From: Clostridia bacterium
GTDB lineage: Bacteria > Bacillota > Clostridia > Peptostreptococcales > JAAYPU01
Direction: 5' to 3'
DNA: 35,315 bases
Assembly (NCBI GenBank): GCA_016278615.1
Contig: JADQBM010000004.1
Location: 1 to 35,315 of the forward strand
Shown here: positions 1 through 35,315 of the stretch, one piece after another
Layout: every line of letters starts with the position of its first letter
Numbering within the stretch: position 1 is the first letter of the stretch
Program-made: the position numbers and the translations under genes
Notes under the pieces: generated by a model
Seen by the model: the letters and a program-made list of their open reading frames with translations, nothing else
What the model was told of the DNA's origin: nothing
Databases searched by the model: none

Positions 1-45
1 TATGAGACCTGCACATCAAATCATAGATTTGAGCTAGGGCTTCAG
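1..45 (-). repeat. Two-hairpin repeat, copy 1 (cut by window edge)
   Basis: This copy aligns without gaps to the repeats at 8883-8965 and 33651-33733. It carries the same conserved ends (TATGAGACCTGC and GCTAGGGCTTCA on the plus strand). Its central stem is CAAATC/GATTTG where the other copies have GTAATC/GATTAC, so base pairing is kept although the bases differ. Only the first hairpin is inside the window; the second would lie beyond position 1. Confidence 0.8.
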
Positions 46-122
46 GATTTAAGATATGATGTGGATTCCTTGTTGTACTCAGAATCTTCTTTTAAATAGA
101 AGCATTTTCTTTTTGTATCAAA

Positions 123-158
123 AAAAGAAGGAATTTTACTAAATTTAGTAAAATTCCC
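123..158 (-). terminator. Terminator of the LuxR-type gene
   Basis: A perfect 28-bp palindrome (130-157, arms GGAATTTTACTAAA and its complement) is followed on the minus strand by TTCTTTTTTT. It lies about 70 bp after the stop of the minus-strand regulator gene at 226. This is the form of a Rho-independent terminator. Confidence 0.75.
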
Positions 159-166
159 ACCTTCAA

Positions 167-215
167 TCTTAAATCCTAAATCTTAAATTCTAAATCCTTA
201 GTCTTAAATCTTAAA
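167..215. repeat. Heptameric tandem repeat, about 7 units of TCTTAAA
   Basis: Seven consecutive 7-nt units can be read: TCTTAAA, TCCTAAA, TCTTAAA, TTCTAAA, TCCTTAG, TCTTAAA, TCTTAAA. The array lies between the LuxR-type gene and its terminator. Other intergenic arrays in this window use other heptamers but keep the 7-nt period. Confidence 0.8.
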
Positions 216-225
216 TTGCTTTTTC

Positions 226-1005
226 TCAACGTCCTTCTTTATCCAAAAACATAGCAATTAAATGCCCTCTGCTTTTCACACCCACTTTTGTAAAAATGTT
301 ATTAATATGCTTTTTTACGGTATTGATACAAATAGAAGCGGTTTCACTAATTTCAAGATTGGTATATCCTTTGCATATTAAGCGTATGATTTCATATTCT
401 CTCAAAGTCAAATGGTATTTATCTATATATTTTTTCTCTCTATGATTGTATAAGTCAAATTGATTTATGTTTTTTAATCGGAACTCCAAATGTGAAAGTA
501 GCTGCTTTAATACATAGAGATCTCTGTCTGAAAAGTCATTTTTCATCTTGGTTCTATACAAAGTAACGGCTCCGGCAAAAACACCATTGTCTATAATACT
601 CATGCCAGCTAAATAGATAAGCCCAGATGGCTCCAAATACTCGATATAAAAAGGACTCTTTTTTCTTATATCTTCATTAATCAAATCGGACTCTCGGTAC
701 ACAGTAGATTCACAATTCGAAAAAACCCATTTCACATAATCAATCTCTCCATAATAGGATTCATATTTACTCATAAAATCTTCTTCAAATTTTTTAGAGA
801 AATTACTGACAACAATGGGTTGCACAAGTTTCAAATAGGTTGAGTCATAAACTTCCCCCAATGAAAAGTCAGCGAAATCATAGTCAATCAATTTCTTCGT
901 CTTTTGAAGAAAATATAGTCTCATTTTGTCTATATCTTCGATACTATTCATATGATTGATGATTTCAGAAATCAATTCCCATTCTTTTTCCTGCAAGGTC
1001 CCCAT
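226..1005 (-). CDS. LuxR-family transcriptional regulator
   Basis: A DNA-binding regulator of about 259 residues. The C-terminal ~65 residues are a LuxR/GerE helix-turn-helix: LTLREYEIIRLICKGYTNLEI followed by a recognition-helix segment with NTVKKHINNIFTKVGV. The N-terminal ~180 residues look like a GAF-type sensory domain and are not a response-regulator receiver, because no phospho-acceptor Asp pattern is seen. The ligand is unknown. The start is placed at the second ATG (1005) because AAGGGTGG lies 6 nt before it; the first ATG at 1011 abuts that motif. It follows the 2-oxoacid oxidoreductase operon on the same strand but has its own promoter and terminator, so control of that operon is only a guess from position. 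Confidence 0.85.
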   Translation of the reverse strand: MGTLQEKEWELISEIINHMNSIEDIDKMRLYFLQKTKKLIDYDFADFSLGEVYDSTYLKLVQPIVVSNFSKKFEEDFMSKYESYYGEIDYVKWVFSNCESTVYRESDLINEDIRKKSPFYIEYLEPSGLIYLAGMSIIDNGVFAGAVTLYRTKMKNDFSDRDLYVLKQLLSHLEFRLKNINQFDLYNHREKKYIDKYHLTLREYEIIRLICKGYTNLEISETASICINTVKKHINNIFTKVGVKSRGHLIAMFLDKEGR

Positions 1006-1037
1006 ATTCATCCACCCTTAATTGTTCTATTGACTAT

Positions 1038-1066
1038 ATCATAATTAAATATTACTTTTTTTACAA
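1038..1066 (-). promoter_or_regulatory. Sigma-A type promoter of the LuxR-type gene
   Basis: On the minus strand TTGTAA (1061-1066) and TATGAT (1038-1043) are separated by exactly 17 nt. They lie about 30 bp before the start codon. The match to TTGACA/TATAAT is 4 and 5 of 6. Confidence 0.65.
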
Positions 1067-1133
1067 GCGATATGTCTCTTTCATGGAAAAATAAAACTTT
1101 TAATGTAAAAAAAATGGTTCTGCATTAATATCG

Positions 1134-1160
1134 AAAGAGAAGCTAAAAAAGCTTCTCTTT
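1134..1160 (-). terminator. Probable terminator of the kor operon
   Basis: Inverted repeat AAAGAGAAGCT (1134-1144) and AGCTTCTCTTT (1150-1160) with a 5-nt loop, 50 bp after the korC stop. The minus-strand U tract is short (three T, partly within the stem), so termination may be weak. The better T run is on the plus strand, where no gene needs it. Confidence 0.5.
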
Positions 1161-1210
1161 TTAAAATCATTATTAACAGTCTCTAATTTTTCTGGCTTAG
1201 CAAAAGAAAA

Positions 1211-1771
1211 CTATGAACAATTTTTATGCAAATTATTAAAATAGTGACTTTCAATATAATGGTATCCTTGGTCAAAAGCTTCAAGATTTATTTGAGCCAT
1301 GCTATTACTAAAATTGCTTTTTATGGACTCCCTTGTAGATTTGAAGTGTAATTTCGGAAGCAATTTGGTGAGTCCCCCTAGCATGATGATATTAACAGTG
1401 AAAGGTTCAAACTGGGTTTCTGCTATTTCAGTAGCGGGCAATTTATAAATCTGCTCATTTACAGGGTCTGTTTTTACTAAAGAACTATTTACTAAAATAA
1501 TGCAGTCACTTCTTGTTTCTTCTTTATATTTTTCATACCCAAATTGATTAAAAGCAATGAAGAGATCTGCACTTTCTACTTTCATATAGTCAATATAACT
1601 ATCTGAGACCACTACCTCTGCCTTGCAGGCACCGCCTCTTGCTTCTGGACCATAACTTTGGGTTTGAGATACATAATAGTGTTCATTAATCCCATAAGCT
1701 TTTGCTAAAATCACAGAAGCCAATATAACGCCTTGCCCCCCGGCACCTGCTATTCTGATATCTTTTCTCAC
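1211..1771 (-). CDS. korC: 2-oxoacid:ferredoxin oxidoreductase, gamma subunit
   Basis: Gamma subunit of a 2-oxoacid:acceptor oxidoreductase, which oxidatively decarboxylates a 2-oxoacid to an acyl-CoA and reduces ferredoxin. The 186-residue protein begins with the family motif IRIAGAGGQG and continues with SQTQSYGPEARGG, both typical of the KorC/PorG/VorA gamma domain. The start is GTG at 1771, with GGAGG 7 nt upstream. It begins 2 nt after the ferredoxin subunit gene stops, so the two are surely co-transcribed. It is the last gene of the operon. Substrate (2-oxoglutarate, 2-oxoisovalerate or another) cannot be decided from this subunit. Confidence 0.88.
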   Translation of the reverse strand: MRKDIRIAGAGGQGVILASVILAKAYGINEHYYVSQTQSYGPEARGGACKAEVVVSDSYIDYMKVESADLFIAFNQFGYEKYKEETRSDCIILVNSSLVKTDPVNEQIYKLPATEIAETQFEPFTVNIIMLGGLTKLLPKLHFKSTRESIKSNFSNSMAQINLEAFDQGYHYIESHYFNNLHKNCS

Positions 1772-1773
1772 TT

Positions 1774-1980
1774 TTATGCCTCCATTTCTACATTAATGCA
1801 CCCATCTGGGCACATGATTTCACATAATTGACATACCATACATTTTTCTTTTTCCATTACCCATGGAAAAAATGTCCCATAACGATTTCTTTCTTGTGAA
1901 ATAGCAAAGACGCCTTTAGGACACGCATTAACACAAATTTCACATCCTTTACAATACATTTTGTCTATGGTTATATTCAT
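1774..1980 (-). CDS. korD: 2-oxoacid:ferredoxin oxidoreductase, ferredoxin-type delta subunit
   Basis: Electron-transfer subunit of about 68 residues with two [4Fe-4S] motifs, CKGCEICVNACP and CMVCQLCEIMCP. It would carry electrons from the TPP/Fe-S centre of the beta subunit to free ferredoxin. A longer reading frame starts at 2016, but ATG at 1980 has GGAAGGTGAA just upstream and gives the usual delta-subunit length, so I use it. It lies 4 nt after the beta-subunit stop. The order alpha-beta-delta-gamma differs from the common layout in which delta comes first. Confidence 0.88.
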   Translation of the reverse strand: MNITIDKMYCKGCEICVNACPKGVFAISQERNRYGTFFPWVMEKEKCMVCQLCEIMCPDGCINVEMEA

Positions 1981-1984
1981 AAAT

Positions 1985-2806
1985 TCACCTTCCATTTGAT
2001 TTATATATGATTTCATCTTTTAAATTTTGAATTTTCTCTGTATACTCTTTTCTTTTTAGTTCTTTTTTAAAGTTTCCTATGGTCATTTTACCTTCTTTGT
2101 CTCCACCTTCCCATTTGGAAGTCACGACTGCATTCTCTTTTATGCGCTGAATAATTTTCCATGAGTCCCTTTCTTTAAATATGCTTTTTCCTGCTTGAAC
2201 TGGGCAAGGTGACAGCACCTCAATAAAAGAAAAACCATTATGGGTAATGCCTTCCCTTATAGCCTTTTTAAGTTGATTGGGGTGCCCAACCGTCCATCTT
2301 GAACAAAACGTTGCTCCCGCGCTTATTGCAACTCCGCATCCATCTATAGGTTCATCCATTGCGCCGTAAGGGCTTGTTTTTGTTCTGGCATCTATAGGTG
2401 TTGTAGGAGATTTTTGCCCGCCTGTCATGCCATAGATATAATTATTGACCATGATCACTGTAATATTAATATTTCTTTTGGCTGCATGAAGCAAATGGTT
2501 ACCGCCTATTGCTAAACAATCTCCGTCTCCAGTAAATACAATAATATTTTTTTTAGGTTGGCTCAATTTTAATCCTTCTGCAAAAGCAATGGCTCTTCCA
2601 TGAATGGTATGCATCACATCCATATTTAGATATGGGGGTATCCACGAAGAGCATCCTATTCCACTGACGCAAGCTGTGTCTTCCTTAATGCCTAACGCTT
2701 CAATTGCATGGATGGTTGCGTTGAGAACAATTCCATTTCCACATCCAGGACAGAATATATATGGGAGAGATTCTTTTTTTATATACTTTTCTACTAGAGT
2801 ATTCAT
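1985..2806 (-). CDS. korB: 2-oxoacid:ferredoxin oxidoreductase, beta subunit (TPP-binding)
   Basis: Catalytic TPP-binding subunit, 273 residues. The visible motifs are FCPGCGNG (Cys19, Cys22), GIGCSS (Cys52) and LSPCPVQAG. Together they give the four cysteines expected for the [4Fe-4S] cluster in this family. The TPP/Mg motif is GDGD at 93-96 followed by VNNYIYGMTGGQ. Its ATG overlaps the TGA of the alpha gene (ATGA), which indicates translational coupling. The short length and single Fe-S cluster fit the KGOR/VOR type of beta subunit better than the large one-chain pyruvate enzyme. Confidence 0.9.
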   Translation of the reverse strand: MNTLVEKYIKKESLPYIFCPGCGNGIVLNATIHAIEALGIKEDTACVSGIGCSSWIPPYLNMDVMHTIHGRAIAFAEGLKLSQPKKNIIVFTGDGDCLAIGGNHLLHAAKRNINITVIMVNNYIYGMTGGQKSPTTPIDARTKTSPYGAMDEPIDGCGVAISAGATFCSRWTVGHPNQLKKAIREGITHNGFSFIEVLSPCPVQAGKSIFKERDSWKIIQRIKENAVVTSKWEGGDKEGKMTIGNFKKELKRKEYTEKIQNLKDEIIYKSNGR

Positions 2807-3951
2807 TGCAAATTTTTCTCCTTTTTAATAATCTCAAACAATTCCATTGGCTTATGAATATTACCTCCTAATTTTGGCACAGAAATAACTTTGCTTTTTT
2901 TCAAGCACCTTTCAATTTCTAGACAGTATTTTCCCATATTCATTTCAGGAACGATTACTGTTTTGATATGTCCTGCAAGACGATATATCTCGTCTTCAGG
3001 AAATGGCCAAATAATATTTACTTTAATCAACCCTGCTTTTATTCCATATTCTCGCGCCATTTTAACGGTTCTTTCTGCGGATCTTACCACACTTCCAAAT
3101 GCTATGATTGCTATATCGGCATCCTCAAGATACTTGTAGGTAATATCCGTAAGATCCTTATGATTATCTCTGATTTTTCCTGTCAACGCCCTAATGAACT
3201 CACCACTTTTCTGTGCTATATGTCCTATTCTCCGACCTTTCTCATCGTGTAATTGTCCCTCAACTAAAATATTGCGACCCTCAAAAAAATTCCCGGCATG
3301 TGGAATATGCTGATCATCCCTACCAAAAGGTTCTTCACATCTTTTCACATACTCCTTTTCCTCTATTTCTATACAATCTGGAATGATAATTCTTTCTCTC
3401 ATATGCCCGATGATTTCATCCGTCAAAAGTATTACCGGTGTTCTATACTTTTCTGATAAATTAAATGCTTTGATTGTAAAGTCAAACATTTCTTGAACAG
3501 AAGAGGGTGTAATACATATGATTTCATAATCACCATGGCTTCCATATTTTGCTTGATAGACATCTTGCTGTGATGAAAATGTAGGTTGACCTGTTGCCGG
3601 TCCCCCACGCTGCACGTTTACAACTACTGTTGGTGTTTCCGTAACAATGCCATACCCCAAAGCTTCCTGCATCAATGTAAAGCCCGGTCCAGATGTTGCA
3701 GTCATGGATTTTTTTCCGCCCCACCTTGCGCCTAAGATGGCACACATTGCGGAAATTTCATCTTCCATTTGAATGAACATGCCCTCATTTTTATATAAGC
3801 TCTCTGACATATATTCTATAATTTCTGTGGATGGTGTAATGGGATAACCAGCAAAAAATTTACAGCCTACATGAATGGCAGCTTCTGAACATGCTTCATT
3901 TCCTTGTATCACTTTTTCTCCATGAATTTCGATGACTTTTTGTTTCAACAT
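2803..3951 (-). CDS. korA: 2-oxoacid:ferredoxin oxidoreductase, alpha subunit
   Basis: Alpha subunit, about 382 residues, containing the pyrimidine-binding PP-like domain (GYPITPSTEIIEYM, then MEDEISAMCAILGARWGG) and the following transketolase C-like domain. The reading frame extends to 4029, but ATG at 3951 is preceded by AAGGAGG at good spacing and begins at the usual family N-terminus, so I use it. It is the first gene of the kor operon. The paired YPITPSTE motif is shared by 2-oxoglutarate and 2-oxoisovalerate oxidoreductases, so the gene symbol is by family only. Confidence 0.88.
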   Translation of the reverse strand: MLKQKVIEIHGEKVIQGNEACSEAAIHVGCKFFAGYPITPSTEIIEYMSESLYKNEGMFIQMEDEISAMCAILGARWGGKKSMTATSGPGFTLMQEALGYGIVTETPTVVVNVQRGGPATGQPTFSSQQDVYQAKYGSHGDYEIICITPSSVQEMFDFTIKAFNLSEKYRTPVILLTDEIIGHMRERIIIPDCIEIEEKEYVKRCEEPFGRDDQHIPHAGNFFEGRNILVEGQLHDEKGRRIGHIAQKSGEFIRALTGKIRDNHKDLTDITYKYLEDADIAIIAFGSVVRSAERTVKMAREYGIKAGLIKVNIIWPFPEDEIYRLAGHIKTVIVPEMNMGKYCLEIERCLKKSKVISVPKLGGNIHKPMELFEIIKKEKNLQ

Positions 3952-3970
3952 TTTGAATGCCTCCTTGTTT

Positions 3971-3990
3971 ACATGTTGAGAATAACATGT
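3971..3990. promoter_or_regulatory. Inverted repeat in the korA leader
   Basis: Perfect 7-bp arms ACATGTT (3971-3977) and AACATGT (3984-3990) with a 6-nt loop, ending about 20 bp before the korA start and just upstream of its ribosome binding site. It could be an operator or an mRNA hairpin; nothing further supports either. Confidence 0.35.
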
Positions 3991-4076
3991 ATCAAGTAAA
4001 AAGTAAGGCGAATTCAACCTTTTATTCATGTATCATAGGCCTTTTATTGTTTATTAAATATTGTAATTTCAAAATA

Positions 4077-4106
4077 ATTGTATGTGGAAATACCTGTATG
4101 CAACAA
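4077..4106 (-). promoter_or_regulatory. Candidate kor promoter with overlapping GntR-like site
   Basis: On the minus strand TTGTTG (4101-4106) and TACAAT (4077-4082) are 18 nt apart. The segment CTGTATGCAA (4094-4103) next to the -35 matches 8 of 10 bases of the TTGTATACAA type of site used by several FCD-class GntR regulators. TGTATG also recurs 16 bp away at 4079. The link to the adjacent GntR gene is an inference. Confidence 0.4.
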
Positions 4107-4130
4107 TATTGAAAACTCAGCTAAGTTTTC

Positions 4131-4178
4131 AAAAAATAAAAAGAATGGCAGTTCATTTAACCTTTGCCACTCTTTTTC
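4131..4178 (-). terminator. Terminator of the GntR-family gene
   Basis: On the minus strand AAAAAGAGTGGCA pairs with TGCCATTCTTTTT (one G-U pair) and is followed by ATTTTTT. It lies 40 bp past the GntR stop and separates this gene from the kor operon. Confidence 0.8.
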
Positions 4179-4217
4179 TTATATGCTTATAACAGATAAT
4201 GGATTATGCTTTTTCCT

Positions 4218-4907
4218 CTACTTTTTATTGGGAATTTTCATTCCTTTCTCTGCTCGCTCTTTTGCATTATTAAGATGTTCAATAATCTCTTGGGTACCTT
4301 TTTTTGTATCCTGTGTGAAAAAACAATCTAAAATACTTTTATGTTCTTTCAGTGTTTCTTCTAATAAGCTTTCATGATACATTCCTACCTGTCGGGTTTT
4401 TTCAACATAGAGCTGATAAGCCCTTAGAATCTGTGTCATAAATCGACTCTTGGTTGCCGTGTATATGGCCTCGTGAAACCTGGTATTGATGTCCATGACT
4501 TTATTGATATCCTTTTTTTGAGTATAAAATTCCATAAGTTCATATATCTCTTGTAATTGTATGCGTTCATCTTCACTAATTCTTTCTATTGCCCACTTAA
4601 TGGCAACACCCTCAACTGCCTGACGAATTTCATATAAATCTTCAACATCCTGTTTCTCAAACCCTAGGACATATGCCCCTTTGTTTGTGATATTTTCTAT
4701 AAGACCTTCTTGCTCTAATTGTTTAAAGGCTTCTCTAATAGGCGTTCTACTTACGCTAAACTCATCTGCAACATCGTTCTCTTGAATTTTTTCTCCTGCA
4801 GGGCATTCCCCTACTAAAATTCTATCTCTTAAAGCGTTAAATATCATATCTGATAAAGAATGATTATTATACAAGGCATTCTTAATATTATTGTTCAATA
4901 CCATCAT
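4218..4907 (-). CDS. GntR-family regulator, FCD (FadR-like) subclass
   Basis: Transcription factor of about 226-229 residues. The N-terminal winged helix (about residues 15-80) contains SVSRTPIREAFKQLEQEGLI, the GntR signature. The C-terminal all-helical FCD ligand-binding domain contains DLYEIRQAVEGVAIKWA, and later FHEAIYTATKSRFM. FCD regulators usually sense a small organic acid. It is read in the same direction as the kor operon and ends about 270 bp before korA starts, so it is a candidate regulator of that operon. The start is uncertain: GGAGATGAT could be the Shine-Dalgarno for a TTG at 4898, and the frame opens at 4907. Confidence 0.85.
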   Translation of the reverse strand: MMVLNNNIKNALYNNHSLSDMIFNALRDRILVGECPAGEKIQENDVADEFSVSRTPIREAFKQLEQEGLIENITNKGAYVLGFEKQDVEDLYEIRQAVEGVAIKWAIERISEDERIQLQEIYELMEFYTQKKDINKVMDINTRFHEAIYTATKSRFMTQILRAYQLYVEKTRQVGMYHESLLEETLKEHKSILDCFFTQDTKKGTQEIIEHLNNAKERAEKGMKIPNKK

Positions 4908-5052
4908 CTCCGATTGCTATGTTCATTTAGGAAAAAAGCTGCTTCTTTATAACGCAGTTCAAGATCTCATCCCTAAATCATCATATACCACTCTCTACAA
5001 AAAAGCTACACTATTTCTATAAAATTGATGCGTTAATTTATATGAAATCCAC

Positions 5053-6318
5053 TTAAATATCTCCCATAAATCTTCCAATATCTTTCCTGTAATAAGCCCC
5101 TTCAAAAGTAATTTTTTTAATGTTTTTGTATGCTTTTTCCTGAGCTTCCTCTGTTGTGTCGCCCCATGCAGTCACCCCAAGGACACGTCCACCATTGGTC
5201 ACGACTTTTCCATCTTTTTTCTTGGTCCCTGCATGAAAAACAACTACACCATCCTCTACATCGTCTAATCCCGATATGGCCTTGCCCTTTTCATAGTTTC
5301 CTGGATATCCTCCTGAAGCCATGACCACACAGACGGTTTTTCTTTGGCTCCATTGAATTTGCTTTTCACTAAGGCGTCCCTCAAGAACACTTTCAATAAT
5401 ATCCACTAAATCTGTCTCAAGGCGCGTCAGTATGGTCTGAGTTTCAGGGTCTCCAAACCGTACATTGAATTCCAGAACTTTTGGTTCTCCTTCACGAATC
5501 ATCAACCCGATAAAAAGGATCCCTTTGAAATCAAGACCATCTTTTTTGAAGCCATCAATGATTGGGTCAAGAATTTGCCCTCTAATTTTAGTATCAAGTG
5601 CTTGATCATAAATAAAACTGGGAGAATAAGTGCCCATGCCACCGGTATTAGGGCCTTCATCATTATCAAATATTTTTTTATAGTCTTGGGCCGGCACCAT
5701 TGGCACAATGGTATTCCCATCTACAAAACACAAAATAGAGGTTTCAATCCCTGTTAGGAATTCTTCTACTACAACTTTATCTCCTGCATGACCAAATACT
5801 TTATCCGCCATCATTTCATCACAAGTTTTCAGTGCCATCTCTTTATTCTCTGCTATTACAACCCCTTTTCCCGCTGCCAGCCCGTCCGCTTTAATGACCA
5901 TGGGGTATCCGAAAAGTCCAACTTCTTTTTTGATTTCCAAGAGATCTGTAAATTCTTTGTACTTTGCTGTGGGGATCTTATGCCTCACGAGGAAGTCTTT
6001 TGTAAAGGCCTTGCTGCCTTCTAATTGTGCACACTTTTTATTGGGCCCAAATACTTTAAGACCTTCTTTTTCGAATATATCTGCTATTCCTTCAGTTAAT
6101 GGGACCTCTGGCCCTACCACTGTAAGATCCATATGATTTTCTTTTGCAAATTGACATAGAGCCTCAATATCTTCGGCTGGGATATCCACACACTCTGCAA
6201 GGTCTGCAATGCCTGGATTTCCAGGCGCACAATATATTTTTTTGATTTTAGGGCTTTGTGCAAGCTTCCATATAATAGCGTGTTCTCTTCCACCACTACC
6301 AACAACTAATACTCTCAT
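5053..6318 (-). CDS. purD: Phosphoribosylamine-glycine ligase
   Basis: GAR synthetase joins phosphoribosylamine and glycine using ATP, the second step of IMP synthesis. The 421-residue length is standard. The N-terminus MRVLVVGSGGREHAI and the later GPEVPLTEGIAD and PTAKY segments are diagnostic. The ATP-grasp core has VIKADGLAAGKGVVIA, and EFNVRFGDPETQ supplies the Mg/ATP-binding region. GGAG lies 8 nt before the ATG. It is the last gene of the pur operon and follows the uncharacterised exported-protein gene by 15 nt. No clear terminator is seen before the GntR gene, so some read-through into it is possible. Confidence 0.97.
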   Translation of the reverse strand: MRVLVVGSGGREHAIIWKLAQSPKIKKIYCAPGNPGIADLAECVDIPAEDIEALCQFAKENHMDLTVVGPEVPLTEGIADIFEKEGLKVFGPNKKCAQLEGSKAFTKDFLVRHKIPTAKYKEFTDLLEIKKEVGLFGYPMVIKADGLAAGKGVVIAENKEMALKTCDEMMADKVFGHAGDKVVVEEFLTGIETSILCFVDGNTIVPMVPAQDYKKIFDNDEGPNTGGMGTYSPSFIYDQALDTKIRGQILDPIIDGFKKDGLDFKGILFIGLMIREGEPKVLEFNVRFGDPETQTILTRLETDLVDIIESVLEGRLSEKQIQWSQRKTVCVVMASGGYPGNYEKGKAISGLDDVEDGVVVFHAGTKKKDGKVVTNGGRVLGVTAWGDTTEEAQEKAYKNIKKITFEGAYYRKDIGRFMGDI

Positions 6319-6333
6319 GAAACATTCTCCTTT

Positions 6334-7287
6334 TTAATCTACTTCTTCACCCAGTATCTCTTCATATTCTTCATTTGTAAAATGTCCTATTGGTGCTTTA
6401 TAAGTGTTTCCCTTATTATCCTGCACCCTGACAATCAACTTTATATCTGGAAATTCCCATTCCTCTTTATGTTCATATATCCCTGAAAAACTATAGTGCT
6501 CCGATTCAGAAATTCTTTTTCTTTCTTCGGATTCCCTTTCAGGAATGGCATTACTTAAATCCTCTAATTCCTTATGCGTATAGTTCTCACGATTTAATAA
6601 ATCCATAGTATCTATATATTCTTTCCCCACATAAATATCTGCCTTTACCTCTTTTACGGTGAAATCCTTTAAGAATTCTGCAAACATCTCTTCGCTTTTT
6701 CTCCTGACATCTACGAATACATAAAAGCTAAAATACCCCTCTTCATCCTCATAGCTATACTGTGCACCCATAAGCTCCCCATTTACTGTTACCAAACTTT
6801 TCTTGTAATGGCTCAGGTTCAGTGTCTCTAATGGACTGCTTCGAAGGGACTGATTACTTTCTCCTAAAACCTGAATGTCATAATTATCATCTGCCAAAAG
6901 GGAAAAATTCAATGTATAAATAAGGCTCTCACTTTCTTCCACATCGAATTGATAGGTTTTATTGTTTTTCTGCGAAACAGCCGTAACGTATATTTTTTCT
7001 TCTTTTGATTTTTCATTTAAAGTAAAGGTGATTTCAACTTCGGCCTGACTTAAATCTTTATTGAAATCTTTTACCTGATAACTTGATTCTCTAACCCACA
7101 AACTTTCTCTTCTCAGAGATTCCAGTGTGTTACTAACTTGAGAATTTATATTTTGTATTTCACTACGCAAAGTATGATAGGTATTATTAATGTTGTTATT
7201 TAATGAATTGATCCTGTTAATATTGCTATAGTTCATCCATAAAGAAAGAACCAGCAGCGCAATGATTATAATGTTAGTTTTTTTCAT
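6334..7287 (-). CDS. Uncharacterised membrane-anchored or exported protein inside the pur operon
   Basis: I do not recognise this 317-residue protein. Residues 1-20 form a Lys-led hydrophobic segment (KKTNIIIIALLVLSLWM), a signal anchor. Residues ~21-70 are rich in Asn, Ile, Leu and Ser with heptad-like spacing, probably a coiled coil. The remainder is acidic, Glu/Ser/Tyr-rich and mostly predicted beta, with no Cys and no enzyme motif, so it should sit outside the membrane. The start is ATG at 7287, preceded by AGAGGTGG; the in-frame GTG at 7296 is part of that ribosome binding site. It starts about 10 bases after purH ends and stops 15 nt before purD, so it must be co-transcribed with purine genes. 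No purine enzyme is expected here. Confidence 0.85.
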   Translation of the reverse strand: MKKTNIIIIALLVLSLWMNYSNINRINSLNNNINNTYHTLRSEIQNINSQVSNTLESLRRESLWVRESSYQVKDFNKDLSQAEVEITFTLNEKSKEEKIYVTAVSQKNNKTYQFDVEESESLIYTLNFSLLADDNYDIQVLGESNQSLRSSPLETLNLSHYKKSLVTVNGELMGAQYSYEDEEGYFSFYVFVDVRRKSEEMFAEFLKDFTVKEVKADIYVGKEYIDTMDLLNRENYTHKELEDLSNAIPERESEERKRISESEHYSFSGIYEHKEEWEFPDIKLIVRVQDNKGNTYKAPIGHFTNEEYEEILGEEVD

Positions 7288-7299
7288 GATTTCCACCTC

Positions 7300-8841
7300 T
7301 TAGTGTTTAAAATGGCGCATTTTTGTGAATACCATGGCGATTCCATATTGATTGGCCTTCTCAATGGATTCTTCATCCCTCACGGAGCCTCCAGGCTGTA
7401 TAATCGCTGAAATACCAGCTTTAGCTGCCGTTTCTACGCTATCTCCAAAAGGGAAAAAGGCATCTGAAGCCAATACACTTCCTTTTGTTTCTTCTGTTGC
7501 CTGCCTTATGGAGTTGTCAACAGCCCAAATACGGTTGACCTGACCGGGACCTACTCCAATGGTTTTGCCATTCTTTGCAAGTACGATTCCGTTAGATTTT
7601 ATATGCTTCACAACCTTCCAAGCAAATCTCATATCCACTATTTCTTTTTCAGTGGGTATTCGGTCTGTAACAACTTCAAACTCTTCTTTATTGAAAAGTT
7701 TGGTATCTTTATCCTGTATCAATAGGCCTCCTCTAACCTTTTTCAAATCCATTGCGCCTTTTGATTGTTCTTGTTGAATACCTTCGAGCTTTAAAAGTCT
7801 CAAATTCTTTTTTTGTTTAAGAATTTCCAAGGCCTCTTCCGTATAGTCGGGTGCTATGACGATTTCTAAAAAAATCTTATTGATTTCTTCTGCGGTCCTA
7901 TCGTCAATGGTTCTATTTACTGCCACAATTCCACCAAAAATCGAAATGGGATCGGCTTTGTATGCTTTTAAATACGCATCATAAATGTCATATCCAATTC
8001 CTACACCGCAAGGATTTGCATGTTTCACTGCAACTACGGCTGGCTCATTAAATTCTTTTAGGGTTTCTAAGGCGCCGTTGGTATCATTGATATTATTGAA
8101 AGATAGCTCTTTACCATGAAGCTGGACTGCATTTACCAAAGATCCTACTTCAGGTCTAATTTCTTTATAAAAAATTGCCTTTTGATGCGGATTCTCCCCA
8201 TATCTCAGATCTTGCACTTTTTCATAGGTTAAAGTTAGGTTGTCTGGAAGCTCTCCATTAATTTTTTCTCTTAAATAGCCTGCAATCATTGCATCATAAC
8301 TTGCTGTATGTTCAAAAACTTTAAGTGCTAATCGATATTTTGTGTCATAAGAAAGTTCTTTATTTACCTTAATTTCTTGAAGCAATTCATTATAATCCCT
8401 GGGATCACATATAACAGTGACATCCTTATGATTCTTTGCAGCGGAACGCAACATAGTGGGTCCACCGATATCTATATTCTCAATGGCATCTTCTAAAGTT
8501 GTTTCCGGCTTCATTATGGTCGCTTTAAAAGGATAGAGATTGATGACGATTAAATCAATAGGCTGGATATTTTGCTCTTGAAGTTGTTCCATGTGTTCTT
8601 TTTTATCCCTCATGGCTAAAATACCTCCATGAACTGCAGGGTGCAATGTCTTTACCCTTCCATCCAAACACTCTGGAAAGCCAGTTACTTCAGATATTCC
8701 TGTAACCTCAATACCCTTCTCTAATAAAAGTTTTGCAGTGCCTCCCGTTGATATGATTTCAATACCAAGTTGATGAAGCTCCTTGGCAAATTCTTCTATC
8801 CCACTTTTGTCAGAAACACTGATTAATGCACGTTTTATCAT
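7300..8841 (-). CDS. purH: Bifunctional AICAR formyltransferase / IMP cyclohydrolase
   Basis: Catalyses the last two steps of IMP synthesis: formylation of AICAR by 10-formyl-THF, then ring closure. About 513 residues. The N-terminal cyclohydrolase (MGS-like) domain has [15 protein letters not shown] and STGGTAKLL. The formyltransferase domain has the catalytic Lys-His in [12 protein letters not shown] and the motif [11 protein letters not shown]. The C-terminus has [11 protein letters not shown] and the final RHFKH. The start is placed at ATG 8841 with GGAGGG before it, not the in-frame GTG at 8853. A 290-bp gap containing repeats separates it from purN, unlike most gene junctions of the operon. 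Confidence 0.97.
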
Positions 8842-8882
8842 TTTACCCTCCACGTTTTAATAAAATAAATTAAGAATTAACC

Positions 8883-8965
8883 GAAAAACTCTTAACCAAT
8901 CAGAGATTGGAGAGTTTCTGTATGAGACCTGCGACGTAATCTTAGATTACTGCTAGGGCTTCAAG
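8883..8965 (-). repeat. Two-hairpin repeat, copy 2, inside the pur operon
   Basis: Full 83-bp copy, the same length as copy 3 and aligned without gaps. Read on the minus strand, hairpin I has the stem GTAATC/GATTAC. Hairpin II has the inner stem CCAATC/GATTGG and an outer stem AACTCT/AGAGTT with a 3-nt bulge, followed by TTTTTC. The second hairpin therefore has the form of a terminator and is transcribed between purN and purH. Confidence 0.85.
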
Positions 8966-9110
8966 AATTAAAAATTATGGATAGCTTTGTAACCAAAGCT
9001 TCCATCTGAATAGAACCTTTAATAAATTGTCTTAAATTCTCAAAATTTTTAAACAAAATTTGATTTAATATACAATTTATATCTGGAGATTTTGTGCAAC
9101 GAAATCATCC

Positions 9111-9145
9111 TTCATTATTAATTCTTCATTATTAATTATTAATTA
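9111..9145. repeat. Heptameric tandem repeat overlapping the end of purN
   Basis: Five 7-nt units can be read: TTCATTA, TTAATTC, TTCATTA, TTAATTA, TTAATTA. The last units run into the purN reading frame, so the final residues Ile-Ile-Asn-Asn and the stop codon are encoded by the repeat. Upstream on the same strand, at 9086-9106, a diverged GATTTTG...GAAATC hairpin is seen. Confidence 0.7.
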
Positions 9146-9758
9146 TTACTTTCCGTCCTTCTACAACGAGCTTTCCTTCACAGAAAAGTTTAACCGCTTC
9201 TGGTAGTAATCTATGCTCTACTTTGAGAACTCTTTCTGCAAGTGTCTCAACTGTATCTTCTGATTTTACTTCTACAGCCTCTTGCAAAATAATGGGCCCC
9301 GTATCTGTGCCCTCATCTACAAAATGGGCTGTAGCGCCAGAGATTTTAACTCCATATTCAAGGGCAGCTTCATGAACTCTTGCCCCATAATAACCTTTTC
9401 CGCAAAAGCTGGGAATTAAAGATGGGTGGATATTTATCATTCTATTCCGGTATTTTCCAATCAATTTGTTATCCAATATACTCATATATCCTGCAAGAAT
9501 CACCAATTCAATTTCTTTTGCTTCAAGTATCCTTATGATCTCTTCTGTTCGCTTATTGATATCAGGAAAGTTGTTCTTTCCGATATAAACGCTCTCTATC
9601 CCGTAGCGGGACGCCCTTTCCAGAGCAAAGGCCATCTCTTTAGAGGATATGACCATTTCAATATTACCATTTATGCTTCCCTTTTGGATTTCATGGATTA
9701 CAGCCTGCATGTTGGTGCCACCACCAGATACCAATACCGCTATTTTTACTCCCGACAT
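9132..9758 (-). CDS. purN: Phosphoribosylglycinamide formyltransferase (10-formyl-THF dependent)
   Basis: GAR transformylase, third step of purine synthesis, 208 residues. Diagnostic segments are [15 protein letters not shown] at the N-terminus (phosphate-binding loop), [12 protein letters not shown] with the catalytic His, and [15 protein letters not shown] with the catalytic Asp. The gene overlaps the end of purM by 13 nt and so is translationally coupled. The last four residues come from a heptameric DNA repeat and are probably not functional. Confidence 0.96.
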
Positions 9759-10771
9759 AGTGTTACCCCTTCGCCTTTTACTACTTGACCAATAATTTTA
9801 GCATCTTTTAGGGTGTCCAAAAATAGATTCGCATCTTTGGCATCTGCCACCATAATCATTCCGATTCCCATGTTAAAGGTTGAATACATTTCATCTCTAT
9901 CCACATGCCCACACTTTTGAATGAATCTAAAAAGTTCAGTAACTTCCCAACTTCCCAGGTTAATTTTTGCGCCTAATCCCTCCGGTAGAATTCTTGGAAT
10001 GTTTTCATAAAATCCGCCACCGGTTATATGAACAACTCCTTTAACGTCACAGAGTGGAAAAATAGCATTGCATTCTTTTGCATATATTCTTGTGGGTTTC
10101 ATTAGTGCTTTTCCTAAGGTTGTCCCCAGTTCATCGATGTGACCCTTAACAGATAAGTTCATTTTCTCTAAAAATAATTTTCGAACCAATGAGTAACCAT
10201 TACTATGAAGACCCGAAGAGGGTAACCCAATTAATACATTTCCTTCTCGGATCTTTGAACCATCTATTATTTGATCTCTATCCACAAGGCCAACTGCAAA
10301 TCCAGCCAAATCATACTCGCCTTCAGGATAAAAGTCCGGCATTTCAGCCGTTTCTCCTCCTATGAGGGCACAGCCACTTTCAATGCATCCTTCTGATATA
10401 CCCTTTACAATATCCGCCGCTTTCTCTGCCTTTAGTTTTCCTGTAGCAATATAGTCCAGAAAGAACAAAGGCTTCGCCCCTTGGCAAAGAATATCATTGA
10501 CACACATAGCCACACAGTCCTGCCCCACCGTATCATGTTTGTCCATAAGAAAAGCAATCTTCAGTTTTGTTCCCACGCCATCGGTTCCTGAAACAAGAAC
10601 AGGTTCTTTTATATGGGTTAGATCCAACTTAAAAAGACCTCCAAACCCTCCGAGTCCAGTGAGTACATTTTTATTAAAAGTCTTTTCAACATGTTGTTTC
10701 ATTAATTTAACTGCTTTTTCACCCTCATGAATGTCTACCCCAGCATCTTTATATGTGAGCGCTTCTTTCAA
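9746..10771 (-). CDS. purM: Phosphoribosylformylglycinamidine cyclo-ligase
   Basis: AIR synthetase closes the imidazole ring of FGAM with ATP, 341 residues. Motifs: [15 protein letters not shown] at the start, [50 protein letters not shown] and [13 protein letters not shown], all typical. The start codon is TTG at 10771, with GGGGTGG 5 nt upstream. It overlaps purN by 13 nt. The 337-bp gap before it, up to purF, is filled with repeats. Confidence 0.96.
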
Positions 10772-10824
10772 ATTACCACCCCTTCCATTTCATATTTAGG
10801 TTTTAATCTCGGAATTTTAAAAAT

Positions 10825-10992
10825 GAATGAAGATTTTGCCCCTAAGTACCCGCAAAATCAACCCCAACTCTTATCTATTATCTGTTATCTATTATCTGTC
10901 ATCTCTATCTTTCCTATCCTGTTCGGGCAGGCACAGGGCCAGCCCCTACAACATAGATCGCCACGTCGCTTTAGACTCCTCGCGATGACAAA
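10825..10992. repeat. Composite intergenic repeat A (purM-purF gap)
   Basis: The 337-bp space between purM and purF holds no gene. In order on the plus strand: a hairpin GATTTTGC (10832-10839)/GCAAAATC (10852-10859); five heptamers of the TTATCTG type (10871-10905); an ACGGGCAGG...CCCCTAC-type inverted repeat (10924-10950, first bases varied); and a segment ending CTCCTCGCGATGACAAA. The last resembles a short palindromic repeat family that I recall from many bacterial genomes. Confidence 0.75.
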
Positions 10993-11010
10993 TATTATTA
11001 TAATTGATAA

Positions 11011-11101
11011 ATGAAGATTTTGCCCCTATTCACCTGCAAAATCAACCCCAACTTATCTATTATCTGTTATCTCTTATCTTTCCTGTTTCCTGTTCCCTGT
11101 C
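11011..11101. repeat. Composite intergenic repeat B with seven heptamers
   Basis: Begins with ATGAAGATTTTGCCCCTA, as composite A does. The hairpin arms are GATTTTGC (11016-11023) and GCAAAATC (11036-11043). Then come seven exact-length heptamers: TTATCTA, TTATCTG, TTATCTC, TTATCTT, TCCTGTT, TCCTGTT, CCCTGTC (11053-11101). The heptamer sequence drifts along the array while the 7-nt phase is kept. It stops 8 nt before the purF stop codon. Confidence 0.8.
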
Positions 11102-11108
11102 CCCTATA

Positions 11109-12548
11109 TTATTCTTTCTCAAAAACATACTTATTTCCTGTCTTTGGAACTTCCATAGGGTATTGTCCATTAAAGCAAGCGGCGCATAATTCATCCTCTG
11201 GTAATCCTATGGCTTCAATCAGGCCTTCTACACTTAAATAGCCTAAACTGTCAGCTCCTACAATTTTACCTATTTCTTCACTGGTATGATTGGCCGCAAT
11301 CAGATGTCGACTGCTTGGGGTATCGATTCCAAAGTAGCAAGAATTCATAACTGGTGGTGAGCTTACTCGAATATGCACTTCCTTAGCGCCTGCTTCTTTT
11401 AACATATTCACGATTTTTCCGCTTGTAGTCCCTCTTACAATGGAATCATCCACCATAATAATACGTTTTCCTTTTATATTTTCTTTTAGAACATTCAATT
11501 TTAATTTAACACTTAATTCACGCATTCTTTGATCCGGTTGAATAAATGTTCTTCCAACATATCGATTTTTAATCAATCCTTCTCCAAAGGGAATCCCGGA
11601 CTCTTGTGAATATCCAATGGCTGCTACTGTTCCTGAGTCTGGAACAGCGATGACAAGATCTGCGTCTACAGGATGTTCTTTTGCTAAAATGATTCCGGCA
11701 TTTCTCCTTGCCAAATAGACATTTTTCCCATCCACAACACTATCCGGCCTGGAAAAATAAACATATTCAAAAGTGCAAGCTGCTTTTTTTGCCTGGTTAT
11801 CATAACGAGTACTCGTTATTTGATTGTTTTCTATAACAACCATTTCTCCCGCTTCAACATCTCTAACAAACTCTGCGCCCATAACAGAGAAGGCACAGCT
11901 TTCAGATGCTAACACATAACCATTATCTAATTTCCCAATACACAGAGGCCGAATGCCGTTGGGATCTCTCACACCAATGAGCTTGTCTCCAAAAGTAATA
12001 ACCAAAGCATACGCCCCACGAATAATTTTAGCTGTATCTACAATGGCTTCTTCAATGCATTGATTTCTGCTGAATCTTGCAATGAGACTGGCAATTACTT
12101 CGGAATCTATTGAAGTTTGAAATATAACGCCATTGTCTTGAAGCTCATCTCTAATTTCTTTTGCATTTACTAAATTTCCATTATGAGCCAGTGCAAGGCT
12201 TCCACCTTTATGATAAACCACTAAGGGCATGGCATTGGCAACATAACTCTCTCCTGTGGTTGAATATCGAACATGTCCAATGGAAATGTCTCCTTGTAGT
12301 CTTTCTATGATTTCATCATTAAATACTTCCTGTACCAATCCCATTTCTTTGTAGTATTGTATCTTACCGTTTTTATTGGATGCAATTCCAGCACTTTCTT
12401 GTCCTCTATGTTGCAAAGAGTGGAGGCCAAAGTATACCAACCTGGCAATGTCTTTTTGCCCTGGTGCATATACCCCTATGACCCCACATTCTTCTTTCAA
12501 TTTATCCCAAGGCGTTTCTTCAACATATAATTCTTTCTCGTCACACAT
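11109..12548 (-). CDS. purF: Amidophosphoribosyltransferase, Fe-S type
   Basis: Commits PRPP to purine synthesis by transferring glutamine ammonia to give phosphoribosylamine. About 479 residues from ATG 12548. A 20-residue propeptide precedes the N-terminal nucleophile Cys21 (EECGVIGVY), so autoprocessing is expected. The glutaminase domain shows HVRYSTTG and HNGNLVNA. The PRTase domain shows the PRPP loop IIMVDDSIVRGTT. Cysteines in AACTFEYVYF, MNSCYFG and LCAAC match the four [4Fe-4S] ligands of the Bacillus-type enzyme, which makes it oxygen-sensitive. The frame continues upstream to a GTG at 12596, but that stretch is intergenic repeat; GGAG stands before 12548. Confidence 0.96.
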   Translation of the reverse strand: MCDEKELYVEETPWDKLKEECGVIGVYAPGQKDIARLVYFGLHSLQHRGQESAGIASNKNGKIQYYKEMGLVQEVFNDEIIERLQGDISIGHVRYSTTGESYVANAMPLVVYHKGGSLALAHNGNLVNAKEIRDELQDNGVIFQTSIDSEVIASLIARFSRNQCIEEAIVDTAKIIRGAYALVITFGDKLIGVRDPNGIRPLCIGKLDNGYVLASESCAFSVMGAEFVRDVEAGEMVVIENNQITSTRYDNQAKKAACTFEYVYFSRPDSVVDGKNVYLARRNAGIILAKEHPVDADLVIAVPDSGTVAAIGYSQESGIPFGEGLIKNRYVGRTFIQPDQRMRELSVKLKLNVLKENIKGKRIIMVDDSIVRGTTSGKIVNMLKEAGAKEVHIRVSSPPVMNSCYFGIDTPSSRHLIAANHTSEEIGKIVGADSLGYLSVEGLIEAIGLPEDELCAACFNGQYPMEVPKTGNKYVFEKE

Positions 12549-12584
12549 GTTAGTCGCTCCAATCTGATCTGAATTTGTGAATTT

Positions 12585-12613
12585 ACGGGCAGGCACAGGG
12601 ACCAGCCCCTACA
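12585..12613. repeat. GC-rich inverted repeat ACGGGCAGG...CCCCTAC
   Basis: A copy of the short GC-rich inverted repeat also seen near 10924, 27312, 29181 and 29223. It overlaps the spurious upstream extension of the purF reading frame and lies in the leader of purF. Confidence 0.75.
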
Positions 12614-12639
12614 GTTTTTATCTCTACTTCTCTAACCTT

Positions 12640-12720
12640 AAAACGAAGATTTTGGAACAAAATCGTCCACAACTGTTATCTGTTATCTCTTATAAGGACA
12701 ACCGCAAGGGTCGTCCCTAC
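12640..12720. repeat. Composite intergenic repeat C (purF-purC gap)
   Basis: In order: hairpin GATTTTG (12648-12654)/CAAAATC (12658-12664); heptamers TTATCTG, TTATCTC, TTATAAG (12676-12696); then an inverted repeat AGGACAACC...GGTCGTCCCTAC. This is the same module order as at the other composite sites. It reaches the end of purC. Confidence 0.7.
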
Positions 12721-13421
12721 TGTTTTACTCTGTTAAGTACTTCTTGATATGTTTCTTCAACGCTTCCCAAATCTCTTCTAAATCTATCTTTGTCCATTTT
12801 CCTATTGGTTTTTACATCCCACAATCTGCAGGTGTCCGGTGAGATTTCATCTGCAAGAATAACTTGCCCGTCGTATAGTCCGAACTCTAATTTAAAATCA
12901 ATCAATTTTAAGCCTTTCTGTATAAAGAAATCCTTTAATATATCATTGATTCTAAAAGCATAATCTTTAACGGTATTGACCTGTTCCTTTGTCCCCAGTT
13001 CTAAGGCAAAGATGTAATAATCATTGATTATAGGGTCACCCAATTCATCATTTTTGTAACTGAACTCCAATACCGTCTCTTTTAATATCGTTCCTTCTTC
13101 AACTCCAAGTCGTTTTGACATGGACCCAGCCGCAACATTTCTGATGATGACTTCTAAGGGAAGAATCTTTACAGCTTTTACCAAAGATTCTCTATCGCTC
13201 AAAAGCTTTATCATATGTGTGGGAATCCCTTTGTCCTCCAGCAATTGAAAGATGATAGAAGACATGGTGTTATTGACAACGCCCTTGTCTATGATGGCCC
13301 CTTTTTTTTCTCCGTTAAATGCCGTGGCATCATCTTTGTATTCTACAATGTACTGTTTTTCATTTTCTGTTTTATATACTTTCTTTGCTTTTCCTTCATA
13401 TAGCATTTCAAGTTTCTTCAT
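12717..13421 (-). CDS. purC: SAICAR synthetase
   Basis: Phosphoribosylaminoimidazole-succinocarboxamide synthase adds aspartate to CAIR with ATP, 234 residues, standard length. The N-terminal [13 protein letters not shown] is the family signature, followed by [14 protein letters not shown] and the [10 protein letters not shown] and [13 protein letters not shown] segments of the active site. Its ATG overlaps the purE stop (ATGA), so translation is coupled. Confidence 0.97.
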
Positions 13422-13909
13422 TTTTGTCTCCTTTCGCTAAAGGCTTCATCCTTCTTTAAGACTTCTTCTTCCATGTTTTTCTTATACGCCTTTATCTTCT
13501 CACGAAGTTCAGGATACTTTACGGATAAGATTTGTACCGCTAAAAGCGCTGCATTTTCTGCTCCATCTATTGCTACAGTTGCAACAGGAACTCCCTTAGG
13601 CATCTGAACAATTGAAAGAAGCGAATCCAGCCCATCCATGGTTGATGATTTGATGGGGAGCCCAATGATAGGAATCGGTGTATACGCAGCCAAAACTCCA
13701 GGTAAATGGGCCGCTTTTCCCGCCGCACCGATTATGACCTCAATACCATTGCTTTCAGCATTTTTAGAAAAATTTTCAGCTTGGTAAGGCGTTCTATGTG
13801 CAGAAATAATTCTCACTTCGCATGAAACCCCAAATTCTAAAAGTAACCTTTCAGCTTTTTCAACGATAGGATAATCAGAATCACTTCCCATAATAATTGC
13901 TACTTTCAA
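13418..13909 (-). CDS. purE: N5-CAIR mutase, PurE catalytic subunit
   Basis: First gene of the pur operon; converts N5-CAIR to CAIR, about 163 residues. Motifs: [13 protein letters not shown] at the N-terminus, [25 protein letters not shown] and [20 protein letters not shown]. These match class I (mutase) PurE and not the Treponema-type class II enzyme. The reading frame opens with ATG at 13924, but GGGAGGG inside that extension is an ideal ribosome binding site for TTG at 13909, which gives the usual N-terminus. No purK is adjacent. Confidence 0.93.
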
Positions 13910-13987
13910 AAAAATCCCTCCCATTTATGTTTTCTATTTATTTAAATTAATTTATGGTTATGTTAAGGAAATTTTAAACCCACTATC

Positions 13988-14016
13988 ATCTTATCAACGT
14001 AAAATCATAGAGTCAA
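13988..14016 (-). promoter_or_regulatory. Promoter of the pur operon
   Basis: Minus strand TTGACT (14011-14016), 17-nt spacer, TAAGAT (13988-13993). Predicted transcription start is near 13981, giving a leader of about 70 nt before purE. It is the best sigma-A-type match seen in the window and lies directly downstream of the PurBoxes. No purine riboswitch aptamer is recognisable in this leader. Confidence 0.8.
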
Positions 14017-14019
14017 TAT

Positions 14020-14032
14020 TAATCCGAATATT
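14020..14032 (+). promoter_or_regulatory. Third PurBox-like element next to the -35
   Basis: TAATCCGAATATT matches 11 of 13 positions of AWWWCCGAACWWT. It lies 3 bp upstream of the -35 box and 43 bp (close to four helical turns) from the same-oriented box at 14063. Confidence 0.5.
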
Positions 14033-14062
14033 TAATAAAATATTTATAGATTAATATCCTTT

Positions 14063-14107
14063 AAAGCCGAATAATAAAAATATATTTCTTCTTTAATGTT
14101 CGTATTT
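14063..14107 (-). promoter_or_regulatory. PurR PurBox pair upstream of purE
   Basis: Two inverted elements. AAATACGAACATT on the minus strand (14095-14107) matches 12 of 13 positions of the Bacillus PurR consensus AWWWCCGAACWWT. AAAGCCGAATAAT on the plus strand (14063-14075) matches 11 of 13. They face each other with 19 nt between the 13-mers, the convergent layout described for PurR operators. This predicts PRPP-modulated repression by a PurR encoded elsewhere. Confidence 0.75.
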
Positions 14108-14111
14108 AATT

Positions 14112-14140
14112 AAAAAAACTCCAGCACTTACTGGCCAGAG
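14112..14140 (-). terminator. Terminator of the purine permease gene
   Basis: Minus strand CTCTGGC...GCTGGAG hairpin followed by seven T. It starts 24 bp after the permease stop and ends just before the first PurBox, so the permease and pur operon are separate transcription units. Confidence 0.75.
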
Positions 14141-14163
14141 CAAAGTTGAAAATGTAGCAGAAT

Positions 14164-15471
14164 TTATCCAATGTATATTTTAAAAATAAAAAGTACAGTC
14201 ACAACATACATGAGGAGAGATATGTCTTTTGCTTTTCCTGTCAAGAGTTTCAGAACAACATAACTCAAAATACCAAATACAATCCCTTCAGATATGCTGT
14301 AGGTCAAAGGCATCATAATGATTGCCAAAAATGCAGGAATGGATTCTGTATAGTCATCCAAAGGAATGTCCTTGACGGGAGATAGCATAAACAAACCTAC
14401 CAATACAAGGGCAGGGGCAGTTGCCGATGAAGGAATCATAATAAATATGGGCGAAAAAAGCAATGCGATGATAAATAAAACCCCTGTGGTCAAGGAAGTG
14501 AGTCCTGTTCTGCCGCCCTCTGCAACACCAGCTGCACTCTCAACATATGTGGTCACTGTGCTGGTTCCTAAGATTGCACCTACAGTTGTTGCGATTGCAT
14601 CTGCAAACAAAGCTTGTTTCGCTCTAGGGACTTTTCCATCCTTTTCAAGCATATTTGCTTTTGTTGCAACTCCTACCAGAGTTCCCACAGTATCAAACAA
14701 GTCAACAAATAAAAAAGTAAAAACAATGACCAACATGTCCAAAGTAAACAGGTTAGAAAAATCAAATTGTGCAAAAGTGGGTGATAAAGAAGGTGGCAGA
14801 CTAACGATTGCTTCAGGGATCTTAGTTATGCCCATTGGAAAGCCAATAACTGTTGTAATTAGAATGCCCATAAATAAAGCACCTTTAATTTTCTTTGCAA
14901 GTAATGCGCCCGTAATCGCAAGACCAATCAACGCAAGTAAGGGATCCCCACTTTTTATATTACCCAGTTGAAGCAGAACACCTGAACCGGCGACAATTAC
15001 TTTTGCGTTGGCCAATCCAATGAGTGCAATAAATAATCCAATTCCCACAGATACGGACTTTTTTAAAGTCATTGGAATGGAATTGATGATGGCTTCTCTC
15101 ACATTTAAAAAAGTAAGAATAAGGAAAATAATACCTTCAATCAATACTGCTGTTAAAGCCATTTGCCATGAATACCCTAAGGTTAGCACAACGTAATAGG
15201 CAAAAAACGCATTCAATCCCATCCCTGGTGCTAAGGCGAAGGGCAAGTTAGCTGCAAAAGCCATAACCAAGATGCCAACAACGGATGATATGGCCGTAGC
15301 CGTAAATACAGCACCAAAATCCATTCCTGCGGCTTCAAGGGTAATGGGGTTAACACTGAGGATATATGCCATGGTCATAAAAGTGGTTACCCCAGCAAGA
15401 ACTTCAGTTTTTACAGTTGTGTTATTTTGAGTAAGCTTAAACTGTTTTTCAAAAAAACTTGATTTTTGCAT
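14164..15471 (-). CDS. NCS2-family (AzgA/PbuG-type) purine permease
   Basis: Membrane transporter of 435 residues with about 13 hydrophobic segments. Characteristic AzgA-subfamily segments are TEVLAGVTTFMTMAYILSVNP near the N-terminus, APGMGLNAFFAY, FLFVDLFDTVGTLVGVA, and GTSTVTTYVESAAGVAEGGRTG. Members import hypoxanthine, guanine or adenine by proton symport; which base is used here cannot be told. AAAGGAG precedes the ATG. It sits between two terminators and is a single-gene unit next to the pur operon, so it links base salvage with de novo synthesis. Confidence 0.9.
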   Translation of the reverse strand: MQKSSFFEKQFKLTQNNTTVKTEVLAGVTTFMTMAYILSVNPITLEAAGMDFGAVFTATAISSVVGILVMAFAANLPFALAPGMGLNAFFAYYVVLTLGYSWQMALTAVLIEGIIFLILTFLNVREAIINSIPMTLKKSVSVGIGLFIALIGLANAKVIVAGSGVLLQLGNIKSGDPLLALIGLAITGALLAKKIKGALFMGILITTVIGFPMGITKIPEAIVSLPPSLSPTFAQFDFSNLFTLDMLVIVFTFLFVDLFDTVGTLVGVATKANMLEKDGKVPRAKQALFADAIATTVGAILGTSTVTTYVESAAGVAEGGRTGLTSLTTGVLFIIALLFSPIFIMIPSSATAPALVLVGLFMLSPVKDIPLDDYTESIPAFLAIIMMPLTYSISEGIVFGILSYVVLKLLTGKAKDISLLMYVVTVLFIFKIYIG

Positions 15472-15492
15472 GTTTTGCTCCTTTCACTTTTC

Positions 15493-15517
15493 GATTTATA
15501 ATTTAGAATTATAAATC
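15493..15517. promoter_or_regulatory. Perfect 11-bp inverted repeat upstream of the purine permease
   Basis: GATTTATAATT (15493-15503) and AATTATAAATC (15507-15517) with a 3-nt centre lie 22 bp before the permease start. It contains TATAAT and could be an operator over the -10 region or an AT-rich leader hairpin. No PurBox with an intact CGAAC core is found here. Confidence 0.45.
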
Positions 15518-15587
15518 CAAGAAACCAAATATTTTTCTAAAACAGTATTCCCATTAACGTCCCTCGGTATTCAGCCATCCTGGTCCT

Positions 15588-15643
15588 CAAAAAAAACAAT
15601 AGGGCAGTTCCTTTCTTGCTTTTAACAAGAGGAAACCGCCCTT
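15588..15643 (-). terminator. Terminator of the aminotransferase gene
   Basis: Minus strand AGGGCGGTTTCCTCTTG pairs with CAAGAAAGGAACTGCCCT across a 7-nt loop, followed by ATTGTTTTTTTT. A strong intrinsic terminator closing the MocR-aminotransferase unit. Confidence 0.9.
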
Positions 15644-15651
15644 CAATGCAT

Positions 15652-16848
15652 TTATTGTTTTATATATGTTTCTAAGAACTGATAAATGATATTCCCTATT
15701 CGTGAGATGCCTTCTTGTAGCTGTTTTTCTGATGCATTTGAAAAATTTAGGCGAAAAGCATTCTTTTTTTCACCATTAGGGTAGAAAGCGTCTCCCGGCA
15801 CAAAAGCTACGTCCTCCTTAATACATGCTTCAAACAATTGCCTTGAAGATAACGGTTCAGGTAATTCCACCCATAAAAACAACCCACCTTCTGGAAATGT
15901 ATATCGAACCTGAGTAGGGAAGCTCTTTTGTATGGCGGAGACAGCAATATCTCGTCTACACTTATAGACTCGAATCAATTCTTTTATATGTACTTCTATG
16001 TCAAATAAATCTAAATACTTGCTGATTTGTCTTTGGCTCAGATTTGAAGTATGTAAATCTGCACTTTGCTTTAACAAAATATATTGATTCAGTATTTCTT
16101 GGGGAGCGGCGATCCATCCAATGCGTAGCCCTGGGCAGAAAATTTTAGAGAAAGTACCAAGAGTAATGACCTGTTTGTTTACATCCCATTTTTTCAGTGA
16201 AGGAAAGACTTTATTATCAAAAGCAATCTCTCCGTAAGGATTGTCTTCAATTACCGGGATGTCATATGAAGAAACCAAATCCATAAATTCTTCACGTCTT
16301 TTAATGGACCATCGACGACCCGTAGGATTTTGGAAATCTGGTATCACATAGATGAGCTTTGTGTCGGGTTGTTCATCCAAAGCCTCCTGTAAATGTCTTA
16401 AACAAATTCCTTCATTATCAGTTGAAACACTTCTATATTGACACTCATATGCGTTAAAAGCGTTGATAGCACCTAAATAAGTAGGACTCTCACAAATAAG
16501 GGTATCCCCTTTATTTAGAAATAGTTTTCCAGACATATCCAATGCTTGTTGCGCGCCATTTACAATGAGTACCTCATCTTTTGTTACTTGAGACTGAAGT
16601 TTCTGATTCATCCTGTCTGCAATCTGAATCCTTAGAGGTTCGAATCCTTCTGTGGCACTATATTGCAGTGCTTGATGCCCACTTTTCTTCAGAACAATTT
16701 CTGATGCTGTTAAGAAACCTTCTACTGGAAACATTTCTGGAGCGGGTAAGCCTCCTGCAAAAGAAATGACCTGCTCTTGTTCTGTTACTTTTAATATTTC
16801 TCTGATTTCAGATGCTGCCATATGATTCATTCGGTTTGCATATTTCAT
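15652..16848 (-). CDS. PLP-dependent aminotransferase, class I/II (LysN/ARO8-like)
   Basis: 398-residue fold-type I aminotransferase. Visible motifs: VISFAGGLPAPEMFP, LIVNGAQQALDM, CESPTYLGAINAF, VIPDFQNPTGRRW with the Asn, and the PLP-lysine segment GTFSKIFCPGLRIGW, then FRLNFSNAS with the carboxylate-binding Arg. Relatives use 2-aminoadipate, aromatic or branched-chain amino acids, and the substrate is not decided. It begins 34 nt after the MocR-type gene and shares its fold, so it is the natural regulatory target of that protein. Confidence 0.88.
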   Translation of the reverse strand: MKYANRMNHMAASEIREILKVTEQEQVISFAGGLPAPEMFPVEGFLTASEIVLKKSGHQALQYSATEGFEPLRIQIADRMNQKLQSQVTKDEVLIVNGAQQALDMSGKLFLNKGDTLICESPTYLGAINAFNAYECQYRSVSTDNEGICLRHLQEALDEQPDTKLIYVIPDFQNPTGRRWSIKRREEFMDLVSSYDIPVIEDNPYGEIAFDNKVFPSLKKWDVNKQVITLGTFSKIFCPGLRIGWIAAPQEILNQYILLKQSADLHTSNLSQRQISKYLDLFDIEVHIKELIRVYKCRRDIAVSAIQKSFPTQVRYTFPEGGLFLWVELPEPLSSRQLFEACIKEDVAFVPGDAFYPNGEKKNAFRLNFSNASEKQLQEGISRIGNIIYQFLETYIKQ

Positions 16849-16882
16849 TTTATTAAGCCCCTTTCGGAATTATTGGACCTTT

Positions 16883-18403
16883 TTAATACATGGGATTATA
16901 GATAGAGGTATCTTCGTTTTTGTTCTTCACGAAACAATTTTTACTTTCGGTTTTTATGACTTCTAATAAAATCTCCATGCCCTTTTGGATTTCCTTAATA
17001 GATGGATAAGTAAAGTTTAATCGTATATATTCATCCCCTTGTTGATTAGGGTAAAAGGCAGTTCCAGGTACAAAAATGACCCCTTTTTCTTTTGCTTTTA
17101 ACAAAAGTTGTTCCGCCGATACATGAATGGGTAGCCTACACCATATATACAACCCTCCTGCCGGCTTGGTCCACTGTAGACCTTCAATTTTTTTCTTCTC
17201 TAACAGTTCAAGCATACAGTCTCTTTTTTCTCTATATTTGTCACATATTTTAAGAAGATGCTCATGAAATAGTCCTCTTTTCAAATAGTCAGCAAGAAAA
17301 ACCTGAGAAAAGCTACTTGTGTGCAAATCCTCCAATTGTTTTTTTATAGCCAGTCGATGTATGATTTCTTTTGGGCCACAAACCCAGCCAATCCGTATTC
17401 CCGGAAATAGTGTTTTAGAAAAAGTATTCAGGTAGAGAACATGCCCATACTGGTCTAATGATTTCAAGGTAGGCAAATGGGGTATTTCCTCATATCTTAA
17501 ATCCCCATAAGCATCATCTTCTATAATAGGGACCTGATTTGAGTAAGCAATATTTATCAACTTAATCCTTGTTTCTAAATTCATGGTTATCCCAGTGGGA
17601 TTTTGGAAAGTAGGGATGACATAAATCAGCTTTGGCTTGTGCTTTTTTATCAGCGTTTCCATAATATCCAGCCGCATTCCTTTTTCAGTAACTGGAACAC
17701 CAATTACTTTTACTCCGACACTCATGAGCATATGTAAAGTACCAATATAAGTGGGTTCCTGAAGAATCACTGTGTCTCCAACGTTTAATAGACACCTGGC
17801 AATTAAATCTAGTCCCTGTTGAGAACCAGAAAGAATCAACTGCTCTTCTAATTCAGAATCCATTCCTTTTTCTCTTTGCAATTCTGCAATGGCTTCTCTT
17901 AGTTGAATACTGCCTTCCACAGGCGTATGTCCTAAAGCGCTCCTTCTCTTTTCCATATCTGAAGATACATTTTGGTAAAATTCATCAATGGGATACAAGG
18001 CAGGGTCAGCCATTCCTGTGGCAAAAGAAATAATCGGATGATTTCCATTGGCCTTGAGCATTTCCATTATGCTACTATCATTAAAACGATAAGCTTCATC
18101 ACTTAGCAAGTATTGCCACGTCAACCCCTGCTTAGGCGGGACAAGGGACGTCATGGGTTTGCTCTCATGAGATGTTACCATGGTCCCTTTGCCTACTTTC
18201 GAATCCACAAGTCCTTCTGATTTCAGTTCTCTATAGGCATTGAGTATGGTTGAACGGTTAACCTCCAGCTTATCTGCTAACTTTCTTTCTGGAGGCAACA
18301 GGTATTCTGCAGGCAATATGCCTGAAAAAATCATCCCTTTAATCTGGTTTTTAATTTGCATGTATAGAGGCATTTTGCTTTCTCGATCTAGTTGAATATT
18401 CAT
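16883..18403 (-). CDS. MocR-family regulator (GntR helix-turn-helix fused to aminotransferase domain)
   Basis: 506 residues in two parts. Residues 1-70 are a GntR winged helix (MPLYMQIKNQIKGMI, then LPPERKLADKLEVNRSTI). Residues ~85-480 are a complete fold-type I aminotransferase domain with VIPTFQNPTG and PLP-lysine segment NTFSKTLFPGIRIGW, followed by YIRLNFTYPS. MocR proteins use PLP and an amine ligand to switch transcription. GAGGAG lies 7 nt before the ATG. It is divergent from the MarR gene and upstream of a free-standing aminotransferase of the same fold. About 25 extra residues at the C-terminus are Asn/Lys-rich. Confidence 0.9.
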   Translation of the reverse strand: MNIQLDRESKMPLYMQIKNQIKGMIFSGILPAEYLLPPERKLADKLEVNRSTILNAYRELKSEGLVDSKVGKGTMVTSHESKPMTSLVPPKQGLTWQYLLSDEAYRFNDSSIMEMLKANGNHPIISFATGMADPALYPIDEFYQNVSSDMEKRRSALGHTPVEGSIQLREAIAELQREKGMDSELEEQLILSGSQQGLDLIARCLLNVGDTVILQEPTYIGTLHMLMSVGVKVIGVPVTEKGMRLDIMETLIKKHKPKLIYVIPTFQNPTGITMNLETRIKLINIAYSNQVPIIEDDAYGDLRYEEIPHLPTLKSLDQYGHVLYLNTFSKTLFPGIRIGWVCGPKEIIHRLAIKKQLEDLHTSSFSQVFLADYLKRGLFHEHLLKICDKYREKRDCMLELLEKKKIEGLQWTKPAGGLYIWCRLPIHVSAEQLLLKAKEKGVIFVPGTAFYPNQQGDEYIRLNFTYPSIKEIQKGMEILLEVIKTESKNCFVKNKNEDTSIYNPMY

Positions 18404-18476
18404 GATTTTTCTCCTCGTATTATTTGAACCAATTTCCTATTATAATAATAATATTCCATTTATAAACTTTTACAAC

Positions 18477-18522
18477 TACCAATTGGTATTTAATTAACCA
18501 TCCAATTTTTATTATTGGATGG
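18477..18522. promoter_or_regulatory. Operator-like palindromes between the divergent MocR and MarR genes
   Basis: TACCAATTGGTA (18477-18488) is a perfect 12-bp palindrome. CCATCCAAT (18498-18506) and ATTGGATGG (18514-18522) are perfect 9-bp arms with a 7-nt centre. CCAATT also occurs at 18429. These lie in the 207-bp divergent control region, so MocR binding is plausible but unproven. Confidence 0.5.
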
Positions 18523-18550
18523 TGATAGTAAGACAAATAGTCGTAATTTA

Positions 18551-18573
18551 TATTGCATATGCAATAATATAAT
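18551..18573 (+). promoter_or_regulatory. MarR-type palindrome and -10 box before the marR gene
   Basis: TATTGCATATGCAATA (18551-18566) is a perfect 16-bp palindrome of the TTGCATATGCAA form often bound by MarR-family proteins. TATAAT (18568-18573) follows at once, so the palindrome would fill the spacer of the promoter. This suggests autorepression of the marR-eamA unit. Confidence 0.6.
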
Positions 18574-18610
18574 GTTATTATTTTACAAGAAATAAGAAGC
18601 AGGTGATACT

Positions 18611-19087
18611 ATGAAGGATATATTGAGAGAAATAGGCATGATTGAAAGATGCTTTGAATCCATTGCAAATATTGAGTTTAAAGAATATGGACTGGCGAAA
18701 AATCAGTATATTTACTTGGTGAGAATTTGTGAAAATCCAGGTATCATACAAGAAAGAATCACAGACATGTTGAAAGTGGATCGGTCAACCGCTTCAAGGT
18801 CCATAGAAAAACTTAAAAAGGCAGGTTTAATTATTAAAAGAAAAGATAAAGAAAATAGAAAGAACCTTAAATTGTATCCCACTGAATCTGGCATTAAAAT
18901 ATTTACTCTTTTAAAAAGAGAAGAAGAATATTCCGATAGAGTTGCACTAAAGGACTTCACTGCCGAAGAGGTTGCTACCTTGTTAATTTTTCTTAAACGA
19001 ATCAGAAATAACATTGAACCTGACTGGGAATTGGTGAAAAAAGGTGGCACAAGAGCCTACCTGAAAGGTTATTTTTTGGGGGATTGA
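18611..19087 (+). CDS. MarR-family transcriptional regulator
   Basis: 158-residue winged-helix regulator. The core ITDMLKVDRSTASRSIEKLKKAGLIIKR spans residues ~50-78, followed by the wing RKDKENRKNLKLYPTESG. MarR proteins bind as dimers to palindromes and release on ligand binding. AGCAGGTGAT stands before the ATG. The eamA exporter gene begins 5 nt after its stop, so the regulator and exporter form one unit. Confidence 0.9.
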   Translation: MKDILREIGMIERCFESIANIEFKEYGLAKNQYIYLVRICENPGIIQERITDMLKVDRSTASRSIEKLKKAGLIIKRKDKENRKNLKLYPTESGIKIFTLLKREEEYSDRVALKDFTAEEVATLLIFLKRIRNNIEPDWELVKKGGTRAYLKGYFLGD

Positions 19088-19091
19088 AAAG

Positions 19092-19967
19092 ATGAAAACT
19101 GAATTGAAAGCAGACTTATCTCTTATTTTAGTCACTATGTTTTGGGGCATATCTTGTTTATTGACCAAAGTTGGTTTAGGTGGTATTCAAGAGTTTAATT
19201 TGATTGCTTTAAGGTTTATCATCGCATTTTTTTTAGCTGGATTGGTTTTTTATCGAAAACTTAAAAACATAGATCTCATAACTCTGAAGTATTCCGCTCT
19301 TTTGGGAACAATACTGTTTTCCATTTTGACCTTTATGACTTTTGGCGTTAAGTATACCTCTGTTTCAAACGCTGGATTTCTAACTTGTTTGGCTGGCGTA
19401 TTCATTCCCATACTCGCATTCATTTTTTTAAAGCAGAAGCAAGAACCAAAAGTTTGGGTTGCTGCAGGCCTTGCTTTTATAGGTGTATACTTGCTTACGA
19501 TCCATGATACGATTCATTTCAATATTGGCGATTTTTTCTGTGTTATATGCTCATTAATTTTCGCTATATACATCATGATAACCAACCGGCTCACAAGAAC
19601 CGTTGATTCCGTCTTATTAGGCACTCTTCAGTTAGGTTTTGTTGGTTTTTACAGCCTAATCTTTTCTATTGTACTGGAATCCCCAACACTTCCTGCCACT
19701 ACTCAATCTTGGCTTGTGGTTTTAGCATTGAGCATCTTATGCTCAGCTTTTGGATTTATTGCGCAAACAGTCGCCCAACAATATACAACGGCAACACATA
19801 CAGGCATCATCTTCTGCCTCGAGCCTGCTTTCGCAGCAATCTTTGCCTTTATTTTACTCAATGAAATTCTTACTTTCAATGGTTATTTAGGTGCATTAAT
19901 GCTATTCGTAAGTATATTGCTAGTTGAAATAGACATAAAGAAAGTTAAAGCGCGGTGCAAAGTATAA
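19092..19967 (+). CDS. EamA-family (DMT superfamily) transporter
   Basis: Inner-membrane protein of 291 residues with about ten transmembrane segments arranged as two EamA repeats. The first starts LSLILVTMFWGISCLLTKVGL and the second near GDFFCVICSLIFAIYIM. The second repeat ends with GIIFCLEPAFAAIFAFILLNE, a typical EamA segment. Members export amino acids or other metabolites. Co-transcription with the MarR regulator suggests induction by its substrate. Confidence 0.88.
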   Translation: MKTELKADLSLILVTMFWGISCLLTKVGLGGIQEFNLIALRFIIAFFLAGLVFYRKLKNIDLITLKYSALLGTILFSILTFMTFGVKYTSVSNAGFLTCLAGVFIPILAFIFLKQKQEPKVWVAAGLAFIGVYLLTIHDTIHFNIGDFFCVICSLIFAIYIMITNRLTRTVDSVLLGTLQLGFVGFYSLIFSIVLESPTLPATTQSWLVVLALSILCSAFGFIAQTVAQQYTTATHTGIIFCLEPAFAAIFAFILLNEILTFNGYLGALMLFVSILLVEIDIKKVKARCKV

Positions 19968-20102
19968 GTGTAAGTATAAGTTAAACAAAGATTCAATTCC
20001 ACGCAAGATAAACTTAAAGTCAAATTCACACTTACATTTCAACCCAAAACTCACACTTACACTTCAACTCAAAACTTAAACTCACACTTACACTTCAACT
20101 CA
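19957..20102. repeat. Direct-repeat cluster between convergent eamA and purL
   Basis: AGTATA, AGTGTA, AGTATA, AGTTAA hexamers (from 19959) are followed by three related units of CTCACACTTACACTTCAACTC (20025, 20050 and 20081; the first varied). The left part (AAGTGTAAGT) is complementary to the right units (ACTTACACTT), so transcripts from either side could fold. No usual terminator is seen here. The array touches the purL stop codon and the last codons of eamA. Confidence 0.65.
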
Positions 20103-20106
20103 CGCT

Positions 20107-23100
20107 CTATTTGAAATAATTCACGCCGGCTTCAAAGATTTTTTGATTTGTGTTGCCTTTGACATTTTTATAAAGGTCATTTCCAATTCTTTCTGAATGG
20201 GCCATTTTTCCTAATATTCTCCCGTCAGGGGATGTAATGCCTTCTACGCTCCCAATAGAACCATTGGGATTAAATCCAATATCGTAACTGGGCATTCCTT
20301 CATAATCCACATATCGGGTTGCAATCTGACCGTTATCCTCTAATTGTTCCAATAGGTCCTTGGTAATGGTGAACCTTCCTTCCCCATGAGAGATTGGAAT
20401 GGTATGAATATCTCCTGGATTGATATTGTTAAACCAGGGGGATTTTACCGAAATAACTTTTGTTTGTACCAAGCAAGAAACATGTCTTCCGATTCGATTA
20501 TAAGTTAGGGTTGGATCATTTTCTTGAATGTCTCTAATTTCACCATAAGGAACCAATCCTAATTTAATGAGTGCCTGAAAGCCATTACAGATTCCTAATA
20601 TCAAACCATCTCTGTTTTGGACCAAATCCATTACGGCTTCTGATACCTCGGGGTTTCTAAAAACTGAGGTAATGAATTTTGCCGATCCTTCTGGTTCGTC
20701 GCCGCCGCTGAAACCACCAGGTATCATGATAATTTGAGAAGTTTTGATGCTCTTTACTAATGCTTTAATGGAATCTTCTACAGCATGGGGTGTTAGGTTT
20801 TTAAACATGAGTGTTTCCACACCTGCTCCTGCTCTTTCAAAAGCAATTTTAGAATCCACTTCGCAGTTTGTCCCCGGGAAAAATGGTATTATTACTTTTG
20901 GTTTGGTCAAAGTGGCTTTAACCTTTGGATAATCTCTCTTATTATAGGTGCCTTCACTTATTTTCTCTGATGTGTCTTCCTTTGAAGTCAATAATTCTTC
21001 CAAATCTTTATTTTTTGTAGGAAATATGCTTTCCAAGGGTGAAGCCCACTTTTTAAACAGGTCACTTAGCTCAATCTTTTCACCTGCTACCAATATGGCT
21101 TTTTCAGAGATAGTTTTTCCAATCACTCTATATTCAACATCATTTAAAAATTTAAAGACATTTTCTTTTTCATCTATTTCCAGCAACATAGAGCCATAAG
21201 CTGGCTCAAATAATTCATCCTTTAACAAACCTTCTATTTGAGCACCAATCCTATTTCCCATACTCATTTTAGTAATGGCTGCTACAATGCCTCCATAACC
21301 TACTGTTTTAGCCGAAAGCACTTTGCCGCCTTTTATCAACTGTTGGATGGTGTGCATATTTGTTTTAAAGGCTTCAAAATCAAGTACTTCATTTCCATCT
21401 CTACCTGTATAAATATAAAGAATATGACTATTGCTCTTTTTAAATTCAGGAGAAATAATATCCTTCACATGAGCTGTGTCCACAGCAAAAGAAATAAGCG
21501 TGGGAGGTACATTTAGATCCATAAAGGTTCCTGACATACTGTCTTTCCCCCCGATGGCAGGAATCTGCAATTCCTTTTGGGCTTTAAGGGCTCCCAAAAG
21601 TGCTGCAAATGGTTTTCCCCATTTATCTGGATCGTTTCCTAACTTTTCGAAATACTCCTGAAAGCTCAATCTGGATTTGGAATAATCCCCACCCATTGCC
21701 GTAATCTTTGAAGCAGATTCAACAACTGCGTAGAGGGCCCCGTGATAAGGGCTCCATTTGGATATTTGAGGGTTATATCCATGAGTCATCAAAGTTACCG
21801 TCTGGGTATCGCCTTCTAGGACAGGAAGTTTTGCTGCCATACCTTCTGCAGGTGTTAACTGATACTTTCCACCTAAAGGCATCAAGACTGTTTTCGCGCC
21901 GATGGTGCTATCAAAACGTTCTATCAAGCCTTTTTGACTTGCAATGTTCAAATCTTGAACTTTATCTATCCACAAATCCTTCACAGTACCAGACAATCCT
22001 TGGAACTTTTTAAAATAGTTTTCTTTTTCCTGAGGCATTAATACCGATACCTTTGTTTTCTGATTGACCCCACTGGTATTAAGAAAATCACGGCTCAGAT
22101 TCAATATGCATTTATTTTTCCACATCATTTTAAAACGGCCATCATCTGTTACTTTTGCTACAGAAACTGCTTCAAGGTTTTCTTCATCAGCATATTGAAT
22201 AAATTGATGGACGTTTTCTTCCGAAACAACTACAGCCATCCTTTCCTGTGATTCTGAAATGGCTAATTCTGTTCCATCTAGTCCTTCATACTTCTTGGGG
22301 ACCAAATCCAAGTTGACCTCTATGCTATCTGCCAACTCACCAATAGCAACGGAGACACCGCCTGCACCAAAGTCATTGCATCTTTTTATTAAGGTTGAAG
22401 CTTCTTTTCTTCTAAACAATCTTTGAATATTTCTCTCCGTAGGCGGATTCCCTTTTTGAACCTCTGCCCCACAACACTGAATAGATTCTTCCGTATGTTC
22501 TTTTGAGGAGCCTGTTGCACCACCGCACCCGTCTCTACCAGTTCTTCCTCCAACCAATATAATATGATCCCCTTTTTGGGGTTTCATTCTTATAACATTT
22601 TCTCTTGGTGCAGCCCCTATGACAGCACCTACTTCCATTCTTTTAGCAACAAATCCTTCGTCGTAAATCTCTGTAACTTGTCCAGTAGACAAACCAATCT
22701 GATTGCCATAAGAACTATACCCATGGGCGGCTTCTGTTGTAATTTTCTTCTGAGGAAGCTTTCCAGGCAGAGTATCTTCTATTTTAGTTCTTGGATCGCC
22801 ACTCCCTGTAACACGCATGGCCTGATACACATAAGCCCTTCCCGAAAGGGGATCACGAATGGCACCACCCAGACAAGTCGCTGCCCCACCAAAGGGTTCT
22901 ATCTCCGTAGGATGGTTATGGGTCTCATTTTTAAACATAACCAGCCATTCTTCCTCTCTGCCTGAAATATCTGCCTTTACACGAATGCTACAAGCATTTA
23001 TTTCTTCCGATTCATCTAAATCTGAAAGCTTTCCTTTCATTTTCAGATATTTCATTCCGGCTACAGCCATATCCATAAGTGATATAGGCTTTTCTTTATC

Positions 23101-23898
23101 TTTATAAATCTCTTTTCTTATTTTTAAATAATCGGAGTAAGCATCTTTTAAAATTTGTGCGTATTGTCCCTCTTGAAATTCTATTTCTGTTATTTCTGTA
23201 AAAAAGGTTGTATGTCTACAATGATCTGACCAATAAGTATCTAAAACTCGAATTTCGGTTACAGTTGGGTCTCTTCTCTCTTCATTCTTGAAATATTTCC
23301 AGATAGATTTCAAGTCCTCTTTGCTCATGGCCAATCCCATGTCTTTAACAAGTGCTTCTAGCTGAGAGTCTTCCATTAAAGTAAATCCCTTAATAGTGGA
23401 AACATCTGAAGGCTCTTGTGTTGCCATTATCAGACCATGGGGTTTCTCGAGTTCTGTTTCATAGGAATCCACAGGATTAATGCAGTAATTTTTAATCTCT
23501 TCATACTTTCCATCAGAAATTTGGCCTTCTAAGACAATTAATTTAGCAGATCGAACCAATGGTTTTTCTTTCTTGCTAACAATCTGAATACACTGAGCCG
23601 CTGAATCTGCACGTTGGTCATACTGACCTGGAAGATACGCCATAGCGAAATAACGGCAATTCGAAGGTAAATCTACCTCTTCATCGTATGCCGTATCCAC
23701 CGTTGGCTCTGCAAAAACCGTATATTTGGCTTTTTCATAAGTCTCTTCATCTATACCTTCAATGTCATATCTATTAATAATTCTTACGGACTTGAGGCCC
23801 ATGGGATTGATACTTTCCATTAAATCTTTATATAACCCTTGGGCTTCAATATCAAATCCTTCTTTTTTCTCAACATATATTCTTTTAACTTTGCTCAT
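20107..23898 (-). CDS. purL: Phosphoribosylformylglycinamidine synthase, single-chain (PurL with fused glutaminase)
   Basis: Converts FGAR, ATP and glutamine to FGAM. At 1263 residues it is the one-piece clostridial-style form, so no separate purS or purQ is needed. The N-terminal ~90 residues resemble a PurS-like domain. The synthase core contains YWSDHCRHTTF, KNETHNHPTEIEPFGGAAT and later IGGKDSMSGTF. The C-terminal glutaminase has PGTNCEVDSKIAFERAG, PGGFSGGDEP, the nucleophile Cys in ILGICNGFQALIKLG, and HGEGRF. It is about 6 kb upstream of purE on the same strand as its own unit. No PurBox was found in its upstream 150 bp. GGAGG precedes the ATG. Confidence 0.96.
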   Translation of the reverse strand: MSKVKRIYVEKKEGFDIEAQGLYKDLMESINPMGLKSVRIINRYDIEGIDEETYEKAKYTVFAEPTVDTAYDEEVDLPSNCRYFAMAYLPGQYDQRADSAAQCIQIVSKKEKPLVRSAKLIVLEGQISDGKYEEIKNYCINPVDSYETELEKPHGLIMATQEPSDVSTIKGFTLMEDSQLEALVKDMGLAMSKEDLKSIWKYFKNEERRDPTVTEIRVLDTYWSDHCRHTTFFTEITEIEFQEGQYAQILKDAYSDYLKIRKEIYKDKEKPISLMDMAVAGMKYLKMKGKLSDLDESEEINACSIRVKADISGREEEWLVMFKNETHNHPTEIEPFGGAATCLGGAIRDPLSGRAYVYQAMRVTGSGDPRTKIEDTLPGKLPQKKITTEAAHGYSSYGNQIGLSTGQVTEIYDEGFVAKRMEVGAVIGAAPRENVIRMKPQKGDHIILVGGRTGRDGCGGATGSSKEHTEESIQCCGAEVQKGNPPTERNIQRLFRRKEASTLIKRCNDFGAGGVSVAIGELADSIEVNLDLVPKKYEGLDGTELAISESQERMAVVVSEENVHQFIQYADEENLEAVSVAKVTDDGRFKMMWKNKCILNLSRDFLNTSGVNQKTKVSVLMPQEKENYFKKFQGLSGTVKDLWIDKVQDLNIASQKGLIERFDSTIGAKTVLMPLGGKYQLTPAEGMAAKLPVLEGDTQTVTLMTHGYNPQISKWSPYHGALYAVVESASKITAMGGDYSKSRLSFQEYFEKLGNDPDKWGKPFAALLGALKAQKELQIPAIGGKDSMSGTFMDLNVPPTLISFAVDTAHVKDIISPEFKKSNSHILYIYTGRDGNEVLDFEAFKTNMHTIQQLIKGGKVLSAKTVGYGGIVAAITKMSMGNRIGAQIEGLLKDELFEPAYGSMLLEIDEKENVFKFLNDVEYRVIGKTISEKAILVAGEKIELSDLFKKWASPLESIFPTKNKDLEELLTSKEDTSEKISEGTYNKRDYPKVKATLTKPKVIIPFFPGTNCEVDSKIAFERAGAGVETLMFKNLTPHAVEDSIKALVKSIKTSQIIMIPGGFSGGDEPEGSAKFITSVFRNPEVSEAVMDLVQNRDGLILGICNGFQALIKLGLVPYGEIRDIQENDPTLTYNRIGRHVSCLVQTKVISVKSPWFNNINPGDIHTIPISHGEGRFTITKDLLEQLEDNGQIATRYVDYEGMPSYDIGFNPNGSIGSVEGITSPDGRILGKMAHSERIGNDLYKNVKGNTNQKIFEAGVNYFK

Positions 23899-23932
23899 TT
23901 TTAACCTCCAATTTGGGCAAAGCCCATAGTGT

Positions 23933-23986
23933 ATAATAGTTTATAGCTTATAGTAAAGCGGGAACGGGTCTCTGTGCCCGTCCGTA
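23933..23986. repeat. Short heptamer array plus GC-rich inverted repeat in the purL leader
   Basis: ATAATAG, TTTATAG, CTTATAG (7-nt phase, 23933-23953) lead into GCGGGAACGGGTCTCTG...CCCGTCCGTAC. This is a variant of the GC-rich inverted repeat found elsewhere in the window, and again a heptamer block adjoins it. The purL promoter could not be placed with confidence in this region. Confidence 0.55.
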
Positions 23987-24051
23987 CTTAATTATTCTTA
24001 TTAGTTATCTCCAAATATAATAATAGCAATCTTTATTGGGATTAGCAAACC

Positions 24052-24095
24052 AAAAAAGAGAATTCTGCATTGAAGCGAATGCAAAATTCTCTTTA
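24052..24095 (-). terminator. Terminator of the lytic transglycosylase gene
   Basis: On the minus strand a 17-bp stem, AAAGAGAATTTTGCATT pairing with AATGCAGAATTCTCTTT (one G-U), encloses a 6-nt loop and runs into TTTGG. It lies 44 bp after the gene and insulates purL from it. Confidence 0.9.
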
Positions 24096-24138
24096 TTGCT
24101 GAGCGATAGGAAGCAGTAGTAAACAAAAAGAACCGTCC

Positions 24139-25161
24139 CTACTGTTTTGGGAGCATTCCTTGTTCTTCTAGGTAAGCTTCCAGTTTTGCTTTCTTGCCCA
24201 TAACATGGCCGTAGTATACTGTGGTGTAATTGCCACTATTGACCCGAGTGATCCCTTGGTTATAGGCTGAAAGTGCCAGTTCTACGCTCCCGTCATAAGT
24301 ATCGATTTTATCTTTTAAGTATTTAACACCGAAATCAACGTTTATTTCTGGATCATAAAGCATTTCAGGGGTAAGGTCATACATTCTTCCCGTGCTGTCC
24401 ATAATCTGCATGAGTCCAATTGCTCCTTTATAGTAACAAGTGGCGTCAAAGTTGCTTTCTTGCCACATGGTAGCAAACACCAGTAATTCATCTACATCAT
24501 AAAGCTCACTTTTGTTTTTAAGAAGCATAACGATTTCTAGTGCTTCTGATTCAGTAAGTCTTTTATTAATTTTCATGACATAATCTGCTAATACTTTGTT
24601 ATAGGCAAAAGCATCTTCATCAAAGGTACTGGACGCTGCCAGTTCCTTTATAGAAGAAAGGTATATTCCCGTATAAAGATTATAATACATATCCCATCCA
24701 AAAAATTCATTGAGCACTGAATAGGTAAGGGGAACATAGGCGATATAATTGAAATCAAAAATGGGATAATCTTCGTTAATATATGCTTCTCCAAAAATAT
24801 TAACTTGAATGTCTGATGGTTTCACTTGGAGAGTTCGCCAATCCTGTTTAATCCATTGTTCTTTATAATTCTTAAGGGATGGGTCCTGTTTCGTAAGAGA
24901 TATGGTCTTAGTTTCTTCTTCCCATTTTAGGTCAAAACCTAATATCTTGCTATTTTCCACCGTTAAGGGCATGTACACAATATCTTTGTATTCAAAATAT
25001 GGATACACGGAGTGACTATTGATGATCCTTTCTCCATTAATATGAATGCCTTTATTATATACTTCAACTTCTTCTTTTTCTTTAACTTCAGCAAATGCAG
25101 TAGATGTTGAGAAGATTAGGATAATCATAAGTAATGATATAATTCTATTAAACATACGCAT
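24139..25161 (-). CDS. Exported lytic transglycosylase with copper-amine-oxidase-like N-terminal domains
   Basis: Secreted peptidoglycan-cleaving enzyme, 340 residues. Residues 1-24 are a signal peptide ending TAFA. Two short copper-amine-oxidase N-like domains follow (~35-92, with YMPLTVENSKILG; ~115-170, with YVPLTYSVLNEFFG); in clostridia these often bind or present wall-linked proteins. The SLT domain (~210-330) has catalytic Glu235 in TMWQESNFDA, the GAIGLMQIMDSTG motif and ALSAYNQG. It is probably a single-gene unit with its own promoter and terminator. The exact role (wall turnover or sporulation) is not shown. Confidence 0.88.
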   Translation of the reverse strand: MRMFNRIISLLMIILIFSTSTAFAEVKEKEEVEVYNKGIHINGERIINSHSVYPYFEYKDIVYMPLTVENSKILGFDLKWEEETKTISLTKQDPSLKNYKEQWIKQDWRTLQVKPSDIQVNIFGEAYINEDYPIFDFNYIAYVPLTYSVLNEFFGWDMYYNLYTGIYLSSIKELAASSTFDEDAFAYNKVLADYVMKINKRLTESEALEIVMLLKNKSELYDVDELLVFATMWQESNFDATCYYKGAIGLMQIMDSTGRMYDLTPEMLYDPEINVDFGVKYLKDKIDTYDGSVELALSAYNQGITRVNSGNYTTVYYGHVMGKKAKLEAYLEEQGMLPKQ

Positions 25162-25192
25162 TTCTCCTTAGAATTTTGTTTAGTTAAATAGA

Positions 25193-25221
25193 ATTATACC
25201 ATTTATTTTCCAATATTATAA
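25193..25221 (-). promoter_or_regulatory. Extended -10 promoter of the lytic transglycosylase
   Basis: Minus strand TGGTATAAT (25193-25201) is an extended -10 (TGnTATAAT). A weak TTATAA -35 lies 17 nt upstream (25216-25221). About 30 bp separate it from the start codon. Confidence 0.6.
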
Positions 25222-25239
25222 GTGTTATTAACTTACAAA

Positions 25240-25446
25240 TTATTCCTTTAGAGCTTTAATGGCTCCCATAGGGCAATAGCGTATGCACTTTCCACATTGT
25301 GTGCATTTCTCTTGATCAATTTCCGGAAGTCCAGTAAAAACATATTTTTGTTTAATGGCTTTCTCCTTGCATGCCCTAATAGAAGGGCAAGGGTGATTTG
25401 CGGGGCATATATTTTCATCAATGGTTATTCTAACATTTTTGCTCAT
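25240..25446 (-). CDS. Small ferredoxin-like 4Fe-4S protein with one unusual cysteine set
   Basis: 68 residues. The C-terminal motif CTQCGKCIRYCP (residues ~48-59) is a normal [4Fe-4S] site. The first motif is CPANHPCPSIRAC, a C-x5-C-x5-C arrangement with three Cys in place of CxxCxxCxxxC. Similar C-P-x-N-H-P-C-P segments are known in small clostridial 4Fe-4S proteins, so this is not decay. Its partner is unknown. AAGGAGG precedes the ATG. It follows the 46-residue membrane peptide and glpK on the same strand and may share their transcript. Confidence 0.82.
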   Translation of the reverse strand: MSKNVRITIDENICPANHPCPSIRACKEKAIKQKYVFTGLPEIDQEKCTQCGKCIRYCPMGAIKALKE

Positions 25447-25501
25447 AATGCGTTTCCTCCTTATAATTTGCTATATGTTTATTACCCTCAGACAAATACC
25501 A

Positions 25502-25642
25502 CTAAACATCTTCGTCGGAATCTTTTTGTTCCATTTTTTGTTTACCTGATACTTCGTCCATCATTTGTACCATCTTATCTGCTTTTCTATAAGCAATATA
25601 CAAAACAAGAATAATGAATCCCCATAATATGAGATTTCCCAT
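25502..25642 (-). CDS. 46-residue single-pass membrane peptide
   Basis: Small gene I do not recognise. It begins ATG 1 nt after the glpK stop (TAA G ATG), with AAGGAGAG inside the glpK end as ribosome binding site. The product has a hydrophobic segment (about residues 4-17, LILWGFIILVLYIA) at the N-terminus. A charged tail with KADKMVQMMDEVSG, then KQKMEQKDSDEDV, ends in five acidic residues of the last seven. This suggests an N-out or N-terminal anchor with a soluble cytoplasmic helix. It is followed 55 nt later by the ferredoxin gene. Spacing, ribosome binding site and amino-acid character all support that it is real. Confidence 0.75.
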   Translation of the reverse strand: MGNLILWGFIILVLYIAYRKADKMVQMMDEVSGKQKMEQKDSDEDV

Positions 25643-25643
25643 C

Positions 25644-27137
25644 TTAAAACTCTCCTTCCAAAGTTCTTTTTATTGCATCCTTCCAGCCTTTATAGAGGAT
25701 TTCTCTTTTTTCCTCAGTCATTTGAGCCTTAAATGTCTTTTCTGGTTTTCCCTTTGAGGTAATTTCATCGCGGTCTTTCCATACCCCTACTGCGAGGCCT
25801 GCAAGATAAGCTGCACCCAATGCAGTTGTTTCTAAAACCAAGGGTCTATCCACATCGACATTTAAAATATCTGATTGAAATTGCATAAGAAAATCATTTC
25901 CAGATGCGCCTCCATCTACTTTCAAGGATTTTAGATGAAAACCAGAGTCACTTTCCATTGCTTTTAAGACATCTTTTGTTTGATAAGCAATAGATTCTAA
26001 AGCGGCACGAATGATATGATTCTTATTGGTTCCTCTTGTTATCCCATAGATACTTCCTCTGCAATTGGAATCCCAGTAAGGTGCTCCTAACCCCACAAAA
26101 GCAGGAACAATATACACGCCTCCAGAATCTGTAACGGAACAAGCAAATGCCTCACTCTCTTCTGCCGTATCTATCATTTTCAATTCATCTCGTAGCCATT
26201 GAATCACTGCGCCTGCAATGAAAATGCTTCCCTCAATGGCATACTCAATTTTATCTCCTATGCCCCAAGCGATAGTAGAAATAAGCCCATTATTAGATTT
26301 TACCAATTTTTCCCCTGTATTCATAAGCATAAAACAGCCGGTTCCATAAGTGTTTTTCACCATGCCTTCTGAAAAACAAGTTTGTCCGAACAAAGCTGCG
26401 TGTTGGTCTCCAGCCACGCCTGTAATGGGGATTTTTTCATTATCAAAAATACGGTTTTCCGTGTGTCCAAATACACCACTGGAAGCTTTTACTTGGGGTA
26501 AAATTTGTGCTGGAATATCTAAAGCATCCAAGATATGTTGATCCCAACAAAGTTCTCTTATATTGTAGAGCATGGTCCGAGATGCATTTGAATAATCAGT
26601 TGCATGAATCTTTCCTTCTGTAAGGTTCCAAATGAGCCAAGTATCTATGGTTCCAAATAGCAAATCTCCTTTTTCAGCTTTCTCTCTGGCTTGTGGTATA
26701 TGATCTAAAAGCCATTTTATCTTCGTAGCAGAAAAATATGCATCCACAACCAAGCCAGTATTTTCATTAATATAATTATTAAGATCACTGTTTCTTATAT
26801 CATCACATATTTGAGAAGTACGTCTGCATTGCCATACGATGGCATTAGAGATTGGTTTTCCCGTCTGTTTATCCCATAAAACTGTGGTCTCTCTTTGATT
26901 GGTAATGCCTATGGCTTTAATATTTTTAGGTGATATCTGACTGTTGGTAATGACTTGTCGCATGGTAAACATCTGTGTCTCCCATATCTCGACAGGGTCC
27001 TGCTCCACCCAGCCAGGCTTTGGGTAGAGTTGGGTTAATTCCTTCTGAGACACAGATACCACATTTCCATTTTTATCAAAAATAATCGATCTTGAACTGG
27101 TGGTTCCTTGATCCAAAGCCAGTATGTATTCCGACAT
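25644..27137 (-). CDS. glpK: Glycerol kinase
   Basis: Phosphorylates glycerol to sn-glycerol 3-phosphate, 497 residues. FGGY-family motifs: [15 protein letters not shown] at the N-terminus, [46 protein letters not shown], and [13 protein letters not shown]. The start is ATG 27137 with GAGGGGG before it; an in-frame ATG at 27152 is upstream of that site. The loop before GVAGDQ reads [12 protein letters not shown] and lacks the conserved YHFYG-type histidine that HPr phosphorylates in many Firmicutes enzymes. No glpF or glpD is in the window. Confidence 0.95.
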
Positions 27138-27159
27138 AATATACCCCCTCATTAATTGA

Positions 27160-27343
27160 AATTAAAAATTAAGAATTAAGAATTAAGAGTTAAGGTTGAT
27201 TTTGCTATATAGCAAAATCTTCTAATCAATAAAGAGAAATTATGGCGAAGCCAAATTTCTATCCATAACTATTATCTGTTATCTCTTATCTTTTATCTCG
27301 ACCTTACTTTTACGGGCAGGTGCGAGACCCGCCCCTACATAAC
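27160..27343. repeat. Composite intergenic repeat D (amidohydrolase-glpK gap)
   Basis: The 253-bp gap holds no gene. It contains five heptamers of AATTAAG (27160-27194), a perfect palindrome with arms GATTTTGCTAT/ATAGCAAAATC, a GAAATT...AATTTC hairpin, and four heptamers TTATCTG/C/T/C (27272-27299). The GC-rich inverted repeat ACGGGCAGGTGCGAGACCCG (27312 on) follows. ACTT-rich degenerate repeats continue to about 27395. Confidence 0.8.
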
Positions 27344-27390
27344 TTACCTTTCACTTAAACTTAAGCTTCCACTTATATTTTCACTTCCAC

Positions 27391-28986
27391 TTAACCTTCT
27401 ATTGCCTTTCCATCAAATATAGTACTTTCCACTTTTACTTCTCTTATTTCTTCTTTTTTAACTTTGAAAATGTTTTTGTCCAATATAACAATGTCTGCAA
27501 ATTTTCCTGCTTCAAGGGTTCCTATGTCTTTTTCTCTGAACATCTGATAAGCCGAATCAATGGTGTATGCCTTCAAAGCCTTTGAAAGGGATAGCCTTTC
27601 TTGTGGATTCCATCCATCTTTTGGTAGCCCATCTTCGTGACGTCTTGTCATAGCTCTATAAATCCCTATAAATGGATCTATTGGCGTTAAGGGGAAATCC
27701 GTTCCAAAGGCGATACTGGCACCGTTATGAATCAGGGAATTAAAAGCCCAGGCATATCGACATCTTTCTTGCCCAAGTATTTTATGAAAAGGATGTGTGT
27801 TAAATTCTGTATTCATCAGGTGTTCAGGTTGTACGGAAGCAATAACCCCTAAATCATGGAATCTTCCCAGATCATCAGGGTGAATATTTTCAATGTGTTC
27901 AATGGTGTGCCGCAATTTTTTTTCGCCTGTCTTCTTTGCTGCGTTTTCAAAGGCGTTCAATCCAAGGCGTACGGCGCCATCACCGCAAGCATGCAATCTT
28001 ACCCGTATCTCTTCCTTATGCATCTCTAAGACTTTATGATTCAGCTCATCTGGTTCAATTAAAGGCTCACCATAAAATCCTTTCCGATCAGAGTATTCAT
28101 CTATTAAGTACCCCGTATAGCTCATGGCTGTTCCATCCAGAAATCCTTTTACCCCCGAAAAACGAAGTTTATCTGAATCATGTTTTAGCTTTAATCGCTT
28201 TAAGAATGATAGGTCTTTATTTAGGGATGGGAGAAAATGAAGGCGTATTTTTAATCGATCATGCTCTTGAAGTTTTTCATAGACCCCACTATTAAGCATA
28301 TCTATATAGTTCATATCACTGACTGAGGTCACACCAGCTTTTGTGATGATTCTAAAAAGCGCTTCAAACTCGCTTTCTATCAATGGTTTCTCCTTTAGTC
28401 CAACATTTACAAAAAGTTTCATGGCTGATCTTTCTGCTATATAGCCCGTTGGATTCCCTTGCTCATCCCTCTCAATACCTTTTACTTCATTCCATCTATT
28501 CCCGGCTTGTTCTTTACAAATATCAATGGCACAACTATTTACCCATGCACTATGGGCTTCTTCATTAAAAACAAATACCGGCTTATTTGGAAAAAGTTTG
28601 TCCAGAGAGTGTTTTGTAGGTATTTTGGGGTCTTTCCAATCGTAGTGAAACCAACCATATCCAAACAACCATTTCTCTTCAGAATTTCTATAATATTCAT
28701 AGATTATTTTAGCAGCTTCCTCCTCAGATTTTGCCATATTCAAATTGACTGCTTTCATGTATAACACTGCCAAAGCGCCATGTATGTGACTGTCACAAAA
28801 CCCTGGCATAATTGTTTGATCATTAAGGTCGTGAATTTTAGTTTTAGAATCAGACAATGATTCTATCTCCCTCTCATTTCCAACAAAACAGATTCTATTT
28901 CCTTTAATTGCAACTATTCCCTCAAAGGGTAGGTCAGAAACACTATCAAATATACATTTACTTTTTAGAATGGTATCTGCTTTCAT
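27391..28986 (-). CDS. Amidohydrolase family protein (YtcJ-like)
   Basis: Metal-dependent hydrolase of about 531 residues with an amidohydrolase_3 layout. The N-terminal beta part is followed by the metal motif FCDSHIHG (His67, His69). Then come GVKGFLDGTAMS with the bridging-Lys position, LHACGDGAV, RHTIEHIE, and the catalytic-Asp segment IAFGTDFPLTP. The C-terminal ADIVILDKNIF closes the beta sandwich. Relatives act on diverse C-N bonds, and the substrate is unknown. The start is ATG 28986 with GAGGAGG before it. No signal peptide is seen. Repeat clusters on both sides isolate it from its neighbours. Confidence 0.85.
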   Translation of the reverse strand: MKADTILKSKCIFDSVSDLPFEGIVAIKGNRICFVGNEREIESLSDSKTKIHDLNDQTIMPGFCDSHIHGALAVLYMKAVNLNMAKSEEEAAKIIYEYYRNSEEKWLFGYGWFHYDWKDPKIPTKHSLDKLFPNKPVFVFNEEAHSAWVNSCAIDICKEQAGNRWNEVKGIERDEQGNPTGYIAERSAMKLFVNVGLKEKPLIESEFEALFRIITKAGVTSVSDMNYIDMLNSGVYEKLQEHDRLKIRLHFLPSLNKDLSFLKRLKLKHDSDKLRFSGVKGFLDGTAMSYTGYLIDEYSDRKGFYGEPLIEPDELNHKVLEMHKEEIRVRLHACGDGAVRLGLNAFENAAKKTGEKKLRHTIEHIENIHPDDLGRFHDLGVIASVQPEHLMNTEFNTHPFHKILGQERCRYAWAFNSLIHNGASIAFGTDFPLTPIDPFIGIYRAMTRRHEDGLPKDGWNPQERLSLSKALKAYTIDSAYQMFREKDIGTLEAGKFADIVILDKNIFKVKKEEIREVKVESTIFDGKAIEG

Positions 28987-29026
28987 TGTTCGCCTCCTCA
29001 TCTCAAATTATAATTGACAATTATAG

Positions 29027-29254
29027 TTGATTTTGCAATGCTTAAGGCAAAATCTCTTTTGGCAACAATAATTAAAAAGAACAGAAAAACTCCAAATGAA
29101 GATTTTGGCACAAAGTCCTTCCATAACTATTATCTGTTATCTCTTATCTTAGACTTATCCTTAAACTTACACTTACTTTTACGGGCAGGCACGAGACCAG
29201 CCCCTACATACCCTTGCTTTTTACGGGCAGGTGCAAGACCAGCCCCTACATAAC
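29027..29254. repeat. Composite intergenic repeat E (amidohydrolase-response regulator gap)
   Basis: The 539-bp gap at 28987-29525 holds no gene. This part contains a GATTTTGC...GCAAAATC hairpin (29031 on), a second diverged GATTTTG (29101), heptamers TTATCTG, TTATCTC, TTATCTT (29130-29150), and ACTTA-rich degenerate units. Two tandem copies of the GC-rich inverted repeat follow (29181-29210 and 29223-29254). An apparent 79-residue frame here is only translated repeat. The rest of the gap (29255-29525) is the control region of the response regulator. Confidence 0.8.
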
Positions 29255-29354
29255 TTTACTTATCCTTATCCTTAAACTTATGCTCTGTTTTTCTATATTA
29301 TAGCATTTGAGGTTTAGAAGTGTAAGCCTTGGGGTGAAAATTGTAATTCTTTAC

Positions 29355-29375
29355 TTAATACTACTGAAGTATTAA
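29355..29375. promoter_or_regulatory. Hairpin-like inverted repeat upstream of the response regulator
   Basis: Perfect 8-bp arms TTAATACT (29355-29362) and AGTATTAA (29368-29375) with a 5-nt centre lie 24 bp upstream of the CTTAAG repeat. It might be a second protein site. It has no U tract on either strand. Confidence 0.35.
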
Positions 29376-29398
29376 AATTGTAAACATCCAAGGGAATG

Positions 29399-29457
29399 AA
29401 TCTTAAGAAATTCTTAAGATTTATATGGAATCAATTGTAAGATTTTTCTTGTAGAAT
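29399..29457 (+). promoter_or_regulatory. CTTAAG-N5-CTTAAG operator and promoter of the two-component operon
   Basis: CTTAAGA at 29402 and again at 29413 form a direct repeat with an 11-bp period inside a perfect inverted repeat (29399-29421). OmpR-class dimers bind such 10-11-bp-period direct repeats; CiaR of streptococci uses TTTAAG-N5-TTTAAG. A -10 TAGAAT (29452-29457) follows with a poor -35 just after the repeat, as expected for an activated promoter. Autoregulation is inferred. Confidence 0.55.
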
Positions 29458-29525
29458 AAACCTACTGCAAAATGAAAGGTAGGTAACTGATATGAAATGT
29501 ATTAAAAATATGAAAGGAAAAGCGT

Positions 29526-30221
29526 ATGGATCAATTAAGTGTTTTAGTATGTGATGACGATAAAGCTATTGTAGATGCCATAGAAATTTATTTAAAACAG
29601 GACAAATATGAAGTAATAAAAGCATATAACGGCATCCAAGCACTAAAAGCTTTAGAAGAACAAGAAATCCATCTGATTATTTTAGATATCATGATGCCCG
29701 AATTGGATGGCTTAAAAACAACCCTTAAAATTCGTGAAGACAAAAATATTCCCATTATATTACTGTCTGCTAAATCTGAGGATACGGACAAAATCATAGG
29801 TCTCAATTTTGGAGCAGATGATTATGTTACAAAACCTTTTAACCCTTTAGAACTTTTAGCTCGAGTTAAATCACAAATGCGACGTTACACAACGCTGGGG
29901 AGTATGGTCAAAAAAAATGGCATATTAAGAACCGGTACCTTAGAGCTGGATCCCGATGCAAAGGAAGTACAAGTGGATGGGGAAATCGTTAAACTTACAG
30001 CTACAGAATATGGCATTATGCTGTTCCTCATGGAAAATCTCGGTCATGTGTTCTCCATAGAAGATATTTATGAACGTGTATGGAATGAACCTTCCTACTC
30101 AGCAGAAAACACTGTTTCCGTACATATCCGACGTATTCGAGAAAAAATAGAAATCAATCCTAAAGAACCAAAATATTTGAAGGTGGTGTGGGGCATTGGA
30201 TACAAAATTGAAAAACTTTAA
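29526..30221 (+). CDS. OmpR-family response regulator
   Basis: 231 residues. The receiver domain (1-~120) has the acidic pair Asp10/Asp11, phospho-acceptor Asp54 (LILDIMMPELDG), Ser81 and Lys103 (VTKPFNP). The C-terminal winged helix (~132-230) has TATEYGIMLFLMENLG and SVHIRRIREKIE with the final VWGIGYKIE. GGA lies 8 nt before the ATG. The histidine kinase gene overlaps its end by 26 nt. A very short frame of 20 codons starting at 29491 overlaps its start and has its own possible ribosome binding site. Confidence 0.93.
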   Translation: MDQLSVLVCDDDKAIVDAIEIYLKQDKYEVIKAYNGIQALKALEEQEIHLIILDIMMPELDGLKTTLKIREDKNIPIILLSAKSEDTDKIIGLNFGADDYVTKPFNPLELLARVKSQMRRYTTLGSMVKKNGILRTGTLELDPDAKEVQVDGEIVKLTATEYGIMLFLMENLGHVFSIEDIYERVWNEPSYSAENTVSVHIRRIREKIEINPKEPKYLKVVWGIGYKIEKL

Positions 30222-32187
30222 ATATTCAATAGGCGTAAAATTTCTTGCATTTATTATCCTATGGCTGAGCATTCTTAGCATTGTAGGAAGCTCTTTGTTT
30301 TATGCTTATTATTATGAAGAATTAACAAGTAAAACTTATTATGATACCAATAAATTTAAATGGAGTTATGCGAATTTGGTTCATAATGTGGTTGAACTCA
30401 GTACCCAATTAAAAAGTGAAGAAGCCATTATAGCTTCCGGTGAAGACGAAGTTGTCATTTCAAACCAATTAAATAGATGGGATCGCATTCATGACAATCT
30501 TTCCAATACAAGAAATTTTAAATATTATATCATCAACACTGAAACAGGAGAATTCCAAACCAATATAAAAGATGTAGAAGACAATGAGGCCATTGAATTA
30601 TTGAAAAGTCAACCAGAAAGTGTGTCTTTTGATTCCTTGCATTCAGACGACTATTTTCCCATGGGTCAGGATATTAAGAAAATGCTGTCCGGGACTTCTT
30701 TTGAGGTGCATGCAGCAATCGTAGAACCTTTACAGCCAGGAGATCATTTCTTTGAAGGCTCTACAACTTATTATAAAGTGAATGACTTAATAGAGTGGGT
30801 TCTTATTTTATTTGTTGCTTCATTGATTCTTATGATGATCACCTTTTTTTACCTTATCTGGGTTGCCGGTCGTAAGGAAAAAGACGGTGCAATACAGCTT
30901 ACTTTTGTAGATAAAATATTTACAGATATCCATTTTCTTTTAGTTCTTTTCGCTGCTTTATGCTCCATATATGCCATTAGAGAGTTTTCATATTTTGATA
31001 TGCAACTCTTAATAATAAGTGCTCTTATGGTATTTGGCATTGATGTCCTTATAGGTTTGTCCTTTATCTTTTCCATGGTACGTCAAATAAAAAACAAACA
31101 ACTCTTTAAGAACTCCCTTATTTATCACTTTTTTATGACTCTTGGGAACATTCTGAAGATGGTTTTCAATGGTAAACTTTTTAGACCCATTATAATCATC
31201 CTACTATTGGCTTATGGATTGTTAAACGGCATCCTTTTAGGCGTGTTGATTTCTGCCTTTGATGATGGGACTCAGATAATTGCATTCATCTTGTTACTTG
31301 CTTTGAATATCTTTGCCGTCTACTATACAGCAAAGTCCCTAAAATCCTTAACTCACATTATGGATACAGCCAAGGAAATAGCTGCAGGCAACTTAAACTA
31401 TGCATCGGATGCTTCTCAAGTATCTATGGCTTTTACTGGTTTATTAGAAGATATCAAAAATATCCAGACAGGACTTAAAAAAGCAGTGGTTGAAGCAGTT
31501 AAAGGGGAACGCATGAAAACGGACCTTATAACCAATGTGTCTCATGATTTAAAAACACCTCTAACTTCCATTATTACTTATGTGGACTTACTTAAAAATG
31601 AAGATTTAAAGAATGAGAAAGCGGATGAATTCGTATGCATATTAGATGAAAAATCCCTGCGGCTCAAGTATTTGGTTGAGGACTTAGTGGAAGCCAGCAA
31701 AGCTTCTAGTGGAAGCCTTACAGTAAGACCAGAAAAAATAGATTTACACCAGCTTATGCTTCAGGCTTTAGGTGAATATGAAGAAAAAATCGAAAAGACT
31801 CAATTAGATATGCGCATTCAAGGTGATGACGCCCAAACCTTCATATATGCCGATGGCAAGCATATGTGGCGAATTGTTGAAAATCTATTTTCAAATGTTA
31901 TAAAGTATTCCCTAAATGGCTCAAGGGTTTATATAGAGATTACTAAGACAGATACAAAGGGGCAGCTTATCATCAAAAATATCTCGGCCTCCCCATTGGA
32001 CATTTCTCCTGAACAATTAACAGAGCGGTTTGTCAGAGGCGATGCCTCCAGAACAACAGAGGGCTCAGGTTTGGGCTTATCTATTGCTGAAAGTCTCACG
32101 AAGCTACAAGGAGGAAATTTCTACATTCAAATTGATGGGGATTTATTTAAAACCATTATTGATATGCCCCTTTGGACTGACCAATAA
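30196..32187 (+). CDS. Sensor histidine kinase with six transmembrane segments
   Basis: 663 residues. TM1 (~12-38) is followed by an extracytoplasmic region of about 155 residues. Five more TM segments (~199-222, 243-262, 268-292, 331-352, 360-378) come next. A HAMP-like linker (KEIAAGNLNY) follows, then the DHp with phospho-His450 in NVSHDLKTPLTSI, and the ATPase with the N box RIVENLFSNVIKYS and the G box GSGLGLSIAES. The start is TTG at 30196, with AGGTGG 9 nt upstream. It overlaps the response regulator, which indicates coupling. The input signal is unknown; many membrane segments plus an outer domain suggest an envelope signal. Confidence 0.92.
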   Translation: MDTKLKNFKYSIGVKFLAFIILWLSILSIVGSSLFYAYYYEELTSKTYYDTNKFKWSYANLVHNVVELSTQLKSEEAIIASGEDEVVISNQLNRWDRIHDNLSNTRNFKYYIINTETGEFQTNIKDVEDNEAIELLKSQPESVSFDSLHSDDYFPMGQDIKKMLSGTSFEVHAAIVEPLQPGDHFFEGSTTYYKVNDLIEWVLILFVASLILMMITFFYLIWVAGRKEKDGAIQLTFVDKIFTDIHFLLVLFAALCSIYAIREFSYFDMQLLIISALMVFGIDVLIGLSFIFSMVRQIKNKQLFKNSLIYHFFMTLGNILKMVFNGKLFRPIIIILLLAYGLLNGILLGVLISAFDDGTQIIAFILLLALNIFAVYYTAKSLKSLTHIMDTAKEIAAGNLNYASDASQVSMAFTGLLEDIKNIQTGLKKAVVEAVKGERMKTDLITNVSHDLKTPLTSIITYVDLLKNEDLKNEKADEFVCILDEKSLRLKYLVEDLVEASKASSGSLTVRPEKIDLHQLMLQALGEYEEKIEKTQLDMRIQGDDAQTFIYADGKHMWRIVENLFSNVIKYSLNGSRVYIEITKTDTKGQLIIKNISASPLDISPEQLTERFVRGDASRTTEGSGLGLSIAESLTKLQGGNFYIQIDGDLFKTIIDMPLWTDQ

Positions 32188-32200
32188 CACACAAAAAACC

Positions 32201-32250
32201 AAGGTGACGGTTCCTGTGTCTACAAAAAAGCAGGAGCCGTCACTTTGTTA
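32201..32250 (+). terminator. Terminator of the two-component operon
   Basis: GTGACGGTTCCTG (32204-32216) pairs with CAGGAGCCGTCAC (32231-32243) with one G-U pair and a 14-nt loop, followed by TTTGTTAT. It begins 14 bp after the kinase stop. The convergent alr gene has no obvious terminator of its own. Confidence 0.8.
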
Positions 32251-32370
32251 TATACCTTTTTCAAATATGTTGATTTGCGCGTTCATCAGTGGTTCTATGA
32301 TTGTTGAATGAAACCTATTACTGGTCGCCAAAATTTGAAGATGTTCCCCATGTGCCCAAATAAAAACGAC

Positions 32371-33534
32371 TTATTTTAGGTAGTCCGTTATTTTAATAAT
32401 TTGATTGTTCTGCAAATATACACGGGGGACCCGCCTACCGATCATACAAATAACCTCGTAATTAATGGTACCGATTTTTTTAGCTAATTCCTCAACATAG
32501 AGGGTGTTGCGCCCATCACTTCCAAATAAAATCACTTCATCGCCTACTTGCACATCCTCAATCTTTGATACATCTATCATGCATTGGTCCATGCAAATGG
32601 TTCCAACCACGGGCACACGTTTTCCTTTAACCAATACCTTGCCCTTATTACTTAATAGTCTTGTATAACCATCTGCATATCCAATAGGGATTGTGGCTAT
32701 CTTGTCGCCCTTTTCAGCCATGTGTTTTAATCCATAGCTAACACCACCTTTTTCATGTATCGTTTTTACATGGGAAATTCTTGTCTTAAGGGACATCACA
32801 GGCTTTATATTTAATTTTTTTTGTTTTATTTCTGAGGAAGGGTATAGTCCATATAAAATAATTCCCGGTCGCACCATATCCAAATTCATTTCAGGCAAAT
32901 CTACTATTCCAGCACTATTGGATATATGTGTAATGGGGATTTTTATATTTTCTTTTTCCATTTCATGAATAAAGTTTGTGAATTTATCATATTGAGCAAT
33001 TGAAAAGCTTTTGTTTTCTTCATCTGCTACAGCAAAATGTGAAAAAATACCGTTTATTTTTATATTGGGAAGTTGAGATATCTTAATAATCTCTTCAAGA
33101 GATGCTTTATCTGTTATGAAGCCTATTCTGTTCATACCACTATCTATTTTAATATGAAAACTAATACCCATTCCAATTCTCTCAGCAACACAGGAATATT
33201 TTTCAGCTTGTTCATAAGAGTAGATGGTCTGAATAATCCCATACCGTATGGCATCTTCCATATCTTCAGTAGGTGTATACCCAAGGACAAGGGTTTGAGC
33301 TTTTTTAAATTTCTTCCTAATTTCAACTGCTTCGTTTATAGACGATACCGCCAACATATCCGCACCATTTTCAAGGAGAACTCCCGCTATTTCCAAAGCT
33401 CCATGTCCATAGCCATTTGCTTTAACCACAGCAGCTATTTTCGTTTCCTTTCCCACATGCTTTCTAATTTCTTTCATATTATGTATCAAGTGGTCCAAAT
33501 TAATTTCCGCCCATTTTATTTGATTATTCTCCAT
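32371..33534 (-). CDS. alr: Alanine racemase
   Basis: PLP enzyme that interconverts L- and D-alanine for peptidoglycan, 387 residues. The PLP lysine is Lys38 in AAVVKANGYGHGA. The second catalytic residue, Tyr, is in GGVSYGLKH, and VPVVGTICMDQCMIDVS and YEVICMIGRRVPRVY are family signatures. It is cytoplasmic. The ATG at 33534 follows AAGGAG. It is monocistronic and convergent with the kinase gene. Confidence 0.96.
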   Translation of the reverse strand: MENNQIKWAEINLDHLIHNMKEIRKHVGKETKIAAVVKANGYGHGALEIAGVLLENGADMLAVSSINEAVEIRKKFKKAQTLVLGYTPTEDMEDAIRYGIIQTIYSYEQAEKYSCVAERIGMGISFHIKIDSGMNRIGFITDKASLEEIIKISQLPNIKINGIFSHFAVADEENKSFSIAQYDKFTNFIHEMEKENIKIPITHISNSAGIVDLPEMNLDMVRPGIILYGLYPSSEIKQKKLNIKPVMSLKTRISHVKTIHEKGGVSYGLKHMAEKGDKIATIPIGYADGYTRLLSNKGKVLVKGKRVPVVGTICMDQCMIDVSKIEDVQVGDEVILFGSDGRNTLYVEELAKKIGTINYEVICMIGRRVPRVYLQNNQIIKITDYLK

Positions 33535-33650
33535 AGGACAACCGCTCCTTTGTAGGTTTCTTGTAAACTTAGTATCTATAGTATATATAATTTGATAAAG
33601 TACTTAAAGCCTTTTCTGTTTTCCATTGAAGCGCGCCTCCCTTTGCCACG

Positions 33651-33733
33651 CTTGAAGCCCTAGCAGTAATCTTTGATTACGTCGCAGGTCTCATACAGCA
33701 ATTCTAAAATCTTTGATTTTATGGGAATTTTTC
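33651..33733 (+). repeat. Two-hairpin repeat, copy 3
   Basis: Full 83-bp copy on the plus strand. Hairpin I has the stem GTAATC/GATTAC with a TTT loop. Hairpin II has inner stem AAAATC/GATTTT and outer stem AATTC/GAATT, and ends in TTTTTC. Against copy 2 the stems of hairpin II change on both sides together. It is antisense to the flanking minus-strand genes alr and TPM. A short sequence ending CTCGCAATGACAAA, similar to that at 10975, follows it. Confidence 0.85.
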
Positions 33734-33750
33734 AGTTCGCTCGCAATGAC

Positions 33751-33786
33751 AAAAAGGGTTTTGCCATTTAATTTGCAAAACCCTTC
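33751..33786 (-). terminator. Terminator of the LemA-TPM operon
   Basis: Minus strand AAGGGTTTTGC...GCAAAACCCTT with a 10-nt loop, followed by TTTGTC. It begins 33 bp after the stop codon of the TPM gene. Confidence 0.85.
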
Positions 33787-33787
33787 C

Positions 33788-33815
33788 TACATTATTCATT
33801 ATTCATTATTCATTG
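33788..33815. repeat. Heptameric tandem repeat TTCATTA
   Basis: TACATTA, TTCATTA, TTCATTA, TTCATTG in 7-nt phase, between the stop of the TPM gene and its terminator. The same heptamer occurs in the array at 9111. Confidence 0.7.
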
Positions 33816-33818
33816 CTT

Positions 33819-34628
33819 TTATCGGCTTGCGCCGCCGCCGCCTCCGCCGCCGCCGCCAAAGCCACCGAAACCGCCGCCTCCGCCACCGAAGCCACCGCCG
33901 CCTCCGCCGCCAAAAGGTCCCCAGAAAGTTGGCGTATTGCTTTTGTATCTTCGTCCTCCTTTATTGCCTTTGTTTCTATTAAAAACAATAAGTAATATGA
34001 CGATTGCAACAATAAGCTCAAAAGGAAAGCCGCCACTACTTGACTCAGTATTTTCAACTTGGTAGTTTTGCAATTGTTTTAGTGCCTCGTCCTGATCAAT
34101 GGTGATGCCGTATTCTTGGGCCACTACTGCTGCTATGGCCATATACCCTTGGCTGATGCCTGTACTGTAGTCATTTGATTCCCACGCAGTCAGCACATAT
34201 TCATCTAGTATTCTACCGGATAATCCATCTGGTAATGCCCCTTCCAGCCCATATCCCACTTCTATTCTGACTCTTCCACTTCTATTTGCCAGAACATTTT
34301 CTTTATTGACCAATAGGAGAACGCCATTATCCTGTTCCTCCTGACCAATCCCCCAAGATCTTAAAAGAGTATTGGCATAGTTTTCAATGGTATCACCCTC
34401 TAAGCTCTCAACGGTTACCACCACAATCTCAGCACCGCTGGCCTTTTCTATGGCCGCACTAACAGCTCTCATTTGAGTCTCGTCTGTTTCTTCAAGCATA
34501 TCTGCATAGTCGAAAATATAGCTATTCTCTGCTGGAGGCTGGGGAATGGACCCCTGTGCCCATGATTGTATTGAAAATAGCATCATTATCAATAGTCCTA
34601 GTAATATAAATCTTAATCTTTTCATCAT
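33819..34628 (-). CDS. TPM-domain protein with glycine-rich tail (YgcG-like)
   Basis: 269 residues. A signal peptide (1-24, ending SWA) is followed by a TPM phosphatase-like domain (~35-175) with YIFDYADMLEE, ASGAEIVVVTVESLEG, NGVLLLVNKENVLANRSGRVRIEVGYGLEG and ILDEYVL. A hydrophobic segment (~205-220) anchors it. The last ~45 residues are mostly glycine and phenylalanine (runs of up to nine Gly) and end ASR. Such tails are common in this family. The DNA of the tail is GCC/GCG-rich and very unlike the AT-rich surroundings. It follows lemA by 7 nt, a widespread pairing. Function is unproven. Confidence 0.88.
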   Translation of the reverse strand: MMKRLRFILLGLLIMMLFSIQSWAQGSIPQPPAENSYIFDYADMLEETDETQMRAVSAAIEKASGAEIVVVTVESLEGDTIENYANTLLRSWGIGQEEQDNGVLLLVNKENVLANRSGRVRIEVGYGLEGALPDGLSGRILDEYVLTAWESNDYSTGISQGYMAIAAVVAQEYGITIDQDEALKQLQNYQVENTESSSGGFPFELIVAIVILLIVFNRNKGNKGGRRYKSNTPTFWGPFGGGGGGGFGGGGGGFGGFGGGGGGGGGASR

Positions 34629-34635
34629 TAATTAC

Positions 34636-35208
34636 CTACTCATTCGTGAAATCTACTTCAGGAACCTCTTCTGCTCCTGGAGCTGCTTCAAAATATTCTT
34701 TTTGGTCAAAGCCTAAGATATTTGCAAAGATAACAGTTGGAAACCTTCGGATTGTACTGTTAAAAGACAACACGCTGTCATTATAGTCTTTTCGTGCAAT
34801 GGCGATTCTGTTTTCTGTCCCCTCTAAATTGTCTGACAGTTGTCTAAAGTTCGCATCTGCTTTTAGATTTGGATAATTTTCTACCACAACCAATAATCTT
34901 GACAAGGCACCTGTCAATTCGTTCTCTGCGCCCATTCTTTCTTCTGCACTTGCATTACCGCCTAACTTAGCTCTTGCTTCCGTAACTGCATTAATGGCTT
35001 CTTGTTCGTGACTTGCATACCCACGTACTGTTTCCACAAGATTTGGAATCAAATCGGCTCTTCTTTGTAATTGATTCTCTACTTGACTCCAACTATTTGT
35101 GACACTTTCTTCCAAAGTAACCAGTGTGTTGTAGCTTCCCATTGCACTCATAATCCCTACGATAATAATTATAGCAACTACAATCACTGCAATTAATCCT
35201 TTTTTCAT
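34636..35208 (-). CDS. lemA: LemA family protein
   Basis: 190 residues. The N-terminal membrane anchor ([20 protein letters not shown]) is followed by a helical LemA domain. It has the conserved [21 protein letters not shown] and [21 protein letters not shown] segments and [19 protein letters not shown] near the end. The start is placed at ATG 35208 with GGAGGAG 6 nt upstream; the longer frame from 35232 would run through that site. Co-transcribed with the TPM gene. Role is unknown in most bacteria. Confidence 0.92.
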
Positions 35209-35260
35209 TTTTTCTCCTCCAATAATGATCATCCTTTTATTATTTTTTTTCTATTCATCT

Positions 35261-35289
35261 ATTATATAAAACTCTGTTTATTAATTAAA
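35261..35289 (-). promoter_or_regulatory. Promoter of the lemA operon
   Basis: Minus strand TATAAT (35261-35266), a perfect -10, with TTTAAT 17 nt upstream (35284-35289). About 50 bp precede the start codon. Confidence 0.6.
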
Positions 35290-35315
35290 GGCTTTTTAAG
35301 TTTTATTTATTCTCA

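Follow-up and report, generated by a model that had tools for sequence, protein, structure and literature searches.

What is the short repeat that occurs three times in the window, the whole 35,315-nt stretch analysed here (contig C95 of a Clostridia genome of 3.5 Mb in 128 contigs), and is its structure maintained in DNA or in RNA? The initial annotation offered two answers, a non-autonomous mobile hairpin and a structured RNA. Sequence comparisons favor the first, and the repeat is probably a mobile double hairpin, mobilized in trans in the form of a folded single strand of DNA.

The three repeats are real and the two full copies align without a gap, as first described, but their edges have been revised. 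The unit is 84 bp rather than 83 bp, because its ends were fixed at GAAG...CAGTT by comparison of filled and empty sites and by nested copies. The copies had been placed at 8883-8965, 33651-33733 and 1-45, and their revised positions are given in Table 1 together with their true strands. The two full copies are mutually inverted, with 84% complementarity over 87 nt without gaps. The stems are those originally named. Approximately 25 of the 256 contig ends in this genome fall inside an element copy. The truncation at position 1 is explained by this, and the element also helps to account for the fragmentation of the assembly.

Table 1. Element copies, their hairpins and the split repeat in the window.
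Feature	Position	Strand	Basis and remarks
Full element, 84 bp	8879..8962	-	R1 match, 103.1 bits; purN-purH gap, within an AATTCTT heptamer repeat
Hairpin I of the 8879-8962 copy	8924..8962	-	GTAATC/GATTAC inner stem, GCCCTAGC/GCAGGTC base; A1 alignment and pair counts
Hairpin II of the 8879-8962 copy	8886..8917	-	AACTC/GAGTT outer stem, CCAATC/GATTGG inner stem; pair counts
Full element, 84 bp	33654..33737	+	R1 match, 99.1 bits; between alr and a TPM-domain gene (neighbors by Pfam), antisense to both
Hairpin I of the 33654-33737 copy	33654..33692	+	GTAATC/GATTAC; A1 alignment and pair counts
Hairpin II of the 33654-33737 copy	33699..33730	+	AATTC/GAATT outer stem, AAAATC/GATTTT inner stem; pair counts
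Left half of an older interspersed repeat, TTTGCCACGCTT	33642..33653	+	Uninterrupted near-identical GCCRCGCTNCGCTCGCAATGAC elsewhere in the genome
Right half of the same split repeat, CGCTCGCAATGACA	33738..33751	+	Same uninterrupted genome copies
Cut copy, hairpin I only, CAAATC/GATTTG type	1..43	-	R1 match, 45.7 bits; 3' end missing

The element consists of two hairpins with conserved feet and variable stems. In this genome the layout, after a T, is GAAGCCCTAGC-stem-GCAGGTCTCATRC-AGAAA..stem..TTTTTCAG(TT), or more fully GAAGCCCTAGC - stem - GCAGGTCTCATAC - AGAAAC..stem..GAGTTTTTCAGTT, while in other families the end reads ..TTACTGC(N). Hairpin I has a CCT.GC/GC.AGG base and a variable inner stem, of which there are three main types (GTAATC, CAAATC and CAGAATC) and some rarer ones. 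In hairpin II a bulge of 2-4 nt separates the outer stem from the inner one, and there are three stem types (CCAATC, CTAATC and AAAATC); the types of the two hairpins occur in many combinations. The hairpins differ from each other in sequence and stand in direct order, and neither is an inverted copy of the other.

The stems covary throughout the genome and beyond it. BLAST finds 58 matches to the element in its own genome. A covariance model (R1) built from an alignment (A1) of 24 intact copies from this genome gives 113 matches at E<=1, of which 99 pass E<=0.01, so the whole-genome search and covariation count that had been proposed for this repeat bear it out in both copy number and double changes. 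Among the 24 intact copies, 96.6% of the pair cells are paired and 11 of the 27 stem pairs have two-sided changes. None of 500 shuffled controls reached this level of pairing, and sliding the stem partners lowered it to 28-45%. In 110 distinct copies, double changes occur at 25 of the 27 pairs, with 697 double-change cells compared to a shuffled mean of 195, and the feet, internal loops and linkers are conserved.

The pattern of mismatches points to constraint on DNA. RNA helices tolerate G.U pairs and not A.C pairs. Among 2,843 pair cells of the element there are 28 G.T and 38 A.C mismatches, which are equally rare, while tRNA stems from the same loci have 61 G.T in 759 drawn pairs, a count made with a program that may omit other mismatches. 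Because of this difference from the tRNA stems, the constraint looks to be at the DNA level and not at the RNA level. The copies are intergenic, and relative to the flanking genes 13 are antisense, 6 sense, 5 divergent and 2 convergent. Since G.T does not exceed A.C and the orientations are mixed, pairing matters in the DNA or else the two arms are copied together. It is therefore very improbable that the repeat is a structured RNA (a cis-regulator, terminator or small RNA) under selection on RNA folding. That explanation would account for the strong stem covariation, for a stable RNA fold (z about -3), and for a Streptococcus phage copy that lies just after a T run and directly upstream of a terminase gene. 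However, neither the orientations nor the mismatches agree with it, copies occur in tandem and nested, and no Rfam family matches the element, so the second option of the initial annotation is not supported. With G.T wobble nearly absent, the element is a clean test case for distinguishing covariation at the DNA level from covariation at the RNA level.

Filled and empty sites show that the element inserts cleanly. The base to the left of the element is T in all 39 copies scored in this genome and in 76 of 81 copies elsewhere, with the exceptions mostly at tandem junctions. Filled and empty versions lie side by side without duplication at CCAATCTTTGATTGG and at the GTGGAACTTTCTAATC hairpin, and comparison of the empty site CTCCAATCTTTGATTGG with the filled site CTCCAATCTTT[element]GATTGG shows that no bases were lost or duplicated. 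A 2-bp TT target duplication was considered and ruled out, as copies after CT or AT also end in TT. Insertion of the copy at 33654 has split a different interspersed repeat between GCCACGCTT and CGCTCGCAATGAC, and near-identical unsplit copies of that repeat are present in the genome. The purN-purH gap of two sister genera (G001 and G002) lacks the element, and a second covariance model (R2), built from cross-genome matches, finds none there; this comparison crosses genera, and loss in the sister genera is possible. The proposal that the repeat is a non-autonomous mobile hairpin thus holds up, being supported by the number of copies (about 100), the clean filled and empty pairs, the nested copies, and the orthologous gap that is empty in sister genera. 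The element has jumped around this genome about 100 times, often into its own hairpin loops.

The element inserts into AT heptamer repeats, into hairpin repeats other than itself, and into its own apical loops. In this genome 17 of 39 copies lie in AT heptamer repeats by a simple pattern, and the preference for hairpin loops as judged by folding is weak (9 of 34 versus 18%). Many copies from other genomes sit in the tips of other hairpins, for example between GGGACCAATTT and ATTGGTCC and between GGGGCGATTTT and ATATCGCCC. When each target type there is counted once, 5 of 48 distinct targets are in loops of stems of at least 7 bp, versus 0.8% of control T positions (p=8.5e-5). The GAAG strand of the element is on the C-rich (lagging-type) strand in a ratio of 33:15 (p=0.013, tested after the fact), and for gene strand alone the ratio is 21:12 (p=0.16). 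The bias toward the C-rich strand is a weak hint of insertion linked to replication.

In this genome some copies have another copy inserted in their hairpin II loop. Nesting in the same loop arose independently in a second family (L187 and L199). Tandem arrays of exact unit length are found in C17, C94 and Emergencia, and half-copies such as those at L009, L011 and L054 are compatible with direct repeats having recombined later. A coding role for the array in C28 was rejected, as there are stops in every frame.

A rival reading does without a dedicated enzyme. Copies would spread through slippage during replication and through template switching at forks mediated by hairpins, and the same process would change both arms together by quasipalindrome correction. 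The exact unit length of the arrays, the very small number of single-sided intermediates, and the abundance of short repeats and hairpins in the targets are what this process would produce. At L103 the left arm matches the complement of the right arm exactly, showing that arm correction can happen, and the covariation could come partly from hairpin-templated copying and not from selection. However, the ends and the junction T are exact in unrelated families, distant copies have unrelated flanks, and internal loops and linkers that correction would erase are conserved across orders. Spread by slippage and switching is therefore rather improbable, and the persistence of the bulges in different orders speaks for selection on the imperfect hairpin shape.

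Overall it seems likely that the repeat is a mobile DNA element without genes, made of two imperfect hairpins and read as a folded single strand by a putative trans-acting enzyme. We infer a single-stranded intermediate, an enzyme acting in trans, and selection through recognition. The enzyme would most likely recognize the folded strand, reading the conserved feet, internal loops and linker by sequence and sensing the distal stems solely as paired DNA. It would insert the element on the 3' side of a T, with no duplication of the target, and would favor looped or single-stranded targets such as AT-rich heptamer repeats, the tips of other hairpins in intergenic regions and the loop of hairpin II in the element itself. 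Nested copies may arise in this way and then recombine.

The source of the predicted enzyme was sought near the element and near candidate transposases. No autonomous copy of the element was seen, and the neighboring genes at 67 named loci include no recurrent enzyme family. There are six Y1 transposase genes in this genome, and no copy is next to any of them. Y1 matches were found in 16 of 23 carrier genomes, and no match in the other 7, including one (G611) with at least 11 element copies. No significant match to the element lay within roughly 1.5 kb of any of 32 Y1 loci, 6 from this genome and 26 from carriers (best 18.9 bits, E 0.05), and none of the Y1 loci examined has the element's ends. 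Y2 (IS91-type) matches were found in 3 of 15 carriers, and 12 had none. In Neofamilia massiliensis an IS200-type transposase gene is 190-199 bp from a copy at two loci (L205 and L245), in opposite relative orientations. This transposase was rejected as a parent; it has its own ends, and with the opposite orientations the two are neighbors only.

A narrower form of the preferred reading is that a Y1 (HUH) transposase of the genome moves the repeat as a REPIN-like or IS200/IS605-derived mini-element (PATE). It is suggested by the subterminal imperfect hairpins, by insertion on the 3' side of a fixed base with no duplication of the target, and by the presence of Y1 genes in most carriers, but it is unlikely given that the element flanks none of the Y1 genes, that a copy-rich carrier is among those without a Y1 match, that the hairpins are not mutually inverted, and that the target is a single fixed base and not a tetranucleotide. 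The element works like REPINs or IS200/IS605-derived mini-elements and belongs to neither, because no Y1 gene carries it and 7 of 23 carriers have no Y1 match.

The element resembles several known systems in part. Integron attC sites are recognized by structure as a folded single strand, with a variable terminal stem and a conserved foot and bulges, but the element has two hairpins and no 7-bp core pair, and in the loci read there was no cassette-like layout, nor was an association with an integrase noticed. Cyanobacterial small dispersed repeats are likewise very small and mobile, and are reportedly structured, mutually nested and inserted in short tandem repeats. They are reportedly about 24 bp long rather than 84 bp, and belong to a different phylum. 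Their description by Elhai et al. in 2008 is cited in PMC3116915. PATEs share the subterminal hairpins, the absence of target duplication and the fixed base at the left junction, but their target is a tetra- or pentanucleotide instead of one T, and no IS200/IS605 parent with these ends was found. REP sequences and REPINs, mobilized by RAYT (TnpA-REP), are dispersed intergenic hairpins without genes (PMC3116915, PMC3733652, PMC6006769). Compensatory stem changes, intergenic dispersal, tandem clusters and a likely single-stranded DNA substrate are common to both. The element differs from them in having two unlike hairpins in direct order instead of a GTAG/CGTC-tagged inverted REP pair, in having no RAYT gene flanked by it among the 32 Y1 loci, and in a single architecture that spans two orders. 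Mobile units of two hairpins and tandem insertions are also known from fungi (double-hairpin elements) and sponges (repetitive hairpin elements; PMC2800124), but these are mitochondrial and no shared recognition motif is known.

The two-hairpin architecture is widespread. Of 394 genomes sampled from the order, 57 have it by R1 and R2, and these belong to 36 genera; in a class-level sample the count is 10 of 391 genomes. Carriers include Emergencia timonensis, Peptoniphilus, Urinicoccus, Neofamilia, Anaerococcus MAGs and Tissierella praeacuta, and others are among Tissierellia and Family XIII genomes. Relatives in dozens of related genera have completely different stem sequences and retain the pairing. 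A relative is also present in Streptococcus phages, namely Javan191 (R2 E=2e-9) and four S. constellatus phages, and is a possible route between bacterial classes. In these phages and in two IMG/VR contigs the relative directly follows a T run (L340:601-682; L337:696-776; L338; L339), and in two of the Streptococcus phages a terminase gene is directly downstream. A plasmid search gave no significant match for one form of the element and one partial match for another. A literature search found no description of this double-hairpin family. It is a new family among the small dispersed hairpin repeats of bacteria, unusual in its breadth, in stems that are free in sequence but paired, and in self-nesting. 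More tentatively, it may represent a distinct class of mobile element, a double hairpin recognized by shape and feet, with an enzyme that targets T in loops, recursive nesting, a Clostridia-wide range and phage carriage between classes. The element provides a conserved and apparently still spreading DNA structure with hundreds of copies in dozens of genera to study, and finding its mobilizing enzyme could reveal a recombinase that reads structure.

Copies of the element are also found within larger repeats. In G481 copies occur about every 300 bp in an array that is part of a larger composite repeat (L330:13144-14720), and a longer composite repeat, GGGAGTGCAGAGGGG..AAGGAGGGTGC..GGAACC, holds the element at the same place in several copies (L040, L010, L008, L013 and L117). 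In two complete genomes, G203 (L133 and L143) and G201 (L131 and L142), identical copies recur with identical flanks. The flanks in G203 read into the start of the 16S rRNA gene, and these copies are thus upstream of rRNA operons. Related hairpin modules, GACCTAACAGCAATC..GATTGCGTCGTAGGTCA, AAGTGGAACTC..GAGTTGCCATTCGC and AACGAAACAGAAAT..ATTTCGTCGTTGAGACTG, are chained in arrays (L115:688-930; L088:1501-1579; L105; L089), several of which are directly after or between tRNA genes. The window also has a second dispersed repeat, TACGGGCAGGTGCGAGACCAGCCCCTAC, at 27285-27351 and 29154-29262, and it resembles the GTAGGGGCGAC..GTCGCCC hairpins that are insertion targets in Tissierellia.
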